This document shows, piece by piece, positions 1 through 64,000 of a stretch of 64,000 nt of DNA. The stretch is taken from positions 27,944 to 91,943 of the forward strand of contig JAFQEM010000002.1 in the NCBI GenBank assembly GCA_017399035.1, written 5' to 3'. The notes below the pieces were generated by a model that was given only the letters and a program-made list of their open reading frames with translations, did not search any database and was not told the origin of the DNA. The stretch comes from Clostridia bacterium. Its GTDB lineage: Bacteria > Bacillota > Clostridia > Christensenellales > Borkfalkiaceae. How positions within the stretch are numbered: position 1 is the stretch's first letter; each line of letters opens with the position of its first letter. The position numbers and the translations under genes were made by a program.

Positions 1-794
1 GTTCGGTTAAACCCGGTGAAGTTATCATCTTTGATGCAATGGGCGTTAGGTCGATGGAAGACCATTGCGGAAAGGTTAAACCCTCGTCTTGCATTTTTGA
101 ATTTGTTTACAACGCTCGACCAGACTCGGTTATAGACGAATATTCCGTTCACGAGGCAAGGGTAGAAATGGGCAGATATTTGGCTAGAAAATATCCTGTT
201 AAAGCCGACGTTGTAATAAGCGTTCCCGATTCTGGTAACGACGCTGCCGTTGGTTACGCAAAGGAATCAGGTATACCTTTTGAAATGGGCTTTTTGAAAA
301 ATAAATATATAGGCAGAACGTTTATATTCCCCGACCAAAAGGATAGGGAAGACCAAGTTAGAAAAAAACTTAACCCTATAGCGTCGGTTGTAAACGGTAA
401 GCGCGTAATTATGGTTGACGACTCAATCGTTCGTGGAACTACTAGCGGAAGGGTTGTAAATCTTCTTCGAGAGGCGGGCGCAACTGAAGTTCACTTTATG
501 GTTTCTTCTCCACCTTTCTTGTATCCTTGTTATTACGGCACGGACATTAAAAAGAGAGAAGACCTAATTGCAAACAATCACACGGTTGAAGAAATTAGAC
601 AAATGGTGGGCGTTGACAGTTTAGGCTATCTCGATTTAGAAGATTTGAAAAAGATTGCCCTTTGCGACGGAAAAAACAGTTTCTGTTACGCTTGTTTCGA
701 CGGCAAGTATTCAACCGAAATTCCCGTTCCACCCCAACCTAACAAGTTTGAACAAAAGATTGATATAGTTGAAAAGACTAAACGTCATATATAG
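1..794 (+). CDS. purF: Amidophosphoribosyltransferase, C-terminal part (5' end outside window)
   Basis: PurF makes phosphoribosylamine from PRPP and glutamine, the committed step of de novo purine synthesis in the cytoplasm. The reading frame is already open at base 3, so the start codon and the N-terminal glutaminase domain lie upstream of the window. The PRPP-binding loop VIMVDDSIVRGTTSG is clear. Cysteines at CIFEFVY, PCYYGTD and CYAC match the four [4Fe-4S] ligands of the Bacillus-type enzyme, suggesting an oxygen-labile cluster. It heads the visible part of a purine operon, 64 bp before purM. The family call is very secure; length and start cannot be judged. Confidence 0.96.
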   Translation, partial: SVKPGEVIIFDAMGVRSMEDHCGKVKPSSCIFEFVYNARPDSVIDEYSVHEARVEMGRYLARKYPVKADVVISVPDSGNDAAVGYAKESGIPFEMGFLKNKYIGRTFIFPDQKDREDQVRKKLNPIASVVNGKRVIMVDDSIVRGTTSGRVVNLLREAGATEVHFMVSSPPFLYPCYYGTDIKKREDLIANNHTVEEIRQMVGVDSLGYLDLEDLKKIALCDGKNSFCYACFDGKYSTEIPVPPQPNKFEQKIDIVEKTKRHI

Positions 795-858
795 TTACAA
801 AAGTTTACTTTTTAAGTAAGCGTTAAATAAATTTGATAAAAAACACGGAGAAAATAAT

Positions 859-1893
859 ATGGAAAAAAGTTACAGCGAAAGTTATAAAGCAGCCGGCGTT
901 GATATAACTGCGGGCTACAAAGCGGTTGAATTGATGAAAAGTCATATCAAAAGAACCATGACCAAGGGCGTTTGCTCTGACATAGGTGGATTTGGTGGAC
1001 TTTTTGAACTTGGAAAAGTTAAAAACCCCGTTCTCGTTAGTGGAACTGACGGCGTGGGAACTAAACTTAAAATAGCCTTTTTAATGGATAAGCACAATAC
1101 GGTTGGTATCGACTGCGTTGCTATGTGTGTAAACGACGTTATTTGTTGCGGTGCAAAACCCTTGTTCTTCCTCGACTATATAGCCGTTGGCAAAAACGTT
1201 CCTGAAAGGGTTGCGTCTATCGTTGAAGGCGTTGCGGAAGGTTGCGTTCAAGCAGGTTGTGCGCTTATCGGTGGCGAAACTGCCGAAATGCCCGGATTTT
1301 ATCCCGTTGACGAATATGACCTTGCAGGTTTTTCAGTTGGCGTTGTAGATAAAAAGAAAATTATTGACAATAAGAAGATGAAAGAGGGCGACGTAATAAT
1401 TGCTCTTCCGTCAACGGGCGTTCACAGCAACGGTTTCTCTCTAGTTAGAAAAGTGTTTGACGTAGAAAAAGCAGACCTCAAAACACCCCTTGAGGCACTC
1501 GGTGGAAAGAGCCTTGGCGAAACTTTATTGACGCCTACTAAAATTTACGTTAAACCTATTCTTGCGCTTATCGAAAAGGTTAAAGTAAAAGCAATATCTC
1601 ACATCACGGGCGGTGGTTTTTACGAAAATATTCCTAGAAGTATCCCCGAAGGTTTTGGCGCAAAAATTGAAAAATCGGCAGTTAAAATTTTGCCTATATT
1701 CGATTTACTTGCAAAGACGGGTGGCGTTTGCGAAAGAGATATGTTCAACACCTTCAATATGGGCGTAGGTATGAGCGTTGTAGTAGCGAAAGAAGATGCA
1801 GATAAGGCTATTCAAATTTTACGCGCAAACGGTGAAAACGCTTACGTTATGGGCGAAATAGTTAAATCTGAAAATAAAATAGAAATTATCTAA
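859..1893 (+). CDS. purM: Phosphoribosylformylglycinamidine cyclo-ligase (AIR synthetase)
   Basis: PurM closes the imidazole ring, turning FGAM into AIR with ATP. The protein is 344 aa, normal for the family. [12 protein letters not shown] near residues 63-74 and the C-terminal [13 protein letters not shown] segment are the usual AIRS signatures. The start has a CGGAG ribosome site about 9 bases upstream. It sits between purF and purN on the same strand and is presumably co-transcribed. The 132-bp gap to purN is longer than others in the operon and holds a short GC-richer patch but no supportable gene. Confidence 0.97.
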
Positions 1894-2025
1894 CAAAAAC
1901 GTCAAAAGCGTTTCGTTAATTCTCGTCGTTATCGTTAAAAAAACGGGCGGGGCGGTTTCCGCTCTTTACGGGCAATACGAAAGAAGTGGCATAAATATGA
2001 CGTGCGGTAATAAGGAGAAAAGTTA

Positions 2026-2640
2026 ATGAAAAGAATAATAAACGTTGCGGTGCTAGTTTCTGGTGGCGGAACAAATTTGCAGGCTATTATAGATTATGCT
2101 GCAGACGGCAGGCTAGAGAGTGGAAAGGTCGTTAAAGTTATATCTAACAAAGCGGGTGTTTTTGCTCTAGAACGTGCAACCGAGGCGGAAATTGAAACGG
2201 CTGTTGTAGAAAACAAGGGCGTTTCTCAAAGTGAGTTTGAAAGCGGTTTAATAAAAGTACTTGAAAGTTGCGGTGCGGAAGTCATAGTTCTTGCGGGATT
2301 TTTGTGTATACTTTCAAAAGATTTTACCGATAGATACGCAGGTAGAATAATAAACGTTCACCCCTCGCTTATTCCAAGTTTTTGCGGAGAGGGTTTTTAC
2401 GGCTTAAAAGTTCACGAGGCTGCACTTGCCCGCGGTGTTAAAATTACGGGTGCAACCGTTCATTACGTAAACGAAATTGCAGACGGTGGCGAAATTATTA
2501 TGCAAAAGGCTGTCAAGGTTAAAGAAAACGACACGCCAAAGAGTTTGCAAAAAAGGGTTATGGAAGAAGCAGAGTGGAAAATTTTACCCGCAGCACTAGA
2601 ACTCTTGTGCAAAAAGATTATTAAAGGAGAACAACAATGA
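2026..2640 (+). CDS. purN: Phosphoribosylglycinamide formyltransferase (GAR transformylase)
   Basis: PurN transfers a formyl group from 10-formyl-THF to GAR. At 204 aa it is of usual length. The N-terminal VSGGGTNLQAI loop binds phosphate. INVHPSLIP carries the catalytic Asn and His, and VHYVNEIADGGEII supplies the catalytic Asp region. An AAGGAG site lies just before the start. The stop overlaps the next start by 4 bases (ATGA at 2637-2640), so translation of the cyclohydrolase is probably coupled to it. Its cofactor can be supplied by fhs at the end of the same operon. Confidence 0.96.
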   Translation: MKRIINVAVLVSGGGTNLQAIIDYAADGRLESGKVVKVISNKAGVFALERATEAEIETAVVENKGVSQSEFESGLIKVLESCGAEVIVLAGFLCILSKDFTDRYAGRIINVHPSLIPSFCGEGFYGLKVHEAALARGVKITGATVHYVNEIADGGEIIMQKAVKVKENDTPKSLQKRVMEEAEWKILPAALELLCKKIIKGEQQ

Positions 2641-3368
2641 GTGTTAAAGGTTTAAACAATATAGAAGATTTATTGTCTGTAAACAGTTATCCCGGTAGGG
2701 GGATAATCGTTGGTAAAAGCGCCGACGGAAAAAGTGCAATGATTGCATATTTTATTATGGGCAGAAGTGCAAACAGTCGTAACCGTATTTTTGAAAGATA
2801 CGAGGGCGGAATGAGAACAAAGGCTTTTGATGAAAGTAAATTAGAAGACCCAAGTTTAATCATTTATAATCCATTTTTGGAGTGTGACAAAAGTGATATA
2901 GTTACAAACGGCGACCAAACGGATACCGTGTTTAACTATATAAAAGAACACGGCGACGACGGTTATTCTTTTGAAAAATCGCTCTATACTCGTGAGTTTG
3001 AACCCGACCACCCAAACTATACCCCAAGAATTTCTGCAATTTTAAATTATGCTGACGGCGACTTTAATTATAAAATGTCTATTCTAAAGAGTAGCGACGG
3101 CAATCCCGAAGTTTGCAACAGATATTTTTACGGATATTCGCCACTTGCAGGTATAGGCCATTTTATTCACACTTATGAATGTGATGGCAATCCTATCCCG
3201 TCTTTTTACGGTGAACCTGAAAAAGTTAAAATGCCCAACACCGCAAAAGAACTTGCAGATATAGTTTGGAATAATCTTAACCAAGATAACAAAGTTTCAC
3301 TCTTTATTAGAACGATAAGTTTAGAGAGCGGAAAGAGTGAAGAAATTATTATAAACAAAAATAAATAG
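2637..3368 (+). CDS. purO: IMP cyclohydrolase, PurO-type
   Basis: This 243-aa protein resembles the PurO-type IMP cyclohydrolase family (Pfam IMP_cyclohyd), which closes FAICAR to IMP. Recognisable parts are GRGIIVGK near the N terminus, YFIMGRSANSRNR near residue 40 and the RYFYGYSPLAGIGHF segment in the C-terminal half. The context is decisive: it overlaps purN by 4 bp and is followed 9 bp later by an AICAR transformylase that lacks the usual fused N-terminal cyclohydrolase domain. The two genes together therefore replace bifunctional PurH. The stop codon is TAG. The symbol purO follows the archaeal naming; clostridial homologues are often left unnamed. Confidence 0.83.
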   Translation: MSVKGLNNIEDLLSVNSYPGRGIIVGKSADGKSAMIAYFIMGRSANSRNRIFERYEGGMRTKAFDESKLEDPSLIIYNPFLECDKSDIVTNGDQTDTVFNYIKEHGDDGYSFEKSLYTREFEPDHPNYTPRISAILNYADGDFNYKMSILKSSDGNPEVCNRYFYGYSPLAGIGHFIHTYECDGNPIPSFYGEPEKVKMPNTAKELADIVWNNLNQDNKVSLFIRTISLESGKSEEIIINKNK

Positions 3369-3377
3369 GAGTTGAAA

Positions 3378-4565
3378 ATGAAAGAATTTGAACTTAAATA
3401 CGGTTGTAACCCTAACCAAAAACCTTCTAGAATATATATGGCTAACGGCAAAGATTTGCCCATAAAAATACTTTCGGGAAAACCGGGATATATTAACTTT
3501 TTAGACGCGCTTAATTCTTGGCAACTTGTTAAAGAATTAAAAGAGGCTACGGGCAAACCGTCGGCGGCGTCTTTTAAGCACGTAAGTCCCGCAGGCGCTG
3601 CAGTTGGCGAAAAACTTTCTGAAACGCTTAAAAAAGTTTGTTTCGTTGACGATATTGAAGGTCTTGACGATTCACCTATCGCTTGCGCTTACGCAAGGGC
3701 AAGGGGAACGGACAGAATGAGTTCGTTTGGCGACTGGATTGCTCTTTCAGACGAGTGCGACGAAGTTACTGCAAAAATTATCAGTCGTGAAGTATCTGAC
3801 GGTGTTATCGCTCCGTCATATTCTGCAAAAGCGCTTGAAATTTTGAGCGCAAAGAGAAAGGGTGCTTACAACGTGGTTCAAATCGACCCTAATTACGTTC
3901 CTGAAGAAAAAGAAACTAAACAGGTTTTCGGCGTAACTTTTGAACAGGGTAGAAACAACTTCAAAATAGATAGGGAACTCGTTACTAAAGAAATAGTAAC
4001 TGCAAATAAGAATTTACCTGAAAGCGCAGTTATCGACCTTATCGTTGCGCTAATAACGTTAAAATATACGCAGTCTAACTCGGTATGTTTTGCTCACAAC
4101 GGTCAAGCAATAGGCGTTGGCGCAGGTCAACAATCTAGAATACATTGTACGCGCCTTGCTGGTAGCAAAGCGGATAACTGGTTCTTGCGTCAAAGTGAAA
4201 AGGTGTTAAATCTTCCTTTCCTTCCCACGCTTGGTAGACCTGATAGAAACAACGTTATCGACCTTTATATATCAGACGAGTGTGAAGACGTTTTGGCAGA
4301 AGGTCAATGGCAAAAATACTTTACTGAAAAGCCCGCTGAACTCACCAAGGCAGATAAGAAAGAAATTCTTTCTAAAGTTAAGGGCGTTGCGCTTGGGTCA
4401 GACGCTTTCTTCCCGTTCAGTGATAATATTGAAAGAGCGGCAAAGAGTGGCGTAAGTTACATTGCACAACCTGGTGGCTCTGTTAGAGATGCCGACGTTA
4501 TTAAGGCTTGCGACGAAAGAGATATTGCAATGTCGTTCACAGGTATGCGTCTTTTCCACCACTAA
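3378..4565 (+). CDS. purH: AICAR transformylase, stand-alone PurH C-terminal domain
   Basis: This enzyme formylates AICAR to FAICAR with 10-formyl-THF. The 395-aa protein corresponds only to the transformylase half of PurH. SFKHVSPAGAAVG contains the catalytic Lys-His pair, and GVGAGQQSR and SDAFFPFSDNIERA are typical. The frame also has a TTG at 3372, but AGGAG at 3367-3371 is correctly spaced (6 bp) for the ATG at 3378, which I take as the start. The cyclohydrolase step is supplied by the preceding gene. The gene lies within the purine operon, 16 bp before purD. Confidence 0.93.
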   Translation: MKEFELKYGCNPNQKPSRIYMANGKDLPIKILSGKPGYINFLDALNSWQLVKELKEATGKPSAASFKHVSPAGAAVGEKLSETLKKVCFVDDIEGLDDSPIACAYARARGTDRMSSFGDWIALSDECDEVTAKIISREVSDGVIAPSYSAKALEILSAKRKGAYNVVQIDPNYVPEEKETKQVFGVTFEQGRNNFKIDRELVTKEIVTANKNLPESAVIDLIVALITLKYTQSNSVCFAHNGQAIGVGAGQQSRIHCTRLAGSKADNWFLRQSEKVLNLPFLPTLGRPDRNNVIDLYISDECEDVLAEGQWQKYFTEKPAELTKADKKEILSKVKGVALGSDAFFPFSDNIERAAKSGVSYIAQPGGSVRDADVIKACDERDIAMSFTGMRLFHH

Positions 4566-4581
4566 TAAAAGGGGATTAAAT

Positions 4582-5853
4582 ATGAAAGTTTTGGTCGTAG
4601 GTAACGGCGGAAGAGAACACGCCATTATTCAAAGTTTGAAAAAGAGTAAAAAAATAGACGTTATTTATGCTATTGCAGGTAACGGCGGAATTGCTAACGA
4701 CGCAATAACCGTAGATATTAACGTTAAGGACGTTGAAAAGGTTGCAGAGTGGGCGGCGGAAAATCAAATTGATTTTGCCGTAGTTGCACCTGACGACCCT
4801 TTGGTGCTTGGCGCGGTGAATATCTTAAACGAAAAGGGAATACCTTGCTTTGGTCCAACCAAAGAGGCTGCAATAATTGAGGGTAGCAAAATTTTCTCTA
4901 AAAACCTTATGAAAAAGTATTCTATTCCCACGGCGGAATACGAAACTTTTTCAGATAAAGACAAGGCTATTGAATATCTTGAAAAGTGCGATATGCCTAT
5001 CGTTATTAAGGCAGACGGTCTTGCGCTTGGCAAAGGCGTTATAATTGCAAACACTTTAGAAGAGGCAAAAGACGCCGTTAAAAGTATGATGGAAGATAAG
5101 GTTTTCGGCGCGTCGGGTGCAAACGTGGTTATAGAAGAATTTTTAACCGGTCCTGAAGTTTCCGTGCTTTCTTTTACCGACGGAAAAACTTTAGTTCCTA
5201 TGATATCTTCAATGGACCATAAGCGCGCTCTCGATAACGACGAAGGTCTTAACACTGGCGGTATGGGTACGGTTGCGCCAAACCCATATTATACAGAGTC
5301 TGTTGCCAAAGAGTGTATGGAAAAGATTTTTCTTCCCACAATGAACGCAATGAATCAAGAGGGCAGAACGTTTAAGGGGTGCTTATACTTTGGACTTATG
5401 CTCACGCCAAAAGGACCAAAAGTAATAGAATATAACTGCCGTTTCGGCGACCCGGAAACACAGGTTGTTTTGCCACTTCTTAAAACTGATTTGTTAGAAA
5501 TTATGCAAGCGGTTGCAGAAGAACGCCTTTCGGAAATCAACGTTGAGTTTAAGAAAAAATCTGCTTGTTGCGTAATTATGGCAAGTAAAGGTTATCCGTC
5601 TAGTTACGATAAAGGTTTTGAAATTAACTTTAAGACTAGCCGAAAGAACGTGTTTGTTGCAGGCGCAAAGTTAGAAGACGGAAAACTTTTAACCAACGGC
5701 GGAAGAGTTTTGGGCGTAACGGCAATATCGTCTAATCTTAAGGGCGCAATTAAAAAAGCGTATAAAAAAGTATCAAAAATTAGTTTTGCAAACGCGTACT
5801 ATCGCAGTGATATAGGCGCGCGCGCATTAAAAGCATACGGAGAAAAAATATAA
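4582..5853 (+). CDS. purD: Phosphoribosylamine-glycine ligase (GAR synthetase)
   Basis: PurD joins glycine to phosphoribosylamine in an ATP-grasp reaction. The chosen start is the ATG at 4582 with GGGGA 7-11 bases upstream, giving 423 aa that begin MKVLVVGNGGREHAI, the canonical N terminus; the open frame extends further back but overlaps purH. The ATP-grasp core includes VIKADGLALGKGV and GGMGTVAPNPYY, and YNCRFGDPETQ lies in the metal site. Its TAA stop shares one base with the ATG of purL (TAATG), implying tight translational coupling. Confidence 0.96.
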   Translation: MKVLVVGNGGREHAIIQSLKKSKKIDVIYAIAGNGGIANDAITVDINVKDVEKVAEWAAENQIDFAVVAPDDPLVLGAVNILNEKGIPCFGPTKEAAIIEGSKIFSKNLMKKYSIPTAEYETFSDKDKAIEYLEKCDMPIVIKADGLALGKGVIIANTLEEAKDAVKSMMEDKVFGASGANVVIEEFLTGPEVSVLSFTDGKTLVPMISSMDHKRALDNDEGLNTGGMGTVAPNPYYTESVAKECMEKIFLPTMNAMNQEGRTFKGCLYFGLMLTPKGPKVIEYNCRFGDPETQVVLPLLKTDLLEIMQAVAEERLSEINVEFKKKSACCVIMASKGYPSSYDKGFEINFKTSRKNVFVAGAKLEDGKLLTNGGRVLGVTAISSNLKGAIKKAYKKVSKISFANAYYRSDIGARALKAYGEKI

Positions 5854-8800
5854 TGGTTTACAGAATTTACGTTGCAAAGAAAGCCGAATTTGCAAACGAA
5901 GCAACGGCTTTGAAAATTGAAATTTAAAATCTTTTAAAAATCAATGGCGTTAAAGAATTGTCGGTTATCAATCGTTACGACGTTGAAGATATTGAAAAAG
6001 ACTTGTTTGACAAGTGCATAAGTGCAGTGTTTTCCGAACCTCAAATTGACGACGCGTTTAGCGTTTTGCCAAAGGCAGATTATATTTTTGCAGTAGAACC
6101 ACTACCTGGTCAGTTTGACCAACGTGCAGATTCTGCCGCTCAATGTATTCAATTATTCTCTGCAGGTAACCGCCCCGTGGTTAAAACGGCAAAGGTTTAT
6201 GCAATCAACGGTTCTCTCACAGAAGAGCAACTTTTGGCAATTAAAAAATACGTTATCAACCCTGTAGAGTGCAGAGAGGCTGATTTGGCGGAAAAACAAA
6301 CGCTCGCTATGACTTATTCCGTTCCCGAAAAGGTTGAAACGCTTAACGGTTTTAATAATTATAACGAAAGCGAACTTTTATCTTTCCTTAAAGAAAAAGG
6401 TCTTGCAATGGATATTGACGACCTTAAGTTTTTACAAGCGTATTTTGTTAAAGAAATGCGTGACCCCACTATCACTGAAATTAAGATGATAGATACTTAC
6501 TGGTCAGACCATTGCCGTCATACGACTTTTCTTACGACTATCGAAAGCGCAGAATTTGAAGACCAACTTGCTCAAAGTATTTATCAAGATTATATTGACA
6601 CAAGAAAAGAACTTGGCAGAACCAAGCCTGTGAACTTAATGGATTTAGCAACTATTGCAACCAGATATCACAAGGCTACTGGCGCTTTGCCTAAAATAGA
6701 TGATTCTGAAGAAATTAACGCTTGCACGGTTAAAATTAAAGTAAACGTTGGGGGAGAACAACAAGACTGGTTGCTCTTATTTAAGAACGAAACTCATAAC
6801 CACCCCACGGAAATTGAACCTTTTGGTGGCGCTGCAACCTGTATCGGTGGCGCAATTCGTGACCCTCTCTCTGGCAGAAGTTACGTTTACGCTGCAATGC
6901 GTGTAACGGGCGCAGGTAATCCCTTAACATCTCTTTCTGAAACTATAAAGGGTAAACTTCCACAAAGAAAAATCGTAACTACCGCTGCAAACGGTTATTC
7001 TTCTTATGGTAACCAAATCGGTCTTGCAACGGGTATAGTTGACGAAATTTATCACGAGGGCTACGTTGCAAAACGTATGGAAATAGGTGCGGTTATTGCA
7101 GCCGCCCCTGCAGAAAACGTTCGTCGTGAAGTTCCTGCTAAAGGCGACGTGGTTATTCTTCTTGGCGGTAGAACTGGTAGAGATGGTTGTGGTGGCGCAA
7201 CTGGTTCATCAAAATCACACAGCGTAGAATCACTTTCTACTTGTGGCGCAGAAGTTCAAAAGGGTAACGCCCCCGAAGAAAGAAAATTACAAAGATTATT
7301 TAGAAATCCAGAGGCATCTCGCCTTATCAAACGTTGTAACGACTTTGGCGCAGGCGGTGTTTCAGTTGCTATCGGCGAACTTGCCGACGGCTTAAATATA
7401 GAACTTGATAAAGTTCCTAAAAAATACGACGGTCTTGACGGAACTGAACTTGCAATAAGCGAATCTCAAGAAAGAATGGCTGTTGTAGTAGAAGAAAAAG
7501 ACGCTAAAAGGTTTATGGAACTTGCTACAAGTGAAAATTTAGAGGCAACCATAGTTGCAACGGTAACCGACGACGCGCGTCTTAAAATGACGTGGAAAGG
7601 TAACGTTATCGTTGATATTTCTAGAGAGTTCCTTAACTCTAACGGCGCAGAAAAGAAAACAGCCGTTAAAGTAGTTAAGCAAACGATGGATAAAAAGGCA
7701 ATTCCCGCTGATTTTGAAAGTGGAATAAAAGACCTTGCAAAAGACCTTAACGTATGCTCAAAACGTGGGCTTTCCGAACGCTTTGACTCTACAATCGGCG
7801 CAGGCACGGTGCTTATGCCTTTTGGTGGAAAAAATCAACGCACGCCTATCCAAGCAATGGTAAACAAAGTTTCTGTTGAAAATGCTGATACCGACACTTG
7901 TTCGTTTATGAGTTGGGGTTATAATCCTTTCGTTTCTGAAAAGAGCCCCTTGTTCGGTGGTTACTATGCAGTTATGGAAAGTGTGTGCAAACTTATTGCA
8001 ACGGGTGCAACTTTTGAAGACACGTATCTAACTTTCCAAGAATATTTTGAAAAACCCAACAAAGACGCAAGCCGTTGGGGTAAACCTTGCGCTGCGCTTT
8101 TGGGCGCTTATAAGGCTCAAAGGGAACTTAAACTTTCTGCAATCGGCGGAAAGGATTCTATGAGCGGTTCATTTGAAAAAATTGACGTTCCGCCCACTCT
8201 AGTTTCTTTTGCAGTTACAACCGACACGCTAGATAAAGTTGTATCGCCTGAATTTAAAAAGGCAGGTAGCAAGGTAGTGTTGCTCAAAGCAAAAAATACG
8301 GCTGACGGACTTATCGACAGCAAAGACTTAATGGAAAACTTTGCTATAATAGAAAAACTCAACGCAGAGGGCAAAGTTCTTGCTATGTACACGCCGTCAA
8401 TCGGTGGCGTTGCAGAGGCGGTTATGAAAATGTCTTTCGGTAACGGTATAGGCTTTAAGTACGCTGTTTCAGACCTTAAAGAAATTTTTGGTTATAATTA
8501 CGGTGCGTTCGTTATCGAACTTAACGGCGACGTTGAAGTAGAAAAATCTATTCTTCTCGGCTACACCACTAAAGAAGAAGTTATTGAGTGTAACGGCAAA
8601 AAGGTTGAAATTAACTCTCTTTTAACCGATTATGAAGATAAATTAGAATCTGTATTTAAGTGTAACGACGTTAAAACTTCTAAAGGCGAAATTCCTGCAA
8701 TCAAATATTCGGCAAACGAGTGGAATTATTCTCCCACCAAGTTTGCACGCCCCAAGGTTTTAATTCCCGTATTCCCCGGTACTAACTGTGAATACGACAC

Positions 8801-9542
8801 GAAGAAAGCATTTGCAAGGGCAGGGGCAGACGTAGAAATTTTCGTTATCAAAAACGTTTTAGACGTTAAAGAATCGGTTGACGCTTTTGCTAAAAAGATT
8901 AAAGAAAGTCAAATTATATTCGTTCCCGGTGGTTTCTCGGGTGGCGACGAACCCGACGGTTCTGGTAAGTTTATAACTGCGTTCTTTAGAAATAAGGCAA
9001 TTAAAGAAAACGTAACCGAACTTCTTGACCAAAGAAAGGGGCTTATGGGTGGTATTTGTAACGGTTTCCAAGCGCTTATTAAATTAGGTTTAGTTCCTTA
9101 CGGAAAAATTACCGACCAAGTTACTGAAGATATGCCAACTTTAACCTTTAACACTATCGCTCGCCACCAGTCAATGCTAGTTAGAACGCGCATAGCGTCA
9201 AACAAATCCCCCTGGCTTATGGATACGCAGGTCGGCGACGTTTACACCGTTCCTATCTCTCACGGTGAAGGTAGGTTTATCGTTAAAGACGAATTGCTGA
9301 AAGAACTTATCGCTAACGGACAAGTTGCAACTCAATACGTTGATGAGTGTGGCAACCCCACTTACGATATTAAATTCAATCCCAACAACTCTGTATACGC
9401 TATCGAGGGTATAACTTCACCCGACGGTAGAGTATTCGGTAAGATGGGGCACTCTGAAAGAGTTGGTAACGGACTTTATAAAAACGTTTTGGGTGAATAC
9501 GATATTAAGATGTTTGCATCAGCAGTTAAATACTTTAAATAA
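5853..9542 (+). pseudogene. purL: FGAM synthase PurL (large, single-chain), interrupted by an in-frame TAA at codon 25
   Basis: PurL converts FGAR to FGAM using glutamine and ATP. From the ATG at 5853 the frame reads MVYRIYVAKKAEF and continues for 24 codons to a TAA at 5925-5927. It then resumes at once with NLLKINGVKEL and the conserved INRYDVE block, through synthetase motifs (WSDHCRHTTF, FKNETHNHPTEIEPFGGAATC) to a C-terminal glutaminase domain with catalytic Cys in GGICNGFQAL and SHGEGRF. Without the stop the protein would be 1229 aa, normal for this type. CAA-to-TAA is the simplest single change. The uninterrupted remainder could start at TTG 5958 (1194 aa) but would lack the first strand and helix of the PurS-like domain and has no ribosome site. 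A real nonsense mutation, an assembly error and readthrough are all possible; the rest shows no decay. Confidence 0.9.
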
Positions 9543-9560
9543 AGATAATCGGAGAAAATT

Positions 9561-11234
9561 ATGGGATTTATGAGTGATATAGAGATTGCGCAAAGCGTAA
9601 CCCCACAACATATATTAAAGATTGCACAGCGCGCAGGCGTTGAAGATAAATATCTTGAACAATACGGAAACGCAAAGGCAAAAGTAAGTTTAGACCTTTT
9701 GAAAGAAAGTAAACGTGAAAACGGTAAACTAATTTTGGTTACGGCAATTACCCCAACCCCTGCGGGCGAAGGTAAAACTACCACTACCATAGGTCTTGCC
9801 GACGGGCTGAAAAGAATAGGCAAAAACGTTGTTGTTGCTCTTCGTGAACCGTCTTTAGGTCCTGTTTTTGGGGTTAAAGGTGGCGCAGCCGGTGGTGGCT
9901 GGGCGCAAGTTATCCCTATGGAAGATATAAATCTTCACTTTACAGGGGATTTTCACGCAATAGGCGCAGCCAACAACTTGCTTGCCGCAATGCTAGATAA
10001 CCATATTTATCAAGGTAACGCTTTGGGTATTGACCCAAGAAAAATTACTTGGAAAAGATGCGTTGATATGAATGACCGTCAACTTCGTTTCGTAGTAGAC
10101 GGTTTAGGCGGAAAAGTGAACGGCGTTCCTAGAGAAGACGGCTACGATATAACCGTTGCGTCAGAAATTATGGCGGTGCTATGTTTATCTTCATCAATAA
10201 CCGACTTGAAAGAAAGACTTTCTAAAATTATAGTAGGTTATACTTATGACGATAAGCCCGTAACCGCAGGGCAGTTAAACGCTCAAGGCGCAATGACCGC
10301 TCTTCTTAAAGACGCTCTAAAACCCAACCTAGTTCAAACGTTAGAAGGCACGCCCGCTTTCGTTCACGGCGGACCTTTTGCAAACATAGCGCACGGCTGT
10401 AACTCTGTTATTGCAACCAAAATGGCTATGAAACTTGGCGATTACGCTGTTACAGAGGCTGGTTTTGGCGCAGACTTGGGCGCAGAAAAGTTCCTTGATA
10501 TCAAGTGCCGTTTGGCAAATCTTAAACCTGATGCAGTGGTTATAGTTGCAACTATTCGCGCTCTCAAAATGCACGGTGGTCTTGCAAAATCTGAGCTCGG
10601 CAACGAAGATTTGGTTGCTCTTGAAAAAGGCTTGCCTAACCTTTTAAGGCACGTTCATAATATCAAAGACGTTTATAAATTGCCGTCTGTGGTTGCGGTG
10701 AACCGTTTCCCAACAGATACGGATAAAGAAATTGAACTTGTTATTGAAAAATGCCGTGAATTTGGCGTAAACGTAGTTTTATCAACCGTTTGGGCAGATG
10801 GTGGCAAGGGTGGCGAACAACTTGCAAAAGAAGTGGTTAGCCTTTGTGAAAAACAAAATGATTTTACGTTCAGTTATCAATCTTGTGAGAGCATTAAAGA
10901 AAAAATTAACTCAATAACCACCAAAATTTATGGTGGCGACGGCGTTATATTTACACCCGAAGCAGAAAAACAAATTGCTAAACTTGAAGAACTAGGCTTT
11001 GCAAACTTGCCCGTATGCGTTGCCAAAACTCAATATTCGTTCTCTGACGATATGACAAAACTTGGCGCGCCCACAGGCTTTAAGATAACCGTTCGCTCTC
11101 TAAAAGTTTCCGCAGGCGCAGGCTTTATTGTTGTGCTAACTGGGAATATTATGACTATGCCGGGTCTGCCAAAAGTTCCCGCCGCAGAAAAGATTGACGT
11201 TGACGAAAACGGCATAATTTCTGGTTTATTCTAA
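9561..11234 (+). CDS. fhs: Formate-tetrahydrofolate ligase (10-formyl-THF synthetase)
   Basis: Fhs makes 10-formyl-THF from formate, THF and ATP. The protein is 557 aa, normal for the family. The P-loop region [15 protein letters not shown] is near residue 65, followed by [23 protein letters not shown] at 9551-9554 is 6 bp before the ATG at 9561; an in-frame ATG at 9570 is badly spaced. Its position 18 bp after purL, at the operon end, fits a role in feeding one-carbon units to the two formyltransferases rather than acetogenesis, for which no other gene is visible. A hairpin terminator follows. Confidence 0.97.
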
Positions 11235-11267
11235 ACATTATATATAATAAGAATAATATAAAAAAAG

Positions 11268-11306
11268 AAAAACCGTCGTGGCAATTCGCCACGGCGGTTT
11301 TTTTAT
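11268..11306. terminator. Bidirectional terminator between fhs and XRE gene
   Basis: A 10-bp stem (CCGTCGTGGC with GCCACGGCGG, one G-T wobble) has loop AATTC and is flanked by an A-run on the left and a T-run on the right. It lies between converging genes and can end both transcripts. Confidence 0.88.
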
Positions 11307-11308
11307 AA

Positions 11309-11608
11309 TTAAAGTTGAAATTCTTTTAATAATTGCATTAGCGCATACTTTTGAGATTCGTTAAGATTTTTACAAAGACTTAAAATATTATGTTCAATAC
11401 CAGTTGGGTTTGCAAAAAATTCTTTGCCAAATAATTCATCTATTGAAACGTTAAATATTTCAGAAAGTTTAACTATTGTTTCACAGTCAGGCTCGCTTGT
11501 TCCGTTTTCCCAGTTGCTAACGTTTCGTTGCACGTTGTTTATTTTTTTTGCAAGTTCATTTTGCGTTAAACCTAACTCTTCTCTAAACTCTTTTATCTTT
11601 AATTTCAT
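11309..11608 (-). CDS. XRE-family transcriptional regulator
   Basis: This 99-aa DNA-binding protein has an N-terminal Cro/C1-type helix-turn-helix at about residues 5-60 (LGLTQNELAKKI, NVSNWENGTSEPD, IFNVSIDELFG). A roughly 35-aa C-terminal tail contains LNESQKYALMQLLKEF and may dimerise. GAGG lies before the ATG. It is transcribed divergently from a SHOCT membrane protein, and the shared spacer contains inverted repeats, so it probably represses itself and/or that neighbour. Ligand and physiological signal are unknown. Confidence 0.88.
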   Translation of the reverse strand: MKLKIKEFREELGLTQNELAKKINNVQRNVSNWENGTSEPDCETIVKLSEIFNVSIDELFGKEFFANPTGIEHNILSLCKNLNESQKYALMQLLKEFQL

Positions 11609-11723
11609 AACCCAACCTCGTTATTAGTATTTTACCAAAAAAACTACTAAAAATACTTGACAAAGAAAATTAAATACTATATTATTAAGATAATAGTAAA
11701 ATTATTACTAATAGGAGAGGTTT
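11609..11723. promoter_or_regulatory. Divergent control region with inverted-repeat operators
   Basis: On the plus strand TTGACA (11657-11662) and TATTAT (11680-11685) are 17 bp apart. Immediately downstream is TAGTAA-N5-TTACTA (11694-11710). A second inverted pair, AGTATTTT (11626-11633) and AAAATACT (11650-11657), brackets the -35. These are candidate binding sites for the adjacent XRE protein; the assignment is inference. Confidence 0.6.
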
Positions 11724-12440
11724 ATGAAAGAAAAAATATTTTACTGGGTAAAAAGGTCAATATTGTTTATAATAGCACTAATGAGTTTATTATCATTATG
11801 TTTTGTAATTTTAAAATACAAAGAAGAAGGTGTTTTATATTTTAAGGATACGGGTTTTTCAGTATTAAATTTTAAAAGTTCGGCTTTCGTTTTTCTTAAT
11901 CAATTAGGAAGTAATAATGTGTATGACGGCATACATATTTTTTTAGGGATATTTTCAATATTGCAGTTAGTGTATTCAATTAGTGCTATTTTGGTTGTTT
12001 TATATACCTTAATAAAGAAATCAAATAATAAATTGCAGTTGTACATTATTATAGGTGCCTTATTTTTTGCATTAGCAAATATGATAGTTGGAATAATATT
12101 AAGAGTTGTTTGGTTGAATGAATTTCCAAATGCGCAGAGAGATGCTTTGTCTTTATATTTGAAGACGACAAGTTTTGTTCCGTTAATTATACAAGGTTGT
12201 CTTTTAATAACGTATTTAGTAATAAATTATCTTGAAAAACAAGATAAAGTTCTTAAAAATTCAAATATTGAAGATGCTTACGCGCACAATCAACAAATGG
12301 TTATTAAAGTGTTTGATAAGCAACCTGAAAAAGAAGCCAGTGTTTCGGAAGAGATATTAAAATTAAAAGAGCTATTAGATGCTGGAGTTATTACACAAGA
12401 AGAATTTGATTTTAAGAAAAAGCAATTACTTGGAATATAA
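11724..12440 (+). CDS. Four-helix membrane protein with C-terminal SHOCT domain
   Basis: This is a 238-aa protein of unknown function. Four hydrophobic segments are seen at about residues 13-33, 73-100, 104-132 and 150-170. A hydrophilic linker follows, then a C-terminal SHOCT motif (EEILKLKELLDAGVITQEEF, about 207-226), a short helix pair often found at the ends of bacterial membrane or phage-related proteins and thought to mediate oligomerisation. AGGAGAGG lies 6-13 bases before the ATG. It is paired divergently with the XRE regulator. The gene is noticeably more AT-rich than the purine operon and lacks its NAC-G codon habit, which hints at separate ancestry. Confidence 0.75.
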   Translation: MKEKIFYWVKRSILFIIALMSLLSLCFVILKYKEEGVLYFKDTGFSVLNFKSSAFVFLNQLGSNNVYDGIHIFLGIFSILQLVYSISAILVVLYTLIKKSNNKLQLYIIIGALFFALANMIVGIILRVVWLNEFPNAQRDALSLYLKTTSFVPLIIQGCLLITYLVINYLEKQDKVLKNSNIEDAYAHNQQMVIKVFDKQPEKEASVSEEILKLKELLDAGVITQEEFDFKKKQLLGI

Positions 12441-12443
12441 ACT

Positions 12444-12475
12444 AAAAGCGTGGGAAATTTCCACGCTTTTAAAAT
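12444..12475 (+). terminator. Terminator after the SHOCT membrane gene
   Basis: AAAAGCGTGG and CCACGCTTTT form a perfect stem around GAAATTT. It starts 4 bp after the stop codon. Confidence 0.85.
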
Positions 12476-12477
12476 TC

Positions 12478-12506
12478 AAAAGCGCTTGCATTTCGCAAGC
12501 GCTTGT
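12478..12506 (-). terminator. Terminator of a minus-strand unit
   Basis: AAGCGCTTGC (12480-12489) pairs with GCAAGCGCTT (12495-12504) over a 5-base loop. Read on the minus strand the stem is followed by TTTTGAATTTT. It matches the strong minus-strand promoter at 12777-12805 and so probably ends that transcript. Confidence 0.65.
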
Positions 12507-12651
12507 TATTTAGTTTTATCTATAAACTGTTTTCTCAAACTTTCCAGTTTCTTACCCGACGTTCAACTTTTAACAGAAGAAACGCAGTTCCTTTTTAACC
12601 TATCTGTATTTTCCGCTTTCTTTACAACGGCATTATACTTAATTTTGCGTC

Positions 12652-12714
12652 TTAAAATTTTCCCCTTTTAAAGGTTGAGTTCGGGCGATTTATACATTCA
12701 ATATCATTGTTCAT
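12652..12714 (-). CDS. Possible 20-codon leader-type ORF in an unannotated minus-strand transcript
   Basis: On the minus strand an ATG at 12714 is preceded by a good ribosome site (GGAGG, plus positions 12724-12728, 9 bp away). It opens a 20-codon frame beginning MNNDIECINRP and ending TAA. Beyond the stop, a different frame reads for about 30 codons with lysine-rich, coding-like composition (KIKYNAVVKKAENTDRLKRN) before a TGA. This may be the decayed end of a small gene, a short peptide plus trailing RNA, or a small RNA whose AUG is incidental. I do not recognise the product. Confidence 0.35.
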   Translation of the reverse strand: MNNDIECINRPNSTFKRGKF

Positions 12715-12776
12715 TGGACCGCACCTCCGAAAATATTTCCGTATATTTTCCACTCCTTATCTTTATTTCCGTCTTT

Positions 12777-12805
12777 ATAATAACACGAGAGTAGCATTTT
12801 GTCAA
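12777..12805 (-). promoter_or_regulatory. Strong minus-strand promoter
   Basis: On the minus strand TTGACA (plus 12800-12805) and TATTAT (plus 12777-12782) are separated by exactly 17 bp. No long minus-strand gene follows; a hairpin terminator lies about 290 bases downstream. The 12441-12891 spacer, 451 bp, is therefore probably not empty. Confidence 0.7.
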
Positions 12806-12849
12806 TATATTTTTAAAAAATAAAGTTCACAAAATTTTCAAAAACCCCC

Positions 12850-12878
12850 TTGACGAAAGAACATATTCATAGTATAAT
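12850..12878 (+). promoter_or_regulatory. Promoter of the ATP-grasp gene (near-leaderless)
   Basis: TTGACG (12850-12855), a 17-bp spacer and TATAAT (12873-12878). The expected transcription start is about 6 bases before the ATG at 12892, leaving no room for a ribosome site. Confidence 0.75.
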
Positions 12879-12891
12879 AAAAGTTAGTGAT

Positions 12892-13776
12892 ATGAAAGGC
12901 TTAATTTTTATAAATCCTTTTTTAGTGCCTGCGCAAAGCGTGCATCAGGCTCAAAGGTTGAAAGAAGAATTTAATAAATGTGGTGTTGAAGTTGCCGTTA
13001 TTACCGACGGTTTTTCACAAGTTGCAATAGACGGAGAAAGTGCAAAAATAGATTTAGATGCGTCAGATTTTGCAATTTATCTTGATAAAGACAAATATTT
13101 GTCTGAAATTTTAGAAAAAAGTGGTTTACGTCTTTTTAATAAGCACACCGCCGTTCGTGTTTGCGACGACAAGGGGCAAACTTACATTGCGCTATCAGGG
13201 CAAGGGATAAAGTTTCCCAAAACAATTTTTGGCGGATTGTGTTATCGCAAAGATTTGCCTATAAAAGAAGAATGGGCGGATAAAATTGCAAGCGTTCTAG
13301 GTTACCCTATAATAATAAAAGAGAGTTTTGGCTCAATGGGTAAGGGCGTTCATAAGGCAGATAACAGAAAAGAACTTCTTGAAGTTATGGAACAGGTTAA
13401 ACTTAAACCGCATCTTTTTCAAGAATATTTGTCGCTTAAAAAAGGCGTTGACGTGCGCGTTATCGTTATAGGCGGTAAAGCAGTTGCGTCAATGGAAAGA
13501 AGAAACCAAAACGACTTCCGTTCTAACGTTGGTCAAGGTGGACACGGTGAAAAAATTGAGTTGCCATCAAAATTTAAACAAGTTGCCGAAAAGTGCGCAA
13601 AAGTTTTGGGGCTTGACTATTGCGGTGTAGATTTGCTTTACGGCAATGACGGACAACCTTACGTTTGCGAAGTTAATTCTAACGCTTTCTTTGACGGAAT
13701 TGAAGAAGTTTCTGGTGTAAACGTTGCAGGCGCATACGCAGATTACGTTATAGAAACTATTAAAAGAGGTAAGTAA
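12892..13776 (+). CDS. RimK-like ATP-grasp ligase
   Basis: This 294-aa protein of the RimK/ATP-grasp superfamily forms C-N bonds by ATP-dependent carboxylate activation, for example adding glutamate residues to a protein or cofactor. The core includes YPIIIKESFGSMGKGVHKA (ATP grip), HLFQEYL, DVRVIVIGGKAVASM, NVGQGG and CEVNSNAFFDGIE (metal-binding end). An upstream in-frame TTG at 12850 is part of the -35 box, so the ATG at 12892 is chosen; no Shine-Dalgarno precedes it. An SGNH hydrolase starts 1 bp after the stop, so the two probably act together. The substrate is unknown. Confidence 0.82.
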   Translation: MKGLIFINPFLVPAQSVHQAQRLKEEFNKCGVEVAVITDGFSQVAIDGESAKIDLDASDFAIYLDKDKYLSEILEKSGLRLFNKHTAVRVCDDKGQTYIALSGQGIKFPKTIFGGLCYRKDLPIKEEWADKIASVLGYPIIIKESFGSMGKGVHKADNRKELLEVMEQVKLKPHLFQEYLSLKKGVDVRVIVIGGKAVASMERRNQNDFRSNVGQGGHGEKIELPSKFKQVAEKCAKVLGLDYCGVDLLYGNDGQPYVCEVNSNAFFDGIEEVSGVNVAGAYADYVIETIKRGK

Positions 13777-13777
13777 T

Positions 13778-14407
13778 ATGAGAATTGTATTTTATGGTGA
13801 TAGCATAACTGACGCAGGTAGAAATAGAGATAAAGATTTTCATCATTCTTCTTATGGGTCTGGATACGTTCGTGACGTTGCATCTGATTTGCTAAATCAA
13901 AATCCTTTAGGCTTTGAGATTATAAACCGTGGAATAAGTGGAAATAGAATAGTAGACCTTTACGCACGCATAAAAACCGATTTATGGAATTTAAATCCAG
14001 ACATAATAAGTATTCTTATCGGCGTAAACGACGTTTGGCACGAAATAGGCAGTAAAAACGGCGTAGAGCTTGACCGTTTTGAAAGAGTTTATAGAATGCT
14101 TATTGAAGACACCAAAAAAGTTTTACCAAATGCAAAAATCGTTATTTTAGAGCCTTTCGTATTGAAAGGGATTGCAACTGAAGAAAATTATGACCGCTTT
14201 TTATCGGTAAAAGAATACGCAAAAGTTTCAGAGCAAATAGCAAAAGATTATAATTTGAGTTTTATACCCTTGCAAGAAAAATTTAATAAAGAGGCAGAAA
14301 AGTTTGGGGCAAGCACCTGTCTTGCAGACGGCGTTCATCCTGCGCTTTACGGTGCAAGGATAATTGCCGACGAATGGATGAAAAAATTTAACGAAGAAAT
14401 TAAATAA
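13778..14407 (+). CDS. SGNH/GDSL-family hydrolase
   Basis: A 209-aa esterase-fold protein without a signal peptide, so probably cytoplasmic. The SGNH blocks are complete: GDSITDAGRN (catalytic Ser near residue 9), the Gly of GISGNR, GVNDVWHE (Asn) and DGVHPALYG (Asp-His pair). The family removes acyl groups from sugars, lipids or peptides; the substrate here cannot be read from sequence. It starts directly after the ATP-grasp gene and a terminator follows, so the two genes form a closed unit. Confidence 0.88.
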   Translation: MRIVFYGDSITDAGRNRDKDFHHSSYGSGYVRDVASDLLNQNPLGFEIINRGISGNRIVDLYARIKTDLWNLNPDIISILIGVNDVWHEIGSKNGVELDRFERVYRMLIEDTKKVLPNAKIVILEPFVLKGIATEENYDRFLSVKEYAKVSEQIAKDYNLSFIPLQEKFNKEAEKFGASTCLADGVHPALYGARIIADEWMKKFNEEIK

Positions 14408-14437
14408 AGTATACTTTTTATATTTAAAGTGCAAAAT

Positions 14438-14480
14438 AAACGCATAACTGATTTTTTTCGGTTGTGCGTTTTGTGTTTTT
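14438..14480 (+). terminator. Terminator after the SGNH hydrolase
   Basis: AAACGCATAAC and GTTGTGCGTTT form a stem with one wobble pair and a 12-base loop, followed by TTGTGTTTTT. Confidence 0.75.
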
Positions 14481-14519
14481 ATGGCAAAAAAAAATTTTTT
14501 AAAAATTTGTCATAAAACG

Positions 14520-14547
14520 TTGACAAATCAAAAAAACTGTGTATAAT
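14520..14547 (+). promoter_or_regulatory. Promoter of hsp20
   Basis: TTGACA (14520-14525), a 16-bp spacer and TATAAT (14542-14547). The CIRCE operator begins 5 bp after the -10, covering the start of transcription. Confidence 0.85.
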
Positions 14548-14552
14548 ATAAA

Positions 14553-14602
14553 TTAGCAGTCAAGGGTTGAGAGTGCTAACACTTAAAACAAGAGAGTGCT
14601 AA
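14553..14602 (+). promoter_or_regulatory. CIRCE operator, with a second overlapping imperfect copy
   Basis: TTAGCAGTC-N9-GAGTGCTAA (14553-14579) matches the HrcA-binding CIRCE consensus with one mismatch. A second register, CTAACACTT-N9-GAGTGCTAA (14576-14602), overlaps it by 4 bases; its right arm is perfect and its left arm matches 6 of 9. HrcA, encoded at 22.7 kb, should repress hsp20 here. Confidence 0.9.
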
Positions 14603-14639
14603 AAACTAAAAAAATATTTTATAAAAGGAGTATAGAAAA

Positions 14640-15062
14640 ATGAGAAACTATTTATCAAGAAGAAACAACAATTTAGGCTTTGGCTTTTTTGACGACGCGT
14701 TTGAAGATTTTTTTAAGCCCGTCTTTTACGGCGTAAGAGAAAACGCTATGAAAACGGATATTAAAGAGGTAGAGGGCGGTCATGAACTTGCAGTAGATAT
14801 GCCAGGGTTTGACAAGAAAGATATCAGTCTTTCTTTAGAGAACGGATATTTGAAAGTTGAGGCAAAAAAGCAAGAAAAAGAAGAAGATGAAAAATCGTTT
14901 ATTCGCAGAGAGCGTGCATATTCTTGCTCAAGAACCTTTTACGTTGGCGACGGCGTAACCGAAAACGACGTGAAAGCAAAATATAACAACGGAACGCTTG
15001 AACTTTTTATTCCTAAAAAAGAAAAAGAACTTCCGCAAAAGAGAAATATTGAAATAGAATAA
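14640..15062 (+). CDS. Hsp20-family small heat-shock protein
   Basis: A 140-aa alpha-crystallin-domain chaperone that holds unfolding proteins in the cytoplasm. The domain spans about residues 35-125: LAVDMPGFDKKDISLSLENG, the ERAYSCSRTFYV strand and NGTLELFIPK. The last part, PQKRNIEIE, is the usual C-terminal extension with an I-x-I-type motif. AAAGGAG precedes the ATG. It is under CIRCE/HrcA control, which is less usual for small heat-shock proteins than for groE and dnaK. It is monocistronic, with a terminator downstream. Confidence 0.94.
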   Translation: MRNYLSRRNNNLGFGFFDDAFEDFFKPVFYGVRENAMKTDIKEVEGGHELAVDMPGFDKKDISLSLENGYLKVEAKKQEKEEDEKSFIRRERAYSCSRTFYVGDGVTENDVKAKYNNGTLELFIPKKEKELPQKRNIEIE

Positions 15063-15077
15063 CAATTTAGCATCAAT

Positions 15078-15122
15078 AACAACTAGCCCTTTGAATACTT
15101 TCATAGGGCTAGTTGTTTTTTA
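15078..15122 (+). terminator. Terminator after hsp20
   Basis: AACAACTAGCCCT pairs perfectly with AGGGCTAGTTGTT and is followed by a T-run. Confidence 0.92.
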
Positions 15123-15237
15123 AATAATAAAAATTTATAAAGTTATTAAAAATTTGCACCGTTTTCTATTTTTTAATACACGGTTGGTATACTATTTTAG
15201 GAATTTAAAAAGTCTTAAAAAAACCCTGTTAATATGC

Positions 15238-15266
15238 TTGACAAAATTCGGGGGGGGGGGTATAAT
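15238..15266 (+). promoter_or_regulatory. Promoter with an 11-G tract in its spacer (putative phase-variable switch)
   Basis: TTGACA (15238-15243) and TATAAT (15261-15266), both perfect consensus, are separated by exactly 17 bp, of which the last 11 (15250-15260) are all G. Such a run is unique in this AT-rich window. Replication slippage would alter the spacer length and hence promoter strength. The driven gene encodes an exported surface protein whose ATG is 74 bp past the -10 box. Confidence 0.85.
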
Positions 15267-15339
15267 ATTCTCACAATTTATGGCATATGCTTGCAGTTTG
15301 AAAAGTAAAATTAAAATGCCATAGGAAAAGGAGAAATAT

Positions 15340-17337
15340 ATGAAGAAAAAACTTTTACTCACTTCAATTCTCTCAATAATAATGTGTTTTTCTCTCATAT
15401 GCGGAGCAACGTTTGCATTATTTACGAGCGAATCTAAAGTAAACATTGCAGTTACTTCAGGTACGGTTAGCGTTAAGGCTATCCCTGAAATAGTGCAAGA
15501 AGAAACTAATATGTTTTCTGGCAACGCAAAAATAGAAAACGGCAAAGTCGTTATTGATAGAATTTTGCCGTCAGATAGCGTTAAAGTAAACGTAAAAATT
15601 GACAACTTGAGCGACGTTAACGTTAAGTACAGAACGGTTGTTATGTGTGAAGATGATAACGCTTTAACTCGTGAACTGGTTATTAAACTTGACGGTAAAG
15701 ATTTTAGCAAGTTGGCAGAAAGTAAGTGGTATGCGCTTGAACCTAACGTAGACGGCGAAACTGTTGAAGTTGTTATTAGTTTGCCTACCGAGGCTTATTT
15801 GAGCAACGGAAACAACACTTGCACGTTGACCGTAATTGTTGAGGCTGTTCAAGGCAACGCACCTACATACGACCCGTTACCCCCTGCAGAAGTTATCAAA
15901 ATGACTGAAGAAGAAAAAAGTATAGTTCCTAATGGAAGTAACGTTGTTGTTCAAGACTTGAACGTTCCCCTAAACGTTGAAACAGGTTTAACTTTCAAGG
16001 CTACGGAATTGCTTTCTGATGCACAAGCATCTCAATATGCAGACTGGATTGTAGATTACGAATTGTCTTTTGATAAAGATATCGTTTACGTTTATGCAAA
16101 CAACAATGAAGTAATTCCGTCTATAAGAGCAGACTTGTTCTTGATAGGCGAATATCAAATGTATAGTGATTTCAAACTTCCAGTAGACGGTGGTGATTAC
16201 TGGGTACCGCTACCTCTATTATTCCCAGGAATGGGAACGGTTGACGGCATTGAAGAAGAAGTAGACGCAAACGGTCAAATCACCATAACCTTAAAAGCAG
16301 GCACACAACTTCGCGTTATGAAAGATTTACTTGCTAAAATGGATTTAGATTTTACTTTTGCATATACCGACGTAGTAAGTCTTGTCAACGAATTTAAATG
16401 TGGTATCGTAACAGATGTTGAAAGTTTAGGTTTTGGTCATCAAAATACAGTTGCTAGATTTACTGGCGTAAATTTGTCACTTTGCATTTACGAGGCTAAA
16501 AAATATGTAGAAATTGAAAACGGCGCAACGTTTGAAGTTGTAAACTTTAAAGATACTCTCAATAATAAAGTAGAAGTTAGCGCGGGTTCTACCAAAGAAG
16601 AAAAGGCTAGTGCATTACAAAACGCATTGCAAGATATAGATACAAAAGAGGCAACAATTTCTGCTGAAAATGAAGAACTCGTTTGGGAAACTGGTGCTGG
16701 CATAGGTTCAACGCCTATTATTGAAAACGGAAAAACCGAAACTTTAACTTTTGACGGAGGCGAAAACGGCGCAACGTTTACGGCAACGGGCAAAGGTGTT
16801 GGTTCTATTGCTAACAGAACTGCAAATGGAAAGTTGATTTTCAAAAACGTTACTTTTATTGACGAAAGCATTTCTTATGCAGAAGGTAGTTGGGAATACG
16901 GTTATTTAGAGTTTGCAGGCGACGTTGAATTTTATGATTGTAAGTTTGAAAATGCAATTATGATGGAAACAACAAACGCAAAATTCGTAAACTGCACGTT
17001 TAATTCTAACAATGCAAACGAATATGACGTTTGGGTAAGTGATGGCAATGCAACCTTTATTGAGTGTACTTTCCTCGGCTATCGTGGTTTAAAAATTCAC
17101 GAGGCGTACGGTTCAGAAGTTGACACAGTAATTGTTGACAGTTGCGAGTTTGGACCTTTAGCAAAAAAACCTGGCGTTGCAATAGGTGATTTAAATGCAG
17201 ATACCACCGTATCTATTAGATTTAGCACTTTCACCAACTGTCAAGCAGGTGACCAAGGTAAATATATTTATGAAAGTGATACGGACGTTACGTCTTTCAA
17301 TTTTATAAATGAAAGCAATACTATAACAAATAATTAA
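15340..17337 (+). CDS. Exported surface protein: TasA/camelysin-like N terminus, beta-helix-like C terminus
   Basis: A 665-aa exported protein. Residues 1-27 form a signal peptide running into GATFALFTSESK and NIAVTSGTVSVKA, which resembles the start of TasA/camelysin-type proteins processed by SipW-like peptidases. Residues about 30-170 look like the TasA-like beta-sandwich. After a middle region without recognised motifs, residues about 480-660 contain repeated short strands ending in cysteine (FKNVTFIDES, VEFYDCKFENA, AKFVNCTFNSN, ATFIECTFLGY, VIVDSCEFGP), typical of a right-handed parallel beta-helix. No LPXTG, SLH or C-terminal membrane anchor is visible, so it may form fibres or bind the wall non-covalently. 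AAAGGAG precedes the ATG. Its promoter has a poly-G tract. No sipW is seen nearby. The exact function is unknown. Confidence 0.72.
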   Translation: MKKKLLLTSILSIIMCFSLICGATFALFTSESKVNIAVTSGTVSVKAIPEIVQEETNMFSGNAKIENGKVVIDRILPSDSVKVNVKIDNLSDVNVKYRTVVMCEDDNALTRELVIKLDGKDFSKLAESKWYALEPNVDGETVEVVISLPTEAYLSNGNNTCTLTVIVEAVQGNAPTYDPLPPAEVIKMTEEEKSIVPNGSNVVVQDLNVPLNVETGLTFKATELLSDAQASQYADWIVDYELSFDKDIVYVYANNNEVIPSIRADLFLIGEYQMYSDFKLPVDGGDYWVPLPLLFPGMGTVDGIEEEVDANGQITITLKAGTQLRVMKDLLAKMDLDFTFAYTDVVSLVNEFKCGIVTDVESLGFGHQNTVARFTGVNLSLCIYEAKKYVEIENGATFEVVNFKDTLNNKVEVSAGSTKEEKASALQNALQDIDTKEATISAENEELVWETGAGIGSTPIIENGKTETLTFDGGENGATFTATGKGVGSIANRTANGKLIFKNVTFIDESISYAEGSWEYGYLEFAGDVEFYDCKFENAIMMETTNAKFVNCTFNSNNANEYDVWVSDGNATFIECTFLGYRGLKIHEAYGSEVDTVIVDSCEFGPLAKKPGVAIGDLNADTTVSIRFSTFTNCQAGDQGKYIYESDTDVTSFNFINESNTITNN

Positions 17338-17355
17338 ACGTATTGATTGCTAAAA

Positions 17356-17389
17356 CGGGTGAGAAATTTTTCTCGCCCTTTCTTTTTTA
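17356..17389 (+). terminator. Terminator after the surface-protein gene
   Basis: GGGTGAGAAA and TTTCTCGCCC form the stem (one wobble), followed by TTTCTTTTTT. Confidence 0.88.
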
Positions 17390-17418
17390 ATTAAATTTAG
17401 CAAAAACGCTTAAAATAG

Positions 17419-17446
17419 TTGACAAATATTTTATCGGGATTATAAT
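17419..17446 (+). promoter_or_regulatory. Promoter of htpG
   Basis: TTGACA (17419-17424), a 16-bp spacer and TATAAT (17441-17446); the CIRCE element lies 5 bp downstream, as for hsp20. Confidence 0.85.
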
Positions 17447-17451
17447 ATATT

Positions 17452-17478
17452 TTAGCACTTGAAACCAAAGAGTGCTAA
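17452..17478 (+). promoter_or_regulatory. CIRCE operator of htpG
   Basis: TTAGCACTT-N9-GAGTGCTAA differs from the consensus at one base. It should bind HrcA and place htpG in the class I heat-shock regulon. Confidence 0.93.
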
Positions 17479-17498
17479 AATTTGACGGAGATGACAAA

Positions 17499-19370
17499 AT
17501 GAAACAATTTAAAACGGAATCAAAAAGAATTTTAGATTTAATGATAAATTCAATCTATACCAACAAAGAAATTTTCTTGCGTGAAATAGTTTCAAACGCA
17601 AGCGACGCTATTGATAAACTTAAGTTTATATCACTCACCGACACAAAAATCGGCAGTGATTTTAAAATCAATATTGCAATAGATAAAAACGCGCGCACGC
17701 TTACCATTGAAGATAACGGAATCGGTATGACCGATAAAGATTTAGAAAAAAATCTTGGAACTATTGCAGAATCTGGCACGCTTGCATTTAAAAAAGAAAA
17801 TGCAGGTAAAAGTGATAACGAACTCATAGGTCAATTTGGCGTAGGGTTCTATTCTGCGTTTATGGTTGCCGATAAAATTGAAGTTTATACCAAAGCATAC
17901 GGTGCGGACAAGGCTTATAAGTGGGCAAGCGCAGGCGCAGAGGGTTATACGATTGAAGAAACCGATAAAGAGGGGCTGGGCACTAAAATAGTTCTCTACT
18001 TAAAGGCAGACGTAGAAGATTATAAATATTCCGACTATTTAGAAGAATATAAAATTAGTTCTTTAATTAAAGAATATTCAGATTATATTCGTTATCCTAT
18101 TCAAATGCTTACCACTCGTTCAAAAAGAAAAGAGGGTAGCCCTGACGACAAGCCAGAGTATGAACAAGTTAGCGAACTTGAAACGCTTAACAGTATGGTT
18201 CCTATTTGGAAAAAGCCAAAGTCAGAAGTTACTGAAGATAACTTAAAAGAATTTTACAAAAATGAATTCCACGACTATCAAGACCCCTTAAAGAGTGTTT
18301 ACGCTAAAATAGAGGGTACGGTTACTTACGATACTTTGTTGTTCGTTCCCCAACGCGCGCCATACGATTATTATTCTAAAGACTATAAAAAGGGTGTTAA
18401 ACTTTATTGCAACGGCGTTATGATTATGGAAAAGTGCGAACAACTTATTCCTGATTATTTTGGCTTTATAAAAGGTATTGTAGATTCTTCTGATTTGTCG
18501 CTAAATATCTCTCGTGAAATTTTGCAACAAGATAGACAAGTTAAGGCTATTGCAAACAGTTTAGAAAAGAAAATATCGTCAGAACTTAAAAAGATGATGG
18601 AAGACGATAGAGAAAATTATGAAAAATTGTTTGCGGAATTTGGTCTTTCTATCAAGTTTGGCGTTTACGCTGGCTTTGGTATGAATAAAGATAAACTAAA
18701 AGATTTTCTTATGTTCTATTCGTCAAAGAAAGAAAAACTCGTTACTCTTGCCGAATACGTTAAAGAAATGCCCGAAGGTCAAAGCGAAATTTATTATGCT
18801 TGTGGTGAAAGTTATGAAAAGATTTCCGCTCTTCCACAAATTGAAAAGGCTAAAGACAAAGGCTATGAAATTCTTTTCTTCAAAGACGGCGTTGACGAGT
18901 TCGTTGCTAAAATTCTGATTGATTACGAGGGTAAAAAGTTTAAGTCAGTTTCAGAGGCAGACTTTTCTTTAGATACCGAAGAAGAAAAGAAAGAATTAGA
19001 CCAAAAACGTGAAGAGTTTAAAGACTTGCTTTATGCCGTTAAAGACGCTTTAGGTGATAAAGTTAAAGAAGTAAGATTAACTTCAAAACTAAAAACTTAT
19101 CCCGTTTGTCTTACCGCTGGTGGCGACGTTTCAATCGAAATGGAAAAGGTGTTTAACTCAATGCCTAATGCAGCCGGCAACGTTAAAGCAGAAAAGATTT
19201 TGGAAATTAGCGCAACGCACAAAGTTTTAGATAAACTTAAAAATGCGGTGGAAAATAAAGACCTTTTGAAAAAATACGCTATAGTTTTATACGAACAGGC
19301 AAGGCTTTTAGAAGGGCTTTCTATCGACGACGTTACCGAGTTTGTTACGGCTATGTCGGATATTATCTAA
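17499..19370 (+). CDS. htpG: Chaperone protein HtpG (Hsp90)
   Basis: A cytoplasmic ATP-dependent Hsp90 chaperone, 623 aa. The GHKL ATPase motifs are intact: REIVSNASDAIDKL (Asn that holds Mg), EDNGIGM and GQFGVGFYSAF. The middle domain has ISREILQQDRQ with the catalytic-loop Arg-Gln region, and the end carries the dimerisation domain. CGGAG at 17486-17490 selects ATG 17499; the frame is open slightly further back to 17472 inside the CIRCE element, which I reject. In Bacillus subtilis htpG is not CIRCE-controlled, so HrcA control here is a lineage trait. A terminator follows. Confidence 0.96.
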   Translation: MKQFKTESKRILDLMINSIYTNKEIFLREIVSNASDAIDKLKFISLTDTKIGSDFKINIAIDKNARTLTIEDNGIGMTDKDLEKNLGTIAESGTLAFKKENAGKSDNELIGQFGVGFYSAFMVADKIEVYTKAYGADKAYKWASAGAEGYTIEETDKEGLGTKIVLYLKADVEDYKYSDYLEEYKISSLIKEYSDYIRYPIQMLTTRSKRKEGSPDDKPEYEQVSELETLNSMVPIWKKPKSEVTEDNLKEFYKNEFHDYQDPLKSVYAKIEGTVTYDTLLFVPQRAPYDYYSKDYKKGVKLYCNGVMIMEKCEQLIPDYFGFIKGIVDSSDLSLNISREILQQDRQVKAIANSLEKKISSELKKMMEDDRENYEKLFAEFGLSIKFGVYAGFGMNKDKLKDFLMFYSSKKEKLVTLAEYVKEMPEGQSEIYYACGESYEKISALPQIEKAKDKGYEILFFKDGVDEFVAKILIDYEGKKFKSVSEADFSLDTEEEKKELDQKREEFKDLLYAVKDALGDKVKEVRLTSKLKTYPVCLTAGGDVSIEMEKVFNSMPNAAGNVKAEKILEISATHKVLDKLKNAVENKDLLKKYAIVLYEQARLLEGLSIDDVTEFVTAMSDII

Positions 19371-19378
19371 AAAACAAC

Positions 19379-19420
19379 AAAAAATCCTTAAAACATTATT
19401 CGTTTTTAAGGATTTTTTAA
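19379..19420 (+). terminator. Terminator after htpG
   Basis: AAAATCCTTAAAA pairs with TTTTTAAGGATTTT and is followed by further T residues. Confidence 0.88.
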
Positions 19421-19471
19421 TATATTTATGTTAAAATGTATATATTCTATATTTCTGGGAGAAATACTTAA

Positions 19472-22400
19472 ATGTTAAGGCTGTGCGACATTACAAAAAA
19501 CTATAAAGTTGCCGGTGGCGAAATTGAAGTTCTTAAAGGACTTAATATCGCTTTTAGAAAAAATGAATTCGTTTCTATTTTGGGTCCGTCTGGTTGCGGA
19601 AAAACTACCACGTTAAATATCGTGGGTGGTTTAGATAAATATACTTCAGGCGACCTTGTGATTGCGGGTAGAAGTACCAAAAATTTTACCGACCGTGATT
19701 GGGACGTGTATAGAAATCAGCGTATCGGTTTCGTTTTTCAAAGTTATAACCTAATTCCGCATCAAACGGTTTTGGGTAACGTTGAACTTGCGCTAACTAT
19801 ATCGGGTGTGTCTAAAGAAGAGCGTGTTGCTCGTTCTATTAAAGCCCTTGATAAAGTGGGGTTAAAAGGCGAATATTATAAACGCCCCAACCAACTATCT
19901 GGTGGTCAATGTCAACGTGTTGCTATTGCTCGTGCGCTTGTAAACGAACCTGATATACTTCTTGCAGACGAACCGACAGGCGCGCTTGATAGTAAAACAA
20001 GCGTTCAAATTATGGACCTCATCAAAGAGATAAGTAAAGATAAACTTGTTATAATGGTTACGCATAATGCGGAAATTGCAGAGCAATATTCAACGCGTAT
20101 AGTTAGGCTTGTTGACGGCGAAATTACCGAAGATACAAATCCCTATACATTTGAAGAAGAACAAGCGGAAAATCAAGTTCAAAATATTCAAACAAAAAAC
20201 AAAAAAGAAAAGAAAGCTAAGGCAAAAATGAGCCTTTGGACGGCTTTTAAGTTATCCCTTCGCAACCTTTTTACCAAAAAAGGCAGAACTATTTTAACTT
20301 CATTTGCAGGTTCTATCGGAATTATAGGTATAGCACTTATTCTTGCAGTTTCACAGGGGACTACTGCGTACATAAATCACGTTCAAGAGGCAACGCTTTC
20401 TTCATATCCTTTAACTATAGAATCGACGTCTATGGATTTAACTGCATTGATGAAAAGTTTCATGGGCGTAGGAAATAGCGGAAACAAACACCCTAACGAT
20501 AAGGTTTATAAAGACCCTATTATCGGGGAATTAGTCAATGCGCTTGCTCAAACAGGCAAAACGGAAAACGACTTAAAGTCGTTCAAAAAGCATCTTGAAA
20601 GCGAAATTGAAAAAGAAGATTCTAAACTTAACAATGCTATAAGCGGAATACAATATTCGTACGATTTAGAATTAGATATTTACACGAAAAATATTGATAA
20701 TCAAATAATAAAAGCAGATACAGGCGAACTTATGACGGATATGATTGCAAGGTATATGCTTGGCGTATCCTCTCAAGGTGGAAATAGCGGTTCTAATGCA
20801 AACTCTTCTTCAAATGAAAGCGGTATGTTTTCTATGATGATGGGTGGCGGTGGAATGTGGCAAGAACTATTGCCCGCAAAAGACGGTGGCGTTATCAATG
20901 ATTTAATAAAAAGTCAGTATGATAAAATTTACGGCGAGTGGCCTAGTTCGTATAACGAAATAGTGCTTGTTGTAAACGACAAAAACGAACTTGACGACCT
21001 AACTTTATATGCTTTAGGTTTGATAAGTGAAACAGAAATAGATGCAATTTTAGATGCGGCAATCAACAATAAAGAGTTAGAAACTGTTGACAAGAGTTGG
21101 ACTTATAAAGAAATTTGCGAAAGAACGTTTAAGACTATTTTACCTTACGAGTGTTATAGAAAGGCTGGTAATAGTTATACCGATTTAAGAAAATTTCCTG
21201 AAAGTCTTGAAATTTTATACCAAAGCGGACTTGAACTTAAAGTTACGGGTATCATTAAGCCTGACAAAGAATCTGAAAACCATATGATTTCAGGTTCTAT
21301 CGGTTACACTTATAAACTTACTGAATACATCATTGAGCACGCAAAAGACGCCGACGTTGTTAAAGACCAACTGGCAAATCCTAACGTAGACGTGTTGACG
21401 GGGTTGCCCTTTAAGTCCACAACGGGAAATCTTACTGATGCGGAAAAAGAAACAGCGTTTAGAAATTACGTAAATGCACTTGACCAAGACGGTAAAGCAG
21501 ATATCTATCTTGCAATTCAATGTATAATGCCCGAACAACAACTTATGGCAGAACTTGGTCAAAAAATGATGGAATACACCGTAATGGGTGAAGGTGGCGT
21601 TGTTGACCAAGTGGCGACTAGGGCGAAAAAAGAAGTTAAAGTTGCAGGGTTTATTGCTAGTCAAATGGGACTTTCCGCTGACGACGTTAAAGGCTATTTG
21701 CATGAAATTGACGACGAATCGCTAAACGGAATATTCACTGGTATAATCGCAACGGAAGTTCAAACTGCTTACGCTCAAAAAACTGCAATGGACCTTATGC
21801 AAACAATGCCGTCTAATGAAGATAGGGCAAACGCGCTTATAAATGCAATGCAAACGTACACCACCGAACAATGCGCAAAATATTATGATAACGTAACAAA
21901 ATTTTCTTCTTCTAGTTATGAAGATAATTTAATTTTACTTGGTTATCTAGATATTGAAAGCCCGTCTTCAATAAACATTTATGCGTCTTCTTTTGAAAAT
22001 AAAGACGTGATTGTTGATGCAATAAATTCTTATAATAAGAGCGTTGAAGAAACCAAGGAAATAAAATATACCGATTATATGGGGCTTATGATGTCGTCTA
22101 TTACGACCATAATTGATGCAATAACTTACGTTTTAATAGCCTTTGTTGCAATATCGTTGGTAGTTTCTTCAATTATGATAGGTGTTATAACGCTAATATC
22201 CGTTCAAGAAAGAACAAAAGAAATCGGCATATTGCGTTCTATCGGCGCATCAAAGAGAGACGTTTCAAACCTTTTCAATGCAGAAACTATTCTCATAGGT
22301 TTTGCGGCTGGTTTGGTGGGCGTTTTAACAACGTATCTTTTATGTATACCTATAAATTTAATTTTGCAACTTTTAACAGGTATAGTTTCTCTAAAAGCAA

Positions 22401-22525
22401 TTTTACCTATAAATGCAGCAATTATTTTAATTACAATAAGCGTTGTTTTAACTTTGATATCTGGTATAATTCCGTCAAAGAGTGCGGCGCAAAAAGACCC
22501 TGTTGTAGCGCTTAGAACTGAATAA
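19472..22525 (+). CDS. ABC transporter, MacB/LolD-type ATPase fused to FtsX-like permease
   Basis: A 1017-aa fusion. Residues 1-225 form the ATPase: Walker A GPSGCGKTT, signature LSGGQCQRVAIARAL, Walker B ILLADEPTGALD and switch His in MVTHNAEIA. After a lysine-rich linker comes a first membrane helix at about 272-300 and a large extracytoplasmic domain of about 560 residues with no recognised motifs. Three further helices at about 870-1000 form the FtsX domain (VQERTKEIGILRSIGASKRD is its hallmark). Such exporters act by mechanotransmission, often in envelope stress, lipoprotein or peptide handling. GGGAGA is 9-14 bp before the ATG. It stands alone between htpG and hrcA. The substrate is unknown. 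Confidence 0.88.
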   Translation: MLRLCDITKNYKVAGGEIEVLKGLNIAFRKNEFVSILGPSGCGKTTTLNIVGGLDKYTSGDLVIAGRSTKNFTDRDWDVYRNQRIGFVFQSYNLIPHQTVLGNVELALTISGVSKEERVARSIKALDKVGLKGEYYKRPNQLSGGQCQRVAIARALVNEPDILLADEPTGALDSKTSVQIMDLIKEISKDKLVIMVTHNAEIAEQYSTRIVRLVDGEITEDTNPYTFEEEQAENQVQNIQTKNKKEKKAKAKMSLWTAFKLSLRNLFTKKGRTILTSFAGSIGIIGIALILAVSQGTTAYINHVQEATLSSYPLTIESTSMDLTALMKSFMGVGNSGNKHPNDKVYKDPIIGELVNALAQTGKTENDLKSFKKHLESEIEKEDSKLNNAISGIQYSYDLELDIYTKNIDNQIIKADTGELMTDMIARYMLGVSSQGGNSGSNANSSSNESGMFSMMMGGGGMWQELLPAKDGGVINDLIKSQYDKIYGEWPSSYNEIVLVVNDKNELDDLTLYALGLISETEIDAILDAAINNKELETVDKSWTYKEICERTFKTILPYECYRKAGNSYTDLRKFPESLEILYQSGLELKVTGIIKPDKESENHMISGSIGYTYKLTEYIIEHAKDADVVKDQLANPNVDVLTGLPFKSTTGNLTDAEKETAFRNYVNALDQDGKADIYLAIQCIMPEQQLMAELGQKMMEYTVMGEGGVVDQVATRAKKEVKVAGFIASQMGLSADDVKGYLHEIDDESLNGIFTGIIATEVQTAYAQKTAMDLMQTMPSNEDRANALINAMQTYTTEQCAKYYDNVTKFSSSSYEDNLILLGYLDIESPSSINIYASSFENKDVIVDAINSYNKSVEETKEIKYTDYMGLMMSSITTIIDAITYVLIAFVAISLVVSSIMIGVITLISVQERTKEIGILRSIGASKRDVSNLFNAETILIGFAAGLVGVLTTYLLCIPINLILQLLTGIVSLKAILPINAAIILITISVVLTLISGIIPSKSAAQKDPVVALRTE

Positions 22526-22543
22526 TAAACTCAAAATATGCGT

Positions 22544-22578
22544 AAAGGCACTCTAAATAATTAGGGTGCTTTTATTTT
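22544..22578 (+). terminator. Terminator after the ABC transporter
   Basis: GGCACTCTAA and TTAGGGTGCT pair with a wobble and are followed by TTTATTTT. Confidence 0.7.
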
Positions 22579-22635
22579 GCTCTCAAATAGCAAAAAACAA
22601 CTAAAATATATTTATTAAAAAGATGCTTAAATCCC

Positions 22636-22664
22636 TTGACAAACGCGCATAATAAGTGTACAAT
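22636..22664 (+). promoter_or_regulatory. Promoter of the hrcA operon
   Basis: TTGACA (22636-22641), a 17-bp spacer and TACAAT (22659-22664), upstream of a CIRCE element. Confidence 0.82.
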
Positions 22665-22675
22665 TATTTTGAAAG

Positions 22676-22702
22676 TTGGCAGTTGGGGTTAAAGAGTGCT
22701 AA
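22676..22702 (+). promoter_or_regulatory. CIRCE operator of hrcA-grpE-dnaK
   Basis: TTGGCAGTT-N9-GAGTGCTAA: the right arm is perfect and the left arm has three changes. It should allow HrcA to repress its own operon, perhaps more weakly than at htpG and hsp20. Confidence 0.87.
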
Positions 22703-22736
22703 CACAAACCCTGAATAAGTGCCAAGGAGTGTGTCA

Positions 22737-23762
22737 ATGAAACTTTCCGATAGGAAAAAAAAGATTTTGCAGTTGGTTGTTGACGATTATATATCTACGG
22801 CGCAACCAGTTTCAAGCAAAAGCATAACGGAAAAATATATGAATAACGTTAGTTCTGCAACGGTTAGAAGTGAACTTGCAGGTCTTGAAGAAATGGGTTT
22901 TTTAACTCAACTTCATACTTCAAGTGGCAGAGTTCCGTCGGTAGAGGCGTATAAACTTTATGTTTCTGAACTGATGGATAAATCAAAACTGACAAGCAAA
23001 GAACTTGGCGTTATTAAAAATGCGTTTAAAGACCACTCTGACAATCTTGAAAAAGTAGTTCAAAACGCCGTTAAGGTAATAAGCGACCTTACCGATTATA
23101 CGTCGGTTGGATACACAAAGCACAGTGAAAAAGATAAAATTGTAAAAATTGACATTTTTAGATACAAAAAAAATCAAGCGCTTTTGCTTATCGTAACCGA
23201 AAATACACTCATTAGAGATAAGTTTATTAGTATTCCTGAAAGTATGACCGACGCGCAAATATTAGAGGCAAGCAATATGCTTTCTAAAATTTGCGTGGGC
23301 AAAGAGTTCGGCGAAATTGTAAAACTTACTGACGTTATAACAGAAGAATTTGAAACGTATAGAGAAATTTTTGAAAGCGTTATGACCGCCATTGAAGATT
23401 ATATTTCTTCAAAAGATGCGCACGTTGTTATGGAAGGCGAGGGAAAGATATTAAACCACCCCGAGTATAACGATTCAGAAAAGGTCAAAAATTTCTTGTC
23501 GGTTGTTACAAGTAAAAATAAAATTGCAGGACTTCTTGCAAATGAAAGTGATAATATAGAAATCAACATAAAAATCGGTGGCGAAACAGGCAAAGAAATG
23601 CCGGAAGACTGTTCGTTAGTTACCGCAACGTATTCGGCAAGCGGAGTAAAAATAGGAACTTACGGAGTAATAGGACCTCTTCGCATGGATTATCAAAAGG
23701 TTGTTTCCGTGCTTGAGGGCGTGGGCAAAATTCTTGAAGATATGTTGACTAATAAAGAATAA
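22737..23762 (+). CDS. hrcA: Heat-inducible transcription repressor HrcA
   Basis: HrcA binds CIRCE elements and represses class I heat-shock genes; its activity normally depends on GroEL. The 341-aa protein has the winged-helix N terminus (MKLSDRKKKILQLVVDDYI, then STAQPVSSKSI and SSATVRSELAGLEEMGFL) and a C-terminal GAF-like domain ending with GPLRMDYQKVVSVLE. AAGGAG at 22724-22729 selects the ATG at 22737; the frame is open to a GTG at 22719. It is first in an operon with grpE 14 bp later. Three likely targets lie within 8.2 kb. Confidence 0.96.
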   Translation: MKLSDRKKKILQLVVDDYISTAQPVSSKSITEKYMNNVSSATVRSELAGLEEMGFLTQLHTSSGRVPSVEAYKLYVSELMDKSKLTSKELGVIKNAFKDHSDNLEKVVQNAVKVISDLTDYTSVGYTKHSEKDKIVKIDIFRYKKNQALLLIVTENTLIRDKFISIPESMTDAQILEASNMLSKICVGKEFGEIVKLTDVITEEFETYREIFESVMTAIEDYISSKDAHVVMEGEGKILNHPEYNDSEKVKNFLSVVTSKNKIAGLLANESDNIEINIKIGGETGKEMPEDCSLVTATYSASGVKIGTYGVIGPLRMDYQKVVSVLEGVGKILEDMLTNKE

Positions 23763-23776
23763 AAAGGACTAATAAA

Positions 23777-24304
23777 ATGGAAGAAAAGAAAGAAAAAACG
23801 GTTAAGGAAAAAACCGAAAAAGCAAGTTCAAAGAACGTGCTTGTTGAAGAAAACGAAAACTTAAAAAAAGAGATAGAAACACTTAAAGCGCAAGCAGAAG
23901 AATTTAAAGATAAGTGGATGCGAAACGTTGCAGAATTTGACAATTATAAAAAACGTAACGCAAAGTTGTGGCAAGACGCTTTTAACGAAGGCGTTGCAAA
24001 CGTAGTGGTAAAAATTCTTCCCGTTGGCGACAATCTTGACTGGGCTTTGACGCTTGGTCTTGACGAAAAGACGGCAGAGGGAATAAAGAACGTTAAGCGT
24101 AAGTTCTTGGATACTTTGCAAAGTTTAGAGATAGAAGAAATTGACCCACAAGGTCAACCTTTCGACCCCAACGTTGCCGAGGCAGTTATGCAAGTTGAAG
24201 GTGCAGACGGTGAAGAGAGCGACACCGTAAAGCAAGTTTTTCAAAAGGGTTATAGAAAGGGCGATAAGATTATAAGGTATGCAAAGGTAAGCGTAATCAA
24301 ATAA
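23777..24304 (+). CDS. grpE: GrpE nucleotide-exchange factor
   Basis: GrpE releases ADP from DnaK. The 175-aa protein has a charged, coiled-coil N-terminal half (residues about 1-60, many Glu/Lys) and the conserved NVAEFDNYKKRN segment. The C-terminal beta domain includes PFDPNVAEAVMQVEG and VFQKGYRKGDKIIRYAKV. It follows hrcA closely and is separated from dnaK by a 232-bp spacer occupied by a structured repeat. Confidence 0.95.
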   Translation: MEEKKEKTVKEKTEKASSKNVLVEENENLKKEIETLKAQAEEFKDKWMRNVAEFDNYKKRNAKLWQDAFNEGVANVVVKILPVGDNLDWALTLGLDEKTAEGIKNVKRKFLDTLQSLEIEEIDPQGQPFDPNVAEAVMQVEGADGEESDTVKQVFQKGYRKGDKIIRYAKVSVIK

Positions 24305-24429
24305 TTAAACGGCTAATTTACTGCGCAATACTGCGTTACTGTCTGCGCCGTGGACTTCAATGACCAAAAAGGTCAATTTCATCCCACAGCTTGACGAGCC
24401 TTGTCTTGCTTGTAACTAATCCGTTTAAT
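24304..24429 (+). repeat. Structured ~127-bp repeat element, copy A (between grpE and dnaK)
   Basis: A 126-bp element bounded by ATTAAACGG and CCGTTTAAT, a perfect terminal inverted repeat. Inside are three hairpins: CGCA-ATAC-TGCG; TGACC-AAAAA-GGTCA nested in GTGG/CCAC; and ACGAG...CTTGT. It is homologous to copies B and C at 37910-38163, but diverged, with stem-preserving changes (TGACC/GGTCA here, AACC/GGTT there). It may be a REP/MITE-like mobile repeat or a structured RNA processing site between grpE and dnaK. Confidence 0.8.
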
Positions 24430-24472
24430 AGGGGTAGTTAAACAAGTCTAACTTGTTTCTAAACCGTTTAAT
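24430..24472 (+). repeat. Partial copy of the same repeat (right end)
   Basis: Directly after copy A, AACAAGTCTAACTTGTTTCT and AAACCGTTTAAT repeat the right end of the element: an ACAAG/CTTGT hairpin in place of ACGAG/CTCGT, then the terminal CCGTTTAAT at 24464-24472. The tandem arrangement mirrors copies B and C. Confidence 0.65.
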
Positions 24473-24536
24473 GGTAAAAAGATTTAACAAAAAAACATAA
24501 ATAAATTTTGAAAATTAAAGGAGAATATAATATATT

Positions 24537-26330
24537 ATGAAAACAATAGGTATTGACTTAGGTACAACAAACTCGTGCGTAGCCGTTATGGAAAACGGTG
24601 AACCCGTAGTTATAGCAAATGCAGAAGGTTCAAGAACAACCCCGTCTGTAGTTGGTTTCCAAAAAGACGGTGAAAGACTTGTTGGTCAAGTAGCAAAACG
24701 TCAAGCAGTTTCTAACCCTGATAGAACCGTTCAATCTATCAAAAGACATATGGGTTCAAACTATAAAGTAGCAATCGACGGCAAAGATTATACCCCTCAA
24801 GAAATTTCTGCAATGGTTTTAACTAAACTTAAAAAAGATGCAGAAGCATATCTTGGCGGAACTGTAACCGACGCAGTTATAACCGTTCCTGCATATTTTT
24901 CAGATAGCCAACGTCAAGCAACTAAAGACGCAGGTAAAATTGCAGGGCTCAACGTTCTTCGTATCATAAACGAACCTACTGCAGCCGCACTTTCTTATGG
25001 TCTTGATAAAGAGGGCAAAACCCAAAAGGTAATTATTTACGACCTTGGTGGTGGTACGTTTGACGTTTCTATTATGGAAATCGGCGACGGCGTTTTTGAA
25101 GTTTTGGCAACGCACGGTAACAATATGCTCGGTGGCGACGACTTTGATAAGAGAATTATGGATTATTTAGTTGCTGAATTTAAGCAAAAAGAAGGCATTG
25201 ATTTATCTAGCGATAAACTTGCAATGCAAAGACTTAAAGAGGCTGCAGAAAAGGCAAAAATCGAACTTTCAGGTATGAGCAAAACTAACGTAAACTTGCC
25301 ATTTATTACCGCTGACGCAACCGGTCCTAAACATTTAGACGTAGACGTAACCAAACAAAAATTTGATGCGCTTACCGCTGACCTAGTTGCAGCAACCGTA
25401 GCTCCTATGCAAAATGCAATGAAAGATGCTGGACTTTCTTATTCAGATATTGACAAAGTTATTTTAGTTGGTGGTTCAACTCGTATACCTGCAGTTATTG
25501 AAGAAGTAAGAAAAGTTACTGGCAAAGAACCTTTCAAGGGCATCAACCCTGACGAATGTGTTGCAATCGGCGCGGCTATCCAAGGTGGTGTTCTTTCTGG
25601 TGAAGTTAAAGACGTTCTTCTTCTTGACGTAACGCCGTTATCACTCGGTATTGAAACTCTTGGTGGCGTGTGCACTAAACTTATTGAAAGAAATACCACT
25701 ATCCCTGTAAAGAAATCACAAGTATTCTCAACTGCTGCAGATAATCAAACGGCTGTTGATATTCATATCTTACAAGGCGAAAGAGAATTTGCAAAAGATA
25801 ACAAAACTCTTGGCAACTTCCAACTTTCAGGCATTGCGCCCGCTCCCCGTGGAGTACCACAAATTGAAGTTACTTTCGATATCGACGCAAACGGTATCGT
25901 AAACGTTTCTGCAAAAGACCTTGGAACTGGCAAATCACAAAACGTAACCATCACTTCTTCAAGCAACCTTTCTGACGCTGATATTGAAAAGGCTGTAAAC
26001 GAAGCAAAACAATATGAAGAAGAAGATAAAAAGCGTAAAGAGGCAGTTGACAACCATAACAAACTTGACGGACTTATTTTCACGGTTGAAAAAACGGTTA
26101 AAGAATCTGGCGATAAACTCACAGACGAAGATAAAGCAAAGGTAGAATCTGCAGTTGCAAAGGCTAAAGAAGAACTTGCATCTAACGACAACGACAGAAT
26201 AGTTAAAGCAACCGAAGAACTTTCTAACGAAGTTCAAGGCGTGTTTGCAAAACTTTATCAACAGGCAAACCCCAACGGCGACCCTAACGCACAAGGTGGC
26301 GCAAACGGTGGCGAAGAGTTCCATCAATAA
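24537..26330 (+). CDS. dnaK: Chaperone protein DnaK (Hsp70)
   Basis: The central ATP-dependent Hsp70 chaperone, 597 aa. [14 protein letters not shown] opens the ATPase domain; [13 protein letters not shown] and [12 protein letters not shown] are present, as is the interdomain linker [13 protein letters not shown]. The substrate-binding domain follows, then a charged lid and a short Gly/Asn-rich tail ending EEFHQ instead of the more usual EEVK-like end. AAAGGAG lies about 13 bp before the ATG, a wide spacing. It has no CIRCE of its own and presumably depends on the hrcA promoter through the repeat element. A strong hairpin follows it. Confidence 0.97.
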
Positions 26331-26412
26331 TTTAACTAGTTGTTGTGGCATAAGGCAAAGCAGTAGAAAGAATATGCTAACCTAAATATTATTAAAACTC
26401 AAGAAAAAAATT

Positions 26413-26452
26413 AACACTGAAAGGCAAAAATTTTTGCCTTTCAGTTTGTGTT
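26413..26452 (+). terminator. Strong hairpin between dnaK and the YgjV-like genes
   Basis: CTGAAAGGCAAAAA pairs perfectly with TTTTTGCCTTTCAG, with no loop beyond the A/T core, and outer AACAC/GTGTT can extend it. The T tail is poor, so it could be a partial terminator or an mRNA-stabilising end that makes dnaK more abundant than the distal genes. Confidence 0.7.
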
Positions 26453-26468
26453 AAATTAAAGGTTATAA

Positions 26469-27116
26469 ATGATGAATAATTTACTATCCATTGCCACTCT
26501 ATCAGAAAATTTATACAATGTTTTAACCGATAATTTGGGCATATGGTATTTAATAATTTTGAACGGTATAGGCGTTATTGCCATTATTTTAAAGATTTTA
26601 GAATATCAAGTTCCCAAACGAGAAACAATGTTTATAATAACGCTAGGTGCTAATATTTGTTGGGTACTTTATTTTGCGTTATATTGTAATTTTGCTAGCA
26701 CTCTAACTTGTTTTGTAAACGTTATAAAAATGCTCATTTTTATGCAACGTGGAAAACATAAGTGGGCAGATAGCGTTTGGTGGTTAATTTTGTTTTTAGT
26801 TTTGCAAACGGGCGTTGCAGTATTCACCGTTCGTGCGTGGTTCGATATTTTCGCTGTCGTTGCAGGATATTTGGGCATTTTGTCGTATTTTTTTGTCAAT
26901 CCAAAAATTTACAGAGCGTTGTCGTTTGTGCATATGTCAACTTGGGTAATAAGTGGTTTAGTAAACATATATCCAATCGCTATTATAAGCGATTCTGTAA
27001 GCACAATTTCTTGCGGTGTTGCTATTTGGCGCTATGATATTCGCAAAAACGGCTTGGAAAAAAATGCTAAAAATGAAGACAAAATTGACGCCGTTATTGA
27101 AAATGAGGGCAACTGA
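26469..27116 (+). CDS. YgjV-like integral membrane protein, paralogue 1
   Basis: A 215-aa membrane protein with six or seven hydrophobic stretches (about residues 24-44, 54-74, 77-93, 104-122, 125-144, 151-173). It resembles the Imp-YgjV family of inner-membrane proteins of unknown function. The motif MQRGKHKWADS lies between helices 3 and 4. The last 25 residues are charged and cytoplasm-like. AAAGG precedes the first ATG. Together with the next gene it interrupts the usual dnaK-dnaJ order. Role unknown. Confidence 0.65.
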   Translation: MMNNLLSIATLSENLYNVLTDNLGIWYLIILNGIGVIAIILKILEYQVPKRETMFIITLGANICWVLYFALYCNFASTLTCFVNVIKMLIFMQRGKHKWADSVWWLILFLVLQTGVAVFTVRAWFDIFAVVAGYLGILSYFFVNPKIYRALSFVHMSTWVISGLVNIYPIAIISDSVSTISCGVAIWRYDIRKNGLEKNAKNEDKIDAVIENEGN

Positions 27117-27118
27117 TT

Positions 27119-27739
27119 ATGCAAAATAATTTATTATTTTCACTTGCTACGCTCGGCGTAAATATTAAAGACGGTCTAAACGATACTCTTGGGGCAGTTT
27201 GGTATACAATTTTAGTTAATTTTATAGGTGTTCTTGCAATAGTTGTAAAAATTGCTGAAACACAAAATAAAAAGAGAAAAGCAATAGTTACATTTGCAAT
27301 AGTTAATTATTTTTTGTGGATTACGTATTTTATTCTTAACGGTGATTTTACAAGCGCAACGGTAAACACCATAAGTTGCGTTCAATTACTCGTATTTTTG
27401 CAACGTGGAAATCATAAATGGGCAGACAGTAAATTTTGGCTTATCTTGTTTTTGTGTGTGCAAATAGGGGCAAGTTTTTTCACTTGGAAAAGTCCTTTCT
27501 CTCTGTTCTCTATCGGCGCAGGATTGTTAAGTACCGTGGCATATTACGTTGTAGACGTAAAACTTTACCGTTATTTTTTCTTGGCACTAATATTATTATG
27601 GATAGGTAACGGAATAGTTTATTTTTATCCTATTGCGCTTATACACGACGTTTTTGCTGCAATATCAATAATTATTGCAATAGTAAGATTTAATATCTTA
27701 AAAAAAGACCAACCACGTCAAAGAAATATCGACGTTTAA
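27119..27739 (+). CDS. YgjV-like integral membrane protein, paralogue 2
   Basis: A 206-aa paralogue of the preceding gene, starting 2 bp after its stop. The shared layout is evident: NNLLFSLATL start, WYTILVNFIGVLAIVVKI first helix, and LQRGNHKWADS between helices 3 and 4. About six helices are predicted; the tail is shorter than in paralogue 1. Tandem duplication followed by divergence is the simple explanation; the two may form a heterodimer. Placement before dnaJ suggests heat-shock co-expression, but the function is unknown. Confidence 0.65.
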   Translation: MQNNLLFSLATLGVNIKDGLNDTLGAVWYTILVNFIGVLAIVVKIAETQNKKRKAIVTFAIVNYFLWITYFILNGDFTSATVNTISCVQLLVFLQRGNHKWADSKFWLILFLCVQIGASFFTWKSPFSLFSIGAGLLSTVAYYVVDVKLYRYFFLALILLWIGNGIVYFYPIALIHDVFAAISIIIAIVRFNILKKDQPRQRNIDV

Positions 27740-27782
27740 AGACGGTGTTAAAGACCGTTAATATATTTAATAGGTTATTATT

Positions 27783-28916
27783 ATGGCTAAAGATTATTAC
27801 AAAATTTTAGGGGTGGATAAAAATGCAACCCCAGACGAAATTAAAAAGGCTTATAGAACGCAGGTTAAAAAATGCCACCCTGACTTACACCCAGGCGACG
27901 AGGCTGCTGCAGAAAAATTCAAAGAACTAAACGAGGCTCACGAAGTTTTATCTGACGATAAAAAAAGAAAAAATTACGACACTTACGGCGACCCCAACGG
28001 CGGTATGGGCGGTTTTGGCGGTGGCGCAAGTGGTTTCGGTGGATTTGGCGGTTTTGAAGATATTTTTGGTGATATCTTCGGTGGATTTGGCGGTTCACGC
28101 TCACGCGCACAAACTAAAACCAAAGGCGAAGATATTATTATTGAATTGTCATTAAGTTTTCTTGATGCGGCAAAAGGTTGCAGAAGAGAAGTATCTTATA
28201 ACCGTAACGAAACTTGTAATTCTTGCAGAGGAACAGGCGCAAAAGGTGGAACGGCGTATAAAACTTGCGAAAAGTGTGGTGGAACAGGTCAAATTCAATA
28301 CACTTCTAGCAACGGCTTTTTCCGTTCGGTAAACGTTCGCCCTTGCGACGAGTGTCGTGGAACGGGTAAAAAGATTATAGATAACTGCCCAGACTGTAAG
28401 GGTAAAGGTTATAATAAATCGGTAACCAAAATTACACTAGATATTCCAGCCGGCGCAGACACGGGAAGTTACATAAGAAAAGCAGGCTTTGGCGAGGCGA
28501 GCAAAAACGGTGGTCCGTCAGGCGACCTTATAGTAGAAATGAAGGTTGAGCCTAGCAAGATATTTAAGCGCAAAAACTTTGACCTTTACGTTGAAGTTCC
28601 TATAAGTTTCAAAACGGCTGCGCTTGGCGGAAAGGTTAAAGTTCCGCTCATTGACGACACTATAGATTACACAATTCCTGAAGGTACTCAAAGCGGAAAG
28701 ATATTCTTCGTTAGAGGAAAGGGTATAAAATCTAGCCGTGGAACAGGCGACCTTTATATAGTAATCACCGTCGAAGTTCCTAACAAACTTACTAGAGAAC
28801 AAAGAAAACTTTTAGAAAAATTTGACGCAGAAACAGACGTTAAACAATGCGCGCAAATGCGTCAATATAAAGATAACGTAGAAATGATGTACGGCAAAAA
28901 TCCGTATGGTAAATAA
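27783..28916 (+). CDS. dnaJ: Chaperone protein DnaJ (Hsp40)
   Basis: DnaJ delivers substrates to DnaK and stimulates its ATPase. In the 377-aa protein the J domain carries the HPD triad ([16 protein letters not shown]), followed by a Gly/Phe-rich segment at about residues 74-105. Four zinc-binding repeats follow: [24 protein letters not shown] and CPDCKGKG. The C-terminal substrate domains follow. All key residues are present. It lies 43 bp after the second YgjV-like gene and 3 bp before prmA. Confidence 0.96.
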
Positions 28917-28919
28917 TTT

Positions 28920-29858
28920 ATGGCAAACTTTATAGAATTAACCGTATCAACAACTCACGTAGGTGGCGAACTAGTTAGCGACGTTCTTTGGGGCTATACC
29001 GATTCAGGTGTAGTTATAAACGATATAGAAGACGTAATTGCCCTTGCAAGAGACGGGCGTGCGTGGGATTATGCTGACGAAAGCATTTTTAAGGCAGATA
29101 AAACCGTTTTAGTCAAGGCGTATTTTCCTATAGAAACTGCAAACAAAAGCATAGGCTTGGTTGAACGCGACCTTGCAAAAATGAAAAGTGAAAGCCCGCT
29201 CGATTTAGGCACGCTTGAAACCGTTAAGCGAGAGATTGACGGCGACCTTTGGCGCGAGCAGTGGAAAGAACATTTTAAGCCTATACATATAGGCAAAATA
29301 GTGATAGTTCCCGAGTGGATAAAATATCAACCTAAACGAGAAGAAATTGCAATTTTGCTAGATTCAAATATGGCGTTCGGCACGGGCGAACACGAAACAA
29401 CGTCAATGTGCGTTGAGTTTTTAGGTAAATTTGTTAAGAGTGCAGACACCGTTTTAGACGTTGGTTGCGGTAGCGGAATTTTAGGCATTTGCGCAAGTAA
29501 ACTAGGCGCGAAAGAAGTTATTATGACTGATATTGACGAATGCGCTATTACGGCAACCGAACATAATATGCAACTTAACGGCGTTAAAAACGGCAAGGTG
29601 TTGCTCAAAAATTTGCTTGACGATAACACGGTTAAAGGTAACGTTATAGTTTGCAATATTATGGCAGAAGTTTTAATTGCTTTTGCGCCGTATATAAGTG
29701 AAAATTTGCTAGATGACGGAATAATAATATTGAGTGGAATTTTAACTGATAGATTATCCGCTGTAAAAACCGCTTACGAAAATTCAGGCTTTAGTTTCGT
29801 TGAACAAAAAATCAAAGGCGAATGGTCGGCTTTAGTTATGCGCCGTGGTGATAAATAA
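28920..29858 (+). CDS. prmA: Ribosomal protein L11 methyltransferase
   Basis: PrmA methylates ribosomal protein L11 using S-adenosylmethionine. At 312 aa it has the usual N-terminal L11-binding domain and a Rossmann methyltransferase domain with VLDVGCGSGILGICASKLGA (SAM motif I) and CNIMAEVLIAFAP (the N-IMA type motif IV). The preceding FGTGEHETTSM segment is typical. It follows dnaJ as in many Firmicutes. Its stop shares a base with the mtaB start (TAATG). Confidence 0.95.
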   Translation: MANFIELTVSTTHVGGELVSDVLWGYTDSGVVINDIEDVIALARDGRAWDYADESIFKADKTVLVKAYFPIETANKSIGLVERDLAKMKSESPLDLGTLETVKREIDGDLWREQWKEHFKPIHIGKIVIVPEWIKYQPKREEIAILLDSNMAFGTGEHETTSMCVEFLGKFVKSADTVLDVGCGSGILGICASKLGAKEVIMTDIDECAITATEHNMQLNGVKNGKVLLKNLLDDNTVKGNVIVCNIMAEVLIAFAPYISENLLDDGIIILSGILTDRLSAVKTAYENSGFSFVEQKIKGEWSALVMRRGDK

Positions 29859-31093
29859 TGAAAGCGGTTGTTTTTACTCTCGGTTGCAAGGTCAACGAGT
29901 GCGAAAGTGATTCTTTGATTGCAGGTCTTATAGAGCGTGGGTATGAAGTTAGTGATAAGTTAGTTCCTGCCGACCTTTACATAGTAAATACTTGCGCTGT
30001 TACAGCCGAGGCTGAAAAGAAGTCTAGGCAAACGGCGTCAAGAATAAAAAAGTTAAACGACAAAGCAAAGATAATTTTTACAGGTTGCGCCGTAGAGAAA
30101 AATTTTAAGCCGTTTGCAGAAAAGTCTAACGAATATCTAGTTACGGGAACTTTTAACAAAAATAAAATTCTTGATATGATTGATAGCGTTGGTGTGCAAA
30201 TTAGTCCACCGTGTGCGGAATTTGAAGAACTTTCTTTTGTTAAAACGTTAAGAACACGCGCATATATAAAGGTTCAAGACGGCTGTAATAATTTTTGTTC
30301 TTATTGCATAATACCTTACTTGCGTGGTCGTAGCCGTTCAAGAAATCCCCAAAAGATTATTGAAGAAATAAACGCAATCAATCCTAAAGAGGCTGTAATA
30401 AACGGCATAAACCTTTCGGCTTACGATTATAACGGAAAAACCCTTGCAGACCTTATGGAAAGTTTAAGCGAAATAAATTGCCGTATAAGATTAGGCTCTC
30501 TAGAAGTTAGGGTAATAGACGATAGGCTGTTGACCGCGCTAAAAAATCTCAAAAATTTTGCGCCACATTTTCATCTTTCATTGCAGTCGGGCGCAGATGC
30601 AGTCCTAAAAAAGATGAATAGGCACTACACCACAACGGAATATTTGCAAAAGGTAGAGTTGATAAGAAAATATTTCCCAACCGCAGGAATAACAACGGAT
30701 ATCATAGTTGGTTTTCCAACCGAAACGGAAGAAGATTTTATTGAAACGCTTAACTTTGTTGATAAGGTAAAATTTTCAAATATACACCCCTTTACGTTTA
30801 GCCCAAGAAGTGGCACGGTTGCATTTAAAATGAAAGATTTATCGGGCGATATCAAACACGACAGGCTTTGCCGAATGATGGAAAAAAAGGCGCATTGTAA
30901 GTCAAGTTTTATCGCAGGGCATATAGGCAAAACTTTAGACTTTTTGCCCGAAGAAAATAAAGAGGGATTTACCGAAGGTTATTCGGAAAATTATATAAGA
31001 CTTTACGTTGAAGGAAAGATAGATTGTAAAAACATAATAAAAGTTAGGGTAATTGAGCCTTTCAAAGAGGGGGCAAAAGCCCAAATTATATAG
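29858..31093 (+). CDS. mtaB: tRNA t6A37 methylthiotransferase MtaB
   Basis: MtaB converts t6A to ms2t6A at position 37 of ANN-decoding tRNAs, using two [4Fe-4S] clusters. The 411-aa protein has the N-terminal cluster cysteines (LGCKVNECES, NTCAVTAEAE, TGCAVE), the radical-SAM CxxxCxxC in CNNFCSYCIIPYLRGRSRS and a C-terminal TRAM-like domain. The rsmE gene often found between prmA and mtaB is absent. The start overlaps prmA by one base. Confidence 0.92.
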   Translation: MKAVVFTLGCKVNECESDSLIAGLIERGYEVSDKLVPADLYIVNTCAVTAEAEKKSRQTASRIKKLNDKAKIIFTGCAVEKNFKPFAEKSNEYLVTGTFNKNKILDMIDSVGVQISPPCAEFEELSFVKTLRTRAYIKVQDGCNNFCSYCIIPYLRGRSRSRNPQKIIEEINAINPKEAVINGINLSAYDYNGKTLADLMESLSEINCRIRLGSLEVRVIDDRLLTALKNLKNFAPHFHLSLQSGADAVLKKMNRHYTTTEYLQKVELIRKYFPTAGITTDIIVGFPTETEEDFIETLNFVDKVKFSNIHPFTFSPRSGTVAFKMKDLSGDIKHDRLCRMMEKKAHCKSSFIAGHIGKTLDFLPEENKEGFTEGYSENYIRLYVEGKIDCKNIIKVRVIEPFKEGAKAQII

Positions 31094-31104
31094 GAGAAAT
31101 AAAT

Positions 31105-31446
31105 ATGGAAAACTGTTTGTTTTGTAAAATTATCGCAGGGGAAATTCCCGCAACTAAAATGTATGAAGACCAAAATATGTTGATTTTTAAAGACATTGAC
31201 CCAAAGGCAAAAAATCACTTTTTGTGCGTGCCAAAAAGTCACTTTAAACTTTTAGCCGATATGACCGAAGAGCAAGCGGAAATGCTTAAAGCGTGCTTTA
31301 AGAAAATACCCGAACTTAAAAAAGAGTTAGGGTTAGAGAACGGTTATCGTTTGGTTATAAATCAAGGCGACGACGCAGGTCAAACGGTGTTCCACTTGCA
31401 TATTCACATTTTATCAGGTCAAAAAATGGGTTGGACACCCGCTTAA
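31105..31446 (+). CDS. HIT-family nucleotide-binding hydrolase
   Basis: A 113-aa histidine-triad protein, usually active on adenosine phosphoramidates and related nucleotides. The triad HLHIHIL is near the C terminus, preceded by NQGDDAGQTVFH. The N-terminal CLFCKIIAGEIPA is characteristic; this CxxC may bind zinc together with downstream ligands. TAGGAGA precedes the ATG. It is the last gene of the hrcA-to-HIT run and is followed by a terminator. Confidence 0.94.
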   Translation: MENCLFCKIIAGEIPATKMYEDQNMLIFKDIDPKAKNHFLCVPKSHFKLLADMTEEQAEMLKACFKKIPELKKELGLENGYRLVINQGDDAGQTVFHLHIHILSGQKMGWTPA

Positions 31447-31481
31447 GTTAAATTTTTTTGAAAATAAATGTTTTATACTTA

Positions 31482-31518
31482 AAAAACTTCCCGACAAAGT
31501 TTGTCGGGAAGTTTTGTT
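31482..31518. terminator. Bidirectional terminator between HIT and CDF genes
   Basis: AAAACTTCCCGACAA pairs perfectly with TTGTCGGGAAGTTTT, with A- and T-runs on the two flanks, between converging genes. Confidence 0.93.
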
Positions 31519-32685
31519 TTAATTATAATTTTTATCAAATTCTATAACGGCGTAATATTTTTTGTCATAAGTTGCAAGTTTTTTGTTTACCAAATCGGTA
31601 ACATCACTTTCTTTAACCTTTGAATTATACGGTATAACTACGTCAAAAATAACGTTTGTGTGAGAGTTGCCTATTACCACTCTGAAATCGTGCATTGAAA
31701 GGTCGGGGCAAAAATCACGTAACAGTTTATTTAATTCTTCTTTTAACACTAGCGTTTCAGTATCAGTTAAACACACGGGGTCAAGGTGGCAAACCAACAA
31801 AACTTTTAGGTTGTTATAAAAATCTCGTTCAATATTGTCAGCCAAATCGTGAGAAAGCATAACGTCAACCGCACTATCAACTTCAATATGTACGCTTGCA
31901 AAAGTTTTAGTCGGTCCGTAACTGTGAATAATTAAGTCGTGTATATCCAAAACCCCGTCGTAACTTTTAATAGTATCTTTAATTTTGTCAATAAATTCTT
32001 TATCGGGCGTAGTTCCAACTAAAGGGTCAATGGTTTCTTTAATAAGTTTTATTGCTGAAATTATAACTAATAGCGAAACTGCAATGCCCAAATAACCGTC
32101 AAGCGACAAGTTTGTTGTTATTCCCACTATGGCGCAAGCAAGAATAACTAGCGTAGAAATAACGTCGTTTCTACTATCCGTGCTCATTGCGTAAAGCGCG
32201 TCGGAATTTATAGATTTTCCTAAACCGTGAAATATTATTGCAAGGCAAAATTTAATTAAAATAGCCACACCCAAAATAATACAAGTTGTCAAAGAAAAAT
32301 TTGTTGGGCTTGCAGAAATTATTTTATCTATTGCCGAACGCCCCGTCTCTATACCTATGAAAAGAATAACGCACGCAACTATAAGAGAGGTTATATATTC
32401 AATACGTTCGTGCCCAAAAGGGTGCTCTTTATCGGCAGGTCTACCTGCAAGTTTAAAACCTACTAGCGTTACTATAGACGTTATAAAATCTGAAAGGTTG
32501 TTTATAGCGTCTGCAATAACCGCAATACTGCCAGATAAAATACCTGCAAGCAGTTTAATTGCAAATAAAAACACGTTTGCAACTATACCCAAAACACCTG
32601 CGCTTATTCCGTAAGCAATTCTTACTGCGGGATTTTCTACGTCTTGATAATTTTTAATAAATAGTTTCTTAAATAATTTCGTCAT
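31519..32685 (-). CDS. Cation diffusion facilitator (CDF) family metal efflux transporter
   Basis: A CDF transporter that exports divalent cations such as Zn, Mn or Fe by proton exchange. It has about six helices and a C-terminal cytoplasmic domain. Metal-site motifs are IADAINNLSDF in helix 2 and STDSRNDVISTL in helix 5; DKEHPFGHERIEY lies between helices 2 and 3. The frame opens at ATG 32694, but an ATG at 32685 (388 aa, MTKLFKKLF) lies 7 bases after a TAAAAT -10-like box with no ribosome site, so I prefer 32685 as a leaderless start; this is uncertain. The metal cannot be told from sequence. Confidence 0.88.
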   Translation of the reverse strand: MTKLFKKLFIKNYQDVENPAVRIAYGISAGVLGIVANVFLFAIKLLAGILSGSIAVIADAINNLSDFITSIVTLVGFKLAGRPADKEHPFGHERIEYITSLIVACVILFIGIETGRSAIDKIISASPTNFSLTTCIILGVAILIKFCLAIIFHGLGKSINSDALYAMSTDSRNDVISTLVILACAIVGITTNLSLDGYLGIAVSLLVIISAIKLIKETIDPLVGTTPDKEFIDKIKDTIKSYDGVLDIHDLIIHSYGPTKTFASVHIEVDSAVDVMLSHDLADNIERDFYNNLKVLLVCHLDPVCLTDTETLVLKEELNKLLRDFCPDLSMHDFRVVIGNSHTNVIFDVVIPYNSKVKESDVTDLVNKKLATYDKKYYAVIEFDKNYN

Positions 32686-32742
32686 AAAAAACATTTTATC
32701 ACAAATACATTTAAATATAAAGTAAAAGTAACAAAGTTTTTA

Positions 32743-33429
32743 TTATTTTCTTCTTTGAACGGCTTTGAGTTTTGCATAAATTATTCCTGTTATAAAAAAC
32801 ATAAAGCCTATGCCGATTATCCAGTAAAATGCACCCATAAGCGGAAGTTCTTTTGAAAACCCAAAAATTCCAAGTTGAGAATAAAAGTTGAAAAAGGGGT
32901 AAGGATAAAAAACGCCCCTGCCAAAATCCACTTTTAAAATGCTCATAATTGATACTATCGTTATCCAAATGGTTGGGGGAACAACTGCGCAAAATCTTTG
33001 TTTTTTAGTTAAATAAACGGGGTAGTCGTCTACAAAAAAGTCAACTATTGCTAGCACTGGCGCAAATAGATGTGTCATAAAACTAGACAAACTCCAAACG
33101 TGATAACTTGCATCTGCAAAAGGTGCAAGAAAACAAAAGAAAACCAAAGCGGTTATGGTGATAGATGCGGTAAAAGCAAACTTAAAAAAATAAAGTTTAT
33201 CTTTAAATCGTCTTGCTCTTGGAAAAAAGAAAGTTACTATTAAAATAGTTAAAAAAGTTAATCCTATCCAAATGTTAGATTGCGCAGTAAAATAAAACAA
33301 CCTAGTATACCACGGAAAATATCCCTCTTGCGTTGCCGTTAAAAAACTGAGAAGAACCCCACCAAGTGAAAATATTACCGTCAAGCATTTTAACATAAAT
33401 GAAATTGCGTTTCTATAAGTTTTTTGCAT
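32743..33429 (-). CDS. Pr6Pr-family-like integral membrane protein
   Basis: A 228-aa protein with about six membrane helices. It resembles the Pr6Pr membrane family of unknown function: helix 2 is preceded by FYFTAQSNIWIGL, a later helix contains SSFMTHLFAPVLAIVDFFV, and aromatic YPYPFFNFY precedes the last helix. The C terminus is basic (KLKAVQRRK). It reads toward the CDF gene on the same strand. No functional inference is possible. Confidence 0.6.
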   Translation of the reverse strand: MQKTYRNAISFMLKCLTVIFSLGGVLLSFLTATQEGYFPWYTRLFYFTAQSNIWIGLTFLTILIVTFFFPRARRFKDKLYFFKFAFTASITITALVFFCFLAPFADASYHVWSLSSFMTHLFAPVLAIVDFFVDDYPVYLTKKQRFCAVVPPTIWITIVSIMSILKVDFGRGVFYPYPFFNFYSQLGIFGFSKELPLMGAFYWIIGIGFMFFITGIIYAKLKAVQRRK

Positions 33430-33475
33430 AAAACCATTATGCGCAATTTAAAATAAAAATAAACTTTAAAAAAAT

Positions 33476-33511
33476 AATGCCCTGCAATTTGCAGGGCAAA
33501 TTTTTTAATAT
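33476..33511 (-). terminator. Terminator after rubrerythrin
   Basis: GCCCTGCA and TGCAGGGC around ATT form a stem flanked by A/T runs on both sides; on the minus strand it follows the rubrerythrin stop codon. Confidence 0.82.
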
Positions 33512-34047
33512 TAGTAATTGATAACGCGAAGTTGGAAATAAGCCTTGGGGTGGTCGCAAACGGGGCATTTTTCAGGTGCTTCTGGGCTGTCTACGATATG
33601 TCCGCAGTTACGGCAAATCCAAACCACTTTTTCATTTTTCTTAAACACCGTGCCGTCTTCAATGTTTTTAAGAAGAGCAAGATATCTTTCTTCGTGTTCT
33701 TTTTCAATAGCGGCAACGCCTGCAAAAAGCCTTGCAATATCTTCAAAACCTTCTTCACGAGCCTCTTTTTCCATACGAGCGTACATTTCCGTCCACTCAC
33801 CGTTTTCACCTGCGGCAGCATCTTTAAGATTTTCTATCGTTGGGCCAACGCCGTCGTGCAAAAGTTTGAACCAAATTTTAGCGTGTTCTTTTTCGTTGTC
33901 TGCTGTTTCTAAAAACAAAGACGCAATTTGTTCATAGCCTTCTTTTTTTGCTTTAGAAGCGTAATAGGTATATTTATTGCGCGCTTGACTTTCGCCAGCA
34001 AACGCTTCCATAAGATTTTTTTCTGTTTTAGTTCCTTTCAAATTCAT
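33511..34047 (-). CDS. Rubrerythrin
   Basis: Rubrerythrin reduces hydrogen peroxide in the cytoplasm of anaerobes. The 178-aa protein has an N-terminal ferritin-like four-helix bundle with the di-iron ligands ([37 protein letters not shown]). A C-terminal rubredoxin domain follows, with CRNCGHI and [11 protein letters not shown] holding one iron. AGGAGG lies 7 bp before the ATG and a consensus promoter stands upstream. It supports an anaerobic, oxygen-exposed lifestyle. Confidence 0.97.
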
Positions 34048-34079
34048 TTTTAATCCTCCTAAAAAGTTTTATCAAACAA

Positions 34080-34108
34080 ATTATATTTAATAAAATAATT
34101 TTTGTCAA
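34080..34108 (-). promoter_or_regulatory. Promoter of the rubrerythrin gene
   Basis: On the minus strand TTGACA (plus 34103-34108) and TATAAT (plus 34080-34085) are 17 bp apart, a full-consensus promoter. Confidence 0.88.
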
Positions 34109-34127
34109 TAAAGTTTTTAAATTTTAT

Positions 34128-34343
34128 TTAAAATTCTTTTTTATCAAGTAAAAAGTCTGCCGATACGTCTAAAATATCACACAGCAAAGAAAAAGTTTCA
34201 AGCGAGGGCAGGGCTTTTCCGTTTTTATACATAGACATTGTTGCCTTTGTAATCCCTAATCTTTTTGCAACTTGAGCGTAAGATAAATGTGAAGTTTTCA
34301 TAGCTTCTTGCAATTTAACACCAAAAACGTTTCTAATATCCAT
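34128..34343 (-). CDS. Small XRE-family regulator
   Basis: A 71-aa protein that is almost only a Cro/C1 helix-turn-helix: LSYAQVAKRLGITKATMSMY and ILDVSADFLLDKKEF. It is divergent from a mini-gene encoding a CxxC protein, and the spacer holds GTTAGA/TCTAAC repeats inside a consensus promoter. It is probably an autoregulating repressor. No clear ribosome site is seen before the ATG. Confidence 0.87.
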   Translation of the reverse strand: MDIRNVFGVKLQEAMKTSHLSYAQVAKRLGITKATMSMYKNGKALPSLETFSLLCDILDVSADFLLDKKEF

Positions 34344-34359
34344 AACAACAGTTTAATAC

Positions 34360-34405
34360 AATCTAACTATTTTTACTTGACAGTTAGATATAATCTAACT
34401 ATAAT
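34360..34405 (+). promoter_or_regulatory. Promoter with palindromic operator in its spacer
   Basis: TTGACA (34377-34382) and TATAAT (34400-34405) are 17 bp apart, and the spacer is GTTAGA-TATAA-TCTAAC, a 6-bp inverted repeat. A third TCTAAC lies at 34362-34367. Binding of the neighbouring XRE protein here would block the promoter directly. Confidence 0.8.
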
Positions 34406-34457
34406 ATATGTAATATTTTCTTTTTTAGTCGACAAAAATATTAAAGCGAGGTTAGGT

Positions 34458-34640
34458 ATGAAAAAACAAAAGAAGAAAGAAATAAATAAAATAGAAAAAT
34501 GCGTTATATGTGAAAGTGAAACAGATTATTTTTTTAACACGCCGGTTAGTGAAAGAAGGTGTTACGTAGAGGGCGTTGGGCAATTATGTGAAAAATGTTA
34601 TTGCCATTTTTTTATAAAAAAGAAAAAGGACGGAATATAA
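34458..34640 (+). CDS. 60-aa double-CxxC (probable zinc-binding) mini-protein
   Basis: A small basic protein with two CxxC pairs about 35 residues apart: CVICESETDYFF near residue 15 and LCEKCYCHFF near residue 45. They probably form one zinc site. Both ends are lysine-rich (MKKQKKKEINK, IKKKKDG), consistent with nucleic-acid or ribosome contact. GCGAGGT is about 6 bp before the ATG at 34458; an open frame further upstream to 34308 runs through the promoter and is rejected. It has a consensus promoter and operator and its own terminator, so it is very likely real despite its size. Not recognised. Confidence 0.65.
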   Translation: MKKQKKKEINKIEKCVICESETDYFFNTPVSERRCYVEGVGQLCEKCYCHFFIKKKKDGI

Positions 34641-34642
34641 AT

Positions 34643-34678
34643 AAAAGCAGGTTATCAAACGATAGCCTGCTTTTAATT
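34643..34678. terminator. Bidirectional terminator between CxxC mini-gene and glyQS
   Basis: AAAAGCAGGTTATC pairs with GATAGCCTGCTTTT (one wobble) over an AAAC loop; converging genes share it. Confidence 0.88.
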
Positions 34679-34692
34679 TTGCTTTAATTCAA

Positions 34693-36102
34693 TTAAAATT
34701 TAATTTTTTCTGCGATATAATCTTTGAGTTCTGCAATAGGTATGCGAACTTGTTGCATAGAATCTCTATCGCGGATAGTAACTGCATTGTCTTCTAAAGT
34801 ATCAAAGTCAACTGTTACGCAGAAAGGTGTTCCAATTTCATCTTGACGGCGATAACGCTTACCTATTGAACCAGATTCGTCGTAATCAACAGGGAAAGAC
34901 TTGATAAGGTCAGAATAAATTTCATCCGCCTTGTCGCCAAGTTTTTTAGACAAAGGCAAAATTGCCGCTTTGAAAGGCGCAAGGGTGGGGTGCAAGTGAA
35001 GAACCGTTCTAACGTCGTTCTTTTCAGCGTCGATAACTTCTTCTTCAAAAGCGTTGCAAAGCACTGCAAGCACCGTTCTTTCTACGCCAAGGCTAGGTTC
35101 AACAACGTAGGGGATATATCTTTCGTTGGTTTCTTGGTCAAAATAAGAAAGGTCTTTGCCAGAAACGTTTTTATGTTGAGTAAGGTCGTAATCAGTTCTG
35201 TCTGCAACGCCCCAAAGTTCGCCCCAACCAAACGGGAACAAGAACTCAAAGTCGGTTGTCGCTTTAGAATAGAAACAAAGTTCTTCAGGGTCGTGGTCGC
35301 GAAGTCTTAACTTTTCTTCTTTAATGCCGATAGAAAGCAACCAGTTGTGGCAGAAAGAACGCCAGTAATTAAACCACTCTAAATCCGTTCCGGGTTTGCA
35401 GAAGAATTCAAGTTCCATTTGTTCAAATTCACGAACACGGAAAATAAAGTTACCGGGGGTGATTTCGTTACGGAAAGATTTACCTATTTGAGCAATACCA
35501 AACGGCATTTTCTTTCTAGTTGTTCTTTGAACGTTTACAAAGTTTGTGAAAATTCCTTGAGCGGTTTCAGGGCGAAGATAAACGGTATTCTTTGCATCTT
35601 CGGTTACGCCTTGGAAAGTTTTAAACATAAGGTTGAATTGACGAATATCCGTAAAGTTATGTTTTTTACAGGTGGGGCAAGGGATATTGTGTTCTTCAAC
35701 AAAGTTTTTCATTTCTTCGTGAGAAAACGCGTCGATAGGTTTAGAAAGGGTAAAGTTGTTTTCATTTGCCCAGTCTTCAATAAGTTTATCAGCGCGGAAT
35801 CTTTCGTGGCACTCACGGCAGTCCATAAGCGGGTCTGAAAAACCAGCCAAATGTCCAGATGCAACCCACGTTTGAGGGTTCATTAAAATAGCGGCGTCAA
35901 GCCCAACGTTAAGTTTGTTTTCGGTAACGAATTTTTGCCACCAAGCGCGTTTAACGTTGTTTTTAAGTTCTACACCCAAAGGGCCGTAATCCCAAGTATT
36001 TGCAAGCCCACCGTAGATTTCACTACCGGGGAATATAAAGCCTCTACCTTTGCAGAGGGCAACAATTTTTTCCATATTGTTTGAAACTTTAATTTCTTCC
36101 AT
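34693..36102 (-). CDS. glyQS: Glycyl-tRNA synthetase, single-chain type
   Basis: A class II synthetase that charges tRNA-Gly, 469 aa, of the single-subunit dimeric type found in Firmicutes, rather than the GlyQ/GlyS heterotetramer. [20 protein letters not shown] opens the catalytic core; [20 protein letters not shown] is motif 2, and [14 protein letters not shown] is motif 3. The C-terminal anticodon-binding domain begins near residue 365. AAGGA precedes the ATG. The 172 bp shared with divergent glnS contain no T-box leader that I can see. Confidence 0.96.
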
Positions 36103-36274
36103 ATGCGTTTTCCTTATTAAAATATATTTTACACTATGAATTATTGTACATTATATTAAAATTTTAGTCAAGTAAACGGATTGATTAAATAAAATATTTA
36201 AATTTGCTTTTTTATTTTTTATTTTTGTGTTATACTTAATAAGAATTAAAAGGATAAAGGAATTTTTACTACTT

Positions 36275-37909
36275 ATGGTCGAAGCAACTAATTTTATTGA
36301 ACAAATTATAAACGAAGAGTTAGAGAGCGGAAAGGTTAGCGAAGTTTATACTCGTTTTCCCCCCGAACCTAACGGATATCTTCATATCGGGCACGCAAAG
36401 TCTTTGTGCATAAATTTCGGTATGAAAGAAAAATATAACGGAAAGTGCAATCTGTTTTTTGACGACACAAACCCCTCTAAAGAAAAAACCGAATTTGTTG
36501 ACGCTATCAAGGCGGATATCAAATGGTTGGGCTTTGAGTGGGATAAAGAAAATTATGCGTCAGACTATTTTGAAAAAATTTACGATTTTGCCGTAGAACT
36601 AATTAAAAAGGGAAAGGCTTTCGTGTGTGATATGACGCCTGAAGAAATAAGCGCAAACCGTGGAACGCTTACCCAAGCGGGTAAAGAAAGTCCGTGGAGA
36701 AACCGTAGCGTAGAAGAAAACCTTGCGCTCTTTGAAGATATGCGAGCAGGTAAGTTTAAAGACGGCGAAAAATGTTTGCGTGCAAAAATTGATATGGCGT
36801 CGCCTAATATAAATATGCGCGACCCCGTTATTTACAGAATTTTGCACCAAACTCACCATAGAACGGGCGACAAATGGTGCATCTATCCTATGTATGATTA
36901 CGCGCACCCTATTTGCGACTATATGCAAGGGGTAACTCACTCTCTTTGTACGCTTGAGTTTGAAGACCACCGCCCACTTTACGACTGGGTTGGCATAGAA
37001 CTTGGTTTTTCACCCAAGCCCCGCCAAATTGAGTTTGCAAGGCTAAACGTAACTAACCTTGTTATGAGTAAGCGTTACCTTAAAAAACTTGTTGAAGACG
37101 GCTCTGTCGACGGTTGGGACGACCCTAGGATGCCCACTCTCACAGGTTTAAGAAACCGTGGCGTACCTGCAGACGCTCTAAAAGATTTTTGCGCAAGAAT
37201 AGGCGTAAGTAAGGCAAATTCCGAAGTGCAAATTAGTTATCTAGAGGCTTGCATAAGAGAATATCTCAACGCCAACGCTGAACGCGCAATGGGCGTTTTG
37301 AAACCGTTGAAAGTTACAATAACCAACTATCCCGACGGGCAAACCGAACAAGTTGATTTTGAAATCAATCCCAACGAAGAAACCAAGCGTACAAGAAAGA
37401 TTGATTTTTCTAAACATATCTACATTGACGCCGACGATTTTTCGTTAAATCCGCCACCTAAATATTTTAGGTTGAAAAAAGACGGATACGTTAGATTAAA
37501 GAGCGCGTACATTATTAAATGTGATGACGTTTTGACCGATAAAGACGGAAACGTTACTGAAATTTTGTGTTCTTACGTTGAAGATAGTAGAAGTGGAAAC
37601 GACACTTCGGGTATCAAATGCAAGGGCGTTATTCAATGGGTAAACGCAGACACTGCCGTTGATGCTGAAATTCGTAAATACGGTTATCTCTTAAACGACG
37701 AAGAATATTCTGGTCAAGACTTTTCAGAGCGTATGAATAAAAACAGCGTAACCGTTTATAATGGTAAAGTTGAGCCATACGTGTTTGAAAATAGCGACCT
37801 ATCTTATCAACTTATGCGCACAGGATACTTTAAGTTGTTAGAAGTAAATGGTAAAAAGATAGTTAGCGAAATTGTTTCGCTAAAGGATAATTTTAACGTA
37901 AAAAAATAA
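36275..37909 (+). CDS. glnS: Glutaminyl-tRNA synthetase
   Basis: GlnRS charges tRNA-Gln directly, 544 aa. PPEPNGYLHIGHAKSLC holds the HIGH motif and VMSKRYL the KMSKS equivalent; the two-part beta-barrel anticodon domain follows. AAAGG at 36256-36260 and the conserved N terminus favour ATG 36275 over the upstream in-frame start at 36227. GlnRS in Firmicutes is patchy, since many use the GatCAB route; its presence with a tRNA-Gln(CTG) at 55.3 kb points to direct charging. A tandem structured repeat follows its stop immediately. Confidence 0.95.
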   Translation: MVEATNFIEQIINEELESGKVSEVYTRFPPEPNGYLHIGHAKSLCINFGMKEKYNGKCNLFFDDTNPSKEKTEFVDAIKADIKWLGFEWDKENYASDYFEKIYDFAVELIKKGKAFVCDMTPEEISANRGTLTQAGKESPWRNRSVEENLALFEDMRAGKFKDGEKCLRAKIDMASPNINMRDPVIYRILHQTHHRTGDKWCIYPMYDYAHPICDYMQGVTHSLCTLEFEDHRPLYDWVGIELGFSPKPRQIEFARLNVTNLVMSKRYLKKLVEDGSVDGWDDPRMPTLTGLRNRGVPADALKDFCARIGVSKANSEVQISYLEACIREYLNANAERAMGVLKPLKVTITNYPDGQTEQVDFEINPNEETKRTRKIDFSKHIYIDADDFSLNPPPKYFRLKKDGYVRLKSAYIIKCDDVLTDKDGNVTEILCSYVEDSRSGNDTSGIKCKGVIQWVNADTAVDAEIRKYGYLLNDEEYSGQDFSERMNKNSVTVYNGKVEPYVFENSDLSYQLMRTGYFKLLEVNGKKIVSEIVSLKDNFNVKK

Positions 37910-38036
37910 ATTAAACGGCTTATAAACTTCGCATTTCTGCGTTTCTGTTTAGGGTTTTGATTTCGATAACCAAAAAGGTTAATCTCACCCAAAACCCTTC
38001 ACGAGCCTTGAACTGCTCGTTTCTAAACCGTTTAAT
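37910..38036 (+). repeat. Structured 127-bp repeat element, copy B
   Basis: Starts one base after the glnS stop codon with ATTAAACGG and ends with CCGTTTAAT. Hairpins: CGCA-TTTC-TGCG; GGGTTTTG/CAAAACCC enclosing AACC-AAAAA-GGTT; ACGAG/CTCGT. It is followed head-to-tail by copy C with a period of exactly 127 bp and is a diverged homologue of copy A. It could also serve as the end of the glnS transcript. Confidence 0.85.
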
Positions 38037-38163
38037 CATAAGCGATTTATAAACTTCGCATTTCTGCGTTTCTGTTTGGGGTTTTGATTTCGATAACCAA
38101 AAAGGTTAATCTCACCCAAAACCCTTCACGAGCCTTGAACTGCTTGATTCTAATCCGTTTAAT
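38037..38163 (+). repeat. Structured 127-bp repeat element, copy C (tandem)
   Basis: Nearly identical to copy B over its last 116 bases (A/G change before GGGTTTTG, three changes near the right end). Its left terminus has decayed (no ATTAAACGG) while the right CCGTTTAAT is intact (38155-38163). Confidence 0.85.
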
Positions 38164-38236
38164 GCGTCTAACCCCTTAATCTTTAAGGGGACATAATTAG
38201 ATTGACGCGCTACGAAATAGTGCGTTTAACCCCTTA
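38164..38236 (+). other. Folded leader region before the alcohol dehydrogenase gene
   Basis: GCGTCTAA pairs with TTAGA-TT-GACGC around an inner perfect stem CCCCTTAA-TCT-TTAAGGGG. The right side overlaps a second stem, ACGCGCTA-CGAAA-TAGTGCGT. A 15-base direct repeat, GCGT(C/T)TAACCCCTTA, occurs at 38164 and 38222. The two stems compete for the same bases, which could be regulatory. No known riboswitch was recognised. Confidence 0.5.
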
Positions 38237-38255
38237 TTTATTGATAGGTGTAAAG

Positions 38256-39425
38256 ATGTTAGATTTTATTTATAATACCCCAACTAAAGTTTTTTTTGGT
38301 AAAGACACTCACAAACAAGTTGGCAAAATTATTGCTGATTACGGCTATAAAAAAATAATGATGCAATATGGCAAAGGCAGTATCAAAAAAAGCGGTCTTT
38401 ACGACGAAATAATGCAATCTCTAAACGAATATAAAATAACCGTGGTTGAAAAGGGTGGCGTTGAGCCTAACCCCAAACTTTCTTTCGTTAGAGATGCAGT
38501 AAAAATTGCAAAAGAAGAAGAGATAGAACTTATACTTGCCGTTGGCGGTGGTAGTACGCTTGATTCGTGTAAGGCAACTGCGCTTGGGGCTAAATATGAT
38601 GGCGACGTTTGGGATTTTAATATAGGTAAAGCGGTTGCAAAAGACGCTCTTCCCGTCGCTTGCATTTTAACACACTCTGCAGCGGGCAGTGAAATGAGTA
38701 ATTCCGCCGTGCTTACCAACAGCGAAATCAATATGAAAAAGGGTATATCCACAGAGTTTAACAGATGTAAGTTTGCAATTATGAACCCCGAACTTACTTA
38801 CACCGTAAGTAAATACCAAACGGCTTGCGGAATAGTGGATATGATGACCCACACTATGGAAAGATATTTTACAGCATGTCCTGAAACGGATATAACTGAT
38901 AGAATAGCCGAAGGTTTGCTTAAATCTATAATGGAAAATGCAAAAATCGTTATGGAAAATCCTACCGATTATAACGCAAGGGCAAATTTGATGTGGGCGT
39001 CTTCACTTGCTCACAATGGGCTTACCGGTTGTGGAAGAGAAAATTTTCTTGCCGTTCACCAGTTAGAACACGCAGTAAGTGGAATTTACGACCAAGTTGC
39101 GCACGGTGCAGGTCTTGCGGTAATTTATCCTGAATGGGGTAAATACGTTTGCAAGTATGCGCCAGCACGCTTTGCACAGTTTGCTCGCAGGGTTATGGAC
39201 GTTGTTGAAAGCGACGATTTAACGGCAGGACTTTTAGGTATGCAAGAACTTCGTGAATTTTTCAATTCTATCGGTATGCCAAAAACACTTGCGGAATTTG
39301 GTATAGAAAAAGATAATTCAGATAAACTTGCGCTTTCTTGCACGCTAAATAAAAGCAGAACGATAAAAAATTATATTCCGCTTGGATATCAAGAATGTAA
39401 AGAAATATTTGAAATGTGTTATTAA
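38256..39425 (+). CDS. Iron-containing alcohol dehydrogenase (butanol-dehydrogenase-like)
   Basis: A 389-aa group III NAD(P)-dependent alcohol dehydrogenase, probably reducing aldehydes in fermentation. GGGSTLDSCKATALG binds the nucleotide; the iron ligands lie in DMMTHTMERYF and HQLEHAVSGIYDQVAHGAGL. The TTPKV..-type start (NTPTKVFFGKDT) is characteristic of the BdhA/YqhD-like group. AGGTG 5 bp upstream supports ATG 38256; the earlier in-frame ATT/TTG region lies in the folded leader. It is a single gene with its own terminator. Confidence 0.92.
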   Translation: MLDFIYNTPTKVFFGKDTHKQVGKIIADYGYKKIMMQYGKGSIKKSGLYDEIMQSLNEYKITVVEKGGVEPNPKLSFVRDAVKIAKEEEIELILAVGGGSTLDSCKATALGAKYDGDVWDFNIGKAVAKDALPVACILTHSAAGSEMSNSAVLTNSEINMKKGISTEFNRCKFAIMNPELTYTVSKYQTACGIVDMMTHTMERYFTACPETDITDRIAEGLLKSIMENAKIVMENPTDYNARANLMWASSLAHNGLTGCGRENFLAVHQLEHAVSGIYDQVAHGAGLAVIYPEWGKYVCKYAPARFAQFARRVMDVVESDDLTAGLLGMQELREFFNSIGMPKTLAEFGIEKDNSDKLALSCTLNKSRTIKNYIPLGYQECKEIFEMCY

Positions 39426-39426
39426 A

Positions 39427-39463
39427 AGATAAAGGACGCACCGTAACGGCGCGCCCTTTATCT
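39427..39463 (+). terminator. Hairpin after the alcohol dehydrogenase
   Basis: AGATAAAGG...CCTTTATCT with inner GC pairs forms a long stem. There is no strong T tail, so termination is probable but not certain. Confidence 0.6.
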
Positions 39464-39490
39464 ATTTGGAGAACTTAAAACGAATAAAAA

Positions 39491-40162
39491 CTAAAATATC
39501 TCTCTTATTGCAAGCGTTTCACCGCTAAAACCGTCAATAAGCAAGGCTTTTAGATTGCCGTTGCCACTTGCAAAACCAACGTACCAATAGGGTTTTTGGT
39601 TTTTTACAACGATACGAGCGTAAATTTCAGCGTTAAAATTTCCGTCTTTGTCGGTGTAAGCGTTTACAAGTTCTTTCTGGTTTGTATAAAGTTGGTCAAG
39701 CGCACCTTTATAATCCATAGTTTTTTCAGGTACTGTGTTTTTCATAATTACCGTTTCTGAAAGAGAACCGCTTGAAACTGTAACTGAAAAATCCTTACAG
39801 TCAAAGTTTTCAATTTCTACGCTTGCCGTCACAGAGTGTGTTACTGGGTTTAACTTAAAATTTAATTCGTAATCTACGTCGTTAAAACTAAAGTTTAACA
39901 AGTAAGTGGCGTTTTCGGTTTCTTTATTTTCAAGTTTGAAAACTAGCGACCATACTTTAGAGCCTATCGCACCGTCGTTATTATATGGTGTTTCTCTAAA
40001 CCCGTAACAAGATTTTAAGTGAAAATTTTCACTTGTTCCCTCAAAAATGCAACACCGCAGTTCGCTGACGAGTTCGTATAAGGGGTTTTCTTTTTTACAA
40101 CCCACAAAAAACACTGCAAAAACACTTAAAACTAAACAAGTACAAAACAAAATTTTTTTCAT
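39491..40162 (-). CDS. Lipoprotein of unknown function
   Basis: A 223-aa protein with a type II signal peptide: MKKILF, a hydrophobic stretch and the lipobox FFVGC with Cys at residue 21. It is thus anchored to the outer face of the membrane. The mature part contains beta-rich segments (YLLNFSFNDVDYELNFKLN) and a C-terminal half with AYTDKDGNFNAEIYARIVV. I recognise no family. It is divergent from a membrane-anchored protein, with a GGATGGTG ribosome site before the ATG. Confidence 0.75.
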   Translation of the reverse strand: MKKILFCTCLVLSVFAVFFVGCKKENPLYELVSELRCCIFEGTSENFHLKSCYGFRETPYNNDGAIGSKVWSLVFKLENKETENATYLLNFSFNDVDYELNFKLNPVTHSVTASVEIENFDCKDFSVTVSSGSLSETVIMKNTVPEKTMDYKGALDQLYTNQKELVNAYTDKDGNFNAEIYARIVVKNQKPYWYVGFASGNGNLKALLIDGFSGETLAIREIF

Positions 40163-40317
40163 TTAATCACCATCCGTTGATGTATGATATGCTTATAAAT
40201 CAAAGATAATACTATAAATATTAAAAATAATATGATAAAATATGGTTAAAGTATTGATTTTTTGTATAAACTTTGATAAAATAATAAAAATTACTTTTAG
40301 ACGGAAGGGCATACGCA

Positions 40318-40896
40318 TTGAAGAAACTCGTTATTAAGACAATCTGTATAACGCTTGCATCTTTAATCGGCGCAATGATAATTGCGGCGAGTGCAACAAT
40401 GCTTTTCGCGCCCGCTTGGGTTGGGCGACAGTTTGACGGCGCAGGAAATTACTCCGCGTCCGTTTTCTTTTATGAAAAACAGTATCAAAAGACGGGCAAC
40501 GTTTACGACCTAAACACTTTGGTTCTAAAACTTGATATAAAAAACGACAGCGTAAGGGCGGAAAAATATTATAGCGAAATTTTGCGCCATAAAGATTTTT
40601 CTAAAATAGTTGACGGTTGGAAGGTTTCTACCACCATAAGCGCAAACGACTATTATAACGGAAACTACGTTTTGGTGCTTGCTGAAAACGGAAAGTTTTT
40701 AAATGCGCTCTCTTACGCCGTAAATTGCGTTGGAAGTGAATATCTAAAAAACAATCCTATGCAAGTGCTAATATATTCTTATTTGACCGCTGATATGACC
40801 CAAGAAAAACAAGCGGTAATAGAAGCGCTTGACAACTTAAGCGTGCAAAATAGCCTTGTGTTGGCTGACAAAACTCACGTTGAAAATTTGATATAA
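40318..40896 (+). CDS. Membrane-anchored protein of unknown function, TTG start
   Basis: A 192-aa protein with one N-terminal membrane segment (IGAMIIAASATMLFAPAW, about residues 17-34) and a helical extracytoplasmic part in which a tetratricopeptide-like pattern can be seen (ASVFFYEKQYQKTGNVYDLN, RAEKYYSEILRHKDFSKI). The only good start is TTG at 40318, with GGAAGGG 8-15 bp upstream giving MKKLVIKT. It lies 47 bp before guaB. Function unknown. Confidence 0.68.
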   Translation: MKKLVIKTICITLASLIGAMIIAASATMLFAPAWVGRQFDGAGNYSASVFFYEKQYQKTGNVYDLNTLVLKLDIKNDSVRAEKYYSEILRHKDFSKIVDGWKVSTTISANDYYNGNYVLVLAENGKFLNALSYAVNCVGSEYLKNNPMQVLIYSYLTADMTQEKQAVIEALDNLSVQNSLVLADKTHVENLI

Positions 40897-40922
40897 AATT
40901 ACTATTACATAATACATTATGA

Positions 40923-42398
<1,476 letters not shown>

Positions 42399-42401
42399 TA
42401 T

Positions 42402-42432
42402 TAAACCCCTTGCAACTCGCAAGGGGTTTTTA
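42402..42432 (+). terminator. Terminator after guaB
   Basis: AAACCCCTTGC and GCAAGGGGTTT pair perfectly over a short loop, followed by TTTTT. Confidence 0.92.
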
Positions 42433-42458
42433 AGTATGCAAATATTTATATAAAACTG

Positions 42459-42487
42459 TTTACTTAATTTAAAAAATATTGTAAAAT
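42459..42487 (+). promoter_or_regulatory. Promoter of the CPBP protease gene (leaderless)
   Basis: TTTACT (42459-42464), a 17-bp spacer and TAAAAT (42482-42487). Only 6 bases separate the -10 from the ATG at 42494, so transcription should begin at or next to the start codon. Confidence 0.62.
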
Positions 42488-42493
42488 ATTCGT

Positions 42494-43387
42494 ATGAATA
42501 AAAATTCTAGTTTGATTAAAAAATCCCCTTATTTTGGCGGAATGGCGTTTATGGCAATGATTGCCCTTTACGTTTTAATAAGTTACATAGGGCAGGCAAT
42601 ATGTATGGCAATTTTCCCTGACGGTGGGGCTGTTTATATTGCAATTTGCTCAACCTTTTCGGTGTTGGCTATGCTTTTAGTAACTTGCTTTTTTGCCTTA
42701 AAAACCAACCTTTCCCCAAACGAAATTACAGGGCTAAAAAAATTTAATCCTATATACTTATTGTTTGCAATGATGCTCTCATTAGGTATGTTTTTCGGCT
42801 TGGGTTTTGTAAATTCTGCGTTTATAGAATTGCTTTCAAAATTTGGCGTAACTGTTGGCTCTGCGCAAATACCATTAGATAATTTAGGTCAATACGTGGG
42901 TTTTTCAATAATACTTGCGCTGTTGCCTGCGCTTTTAGAAGAAATCTTTTTCCGTGGGCTAATTTTAGGCAGTCTTAAAAAAGTAAAAACGGTTTATGCC
43001 GTTATAGCGGTTAGTTTATGTTTTGCGCTATATCATAGTTCTGCAACGCAACTTATTTATCAGTTTATTTACGGTGTAGGTTTTTGTTTGCTCTATCTAG
43101 CGTCTGACAGCGTAATTCCCTGTGTAATGGCTCATTTTATAAATAATTTTGCAATTTTAACTATAGAATACACGGGCGCAATCTTTGACCTTGCAAATCC
43201 GTGGTTAATTGTTTGCGGTATACTTGTGCTTGTTGCCTTCTTTTTCTTTACCGTGCGTTCGGTTTGTAATAAAAATAATAGTAAAGAAAAAACGGATAGT
43301 GTAAAGAGTTTTTATTTTCCTTTCGGTATTTGTGGTTTACTTATTTGCGCCGTTTTAATAATCGGTGGCTTATTTTTGGGTGCTTAA
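42494..43387 (+). CDS. CPBP-family intramembrane metalloprotease
   Basis: A 297-aa membrane protein of the CPBP/Abi (CAAX protease and bacteriocin-processing) family, with about eight helices. The three catalytic motifs are present: LLEEIFFRG (Glu-Glu and Arg), ALYHSS (His) and MAHFINN (His/Asn). A duplicated hydrophobic pattern and a charged loop (NKNNSKEKTDS) precede the last helix. No ribosome site is visible; the -10 box lies 6 bp upstream. The substrate is unknown. rlmH starts 1 bp after the stop. Confidence 0.87.
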   Translation: MNKNSSLIKKSPYFGGMAFMAMIALYVLISYIGQAICMAIFPDGGAVYIAICSTFSVLAMLLVTCFFALKTNLSPNEITGLKKFNPIYLLFAMMLSLGMFFGLGFVNSAFIELLSKFGVTVGSAQIPLDNLGQYVGFSIILALLPALLEEIFFRGLILGSLKKVKTVYAVIAVSLCFALYHSSATQLIYQFIYGVGFCLLYLASDSVIPCVMAHFINNFAILTIEYTGAIFDLANPWLIVCGILVLVAFFFFTVRSVCNKNNSKEKTDSVKSFYFPFGICGLLICAVLIIGGLFLGA

Positions 43388-43388
43388 A

Positions 43389-43862
43389 ATGATAAAAGTT
43401 AATTTAGTTGCGGTTGGCAAGGTTAAAGAAAAATATTTTGCCGACGGAATTAGTGAATATTCTAAACGACTTTCACGCTTTTGTGAATTTAAAATAATTG
43501 AAGTTGCTGAAGAAAATTATCAAAAGGCAGACGACGGTTTGGTTAGCGTTATAAAAGAAAAAGAGAGTGAAAGAATTTTGCCTCACCTTAAAGGGTTTGT
43601 TTTTGCAATGGCGATAGAGGGCGAAAAACTATCGAGTGAAAAATTTGCGTCAACTCTTAAAAATTTATCTAATAGAGGTGTGGGCGTAATAACTTTTGTA
43701 ATAGGCGGTTCTTACGGCCTATCCGACCAAGTTAAAAAGAGAGCGGATAAACTTTTATCTTTTTCTGATATGACCTTTCCGCATACCCTTTTTAGGCTTA
43801 TGCTAACCGAACAAATTTACCGTGCGTTTTCTATAAACGGGGGTAGCGCATACCATAAATAA
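43389..43862 (+). CDS. rlmH: 23S rRNA pseudouridine-1915 N3-methyltransferase
   Basis: RlmH, a SPOUT-class enzyme, methylates pseudouridine 1915 in helix 69 of 23S rRNA. The ATG at 43389 gives 157 aa, exactly the usual size, beginning MIKVNLVAVGKVKEKY; the frame is open back into the previous gene. FVIGGSYGLSD is the SAM knot region, and the conserved end EQIYRAFSINGGSAYHK is complete. Confidence 0.96.
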   Translation: MIKVNLVAVGKVKEKYFADGISEYSKRLSRFCEFKIIEVAEENYQKADDGLVSVIKEKESERILPHLKGFVFAMAIEGEKLSSEKFASTLKNLSNRGVGVITFVIGGSYGLSDQVKKRADKLLSFSDMTFPHTLFRLMLTEQIYRAFSINGGSAYHK

Positions 43863-43877
43863 TTCATACCATATAGT

Positions 43878-44666
43878 ATGAATATTCTAGATGAACTTGA
43901 TATTTTTTACGACCATTACTGTGGCGAAAAGGGTATTATAGGTTACAGCAGATTAAATAAACCTATTTACCGTTTTTCTTTGAGAAAAACCTTTTACCCA
44001 ACGGTTATAGTTCAATGCGCAATGCACGCAAGAGAGTATATTACAACATATCTATGCTTAAAACTAATTGAAAGGTTTAATTTGTTTGGTAAGGTTGGCA
44101 CGGTGCATTTTATACCTGCAGTAAATCCTGACGGCATAGAGATTGCACTAACTAAAAAGCCTTTATATAAAGCAAATTTTGCAGGCGTTGACCTTAACGT
44201 AAACTTTGACGCAAAGTGGGGCAAGGGCGAAAAAAATCTATTCAAAAAAGGCGACGAAAATTTTGTTGGAAACTATCCTTTTTGTGAACCTGAAAGTAAG
44301 GCGTTAAGAAATTTTACCCTTTCGCTAAATCCGCAATTAACTATAAGTTTTCATTCTAAAGGGCAAGAGATTTACTGGGAATTTTGTCAAAGCGGATACG
44401 AGCGTGCAAGAGATAGGCAAATTGCAAAGTCTGCAAAACAAGTTACCGGTTATAAAATTAAATCTACACCAAATTCTTGTGGTGGATATAAAGACTGGTG
44501 TGTTCAAAAACTAAAAATACCTGCGCTTACGGTAGAAGTCGGTAACGACGCTTTAGCGCACCCACTAGGCAAAGAAAACCTAGAAGAAATTTATCAGCAA
44601 AACAAAGATTTGCTTTTTGCCGTTATAAAGCGGTATATGGAGTTAAAATGCAAGAAAAATTTATGA
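43878..44666 (+). CDS. M14-family zinc carboxypeptidase
   Basis: A 262-aa metallopeptidase without a signal peptide. Zinc ligands are seen in CAMHAREYITT (His and Glu) and SFHSKGQEIYW (His). VDLNVNFDAKWG contains the Asn of the substrate site, and LTVEVGNDAL holds the catalytic Glu. Related intracellular enzymes trim murein peptides, so recycling of wall tripeptides or gamma-glutamyl-diaminopimelate is possible, but this is inference. It overlaps tadA by 19 bp and has no clear ribosome site. Confidence 0.85.
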   Translation: MNILDELDIFYDHYCGEKGIIGYSRLNKPIYRFSLRKTFYPTVIVQCAMHAREYITTYLCLKLIERFNLFGKVGTVHFIPAVNPDGIEIALTKKPLYKANFAGVDLNVNFDAKWGKGEKNLFKKGDENFVGNYPFCEPESKALRNFTLSLNPQLTISFHSKGQEIYWEFCQSGYERARDRQIAKSAKQVTGYKIKSTPNSCGGYKDWCVQKLKIPALTVEVGNDALAHPLGKENLEEIYQQNKDLLFAVIKRYMELKCKKNL

Positions 44667-45109
44667 ACGTGGCTATCAAAGAGGCGTTAAAAGCAAAAGA
44701 GAAAGATGAAGTGCCTATAGGCGCGGTGATTGTAATTGACGGCAAAATTATATCAAGGGCGCACAATTTAATGGAAAAAACACAACTTGCAACCGCACAC
44801 GCAGAAGTTTTAGCAATAAATAAGGCTTGCAAAAAACTTAAAAGTTGGAGACTTGATAACGCCGAAATGTATATAACGGTAGAACCTTGCGCAATGTGTG
44901 CAGGCGCAATAGCAAACGCGAGGATAAAAAAAGTTTATTTTGGCGCATATGAAAGCAAAAGCGGTTGTGCGGAAAGCAAATATAAGGTTCTTTCCGATAA
45001 CGGGCTTAACCACAGTGTTGAATATTGTGGAGGAATTAAGCAAGAAATTTGTGCAAATATAATAAAAAATTATTTTAAATCCAAGAGAATCAAAAAAAGC
45101 CTTGACTAA
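44648..45109 (+). CDS. tadA: tRNA-specific adenosine deaminase
   Basis: TadA deaminates wobble A34 to inosine in tRNA-Arg(ACG), which is essential. The 153-aa protein has the zinc/catalytic HAEVLAI (His, Glu) and PCAMCAGAI (two Cys) motifs and VPIGAVIV near the N terminus. TGGAG precedes the ATG; the start is inside the end of the carboxypeptidase gene. The lysine-rich tail is usual. Confidence 0.95.
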   Translation: MQEKFMNVAIKEALKAKEKDEVPIGAVIVIDGKIISRAHNLMEKTQLATAHAEVLAINKACKKLKSWRLDNAEMYITVEPCAMCAGAIANARIKKVYFGAYESKSGCAESKYKVLSDNGLNHSVEYCGGIKQEICANIIKNYFKSKRIKKSLD

Positions 45110-45130
45110 AAACAAGATAAGTTATAAAAT
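45102..45130 (+). promoter_or_regulatory. Promoter of prs
   Basis: TTGACT (45102-45107), overlapping the tadA stop codon, a 17-bp spacer and TAAAAT (45125-45130). Confidence 0.6.
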
Positions 45131-45176
45131 ATAAAAGTACTATATGTACATAAAGTTACATTAGGAGAAAGATAAA

Positions 45177-46130
45177 ATGATTACACACGGCAACACTATC
45201 GAAGTTATTGCAGGCAACTCAAACAGACCTTTGGCTGAAGCGGTTGCAAAAGAACTTGGCTTATCTTTAAGCGAAGCAGAAGTTGGCAAGTTTTCGGATG
45301 GGGAAATTAGTATAACTCTTCCTCAAACAGTTAGAGGTAGAGACGTATTTATAGTTCAATCAACCTCTATCCCCGTAAACGACAACCTTATGGAATTGCT
45401 TATTATGATTGACGCTTGTAAAAGGGCGTCTGCAGGCAGAATAACTGCAGTTATCCCTTATTTTGGTTACGCAAGGCAAGACAGAAAGGCTCGTCCTAGA
45501 GACCCGATTACGGCAAAACTAGTTGCAGATATTTTAACTAGCGCAGGCGCAGACAGAGTTCTTACTATGGACCTTCACGCAGCGCAAATTCAAGGATTTT
45601 TCGATATCCCAGTAGACCACCTTTACGGCGCGCCTATTCTTGCAAGATACTTTAAGAACAAGATGAACGAAGACTGGGTTGTCGTTTCACCTGACGTAGG
45701 TAGTGTTGGTAGAGCAAGAAACTTTGCATCAAGGGTAAACGCTTCACTTGCAATAGTAGACAAGCGTCGCCCCAAAGCAAACGCTATAGAAGTTATGAAC
45801 GTTATCGGCGACGTAAAAGGCAAGTCTTGCATAATGGTTGACGATATGATAGATACCGCTGGTACTATTTGTCAAGGTGCAGAGGCTCTTGTTAAAAACG
45901 GAGCAAAAGAAGTTTATGCTTGCTGTACGCACGGCGTGTTGAGTGGACCTGCTATGGAAAGGCTTATAGCATCACCCATTAAGCAAATAGTCGTTTTAGA
46001 TACTATAAATATGCCTGAACACGTTAGAAATAATCCGAAGATTAAAGTATTGTCAGTTGCAAAACTAGTTGCAAAGGCAATCAACACCATTTACTCTGAT
46101 ACTTCGTTGTCGGCAATTTACGAAGACTAA
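45177..46130 (+). CDS. prs: Ribose-phosphate pyrophosphokinase (PRPP synthetase)
   Basis: Prs makes PRPP, the substrate of PurF. At 317 aa it is the normal class I form. [20 protein letters not shown] contains the catalytic His/flap region and [13 protein letters not shown] the PRPP loop. AGGAGA lies before the ATG. It is followed by pth and mfd, the usual Firmicutes order, though a hairpin terminator separates prs from pth. Confidence 0.97.
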
Positions 46131-46159
46131 CTTCAACAAAAATACAAATTAACTAAAGA

Positions 46160-46189
46160 GAAAGCCGTTTGTAAAAAACGGCTTTTTTA
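46160..46189 (+). terminator. Terminator between prs and pth
   Basis: AAAGCCGTTT and AACGGCTTT pair, with a T-run after the stem; it ends 2 bp before the pth ribosome site. Confidence 0.85.
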
Positions 46190-46201
46190 GTGGAGAAGAA
46201 T

Positions 46202-46774
46202 ATGAAACTTATCGTTGGACTGGGCAACCCTGATGATAAATATAAAAACACCTTTCACAATCTAGGTTTTATGGCGGTTGACGGGGCGGCGGAACTTTTA
46301 GGCGCACAATTTACTAAAGAAAAATGTCGCGCTAAAATTGCTGAACTTTCCGTTGGCGGTCAAAAGGTTATATTAGCAAAGCCACAAACTTATATGAATT
46401 TAAGCGGAGAGAGCGTTAGGGAACTCGTATCTTTTTTTAAGATACCTATGGAAGACCTTTTGGTTATTTACGACGATTTTGATTTAACCAAAGGCGCGCT
46501 TCGTATCCGAGAAAGTGGTTCGGCTGGTACGCATAACGGTATGCGCAATATTATAGCCGAACTTGGCAAAAGCAACTTTGCACGTGTAAGAATAGGTTTT
46601 AAGCCCACGGAAAACACGCCTATTCCATTGATAAATTTAGTTCTTTCAGGTATTAAAGAAGAAGATAAAGCGCTTTTTGAAAAGGCGGTGTTGTCTGCCT
46701 CAAAAGCCGTCGTAGATTTTGCAAAAGGCATTAGTCTACAAAACATAATGCAAGCGTACAATTCAAAGGGCTAA
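46202..46774 (+). CDS. pth: Peptidyl-tRNA hydrolase
   Basis: Pth releases peptides from prematurely dropped peptidyl-tRNA. The ATG at 46202 with TGGAGAAG just upstream gives 190 aa; the frame opens at a GTG at 46190 that is part of the ribosome site. GLGNPDDKYKNTFHNLGFM contains the catalytic His, KPQTYMNLSG and VIYDDFDLTKGALRI follow, and GSAGTHNGMRNI is conserved. Confidence 0.96.
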   Translation: MKLIVGLGNPDDKYKNTFHNLGFMAVDGAAELLGAQFTKEKCRAKIAELSVGGQKVILAKPQTYMNLSGESVRELVSFFKIPMEDLLVIYDDFDLTKGALRIRESGSAGTHNGMRNIIAELGKSNFARVRIGFKPTENTPIPLINLVLSGIKEEDKALFEKAVLSASKAVVDFAKGISLQNIMQAYNSKG

Positions 46775-46811
46775 TTTTAATAAAACTTAACTCTCAAGCG
46801 AGAATTTTTAT

Positions 46812-49800
46812 ATGCTGGAGCAAATTTTAAAACTTAAAGAGAAAGATAATTCGTTAAAAGAATTTATCGGTTACGTCCGCCAAGGTATACCTTCGGCGGT
46901 TTTCGGCGTTACCGACGCATTTAAAAATTTTATAGTTTCAGCGTTAGACGAAAAGGTTTTATACGTCGTAAAAGACGGGCTTACCGCTAGGGTGGCGGTT
47001 GATGCAATAGCCGAAATATCTGGCAAAACCGCCGTTTATATTCCACCTAAAGATGAAATTTTGTTGCACAGCAGGGCGTTTTCTAAAGACAACACTTACG
47101 CTCGCATAAATGCATTTGCAAACATAAGCGGTGCAGACGTTATCGTAACCACGGCGGAAACGCTTATGCAAGCCGCCCCGAAAAATATAAGAAGAATTAC
47201 CCTTTGTAGGGATATGGAAAAAAGTCAAGAGCAAACGGTGGCAGAACTTATCAAAATGGGCTACACTCGTTGCGAAAATGCTGACACGCATAGCACTTTT
47301 TCGTTACGAGGGGATATTTTAGACGTATTTGCTATAAATTGTGAAAACCCCGTAAGAATAGATTTTTTTGGCGATACCGTTGAGAGCGTTAAGTTTTACG
47401 ACGCAGAAACTCGTGAAAATTTAGGTTACGTAGACAGCGTTGATATTTTACAAGCGCAAGAGTTTACTTTTTCGCAAGACGATTTTAATTTGTTCAGAAC
47501 TTTACTTAAAAAAGAATACGATTCGTCAAACAAATTGCAACGCTCACGGCTTAAAGATATAATTGATGATTTAACGGTTGCTATGGAAAACAGGGATGCT
47601 GACGGACTAACTGCGCTTAACGTTTTATCAATAGATTGCGCAAGCGTGTTCGACTATCTGCCCAAAGAAACGGTTGTGGTTATAGACGAGGCAAGAAGAG
47701 TTCACGAATTAGCAACGCTCAATCGCACGGAATTTACCGAAAGATTTAACTCTCTTTTCGAGGCGGGCGAAGTGTTTTCTTTCGCTCAAAAGAATTTTAA
47801 GAGTATAGAAGAATTGACGCAAATATTTAAGGGATACCGGTTGGTGGCAATGCAGGCGTTGTCCACGGCAATTCCTTTCTTTAATCCTTTAAAAATCGTC
47901 AATCCTGCAAACGGCGGGGTGGCTGATTATCAACTTGATTTTAAGGAAATTTTTACCGACATAGATAACTGGTTAAAGGGTGGTTATTCGATAACCGTTT
48001 GTACGGGCGACGTTAAACGTGCGCAAAATTTTGCATTTGAGTTGTCTAATAGGGGTATAGCATCTTCCGTTGATAACCACGGCAGTTTAAAAGGCGTAAA
48101 CGTGCGCGCTCAAAAACTTTCTCGTGGGTTTATATTCCACGAAGAAAAAACTGTTGTAATAGGTAGCGGAAACCTTTTTGCGAAACCCGTTTCCGCCAGA
48201 CGTATAAATAAGAAAAAAGGCTTTTTCACTGCGCCCGAAGTGGGGGATTTTTGCGTTCACGAAGTTCACGGTATAGGTAGGGTTTTGGGCAATAAAAAAA
48301 TATCTACTACCGAAGGCACTAAAGATTACGTTGCGGTTGAATATTCTGGCGGAGATATACTTTACGTTCCAGTTGAGCAAATGGATATTCTTACCCGTTA
48401 TCTTGGTGGTGATAAAAAACCAAGACTTTCAAAAATCGGCGGTAAGGACTTTGAGCGCATCAAAAAGAACGTTCGTGAAAGTATAAAGAAAATGAGTTTT
48501 GACTTAAAACAACTCTATCACGAGCGCGACGAGTTAAAAGGTTTTAAGTTTACCGACGATAAAGAACTTCAATCTCTCTTTGAAAATTCATTTCCCTTTG
48601 AAGACACGCCCGACCAAGCGCAAGCAAATTTAGACGTAAAAAACGATATGGTATCTGGTAGGGTTATGGATAGGCTAATTTGCGGAGACGTTGGCTTTGG
48701 AAAAACAGAAGTGGCATTAAGGGCTATATTTAGGGCAATAGCAAACGGCAAACAGGCGGTTATGCTTGCGCCAACAACTATTTTAACCGAACAGCATTAT
48801 AACACGGCAATCGAACGTTTTAAGGATTTTGGCATTAAAATTGCTTGTTTAAACAGGTTTAAGACCGCCAAACAGCAAAAGCAAATAGTTCAAGACGTTA
48901 AAGAGGGAAAAATAGATTTCGTTATAGGTACGCACAGGCTTTTGAGCAAAGACGTTGAGTTTAAAGATTTAGGAATTTTAGTGCTTGACGAAGAGCAGCG
49001 GTTTGGCGTCGAGCACAAAGAAAAAATTAAACTTTTAAAAAAGAACGTAGACGCGCTCACTTTAACGGCAACGCCTATACCTAGAACTTTGCATATGTCG
49101 CTTTCAGGTATTCGCGCCATAAGCACCATAAACACGCCACCAAAAAAGCGTTTACCCGTACAAACTTACGTTACGGAAGAAACTGAAACGTTAATTAAAG
49201 ATGCAATCAATCGTGAAGTAAATCGTGGTGGTCAAGCGTTTATACTCTACAATAGGGTAGAGAGCATTTTCACTTTTGCAGATAATATAAAAAGATTGTT
49301 ACCAAACGTAAAAATCACGGTAGTACACGGTCAAATGGAAGAGCGTATTATGGAAAGTAACGTGATGAATTTTTACCGTGGCGAAAGCGACGTGCTAATA
49401 TCTACCACTATTATAGAAAACGGCATTGATTTACCCAAAGCAAACACGCTTATCGTTATTGACGCCGATAAGTTAGGACTTTCTACGCTCTATCAGTTGA
49501 AAGGTAGGGTGGGCAGAAGTGACCGTTTAGCTTATGCGTATTTTACCTTTAAGCGTGAAAAAATTCTTTCTGAAACGGCTTTTGAAAGGCTTAACGCTAT
49601 AATAGAGTTTACCGAAATGGGCAGTGGAATAAAAATTGCTATGCGCGACCTTGAAATTAGGGGTGCGGGTAATATTTTGGGCGCAGAACAGCACGGACAT
49701 ATGGAAAAGATAGGTTACGAACTGTATTCTAAACTTTTAAGAGAAGAAATTTCTGGTAAAGAAGAGATTATACCTGAACTCGACGTAAGAGTTTCTGCTT

Positions 49801-50207
49801 TTATACCCGACGGTTATATAGAGAGTGGGGTGGCTCGTATGGACGCTTATAAAGAGATTGCCGAGATAAATTCTCTAGACGCTGAAAACGAGTTCCGCTC
49901 AAGAATAGAAGATATTTACGGTTCAATCCCTAGTGAAACGGAAAATCTTATAAACATTGCGGTGGTTAAAATGCTTGCAATGAAACTGGGCGTAAAAGAA
50001 ATAAACGTAAAAAAAGCAACCGTAAATTTAGTCTTTAGCGATTTTAACGCTTTTGCAGATAAAAACCTTGCCCGCGCTATGGACGAATTTTCTGATTGCG
50101 TAACGATTTCAATGGCTACAGAGCCAAGTTTAGAATTTATAAGAAACGGACAAACCAACTGCGAAATGCTATCAAAGTTGAGAGCATTTTTAACGGCTAC
50201 GCTGTAG
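46812..50207 (+). CDS. mfd: Transcription-repair coupling factor
   Basis: Mfd removes RNA polymerase stalled at DNA lesions and recruits UvrA. The 1131-aa protein has N-terminal UvrB-like domains (about 1-350), the RNA-polymerase-interacting Tudor-like region (GDFCVHEVHGIGR onward, near 480), and a RecG-like motor with GDVGFGKTEVALRA, LDEEQRFGVEHKE, TATPIPRTLHMSL and LKGRVGRSDRLAYAYF. The C-terminal TRCF domain masks UvrA binding. No strong Shine-Dalgarno is seen before ATG 46812. Confidence 0.96.
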   Translation: MLEQILKLKEKDNSLKEFIGYVRQGIPSAVFGVTDAFKNFIVSALDEKVLYVVKDGLTARVAVDAIAEISGKTAVYIPPKDEILLHSRAFSKDNTYARINAFANISGADVIVTTAETLMQAAPKNIRRITLCRDMEKSQEQTVAELIKMGYTRCENADTHSTFSLRGDILDVFAINCENPVRIDFFGDTVESVKFYDAETRENLGYVDSVDILQAQEFTFSQDDFNLFRTLLKKEYDSSNKLQRSRLKDIIDDLTVAMENRDADGLTALNVLSIDCASVFDYLPKETVVVIDEARRVHELATLNRTEFTERFNSLFEAGEVFSFAQKNFKSIEELTQIFKGYRLVAMQALSTAIPFFNPLKIVNPANGGVADYQLDFKEIFTDIDNWLKGGYSITVCTGDVKRAQNFAFELSNRGIASSVDNHGSLKGVNVRAQKLSRGFIFHEEKTVVIGSGNLFAKPVSARRINKKKGFFTAPEVGDFCVHEVHGIGRVLGNKKISTTEGTKDYVAVEYSGGDILYVPVEQMDILTRYLGGDKKPRLSKIGGKDFERIKKNVRESIKKMSFDLKQLYHERDELKGFKFTDDKELQSLFENSFPFEDTPDQAQANLDVKNDMVSGRVMDRLICGDVGFGKTEVALRAIFRAIANGKQAVMLAPTTILTEQHYNTAIERFKDFGIKIACLNRFKTAKQQKQIVQDVKEGKIDFVIGTHRLLSKDVEFKDLGILVLDEEQRFGVEHKEKIKLLKKNVDALTLTATPIPRTLHMSLSGIRAISTINTPPKKRLPVQTYVTEETETLIKDAINREVNRGGQAFILYNRVESIFTFADNIKRLLPNVKITVVHGQMEERIMESNVMNFYRGESDVLISTTIIENGIDLPKANTLIVIDADKLGLSTLYQLKGRVGRSDRLAYAYFTFKREKILSETAFERLNAIIEFTEMGSGIKIAMRDLEIRGAGNILGAEQHGHMEKIGYELYSKLLREEISGKEEIIPELDVRVSAFIPDGYIESGVARMDAYKEIAEINSLDAENEFRSRIEDIYGSIPSETENLINIAVVKMLAMKLGVKEINVKKATVNLVFSDFNAFADKNLARAMDEFSDCVTISMATEPSLEFIRNGQTNCEMLSKLRAFLTATL

Positions 50208-50339
50208 AGTTAATTTAATTTATATTAAAAATAATATAAATATCGCAAAAACCAAAAAAAACGATTGCAATTTTTTTGCGTATAGTATATAATTTACGGG
50301 TATAGCAAAAAATTTCATCTTGTAATGGGAGAATTATAT

Positions 50340-52241
50340 ATGAGAAAACCTTTTGTCGCTTTAGCGTCTTTAATTTTATCGCTAGTTTTAAGCCTTTCTT
50401 TCTTGGGTGGGTGCAATCTCGTAACCGTAGATAGTGAAAGGGATATGAATCAAATTGTTGCCACCGTTAAGATTGACGCAAGCGCAGATGCTGACGAAAT
50501 TAAGAAAAAAGATATCGTAATGTCGTATATCAACTACGGCTATATGTACGAATATAATTATGGCTATTCTCGTGAAAAAGTTATAAATCTTATCTTAAAT
50601 CAACTTATAACCACTAGAGTTTACGTTCAAAATGCAATCATTAAGTTTGACGCAGACGAAGATATTTATAAAGGAAATATAGTTGACGCTCAAAAGGGTA
50701 AATGGGATATGGATAGATATCTCACTGAAGAAGAGTTGATTGACGTTGAATATTTAACCGTTAAAGATATGAACGACCTTATCAAAAACTACGTTGAAAA
50801 CGACGGTGAAAAGGTAAACGACACTCTTATTGAAACGGTAAGAACAGTTCCCACAAACGCGGCAAACAAAGAAAAGAAATTAAGTGACGCCGAAAAGAAA
50901 GCCTATATAAATAAAGACGTTCAAACGGGTGAAATTAAGGGTATTGATACCGATAGCACTAATGAACGTCGTGAGGCTTATAACGAAGTTGTTGAACTTT
51001 TAGAAGTAAATCAACTTTTGGGCGATTCGTTCAACGGTAAACTTGAAAACACAATTTACTATAAAGAAACCATTGAAGGCTATAAAGAAAATAAACTTTT
51101 AGAAAAATTTGAAAAGTGCATAACCGACAACGCAAGGGCTAAAATTGATTATCAAGATTTGCAAGACAAATATTTGAATAATTATGAAACACAATCTCAA
51201 ATGACCTCTAAAGAGTTTGGTGAAAAACTCTCTTCTGCAACTGCTGAAGACCCCGTTTTGGTTTCAAACGCAAAAGGCTTTGGTTACGTTTATAACTTGC
51301 TTTTAGGCGCAAGCGAAGCGCAAACTAAAAAGATTAACGAAATTGAAGAAACTGATATTCAAGAACGTGCAAAAGAAAGAAAGAAAATTCTTGCAAGCAC
51401 AACCGTTAAAGATTTGCGTTCTACTTGGCTTTTGAGCGGTTATGATTTTGACACCACAACAAAGTGCTTTACTGGGGACTACACTTTCACTAGCGCAAGC
51501 AACAGTTTGCCTTTCAAAGGTAGCGTAACTCATCTTAACGCAAGCGATAAAGATAACGAAGATTATAAGGCAGAGTACCGTGTAGACGCCGTTGACGAGT
51601 TTTCACTTTCTTCTTTCGTTCAAATGATGGAAGAATACGTTTATGGTGAAGAGCAAACGGGCGAAACGGTTACAGACCAGTCAGTTTATAAAAAGGTAAA
51701 ATATACCGCTGGCGTAGAAGAATACGAAGAAAAGATAAACGAACTCTTGTTTGCTTTCTCAACCGATAGTGGTTCACTTAACACCTACAAAGGTTATGCA
51801 ATTTCACCCGTACCAGAAGACGGCAAAGAAACTTATATGCAAGAATTTGCTGACGCAGGTAGAGAACTTATTACGTTGGGCGGTCAAAGTTATATAATGG
51901 TTGCAACCGATTACGGTTATCATATTATGTTCTTCTCTCAAGCGTTTGATAGTTATAATTACGATACTTTAGAAAAATATCTTAATTTCTTAACTGGCAA
52001 AACTTTAGATGAAGACGGTTGGAAAGCCGAATTAAAGGCGGAAGTTCTTGACAAGTGGGATGACGAAGAAAACCTTGATACCGATTCTTTCCTTTATAAA
52101 CTCTATAGCGCAGTTGCAAGCACTAAAGTTGATGACCAACTTAAAAAAGTTCAAAACAAGTTGCTTAACGACCACGTTTACAGTTCTAACGGTGGGGTTA
52201 CTAGATATCCCAAAACTTACCAAGACCTGTTGAACGCATAA
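50340..52241 (+). CDS. Lipoprotein with SurA/PrsA-like folding-helper architecture
   Basis: A 633-aa lipoprotein: signal peptide with lipobox LGGC (Cys near residue 26), then long helical regions. YINYGYMYEYNYGYSREKVI and NLILNQLITTRVYVQNAI resemble the SurA N-terminal chaperone fold. Near residue 520-545 ELITLGGQSYIMVATDYGYH resembles the last strand of a parvulin domain, but the complete catalytic set is not evident, so isomerase activity is uncertain. A PrsA-like protein after mfd is common in Clostridia. GGGAG 7 bp upstream supports ATG 50340 rather than the ATG at 50325. Confidence 0.72.
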   Translation: MRKPFVALASLILSLVLSLSFLGGCNLVTVDSERDMNQIVATVKIDASADADEIKKKDIVMSYINYGYMYEYNYGYSREKVINLILNQLITTRVYVQNAIIKFDADEDIYKGNIVDAQKGKWDMDRYLTEEELIDVEYLTVKDMNDLIKNYVENDGEKVNDTLIETVRTVPTNAANKEKKLSDAEKKAYINKDVQTGEIKGIDTDSTNERREAYNEVVELLEVNQLLGDSFNGKLENTIYYKETIEGYKENKLLEKFEKCITDNARAKIDYQDLQDKYLNNYETQSQMTSKEFGEKLSSATAEDPVLVSNAKGFGYVYNLLLGASEAQTKKINEIEETDIQERAKERKKILASTTVKDLRSTWLLSGYDFDTTTKCFTGDYTFTSASNSLPFKGSVTHLNASDKDNEDYKAEYRVDAVDEFSLSSFVQMMEEYVYGEEQTGETVTDQSVYKKVKYTAGVEEYEEKINELLFAFSTDSGSLNTYKGYAISPVPEDGKETYMQEFADAGRELITLGGQSYIMVATDYGYHIMFFSQAFDSYNYDTLEKYLNFLTGKTLDEDGWKAELKAEVLDKWDDEENLDTDSFLYKLYSAVASTKVDDQLKKVQNKLLNDHVYSSNGGVTRYPKTYQDLLNA

Positions 52242-52263
52242 AAATTATAGTTATTAAAGTAAT

Positions 52264-52295
52264 TAAAAACGCAGGTTTGCAAACCTGCGTTTTAA
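52264..52295 (+). terminator. Terminator after the SurA/PrsA-like gene
   Basis: AACGCAGGTTTGC and GCAAACCTGCGTT form a perfect stem followed by TTTT. Confidence 0.9.
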
Positions 52296-52310
52296 CTTGA
52301 AATTAAAGTT

Positions 52311-52901
52311 ATGATTCTTTATTTTGATACCGAAACAACTTCACTTCGCCCGGGGCAAATATGTCAACTGTCTTACGTTATGCAAGAGGGGCTTTCGTTG
52401 CGCGCTCGTAATCTGTTTTTTACCGTCGACAGTATGGATTATTCGGCTTATGCGGTGCACGGCTTTAGTTTAGAAAAACTTTCCGTGCTTTCTAACGGTA
52501 AGCGGTTTGAAGATTATATTGATATAATAGAGCAAGATTTTGCTTGTGCTGACCTTATAGTATCGCATAACACAGCGTTTGACTTTATGTTTATGCGCGC
52601 TGAATACGAGCGTTTAGGCAAAGTTTTTGCACCTAAAAAAGAGTTTTGCTCAATGAAAAAGTTTACCCCTATCTGTAAGTTGCCAAAAAATAGGGGTGAG
52701 GGGTATAAATATCCAAAACTATCCGAACTTTGTGATTTTTTACATATCAGCAATCAAAAAATAAGTGATGCGTCGCAAAAAATTTTCGGCGCAAACGCAG
52801 GCTTTCACGACGCGCGCTTTGATACCACGGCAGTTGTGCTTGCATTAAATGCAGGTGTTAAAGAAGTTGTAGAACTAGAGGAGATTAAAAATTACTTATG
52901 A
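52311..52901 (+). CDS. DnaQ-like 3'-5' exonuclease (DEDDh)
   Basis: A 196-aa exonuclease-fold protein. Exo I is LYFDTETTSLRPGQ (Asp, Glu), Exo II is VSHNTAFDFMFMR (Asp) and Exo III is FHDARFDTTAV (His, Asp), so the active site is complete. It is shorter than polymerase proofreading domains with accessory parts and may act in repair or RNA/DNA turnover. Its stop overlaps the PHP gene by 4 bp (ATGA), linking the two. Confidence 0.88.
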   Translation: MILYFDTETTSLRPGQICQLSYVMQEGLSLRARNLFFTVDSMDYSAYAVHGFSLEKLSVLSNGKRFEDYIDIIEQDFACADLIVSHNTAFDFMFMRAEYERLGKVFAPKKEFCSMKKFTPICKLPKNRGEGYKYPKLSELCDFLHISNQKISDASQKIFGANAGFHDARFDTTAVVLALNAGVKEVVELEEIKNYL

Positions 52902-53617
52902 TTAAACTTGAAACACATTTACACGCTATCGGTGGCAGTGTTTGCGCAGACGGTAATTCCGACTTGACTGTAAAAAAATATCTTGAGTTAGGTTACGGCG
53001 CAGTTGTGGTTACCACTCATTACTCTAGAAATTATTACGTTTCTTATCCAGGTCAAAGTCATAAAGAAAAAATAGATTATTTTTTCAAGGTGTACGACGA
53101 TTTTGCTAATATAGCCAACCAAAAGGGGCTTAAAACCTTTTTTGGCGTAGAGGTTATGTGTTTGCCAACTAACACGGAATATATGCTTATAGGTTTTGAT
53201 AGAGAGTTTTTATATAATAATATTCCACTCTTTTGCTATTCACAACAAGAACTTTTTGCGCTTGCTCAAAAACACGGTCTTTTTATGTATCAATCTCATC
53301 CGTTTAGAACTAACGTTACGGCGGGCGACCCTAAATTTATGCACGGCGCGGAATCTTTTAACGGTCATTATCATCATATAAACGACAACACTAACGCTAA
53401 AAAGTTTTGCGAAGAAAATAATTTAGTTGGGCTTTCGGGAACGGACTATCATCACGACGACCAACCTATAACGGCGGGCATATATATTCCCGACGGAATT
53501 GAAACGGAAAAAGAACTTGCTAAATGTTATTTTGATAAAAACTTTACTCTTATTAAAGAAGAAGAAAAATATTTAACCGCCTTAAACGTTTATCGTAATA
53601 AAGCAGTTAAAAAATAA
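52898..53617 (+). CDS. PHP-domain phosphoesterase
   Basis: A 239-aa protein of the polymerase-and-histidinol-phosphatase superfamily. Metal-binding motifs are LETHLHAIGGSVCADG (H-x-H), VVTTHYSRNYY, YQSHPFRTN and GLSGTDYHHDDQ. Such proteins are di- or trinuclear metal phosphatases acting on small phosphate esters or nucleotides; the substrate is unknown. Translational coupling to the exonuclease suggests a shared nucleic-acid or nucleotide role. Confidence 0.8.
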   Translation: MIKLETHLHAIGGSVCADGNSDLTVKKYLELGYGAVVVTTHYSRNYYVSYPGQSHKEKIDYFFKVYDDFANIANQKGLKTFFGVEVMCLPTNTEYMLIGFDREFLYNNIPLFCYSQQELFALAQKHGLFMYQSHPFRTNVTAGDPKFMHGAESFNGHYHHINDNTNAKKFCEENNLVGLSGTDYHHDDQPITAGIYIPDGIETEKELAKCYFDKNFTLIKEEEKYLTALNVYRNKAVKK

Positions 53618-53657
53618 AAAGTTTGTTATATTACTAATAAAAGGTATATTGAGATTT

Positions 53658-54635
53658 ATGGTGGATTTTTTAACGGTTTTAATTGCGGTTGTATCGCTTA
53701 TAATTATAGCAGTGCCAGGGTTTTTGATTGTAAAAACTAAACTAGTTGACAGTTCTGCGACGGGCGCGCTGTCTGCAATAGTGTTATACGTTTGTGCACC
53801 TGCGCAAGTGTTTATGGGTTTTCAAAAAACTTCTTTTAATAAAGATATCGGCATAAATATGCTAATTGTTGCAGGGCTTGCAACTTTGATACATTTACTT
53901 ATGATATTGATAATGTATTTATCAATAAGGGGCAAAGAACAACAAAGAAAAAAGAGTGTAGTGCGCCTTGCTGGTGTGTTTGGAAACGCTGCCTATATGG
54001 GTTTACCGTTTTTGCAAATACTTTATCCAGGTAATGCTCAAATGGTCGTTTACGCCTCGGTTGTAATTTCTATTTTTAATATTTTAACTTGGACTTTCGG
54101 CGTATATATGATAACGGGCAATCTAAAAGACGTTTCTCTTAAAAAGGTAATATTTCACCCCGTAATAATAGCCGTTGTGTTAGGTGTGCTATCTTTTGTT
54201 TTAATTCAAAAACCTATAACTGATATTTGCGCTAACGGCACAACGGGCAAAACCGTTCTGCAAAGTTTATTAAACGGTGTAGATATGGTTGGAAATATGG
54301 TAACACCGCTTGCTATGTTCGTAATAGGTATGCGCCTTGCCAACGTAAATCTTCAACAATTATTTTTAGACAAATGGGCGTATATATCGTCTGTGTTCAA
54401 ACTTGTCGTAATGTCATTTTTAACTATATTGATAACCGTATTTTTACCTATTGACACAACGGTCAAATGCGCTATATTTTTCTTGCATTCAATGCCAAGC
54501 GCAGCAAGTTGCGCCCTGCAATCCGTAAGGTTTGGTGGTGATGGTGATTTTGCTTCCGTTGCGGTATTGCTTTCCACTTTATTGTCAATAATTACAATAC
54601 CATTAACTTATCTATTATTTAGCGCGTTATTGTAA
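53658..54635 (+). CDS. AEC-family (auxin efflux carrier-like) permease
   Basis: A 325-aa transporter with about ten helices. VPGFLIVKTKLVDSSATGAL followed by CAPAQVF and GVFGNAAYMGLPFLQ are typical of the AEC family, which in bacteria moves organic acids such as malate. The frame opens at TTG 53649, but TATATT at 53645-53650 looks like a -10 box 7 bp before ATG 53658, which I prefer. A terminator follows. Confidence 0.87.
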   Translation: MVDFLTVLIAVVSLIIIAVPGFLIVKTKLVDSSATGALSAIVLYVCAPAQVFMGFQKTSFNKDIGINMLIVAGLATLIHLLMILIMYLSIRGKEQQRKKSVVRLAGVFGNAAYMGLPFLQILYPGNAQMVVYASVVISIFNILTWTFGVYMITGNLKDVSLKKVIFHPVIIAVVLGVLSFVLIQKPITDICANGTTGKTVLQSLLNGVDMVGNMVTPLAMFVIGMRLANVNLQQLFLDKWAYISSVFKLVVMSFLTILITVFLPIDTTVKCAIFFLHSMPSAASCALQSVRFGGDGDFASVAVLLSTLLSIITIPLTYLLFSALL

Positions 54636-54645
54636 CTAAAAAAAT

Positions 54646-54678
54646 AAACCGTGTGCAAAATTTGCACACGGTTTTCAT
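54646..54678. terminator. Terminator between AEC gene and small membrane gene
   Basis: AAACCGTGTGCAAA pairs perfectly with TTTGCACACGGTTT; converging genes share it. Confidence 0.92.
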
Positions 54679-54688
54679 TATTATAAAC

Positions 54689-54955
54689 TTATCTTTTACC
54701 GTATCTATCAATGTCAATGCGTTTAGAACGACTTTTATATTGTTTTTTAAGCATTTTAGCAGGAACTAAACAAATAACAAAGAAAACAGAAAATAGCACC
54801 CACAAAACCCCTAAAGCAATATACCAAAAAAGATTTAGCAAGCAGTAAAGACAAAATAGCATAACTCCGCCAAAACCTTTGCATTCGTGTCCAATCCCAA
54901 ATCTCCATTTGCTTAAATTTACCATTTTTTGAAATAAAGTAAGTTTTTCAGCCAT
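54689..54955 (-). CDS. Small two-helix membrane protein
   Basis: An 88-aa protein with a long hydrophobic region at about residues 30-66 that can form two helices (GVMLFCLYCLLNLFWYIALG, then VLWVLFSVFFVICLV). The tail is strongly basic (KMLKKQYKSRSKRIDIDRYG). AAGGAG precedes the ATG, and a consensus promoter lies at 54989-55017. It is well supported as a gene; function unknown. Confidence 0.72.
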   Translation of the reverse strand: MAEKLTLFQKMVNLSKWRFGIGHECKGFGGVMLFCLYCLLNLFWYIALGVLWVLFSVFFVICLVPAKMLKKQYKSRSKRIDIDRYGKR

Positions 54956-54988
54956 AACAAACTCCTTAAAACAAGTTAATTTTATTAA

Positions 54989-55017
54989 AATATATCACAG
55001 GTTTAACTTTTTGTCAA
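54989..55017 (-). promoter_or_regulatory. Promoter of the small membrane gene
   Basis: On the minus strand TTGACA (plus 55012-55017) and TATATT (plus 54989-54994) are 17 bp apart. Between here and the tRNA terminator (55018-55200) I see only AT-rich spacer. Confidence 0.8.
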
Positions 55018-55201
55018 CGGCAAATTAAAAAAAGAAAAAAGTTGGTTATTTTTATTGAAAATTTTAAAAATTAAGTTTTATTTATTGATAGTTAATAATT
55101 AAAAATTGAATATATTTTATTTAATTAACAACTGCAAAAACTATTTATGCGTTTTAACTTTCCACTTTCTAAAAATTTAAAAATTAGCCATTTTCACAAA
55201 A

Positions 55202-55236
55202 AAAGGCACCCCACGCAAAAGGTGAGATGCTTTTTT
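55202..55236 (-). terminator. Terminator of the tRNA-Gln gene
   Basis: On the minus strand GCATCTCAC pairs with GTGGGGTGC (two wobbles) and is followed by CTTTTTTT, directly after the tRNA CCA end. Confidence 0.82.
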
Positions 55237-55312
55237 TGGCAGGGGTAGCTGGATTCGAACCAACGAAGTGACGGAGTCAGAGTCCGTTGCCTTACCGCTT
55301 GGCGATACCCCT
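55237..55312 (-). tRNA. tRNA-Gln (anticodon CTG), CCA encoded
   Basis: A 76-nt cloverleaf on the minus strand. The acceptor AGGGGTA pairs with TACCCCT, and discriminator G and CCA are encoded. The D arm is CCAAGCGGTAAGG; the anticodon stem ACGGA/TCCGT encloses CTCTGAC, giving anticodon CTG (codon CAG). The T arm is GTTGG-TTCGAAT-CCAGC. It is likely a substrate of the GlnRS encoded at 36.3 kb. Confidence 0.97.
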
Positions 55313-55329
55313 ATGCAATTTACCTATGT

Positions 55330-55358
55330 ATTTTATCAAATGATTTAAGTTTTTACAA
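55330..55358 (-). promoter_or_regulatory. Promoter of tRNA-Gln
   Basis: On the minus strand TTGTAA (plus 55353-55358), a 17-bp spacer and TAAAAT (plus 55330-55335), 17 bp before the mature 5' end. Confidence 0.65.
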
Positions 55359-55539
55359 GCATTTTAAGCCATTTTCTAATTTTTATTTATAAAATTTAAC
55401 TACAAGATAAAATTCAACCACAAATTATTTGCAATATAAAGAAAGTGTTGTAATCAAAACAATTACAAAATTTACTAATTAGGATGGTTATACCAAAAGA
55501 TTGTAAAACTTATAACAATTCGTAAAGTTTGTTTACTTA

Positions 55540-55590
55540 GCAAGCACTCTATTAGAGTCGTACTAGTTTGTGTTAAAATAGCAAACTTGC
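55540..55590. other. Folded, non-coding segment in a 360-bp spacer
   Basis: GCAAG (55540-55544) and CTTGC (55586-55590) enclose two hairpins, ACTCT-ATT-AGAGT and GTTTG...CAAAC. A second GTTTG nearby allows an alternative pairing. No gene is visible between the tRNA promoter and the AraC gene. This could be a small RNA or an operator-rich spacer; support is structural only. Confidence 0.35.
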
Positions 55591-55675
55591 CTTCTACTAC
55601 GAGCTGCAAATAAAAACAATCGCCTTTCGTTATTTATTTTCTGTAATTTCGCCCGTTTAACGTGAGCGCATTTTA

Positions 55676-56437
55676 CTATCTTTTTGGGGTTGTTCCGAAC
55701 ATTTTAAGGTATGCTTTATAAAAAGACGAATAGTTAGAATATCCACACATTTCATAAACTTCAGTTGGCGTATAGTTTTCTAAAAGTAATTTTCTTGCAT
55801 ATATCAAGCGTTTTTGCACTATATACGAGTGTATTGATATGCCCATTTCATTTTTGAACGAGTGTGATAACAATGATGCCGAAAAGTTCAATTTTTTACT
55901 AATAGTTTGTACGGATAAATTATTTGATAAGTTATTTTCAATATACTTTATGCAATTAGCGACAATAGGTTTTGTTTTTTTGGTATAACAAAAGTCGTTT
56001 GTTGATTTAGAAAATTCAGATAAAATCGTCAACAATCCGCCGTATAAAAAAAGACCGTCGGTGCTATTCTGCTCTTCTTTATTTAATAAATCGCATGATT
56101 TTTTTAGTAATGATAAAATTAGTTCGTTGGGATTTGTTAAAATATTTATATTCTCAAAAAAATCTTTAGGTAGTAAAGAAAGGTATTCTTGGTCGGGTAT
56201 GGAAATTTTTAATCTTTCAAATTCTTGAATGTTTTCAAGAATAAAAACGTGAAACTTCCCTTTAGGAATAAAGACAAGCGAATTGTTTGAAAGTTTTTCC
56301 GTAAATTTTTCGGTTTTTATGGTTGCGCCACCGCCCAAATAGAATAAAAGTTCGTGATAGTCGTGCATTTCACGCTCTTGAATATCAGCGCCTTTGACGT
56401 GAGTAAATTTGATATTGTTAAAAAATAAAGTTGCCAT
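55676..56437 (-). CDS. AraC-family regulator, glycan-locus regulator 1
   Basis: A 253-aa regulator. The N-terminal cupin-like sensor (about 1-130) contains HDYHELLFYLGGGATIKT and VFIPKGKFHVFIL. The C-terminal double helix-turn-helix (about 155-253) has NLSVQTISKKLNFSASLLSH and YTPTEVYEMCGYSNYSSFYK, ending TTPKR. It is divergent from the aminotransferase-fold gene, so it probably controls the 56.5-60 kb operon in response to a sugar. A -10 box lies 6 bp before the ATG with no ribosome site, so the mRNA is probably leaderless. Confidence 0.92.
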   Translation of the reverse strand: MATLFFNNIKFTHVKGADIQEREMHDYHELLFYLGGGATIKTEKFTEKLSNNSLVFIPKGKFHVFILENIQEFERLKISIPDQEYLSLLPKDFFENINILTNPNELILSLLKKSCDLLNKEEQNSTDGLFLYGGLLTILSEFSKSTNDFCYTKKTKPIVANCIKYIENNLSNNLSVQTISKKLNFSASLLSHSFKNEMGISIHSYIVQKRLIYARKLLLENYTPTEVYEMCGYSNYSSFYKAYLKMFGTTPKR

Positions 56438-56443
56438 ATAAAT

Positions 56444-56472
56444 ATTATATCATAATTTTGCAAGTTTTTCAA
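56444..56472 (-). promoter_or_regulatory. Promoter of AraC regulator 1 (leaderless)
   Basis: On the minus strand TTGAAA (plus 56467-56472), a 17-bp spacer and TATAAT (plus 56444-56449). Six bases separate the -10 from the ATG at 56437. Confidence 0.72.
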
Positions 56473-56547
56473 TGTTTTTAGCCAAAAAGGATATTTACAT
56501 TTCAAAATATATATGCTAATATATATTTAGTATAAAAAGGAGCAATT

Positions 56548-57834
56548 ATGAATACGAATAACGGTTTATTATTTGAAAAGGATTTTCAACAAAGTTTAAA
56601 AGAAAAGTTTTGTTATGCAGATGCTGACCCTGAACACGGTGAAAGACTATTTTTTGATAATTCAGGCGGTTCTTTAAGGCTTAAAGCGTGCGTAGAGAAA
56701 AAAGCGGAATTAGAGGCATTCCCCGATTGCCCAGAGCGAATTCACGCCCGTTCAGTTTATCTTAAAGGGCTTGTTGAAAAAGGAACTAAAGAGATATTAG
56801 AGATAATTTTTGGTGCAAAAAGCGGAGCGTTAATTACAGAACTTACTGCGTCGCAAACAATGTTCCAAATGGTTGGTATGATAATGGAAAACGTAGGTGG
56901 CACCAACGCCGTCGTTTCTTCAATAGAGCATCCGTCTGCGTTTGACGCTATTGAATATTACTGCAACAAAACAGGCAAAGAGATGCGCGTTGTCCCCGCA
57001 AACCAAAAGACGGGCGGTATTGACGTTGACGAAGTTATTAAACGCATTGATAAAAACACTACTCTTTTAAGCATAATGTCTGCATCAAACATTTCGGGCA
57101 ATATTATGGATATTAAAGAAATTGTTAAACGCGCAAGGGAAATTAAACCCGATTTATATATAATTAGCGATATGGTTCAACACGCACCGCATTGCGGTAT
57201 TGACGTTGAAGATTTAGGTCTTGACGGTGCGAATATTGCGCCTTACAAATTTTTTGGTGTGCGCGGTTGTGGCTTTGCTTACGTTTCTGATAGAGTGATA
57301 AAATTCCCTCACCATAAATTACTAGCAAAACCGCAAGAAACTTTTGAATTAGGCACAAGCGCGCCTGCGAATTTTGCTAGTATGATGGAAATTATCAACT
57401 ACGTATGTGAAATTGGCGAACATTTTATTGGAAAGAAGTCAAGAAAAGAAACTTATGACGAGGGTATGCGTCGCATACATTTACAAGAACGCGCACTACT
57501 TTATAGAATGCTAGAAGGTACGCCCGAAGTTAAAGGTTTAAGATATATTGACGGTGTAACGGTACACGTTGACACAGACGATTTAACACAAAGAGATTTA
57601 ATAGTTGCAATGAGTATTGACGGTGTTGACCTAACTGAAACGGTTGCGGAATATCAACGCCGTGGAGTAACCGTTTATGAGCGAGTAAACACAAGTATAT
57701 ATTCAAAACGCATTGTTGAGGCAATAGGAATAAATGGCGCAATAAGAGTTTCGCCTCTACATTGCCACGGCACAGACGACATTGATAAATTTTTAAAAAT
57801 TACTGCACAAATGGCAGAAAAGTATAGGAGTTAA
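56548..57834 (+). CDS. Class V aminotransferase-fold PLP enzyme
   Basis: A 428-aa fold-type I PLP enzyme related to cysteine desulfurase/selenocysteine lyase-like proteins. LFFDNSGGSLRLKAC opens the fold; HPSAFDAIEYY, SASNISGNIMDI and IISDMVQHAPHCGIDVEDLG (Asp and His at the cofactor) follow. The probable PLP-binding Lys is in APYKFFGVRGCGF. The desulfurase catalytic-Cys loop is not evident, so it may act on another amino compound, possibly an amino sugar or amino acid released from a glycan; this is inference from context. AAAGGAG precedes the ATG. First gene of a tight three-gene operon (2 and 8 bp gaps). Confidence 0.8.
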   Translation: MNTNNGLLFEKDFQQSLKEKFCYADADPEHGERLFFDNSGGSLRLKACVEKKAELEAFPDCPERIHARSVYLKGLVEKGTKEILEIIFGAKSGALITELTASQTMFQMVGMIMENVGGTNAVVSSIEHPSAFDAIEYYCNKTGKEMRVVPANQKTGGIDVDEVIKRIDKNTTLLSIMSASNISGNIMDIKEIVKRAREIKPDLYIISDMVQHAPHCGIDVEDLGLDGANIAPYKFFGVRGCGFAYVSDRVIKFPHHKLLAKPQETFELGTSAPANFASMMEIINYVCEIGEHFIGKKSRKETYDEGMRRIHLQERALLYRMLEGTPEVKGLRYIDGVTVHVDTDDLTQRDLIVAMSIDGVDLTETVAEYQRRGVTVYERVNTSIYSKRIVEAIGINGAIRVSPLHCHGTDDIDKFLKITAQMAEKYRS

Positions 57835-57836
57835 AT

Positions 57837-58955
57837 ATGAAACAATCAGAAATATTAAATTATTCCGTGCAAATCAACGACGGTTTAACACAAACCAGCG
57901 CTGACGGTGCTGGGTTAGTTTTTGATTCAAAATACGGCATAATGTTTTGCGCTTATATGCCTGGAAAACAAGGAAATTATGGTGAATCACGCGGTAGGAT
58001 AAGTCTATCATATTTCCCCGCGTCGCAACCAACTAATATAAAATTTGTAGAAGTTGACACTAGAAAAGACGTTTATTGCCAAAATATATTTGGTTTAGGC
58101 GACGGAAAGGTTAGAATTATTTACGAATTAGACAGCCGTGCAGAAGGCGACCACCAAACCGTATATAAAGATTTTGATTTTTTGACTGAAACGCTTTCTG
58201 ACGCAAAGACAATGATGCTAAAAAAAGATGACGGTTCATTAGTTCCGCTTTGCACTAGTGAACAGTTTAAGTATCTTGAAGAGCATGGCTTTAATAATCA
58301 TACTTTTTTAAAAACCGAACAAATTTCTTTCGGCAGTCATACTATTTTCCGCGGTAAAGACGGCTTTGTTTACGGCGCAATAACAAGTTATCTTGCAGAA
58401 CCTATTTTATATCGCTCTAAAGACAATCTTGCAACGCTAGAATTTTTTGCAATTTGCCCCTATTCTGCACAATATGAAATGGATTATAAATTCTTAAACG
58501 GCAAAATTTACGGGGTATTTAGAACCCCACCCGAAAAGGATTCTATATTCTATACCACTTCTGATGATTTGGGAAAAACGTGGAGTGAACCACAACTTAT
58601 TAAAGATAGCGTTTCTTGTAGACCACGTTTAATCAATTATGGCGAACATATTTTAGTTTGCGCTAATCATTATAACAACGATACCGGTAATCGCCCCGAA
58701 ATACAACAGGCTAGAACAAGTTTAAGGTTTTATTTTGCTGAAAATAAAGCACCTTGTGAAGAAAATATGGTTTTAGAACTATATAGTAAATGCGGTATGG
58801 TAAACGTTTGCGTTCAAGACGTTTTAGGCGACGTTTATATCGCTTACAGCACGTCAGAACTTGCGCTTGAATATCAAAACTGTAACCCAAAAGTGCGTGG
58901 AAAAGACGCAATAAGATACGTTAAACTAGGCGATTTAACTGAATTAAATCAATAA
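57837..58955 (+). CDS. Sialidase-like beta-propeller protein
   Basis: A 372-aa protein with the look of a sialidase/neuraminidase-type six-bladed propeller. One clear Asp-box (SDDLGKTWSEPQL, near residue 240) and SFGSHTIFRGKDGFVYGAI are visible. The full catalytic set (Arg triad, Tyr, FRIP) cannot be confirmed, so it may be a glycosidase of another propeller family or a binding protein. There is no signal peptide, so it is probably cytoplasmic, unlike typical secreted gut sialidases. It starts 2 bp after the aminotransferase-fold gene. Confidence 0.68.
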   Translation: MKQSEILNYSVQINDGLTQTSADGAGLVFDSKYGIMFCAYMPGKQGNYGESRGRISLSYFPASQPTNIKFVEVDTRKDVYCQNIFGLGDGKVRIIYELDSRAEGDHQTVYKDFDFLTETLSDAKTMMLKKDDGSLVPLCTSEQFKYLEEHGFNNHTFLKTEQISFGSHTIFRGKDGFVYGAITSYLAEPILYRSKDNLATLEFFAICPYSAQYEMDYKFLNGKIYGVFRTPPEKDSIFYTTSDDLGKTWSEPQLIKDSVSCRPRLINYGEHILVCANHYNNDTGNRPEIQQARTSLRFYFAENKAPCEENMVLELYSKCGMVNVCVQDVLGDVYIAYSTSELALEYQNCNPKVRGKDAIRYVKLGDLTELNQ

Positions 58956-58963
58956 AAAAGGCT

Positions 58964-59986
58964 ATGAAATTAAGTTTAGAACAAATTAAAAAAATTTCTT
59001 GCGGTTTAGTAAATATTGAAGAGAAAAACGGTTGTTTTAGATTAAACAGATTTACTGATGAACAATTAAAGTTGTACAAAGAATATAAAGGTGGTTATTT
59101 TTTCAATAGAGCGCTATGTTCTTCTGGTATTAGACTTGCGTTTAATACTGATAGTACAAGTTTGTTTATTACAGGAATTACCTCTTACGGAACTTCACGC
59201 ACCTATTACGCTTTTGACGTGTTTGTAAACGATAAATTGATAGGTTGCATTGATAATTTTTTGCAAGAATTTAGCGATAATTATATCGAACAAAACTTAA
59301 AGTTAGGTGAGTTTGAAAAAAGGTTTAATCTCGGCGAAGGAACAAAAAAGGTTGAAATATATTTACCCTTTTCAGTTATAGTAGACTTTGAGGAAATTTC
59401 ATTAGACGACGGAGCGTTTTTTGAACCCATAAATAGAAAACATAAGGGCTTGCTTTTTGGCGACTCAATAACGCAGGGTTATGATAACGCACACGTTTCA
59501 AACCATTATTCCGTTGCCGTATCACGGTTATTAGATGTTGATTTTGTTAACAAGGCTATCGGCGGGGAAATATTCAACCCCACACTTGCAAACCTTAAAG
59601 ATGATTTTAAGCCTGATTACGTAGTGGTGGCTTACGGCACTAACGATTGGGGAACAGGTTTGACCTTTGATGAGTTTTTTAAAAACTGCAAGGAATTTTA
59701 TTGTAATTTGAGTAAGAATTATCCTGATTCTAAAATACTTGCATTTGCGCCTATCTGGCGAAAGGAAAGCGTTGTTGAAAACTGGGCGTTTGATTTTAAG
59801 TTGGTTGGGCAAACAATTTGCAACGTAGCAAATACACTTAAAAACGTTACTTTCATTGATTGCTATGATTTTATTCCTCACGAAGAAAAATATTTTGTTG
59901 ATTCAAGATTGCACCCAAACGACCTTGGATTTAAACATTATGCTAAAAATTTGAGCAGTACAATCAAAGATTTGTTAAATTTATAA
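58964..59986 (+). CDS. SGNH-family esterase with N-terminal beta-sandwich
   Basis: A 340-aa protein in two parts. Residues about 25-155 form a beta-sandwich-like domain (SGIRLAFNTDSTSLFITGI, YYAFDVFVNDKLIG, KKVEIYLPFS) as in sugar acetyl-esterases of the GxDLY/CE2-like type. Residues about 160-340 are an SGNH hydrolase with GLLFGDSITQGYD (catalytic Ser), Gly in KAIGGEIF, YGTNDWGTG (Asn) and DSRLHPNDLGFKHY (Asp-His). It probably removes acetyl groups from an imported oligosaccharide. It has no signal peptide and is the last gene of the 56.5 kb operon, followed by a terminator. Confidence 0.85.
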   Translation: MKLSLEQIKKISCGLVNIEEKNGCFRLNRFTDEQLKLYKEYKGGYFFNRALCSSGIRLAFNTDSTSLFITGITSYGTSRTYYAFDVFVNDKLIGCIDNFLQEFSDNYIEQNLKLGEFEKRFNLGEGTKKVEIYLPFSVIVDFEEISLDDGAFFEPINRKHKGLLFGDSITQGYDNAHVSNHYSVAVSRLLDVDFVNKAIGGEIFNPTLANLKDDFKPDYVVVAYGTNDWGTGLTFDEFFKNCKEFYCNLSKNYPDSKILAFAPIWRKESVVENWAFDFKLVGQTICNVANTLKNVTFIDCYDFIPHEEKYFVDSRLHPNDLGFKHYAKNLSSTIKDLLNL

Positions 59987-60075
59987 TTTTTATAAAACAA
60001 GTTGTTTTGTTATTTAAAAACTGCATAAAAGAGATTACCATATTATCTAAAAAGTTTAAATTAAATAAAACATAT

Positions 60076-60113
60076 TAAAAAGAGTTCGTCATTCTGCCGA
60101 ACTCTTTTTCAAT
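60076..60113. terminator. Bidirectional terminator between esterase and AraC regulator 2
   Basis: AAAAAGAGTTCG pairs with CGAACTCTTTTT over a 9-base loop, between converging genes. Confidence 0.92.
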
Positions 60114-60132
60114 TTTAAATACGTTTGTTACT

Positions 60133-61017
60133 TTAATTTGGTTGTTTTTGATTTTTAATAGATTTTCTATATGCAATAGGTGTTTTACCCGTATAACTTT
60201 TGAAAACACGGTTAAAATGACTTAAACTATCGTAATTAAGTTTACAACATATGTCAAGTGGTGAATCGTCGGTATATTGCAATAGATTGCAAGCGTAATT
60301 CATTTTTTGTTTTGTTATATAAACTATTAGCGATTGATTAAGATACTTTTTAAAATAAATGTTAAGCATTGATTGAGAATATGCTGAAAGTGGATAAATA
60401 TCTTTTAGTTGCATAGTGAAAATTTCTGGTTCATTCAATCTTTTTAAGAAAGTGGTTAGCCAAGTGGGCGTATCTTGTTTGGTGTTAAAAATTTTAGACG
60501 GTTCAATATTTTCAATAAAAAAACTTATCAATTCTATAATAATAGTTTTAATTAAAATGGAAATACTTTTTGAATTAGGCGGGCATTGATTGATGCGGTC
60601 AACCAAGTTATAAATATTTGAACGATTCTTTTTAGGTAAAGTTAAAATAGGTAGTTCTTGCGAATCAAGTTTTTCAATAATATCTTCGTGATAAATTGCA
60701 GAAGTGATTTCTTTTAAGGTGTCTGGCGCTATTGAAAATACTATATGTTTGGTGGGCTGATTGTCTATAGGTAAGAGTTGATGATATTCATTAGGCTTAA
60801 TTAAAAAAATCATTCCTTTGCTAATAACGGCGTTATTAGAGTTGTGAACGTGTTTTAATTTTCCGTTTGTAATTAGCGTAAATTCATAAAAATCGTGTTC
60901 GTGATAAGTGGTAAAATTGCTATATGACCAGTGGAAATCAACGCCAAATTCTGGTTGGGCAAAACTTACTCTATGACTTTTATGCTCAATTCCAAGCATT
61001 TTTTTGTTTTTTTCCAT
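60133..61017 (-). CDS. AraC-family regulator, glycan-locus regulator 2
   Basis: A 294-aa regulator. The N-terminal cupin-type sensor contains TTYHEHDFYEFTLITNGKLK and MIFLIKPNEYHQLL. The C-terminal DNA-binding part has LKDIYPLSAYSQSMLNIYF and SPLDICCKLNYDSLSHFNRV, then SYTGKTPIAYRK. It is a different subgroup from regulator 1. It is divergent from the GH92/deacetylase genes, which it probably controls. GGGGT lies about 8 bp before the ATG. Confidence 0.92.
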   Translation of the reverse strand: MEKNKKMLGIEHKSHRVSFAQPEFGVDFHWSYSNFTTYHEHDFYEFTLITNGKLKHVHNSNNAVISKGMIFLIKPNEYHQLLPIDNQPTKHIVFSIAPDTLKEITSAIYHEDIIEKLDSQELPILTLPKKNRSNIYNLVDRINQCPPNSKSISILIKTIIIELISFFIENIEPSKIFNTKQDTPTWLTTFLKRLNEPEIFTMQLKDIYPLSAYSQSMLNIYFKKYLNQSLIVYITKQKMNYACNLLQYTDDSPLDICCKLNYDSLSHFNRVFKSYTGKTPIAYRKSIKNQKQPN

Positions 61018-61191
61018 AAAATACCCCTAATCGTTTTTATTTGCAATATTATCATAACAAATGATTATAAAATTGTCAATAAAATTCGTTTATTGGTAAA
61101 AATCACATTTTTTTAATTAAAATAGGCAAGACTTTGATTGTGTTTATGTTGTAATATATATGTATATAAAGTTTCACGCGGAGGGTAAAGT

Positions 61192-61375
61192 ATGAAAAAA
61201 CTATTAAAAATGTTGCTAATTTTAATACGAACTACATATTTATCCGTTAGGACCACACGGTTTATCAAACGGTAGCGTTGAAGTAAATTCTTTTGCTCAC
61301 GGCATACCCAAGGTTAGTGGCTGGTTAAAAGATTGTGCGGATTTTTTCCGTATGTACGTACAAGAAAAGTTTTAA
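61192..61375 (+). pseudogene. Deletion scar: orphan signal-peptide start joined to an alpha/beta-hydrolase C-terminal remnant
   Basis: A strong ribosome site (GGAGGG, 61180-61185) and ATG at 61192 start MKKLLKMLLILI, like an exported protein, but the frame ends after 28 codons. In another frame, 61226-61375 reads YELHIYPLGPHGLSNG and then about 30 more residues, including IPKVSGWLKDCADFF, to a TAA. This matches the C-terminal end of BD-FAE/acetyl-esterase type alpha/beta hydrolases, with the catalytic His in GPHGLS. No N-terminal nine-tenths exists. A deletion probably fused two former genes of the locus. The rest of the 386-bp spacer (61018-61191) is AT-rich and holds promoters only. Confidence 0.65.
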
Positions 61376-61403
61376 ATTATTACAAAATAAAGGCAGAATT
61401 TTA

Positions 61404-63437
61404 ATGAGAGATAAAAGATTAAACGTAAATATATTTCAAGGAACTCGTGGCAGTGTAAAGCCAAAAGACGGCAGTCTATTTTCAAAATGGAATTTATTAA
61501 AAGGTAAAGCAGGCAATACTTCGCCATCTGCTTGTTTGCCATTTGGTAACGTATCTTGTTCGCCGTATAGTGGCGGATATTCTTCAGGATATGGCTGTTT
61601 TAAGAGAAATGGCGGTGAAGAACCAGAAAGATTTTTTGACGGCAACAAACTTATAGGCTTTTCACACTTTACTCATAGCGGAAGCGGTGCCTTTGGTTTC
61701 TATTATAATTATTTGCTAACCGTGCCGTTTAAGGGTGCGTTAGACGATATACATAGTTTAAAGTCTATTGATAATGAAAAGGCTACACCAGGATATTATT
61801 CTTGTAAAATGATTAAGGATAATATTTTAAGTGAAGTAACCGTGTCAGATAAAGTTGCTATTCATAAATATAATTCTCTTGACGGAAAACCATTTAAGAT
61901 AGCCGTTGACGTTTCAAACGACGGCTTAAAACAACCTTGGGATGAAAAGGTTTTTGATTATTCACAAGAAAGCGTAATGCGTATTATTGACGGAAACGTT
62001 TCAGGCTACGTTGTTATGCAAGGGGTTAAATTATATTTTTATATTAAAGCCACTAAAAGCGCATCTCTTTGGGTTGATAAAAAGATAGTTTTAGATAATG
62101 AAATAAAGTTAAATAAATCACAAAGCACTTTTGGTTGCTTATTTAATATAGATAATGAAGTTGCTATAGTTAAAATAGGTTTTTCACTTGTAAGTGAAGA
62201 TAACGCAAAGACGGCGGTATTAAATTCACCAACTTTTGACAATGCAAAAGAAAATGCGCAAAAAAAATGGAAAAATAGGCTTTTAACTATTGAATTAGAA
62301 GGGGTTTCTGAAGAAGATAGAGAAATTTTCTATTCAAATTATTATCATTCTATGATAAAACCTTGCGGTTGGAAAAATGAAAGTTTTTTATGGAATGAAA
62401 ATGATACTTTTTATTTGGATTTTGCAACTTTTTGGGATATTTATAAAACGCAAATGCCATTAGTTTTTACTTTGCACGGTGACGTGGGTAAGGGTATTGT
62501 TAAAACTTTACTTCGTTATGGTAAAGAGAAAAATAAATTGTTTAACGCATTGATGCTGTCAAAGAATATGAGTATAGAATCTACGCAGGCTTGTTGTTTG
62601 GGGGGTTATATTTTATATGATGCATACGTTCGTGGTTTAGTTGGTATTGAAGACTTTGACGATATGTTAGCGGTTGTGAAAATGGAAATTAGTCAATATG
62701 CTCAAGAAATTAAAGACGGAACGTTTGAAAAAACCACAAAACTTTTAGATTGTGCGTTAATAGCCCAAGCGTTTGCTTGCATTGCAAAAGAGGCGGACAA
62801 GATAGAATATTATAAATATTTTTCAGAAATTGCAAAATATTGGGTAAATGCTTTTGATACCGATGGATTATTAAAAAATGAATATCCCTATTATGAGGGT
62901 AATAGGTGGAATTATTCTTTTCGTTTTGTAAATGACGTAGAAAAACGAATTGCTTTAAGTGGTGGTAAAGAAAAATTATTAGAGCAATTAGATGCATTTT
63001 TTGCTTTTAACGATAAGAACACTTTTGAAGACCGTTTTGAAGGATTTAACAACGAAACGGATATGGAAACACCTTATTTTTATCATTACGTAGCAAGGTA
63101 TGATAGACTTGCAACAATAATTAAAGAATGTTTGCAAAACTGTTTTAAATCTGGGCGTGATGGTTTGCCAGGTAACAATGATAGCGGTGGTTTATCGGCT
63201 TGTTATATGTGGAATTTTTTGGGGTTATTCCCTATTAGCGGACAAGATAGTATGTTTTTAGGCGTTCCAAAAGCAAAAAAAGCAATTCTTCACTTGACAA
63301 ATGGTAAAGATTTAATAATAATATCAAATATAACAAATGGATTAGTGAATAAAGTTTTGTTCAACGGGCAAGTTGTAAATGATTATAAAATATCGGTTAA
63401 TAGTTTGTTTAACGGTGGTGAACTAATATTTAGTTAG
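61404..63437 (+). CDS. GH92-type alpha-mannosidase
   Basis: A 677-aa glycoside hydrolase resembling family 92, calcium-dependent exo-alpha-mannosidases. N-terminal sandwich: GNTSPSACLPFGNVSCSPYS and GFSHFTHSGSGAFGFY. Catalytic barrel: FATFWDIYKTQMPL and, near the end, GLPGNNDSGGLSACYMWNFL, corresponding to the family's PGNDD-G-S-WY block with its catalytic Asp. Family members are usually secreted or periplasmic; this one has no signal peptide. ATG 61404 (RBS AAAGG about 11 bp away) is preferred over the upstream open frame, which runs through the esterase remnant. It lies 43 bp before the deacetylase. Confidence 0.83.
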   Translation: MRDKRLNVNIFQGTRGSVKPKDGSLFSKWNLLKGKAGNTSPSACLPFGNVSCSPYSGGYSSGYGCFKRNGGEEPERFFDGNKLIGFSHFTHSGSGAFGFYYNYLLTVPFKGALDDIHSLKSIDNEKATPGYYSCKMIKDNILSEVTVSDKVAIHKYNSLDGKPFKIAVDVSNDGLKQPWDEKVFDYSQESVMRIIDGNVSGYVVMQGVKLYFYIKATKSASLWVDKKIVLDNEIKLNKSQSTFGCLFNIDNEVAIVKIGFSLVSEDNAKTAVLNSPTFDNAKENAQKKWKNRLLTIELEGVSEEDREIFYSNYYHSMIKPCGWKNESFLWNENDTFYLDFATFWDIYKTQMPLVFTLHGDVGKGIVKTLLRYGKEKNKLFNALMLSKNMSIESTQACCLGGYILYDAYVRGLVGIEDFDDMLAVVKMEISQYAQEIKDGTFEKTTKLLDCALIAQAFACIAKEADKIEYYKYFSEIAKYWVNAFDTDGLLKNEYPYYEGNRWNYSFRFVNDVEKRIALSGGKEKLLEQLDAFFAFNDKNTFEDRFEGFNNETDMETPYFYHYVARYDRLATIIKECLQNCFKSGRDGLPGNNDSGGLSACYMWNFLGLFPISGQDSMFLGVPKAKKAILHLTNGKDLIIISNITNGLVNKVLFNGQVVNDYKISVNSLFNGGELIFS

Positions 63438-63480
63438 CATTAAAAATTTTTAAGTAAATTGTAAAAGGTTAAAAATTGTT

Positions 63481-64000
63481 ATGTGGAACGGAAAAAATAA
63501 AGCGATAACTTTTAGTTTTGACGACGGCGTTCAGCAAGATAAAAAATGTGTTGAAATACTCAATAAATACGGTTTAAAAGCAACCTTTAATCTAAATTCT
63601 GCTAAATTTGGATTAAAATTCCCTTACACAATGCCAAATGATGGAAGAATTATAGAAAGAACTATAATAAATCCTGATGAAGTTGCACCTTTATATAAGG
63701 GGCACGAACTTGGCGTACATACTTTAACTCACGCAAATCTTTTAGAATTACCAGATTCTTGTGTAGTTTGGCAGGTAGAAGAAGATAGAAAAACGTTAGA
63801 GCGTTTAGGTGGAAAGCCCGTTAGCGTTATGGCTTATCCTTGTGGATATGTAAACGACCACGTTGTTGAAGTGCTTAAAAATAAAACGCAAATTAAAATG
63901 GCAAGAACGGTGGTTTCAACTTATAATTTTGATTTGCAAAAAGATTTGTTAAATTTTAATCCAACTATTCATATGAAAGAATATGACAAAATGGTTGACC
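63481..64000 (+). CDS. Polysaccharide deacetylase (CE4/NodB-type), 3' end outside window
   Basis: The visible 173 codons start at ATG 63481 with MWNGKNKAITFSFDDGVQQD and stay open to the window end. TFSFDDG carries the first metal-binding Asp; HELGVHTLTHANL supplies the two His ligands; MAYPCGYVND is the third motif region. The family removes N- or O-acetyl groups from sugars. No signal peptide is present, again indicating an intracellular glycan-processing role beside GH92. It may be incomplete only because of the window edge. Confidence 0.88.
   Translation, partial: MWNGKNKAITFSFDDGVQQDKKCVEILNKYGLKATFNLNSAKFGLKFPYTMPNDGRIIERTIINPDEVAPLYKGHELGVHTLTHANLLELPDSCVVWQVEEDRKTLERLGGKPVSVMAYPCGYVNDHVVEVLKNKTQIKMARTVVSTYNFDLQKDLLNFNPTIHMKEYDKMVD

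Follow-up and report, generated by a model that had tools for sequence, protein, structure and literature searches.

The locus

The DNA analysed here, called the window, is a 64-kb stretch from a metagenome-assembled genome (MAG) of a clostridial relative of Candidatus Borkfalkia; the MAG comprises 1,534,702 bases on 31 contigs and is 69% complete. In the window, a gene for a 665-aa protein is preceded by a promoter whose -35 and -10 hexamers lie exactly 17 bp apart, with eleven consecutive G residues ending the spacer (Table 1). An earlier note had drawn attention to this arrangement and to the absence of any similar run elsewhere in the window, and both statements were confirmed: the promoter is exact at 15238-15266, and neither strand of the window has a run of at least eight G apart from the G11 tract. 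Matches to G8 numbered 4 in the window versus a mean of 0.30 in dinucleotide shuffles, of which 1 in 100 attained 4. TTGACA-N15..19-TATAAT occurs five times in the window versus a maximum of two in 100 shuffles; therefore, a perfect promoter per se is not rare here, whereas the G tract is. The promoter scan gave 15238-15266 a score of 12/12, joint best among 13 promoter-like sites in the scanned stretch, the other 12/12 site (17419) belonging to the next gene. As in the promoters of porA and tp0126, a homopolymer is placed between the -35 and -10 hexamers. A further perfect promoter at 34377-34405 carries in its spacer the palindrome GTTAGATATAATCTAAC, itself containing a TATAAT.

Table 1. Features of the 665-aa gene and its promoter in the window.
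Feature	Position	Strand	Basis
-35 hexamer, TTGACA	15238..15243	+	sequence and promoter scan
Spacer, first part, AAATTC	15244..15249	+	sequence
G11 tract, proposed slippage element, abutting the -10	15250..15260	+	sequence and shuffles
-10 hexamer, TATAAT (spacer 17 bp)	15261..15266	+	sequence and promoter scan
Shine-Dalgarno AAGGAG ahead of the ATG	15328..15333	+	read from sequence
ORF of the 665-aa exported protein	15340..17337	+	ORF list and profile searches
Terminator-like hairpin followed by a T run, 3' of the gene	17357..17378	+	scan; weak alone

The ATG of the 665-aa ORF lies 73 bp from the end of the -10 hexamer. The upstream gene encodes an Hsp20 protein and has its own perfect promoter at 14520; terminator-like hairpins in the scanned stretch numbered two, versus a shuffle mean of 1.8. 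The protein carries an N-terminal signal peptide and is called exported by the hydropathy rule used throughout, and a short camelysin/TasA-like match at its N-terminus (PF12389, E=1.6e-4) reaches 22.0 bits, below the gathering cut-off of 22.5. The SipW-type signal-peptide model TIGR04088 likewise scores below its cut-off (15.6 bits; cut-off 19), as do all three matches of the 69% complete MAG to the SipW-type signal peptidase TIGR02228. Residues 528-664 give a weak match to a right-handed beta-helix, and no chain among solved structures matched the protein at E<=0.1. The earlier description of an exported protein with a TasA/camelysin-like N-terminus and a beta-helix C-terminus is therefore weakly supported, at scores below the curated cut-offs; judged by its sequence, TasA-like seems a fair description of a protein that falls short of the formal family cut-offs.

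Related promoters and paralogs in the same genome

Six runs of at least nine G were found in the MAG, in addition to one contig that ends inside a G tract; of the seven, three are flanked by TTGACA and TATAAT or TATACT spaced 17-18 bp apart. The 665-aa gene has three closer paralogs (on C6, at C18:11017 and on C30) and a more distant one (C18:4221). The four closer genes, window gene included, share a nearly identical stretch of 43 residues at the start, then diverge and end in different C-termini (in the alignment, the third row begins two codons after the ATG); two of the four match PF12389 at E<=0.01, the best at 1.3e-6. The C6 paralog is preceded by TTGACA-AATTGGCA-G10-TATACT and the C18 paralog by TTGACA-AATTAGT-G11-TATACT. 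In the fourth case, C30, the contig ends within the G tract, with TATACT and the paralog behind it. The switch proposed in the earlier note for the window gene would therefore be one of a set at paralogs with the same design, rather than a single switch. The C6 and C18 promoters have unequal numbers of G and nonetheless the same spacer of 18 bp, which counts against slippage.

The distant fifth paralog (L044, G000:C18, about 4050-4206) is preceded by a perfect promoter whose 17-bp spacer lacks a G tract but contains the palindrome CTACCAAAATGGTAG. This palindrome is repeated downstream, and beside the promoter is the start of a divergent gene reading like an XRE-type regulator. The arrangement reads like control by a regulator in the place where its relatives have the G tract. 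For homologs of the 665-aa gene in two other genomes, G025 and G038, the 170 bp upstream of three starts contain no tract, so the gene does not always go together with the G tract.

The remaining G runs of the MAG stand before other genes, named here from our own reading of the translations. On the minus strand near 7039 of one contig (L042, G000:C5), a stop codon is followed by G10, AAT and ATG, with the G10 occupying the Shine-Dalgarno site of a small gene; by eye, its product resembles a spore-coat CotF-like protein, and a translational slippage switch is possible at this run. A G11 run at 6192 (L045, G000:C20) lies upstream of the region of an exported repeat-protein gene, and a G9 run at 6613 on the minus strand (L046, G000:C21) lies before an AraC-type regulator; neither has a clear TTGACA at the usual distance.

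Distribution across the family and beyond

The pattern TTGACA-N(2-11)-G8 occurs in 8 of the 44 genomes of the genus, the source genome included, and its reversed form in none of the 44; the 36 genomes of the genus without it count against the slippage reading. Across the family of Candidatus Borkfalkia, a genus that NCBI assigns to Christensenellales, the pattern was found in 158 of 398 genomes and 10 of 18 genera (84/197 among genomes at least 90% complete), compared with 9/398 for the reversed pattern, counted by eye. A class-wide sample yielded 5/148, again with the source genome included. The most sites per genome were seven each in G219, G237 and G238, as counted on the plus strand only, minus-strand rows being repeated several times per site.

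A stricter pattern ending in TATAAT matched at least 119 stretches in the genome contig collection. By their titles, the matches listed were largely MAGs of Clostridia and Bacilli, together with some from Treponema and other spirochaetes, Saccharibacteria, Helicobacter, Streptobacillus, Streptococcus, Blautia luti and Hydrogenoanaerobacterium. TTGACA-...G9-TATAAT is also present in the isolate-labelled records L121, L174, L192, L203, L149 and L125, which cover Streptobacillus, Streptococcus, Blautia luti and Hydrogenoanaerobacterium.

With poly-C in place of poly-G, the pattern was found in 30/398 family genomes and its reversed form in 6/398 (by eye). In ten such loci (L323-L332), the tracts lie close behind TTGACA, six of the ten have a -10 at 15-18 bp, and several stand before lipoprotein-like genes. 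From their layout, these loci appear to be a poly-C version of the poly-G promoter design.

Promoter geometry at the family sites

Geometry was analysed in a set of 102 sites in 101 loci (11 genus loci, 30 family loci and 60 fetched regions), which omits most of genus g5 after G185, later genera and a few sites (G186, G189, G192, G193). The family search fixed only TTGACA and G8, and a -10 was then accepted by our own script if it lay 0-8 nt past the tract with at most one mismatch to TATAAT, keeping A2 and T6. By this rule, a -10-like hexamer follows the tract by no more than 8 nt at 82 of the 102 sites, directly abutting it in 44 of the 82; TATAAT is exact at 55 of the 102, and the 20 sites at which the rule found no -10 count against the promoter reading. 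Tracts of G9 (52 sites) and G10 (27) predominate over G8 (11), G11 (7), G12 (2), G14 (2) and G15 (1).

The spacers of the 55 sites with an exact TATAAT extend from 13 to 23 bp: two at 13 bp, one at 14, 11 at 15, 10 at 16, four at 17, 12 at 18, 10 at 19, three at 20, and one each at 21 and 23. The window promoter belongs to the small group at 17 bp. A 17-bp spacer is found in 4/55 G-tract promoters versus 13/23 promoters without G6 in the family DNA (Fisher p=6.6e-6) and 12/26 in the GTDB loci (Fisher p=1.1e-4); with 16-18 bp pooled, the proportions are 26/55 versus 20/23 (p=0.001) and 20/26 (p=0.016), the sites in all of these comparisons being not entirely independent. Ordinary promoters thus hold to 17 bp, and those with a G tract are scattered around this distance and rarely at it, a spread that slippage predicts. 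The dip at 17 bp may mean that most populations are off the optimum, or that G-rich spacers have another optimum.

Genes downstream of G-tract promoters

The target of each site was taken as the first ORF with a Shine-Dalgarno sequence within 400 bp, and export was called by our own script from hydropathy, a basic residue near the start and few later hydrophobic stretches, with a lipobox rule that was likewise our own. An exported target was found at 50/75 family sites versus 14/103 other ORFs at the same loci (p=2e-13), with a lipobox in 35. In the GTDB loci, the corresponding proportions were 60/89 versus 73/458 background ORFs (p=1e-21). By the target rule, 27/102 family sites and 37/126 GTDB sites have no target ORF. 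The 25 of 75 family targets not called exported, some of which look like ABC-transporter ATPases by sequence, count against a strict association. Among perfect promoters without a G tract, 21 of 43 had no ORF and 7 of the 22 with one preceded an exported gene (pooled p=0.002); therefore, the export bias is not merely a trait of strong promoters. As with porA and tp0126, the hydropathy-type rule places the window gene and these 50 of 75 family targets among exported proteins.

Variation in tract length

The earlier note had proposed counting the G residues of the tract in related genomes. All tract lengths available here come from assemblies, one per species, and homologous promoters were paired by our own script where at least 100 bases could be aligned across the tract; GTDB loci entering this comparison had been preselected for G9 or more before TATAAT, so their tract lengths are biased. 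Of 39 pairs, 14 differ in their number of G, which speaks indirectly for variation, and 25 are equal, which speaks against it. Eight of the 14 differing pairs lie within one genome, G238. In one example pair (L177/L284), G9 stands against G10 with 94.5% flank identity, and G531 has a pair of paralogous promoters with G11 and G12.

Eleven near-identical promoters in G238, with G8 in eight, G7 in three and spacers of 14-15 bp, count against variability, as do three promoters of G272 that all have G8. The readable genes behind the G238 promoters (L223-L230 and L231, L233, L235, L237-L244) are mostly related lipoproteins, and by their sequence the copies appear to be a multiplied unit of promoter plus signal peptide. 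By eye, a contig end was found no more than 100 bp from nine of the 102 family sites, G096 accounting for four of the nine; mixed lengths may be the cause, or simply difficulties of assembly. A scan of viral contigs for near-identical copies from different samples returned one match only. Loss of MutS was also considered as a cause of instability and rejected, since 32 of 41 genomes have a full-length MutS that scores above the cut-off; the lineage is therefore not repair-deficient as a whole. In the 69% complete MAG of the window, the match to MutS is short and N-terminal.

Interpretation and alternatives

The promoter architecture, its recurrence, the wide range of spacers, the bias in targets and the unequal G numbers of homologous promoters were all established directly. 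Combined, the paralogs and recurrence in the family, the scatter of spacers, the exported targets and the 14 of 39 differing pairs give good comparative support to the earlier proposal of phase variation by spacer slippage. The G11 tract is probably a contingency element through which the exported gene undergoes promoter-spacer phase variation of the porA/tp0126 kind. Since many exported genes in relatives stand behind the same promoter design, random changes in run length probably raise and lower the expression of such genes.

In the proposed mechanism, replication slippage would add G residues to, or remove them from, the tract in the spacer of a sigma-A-type promoter. Each gain or loss would shift the distance between the -35 and -10 by whole base pairs and rotate the hexamers relative to each other. 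Transcription would be high at 17 bp (the assembled state), reduced at 16 and 18 bp, and low beyond; 17 bp would be the ON state, in line with tp0126 of Treponema pallidum as described in PMC7864442. The four paralogs of the MAG share the signal-peptide region and, where readable, the promoter design, and differ in their C-termini; with four such genes, the mixture of surface proteins would vary from cell to cell. Throughout the family, the same device would be put to use mainly ahead of genes for lipoproteins and other exported proteins. Slippage within populations and an effect on transcription would follow from this reading, and the benefit would be escape from phages, immunity or competitors, or bet-hedging. 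A broader version is advanced more tentatively, at slightly less than even confidence: a family-wide combinatorial surface programme, in which several promoters per genome with a slippable G (or C) tract would independently flicker exported lipoproteins and TasA-like proteins, most populations remaining off the 17-bp optimum until selection favours an ON clone.

The strongest alternative, which is nevertheless unlikely, would make the G tract a fixed element with a structural or regulatory role, acting through spacer geometry or as a regulator site, with constant promoter strength and a length that hardly varies. The near-uniform G7/G8 of the eleven G238 copies and the G8 of the three G272 copies would suit such an element, as would the equal 18-bp spacers of two paralogs in the MAG despite their unequal G, the majority of equal pairs (25/39) and the preference for G over C (158 versus 30 of 398 genomes). 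Against it stand the range of spacers (13 to 23 bp, so seldom at 17), the range of tracts from 8 to 15 G, and the poly-C tracts that occupy the same position, also before lipoprotein-like genes and with a -10 at 15-18 bp in 6/10 loci. Tracts of this length class are also described as unstable in porA and tprL (PMC3639595, PMC7864442).

It is very improbable that transcription starts elsewhere, by read-through or from another promoter, leaving the tract as no more than the marker of a former promoter or of a point in the 5' region. The G025 and G038 homologs do lack such a promoter, but at the window gene both hexamers are perfect and joint best of the 13 promoter-like sites, and both are kept at three loci of the MAG with differing flanks. 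Least credible of all is an artefact of sequencing or assembly in metagenome data, since 158 of 398 genomes, each assembled separately, share the arrangement, as do isolate-labelled records (such as Blautia luti, Hydrogenoanaerobacterium, Streptobacillus), even though the source genome is a MAG with one contig ending in a tract and contig ends lie close to nine of the 102 family sites, four of these in G096; the exact G count alone can err by one or two.

Relation to known systems and significance

Promoter-spacer slippage is known chiefly from Gram-negative and spirochaete pathogens. In the porA promoter of Neisseria meningitidis, as described in PMC3639595, poly-G lies between the -35 and -10 and tracts of 11G, 10G and 9G give graded expression, so that the window promoter resembles it in having poly-G in the spacer of a surface-protein promoter. 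Unlike porA, which encodes an outer-membrane porin of a Gram-negative organism, the present case concerns an uncultured clostridial Borkfalkia relative, a secreted, seemingly TasA-like protein, and paralogs under the same design. Length variation was shown for porA; for the window promoter, we infer it.

The account of Treponema pallidum in PMC7864442 describes poly-G between the -35 and -10 of tp0126, with transcription best at 17 nt, and several paralogous tpr genes with poly-G in their promoters. Both the spacer poly-G and the paralogous genes with poly-G promoters find parallels here; differences are that the tprL start lies four nt past the poly-G and that T. pallidum belongs to another phylum, its proteins being outer-membrane proteins (PMC7864442). 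In Bifidobacterium breve, G-tract slippage switches a surface structure of a gut commensal, the sortase-dependent pili; unlike the window promoter, the tract described there is located between or within reading frames and works through frameshifting instead of promoter spacing (PMC9187656). The invertible promoters of Clostridioides difficile and other gut bacteria, for which a 2025 review names Clostridioides (PMC11868660), similarly produce random promoter switching, and according to that review they flip through site-specific inversion by a recombinase, in contrast to slippage. Among the titles and abstract openings listed by a search of open-access papers, with subscription papers and preprints outside its scope, none dealt with phase variation through spacer poly-G in Clostridia or in relatives of Borkfalkia. 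The mechanism is already known; its use in this lineage, on this unusual scale and for these targets was not described in the papers so searched.

Overall, if the slippage reading is true, promoter-spacer slippage would be a common means of controlling exported proteins in a large group of uncultured gut Clostridia. Many promoters could then have their state predicted from sequence alone, with 17 bp ON and 15 or 19-20 bp low, and this would provide a way into lipoproteins and TasA-like proteins that in these bacteria otherwise lack annotation.
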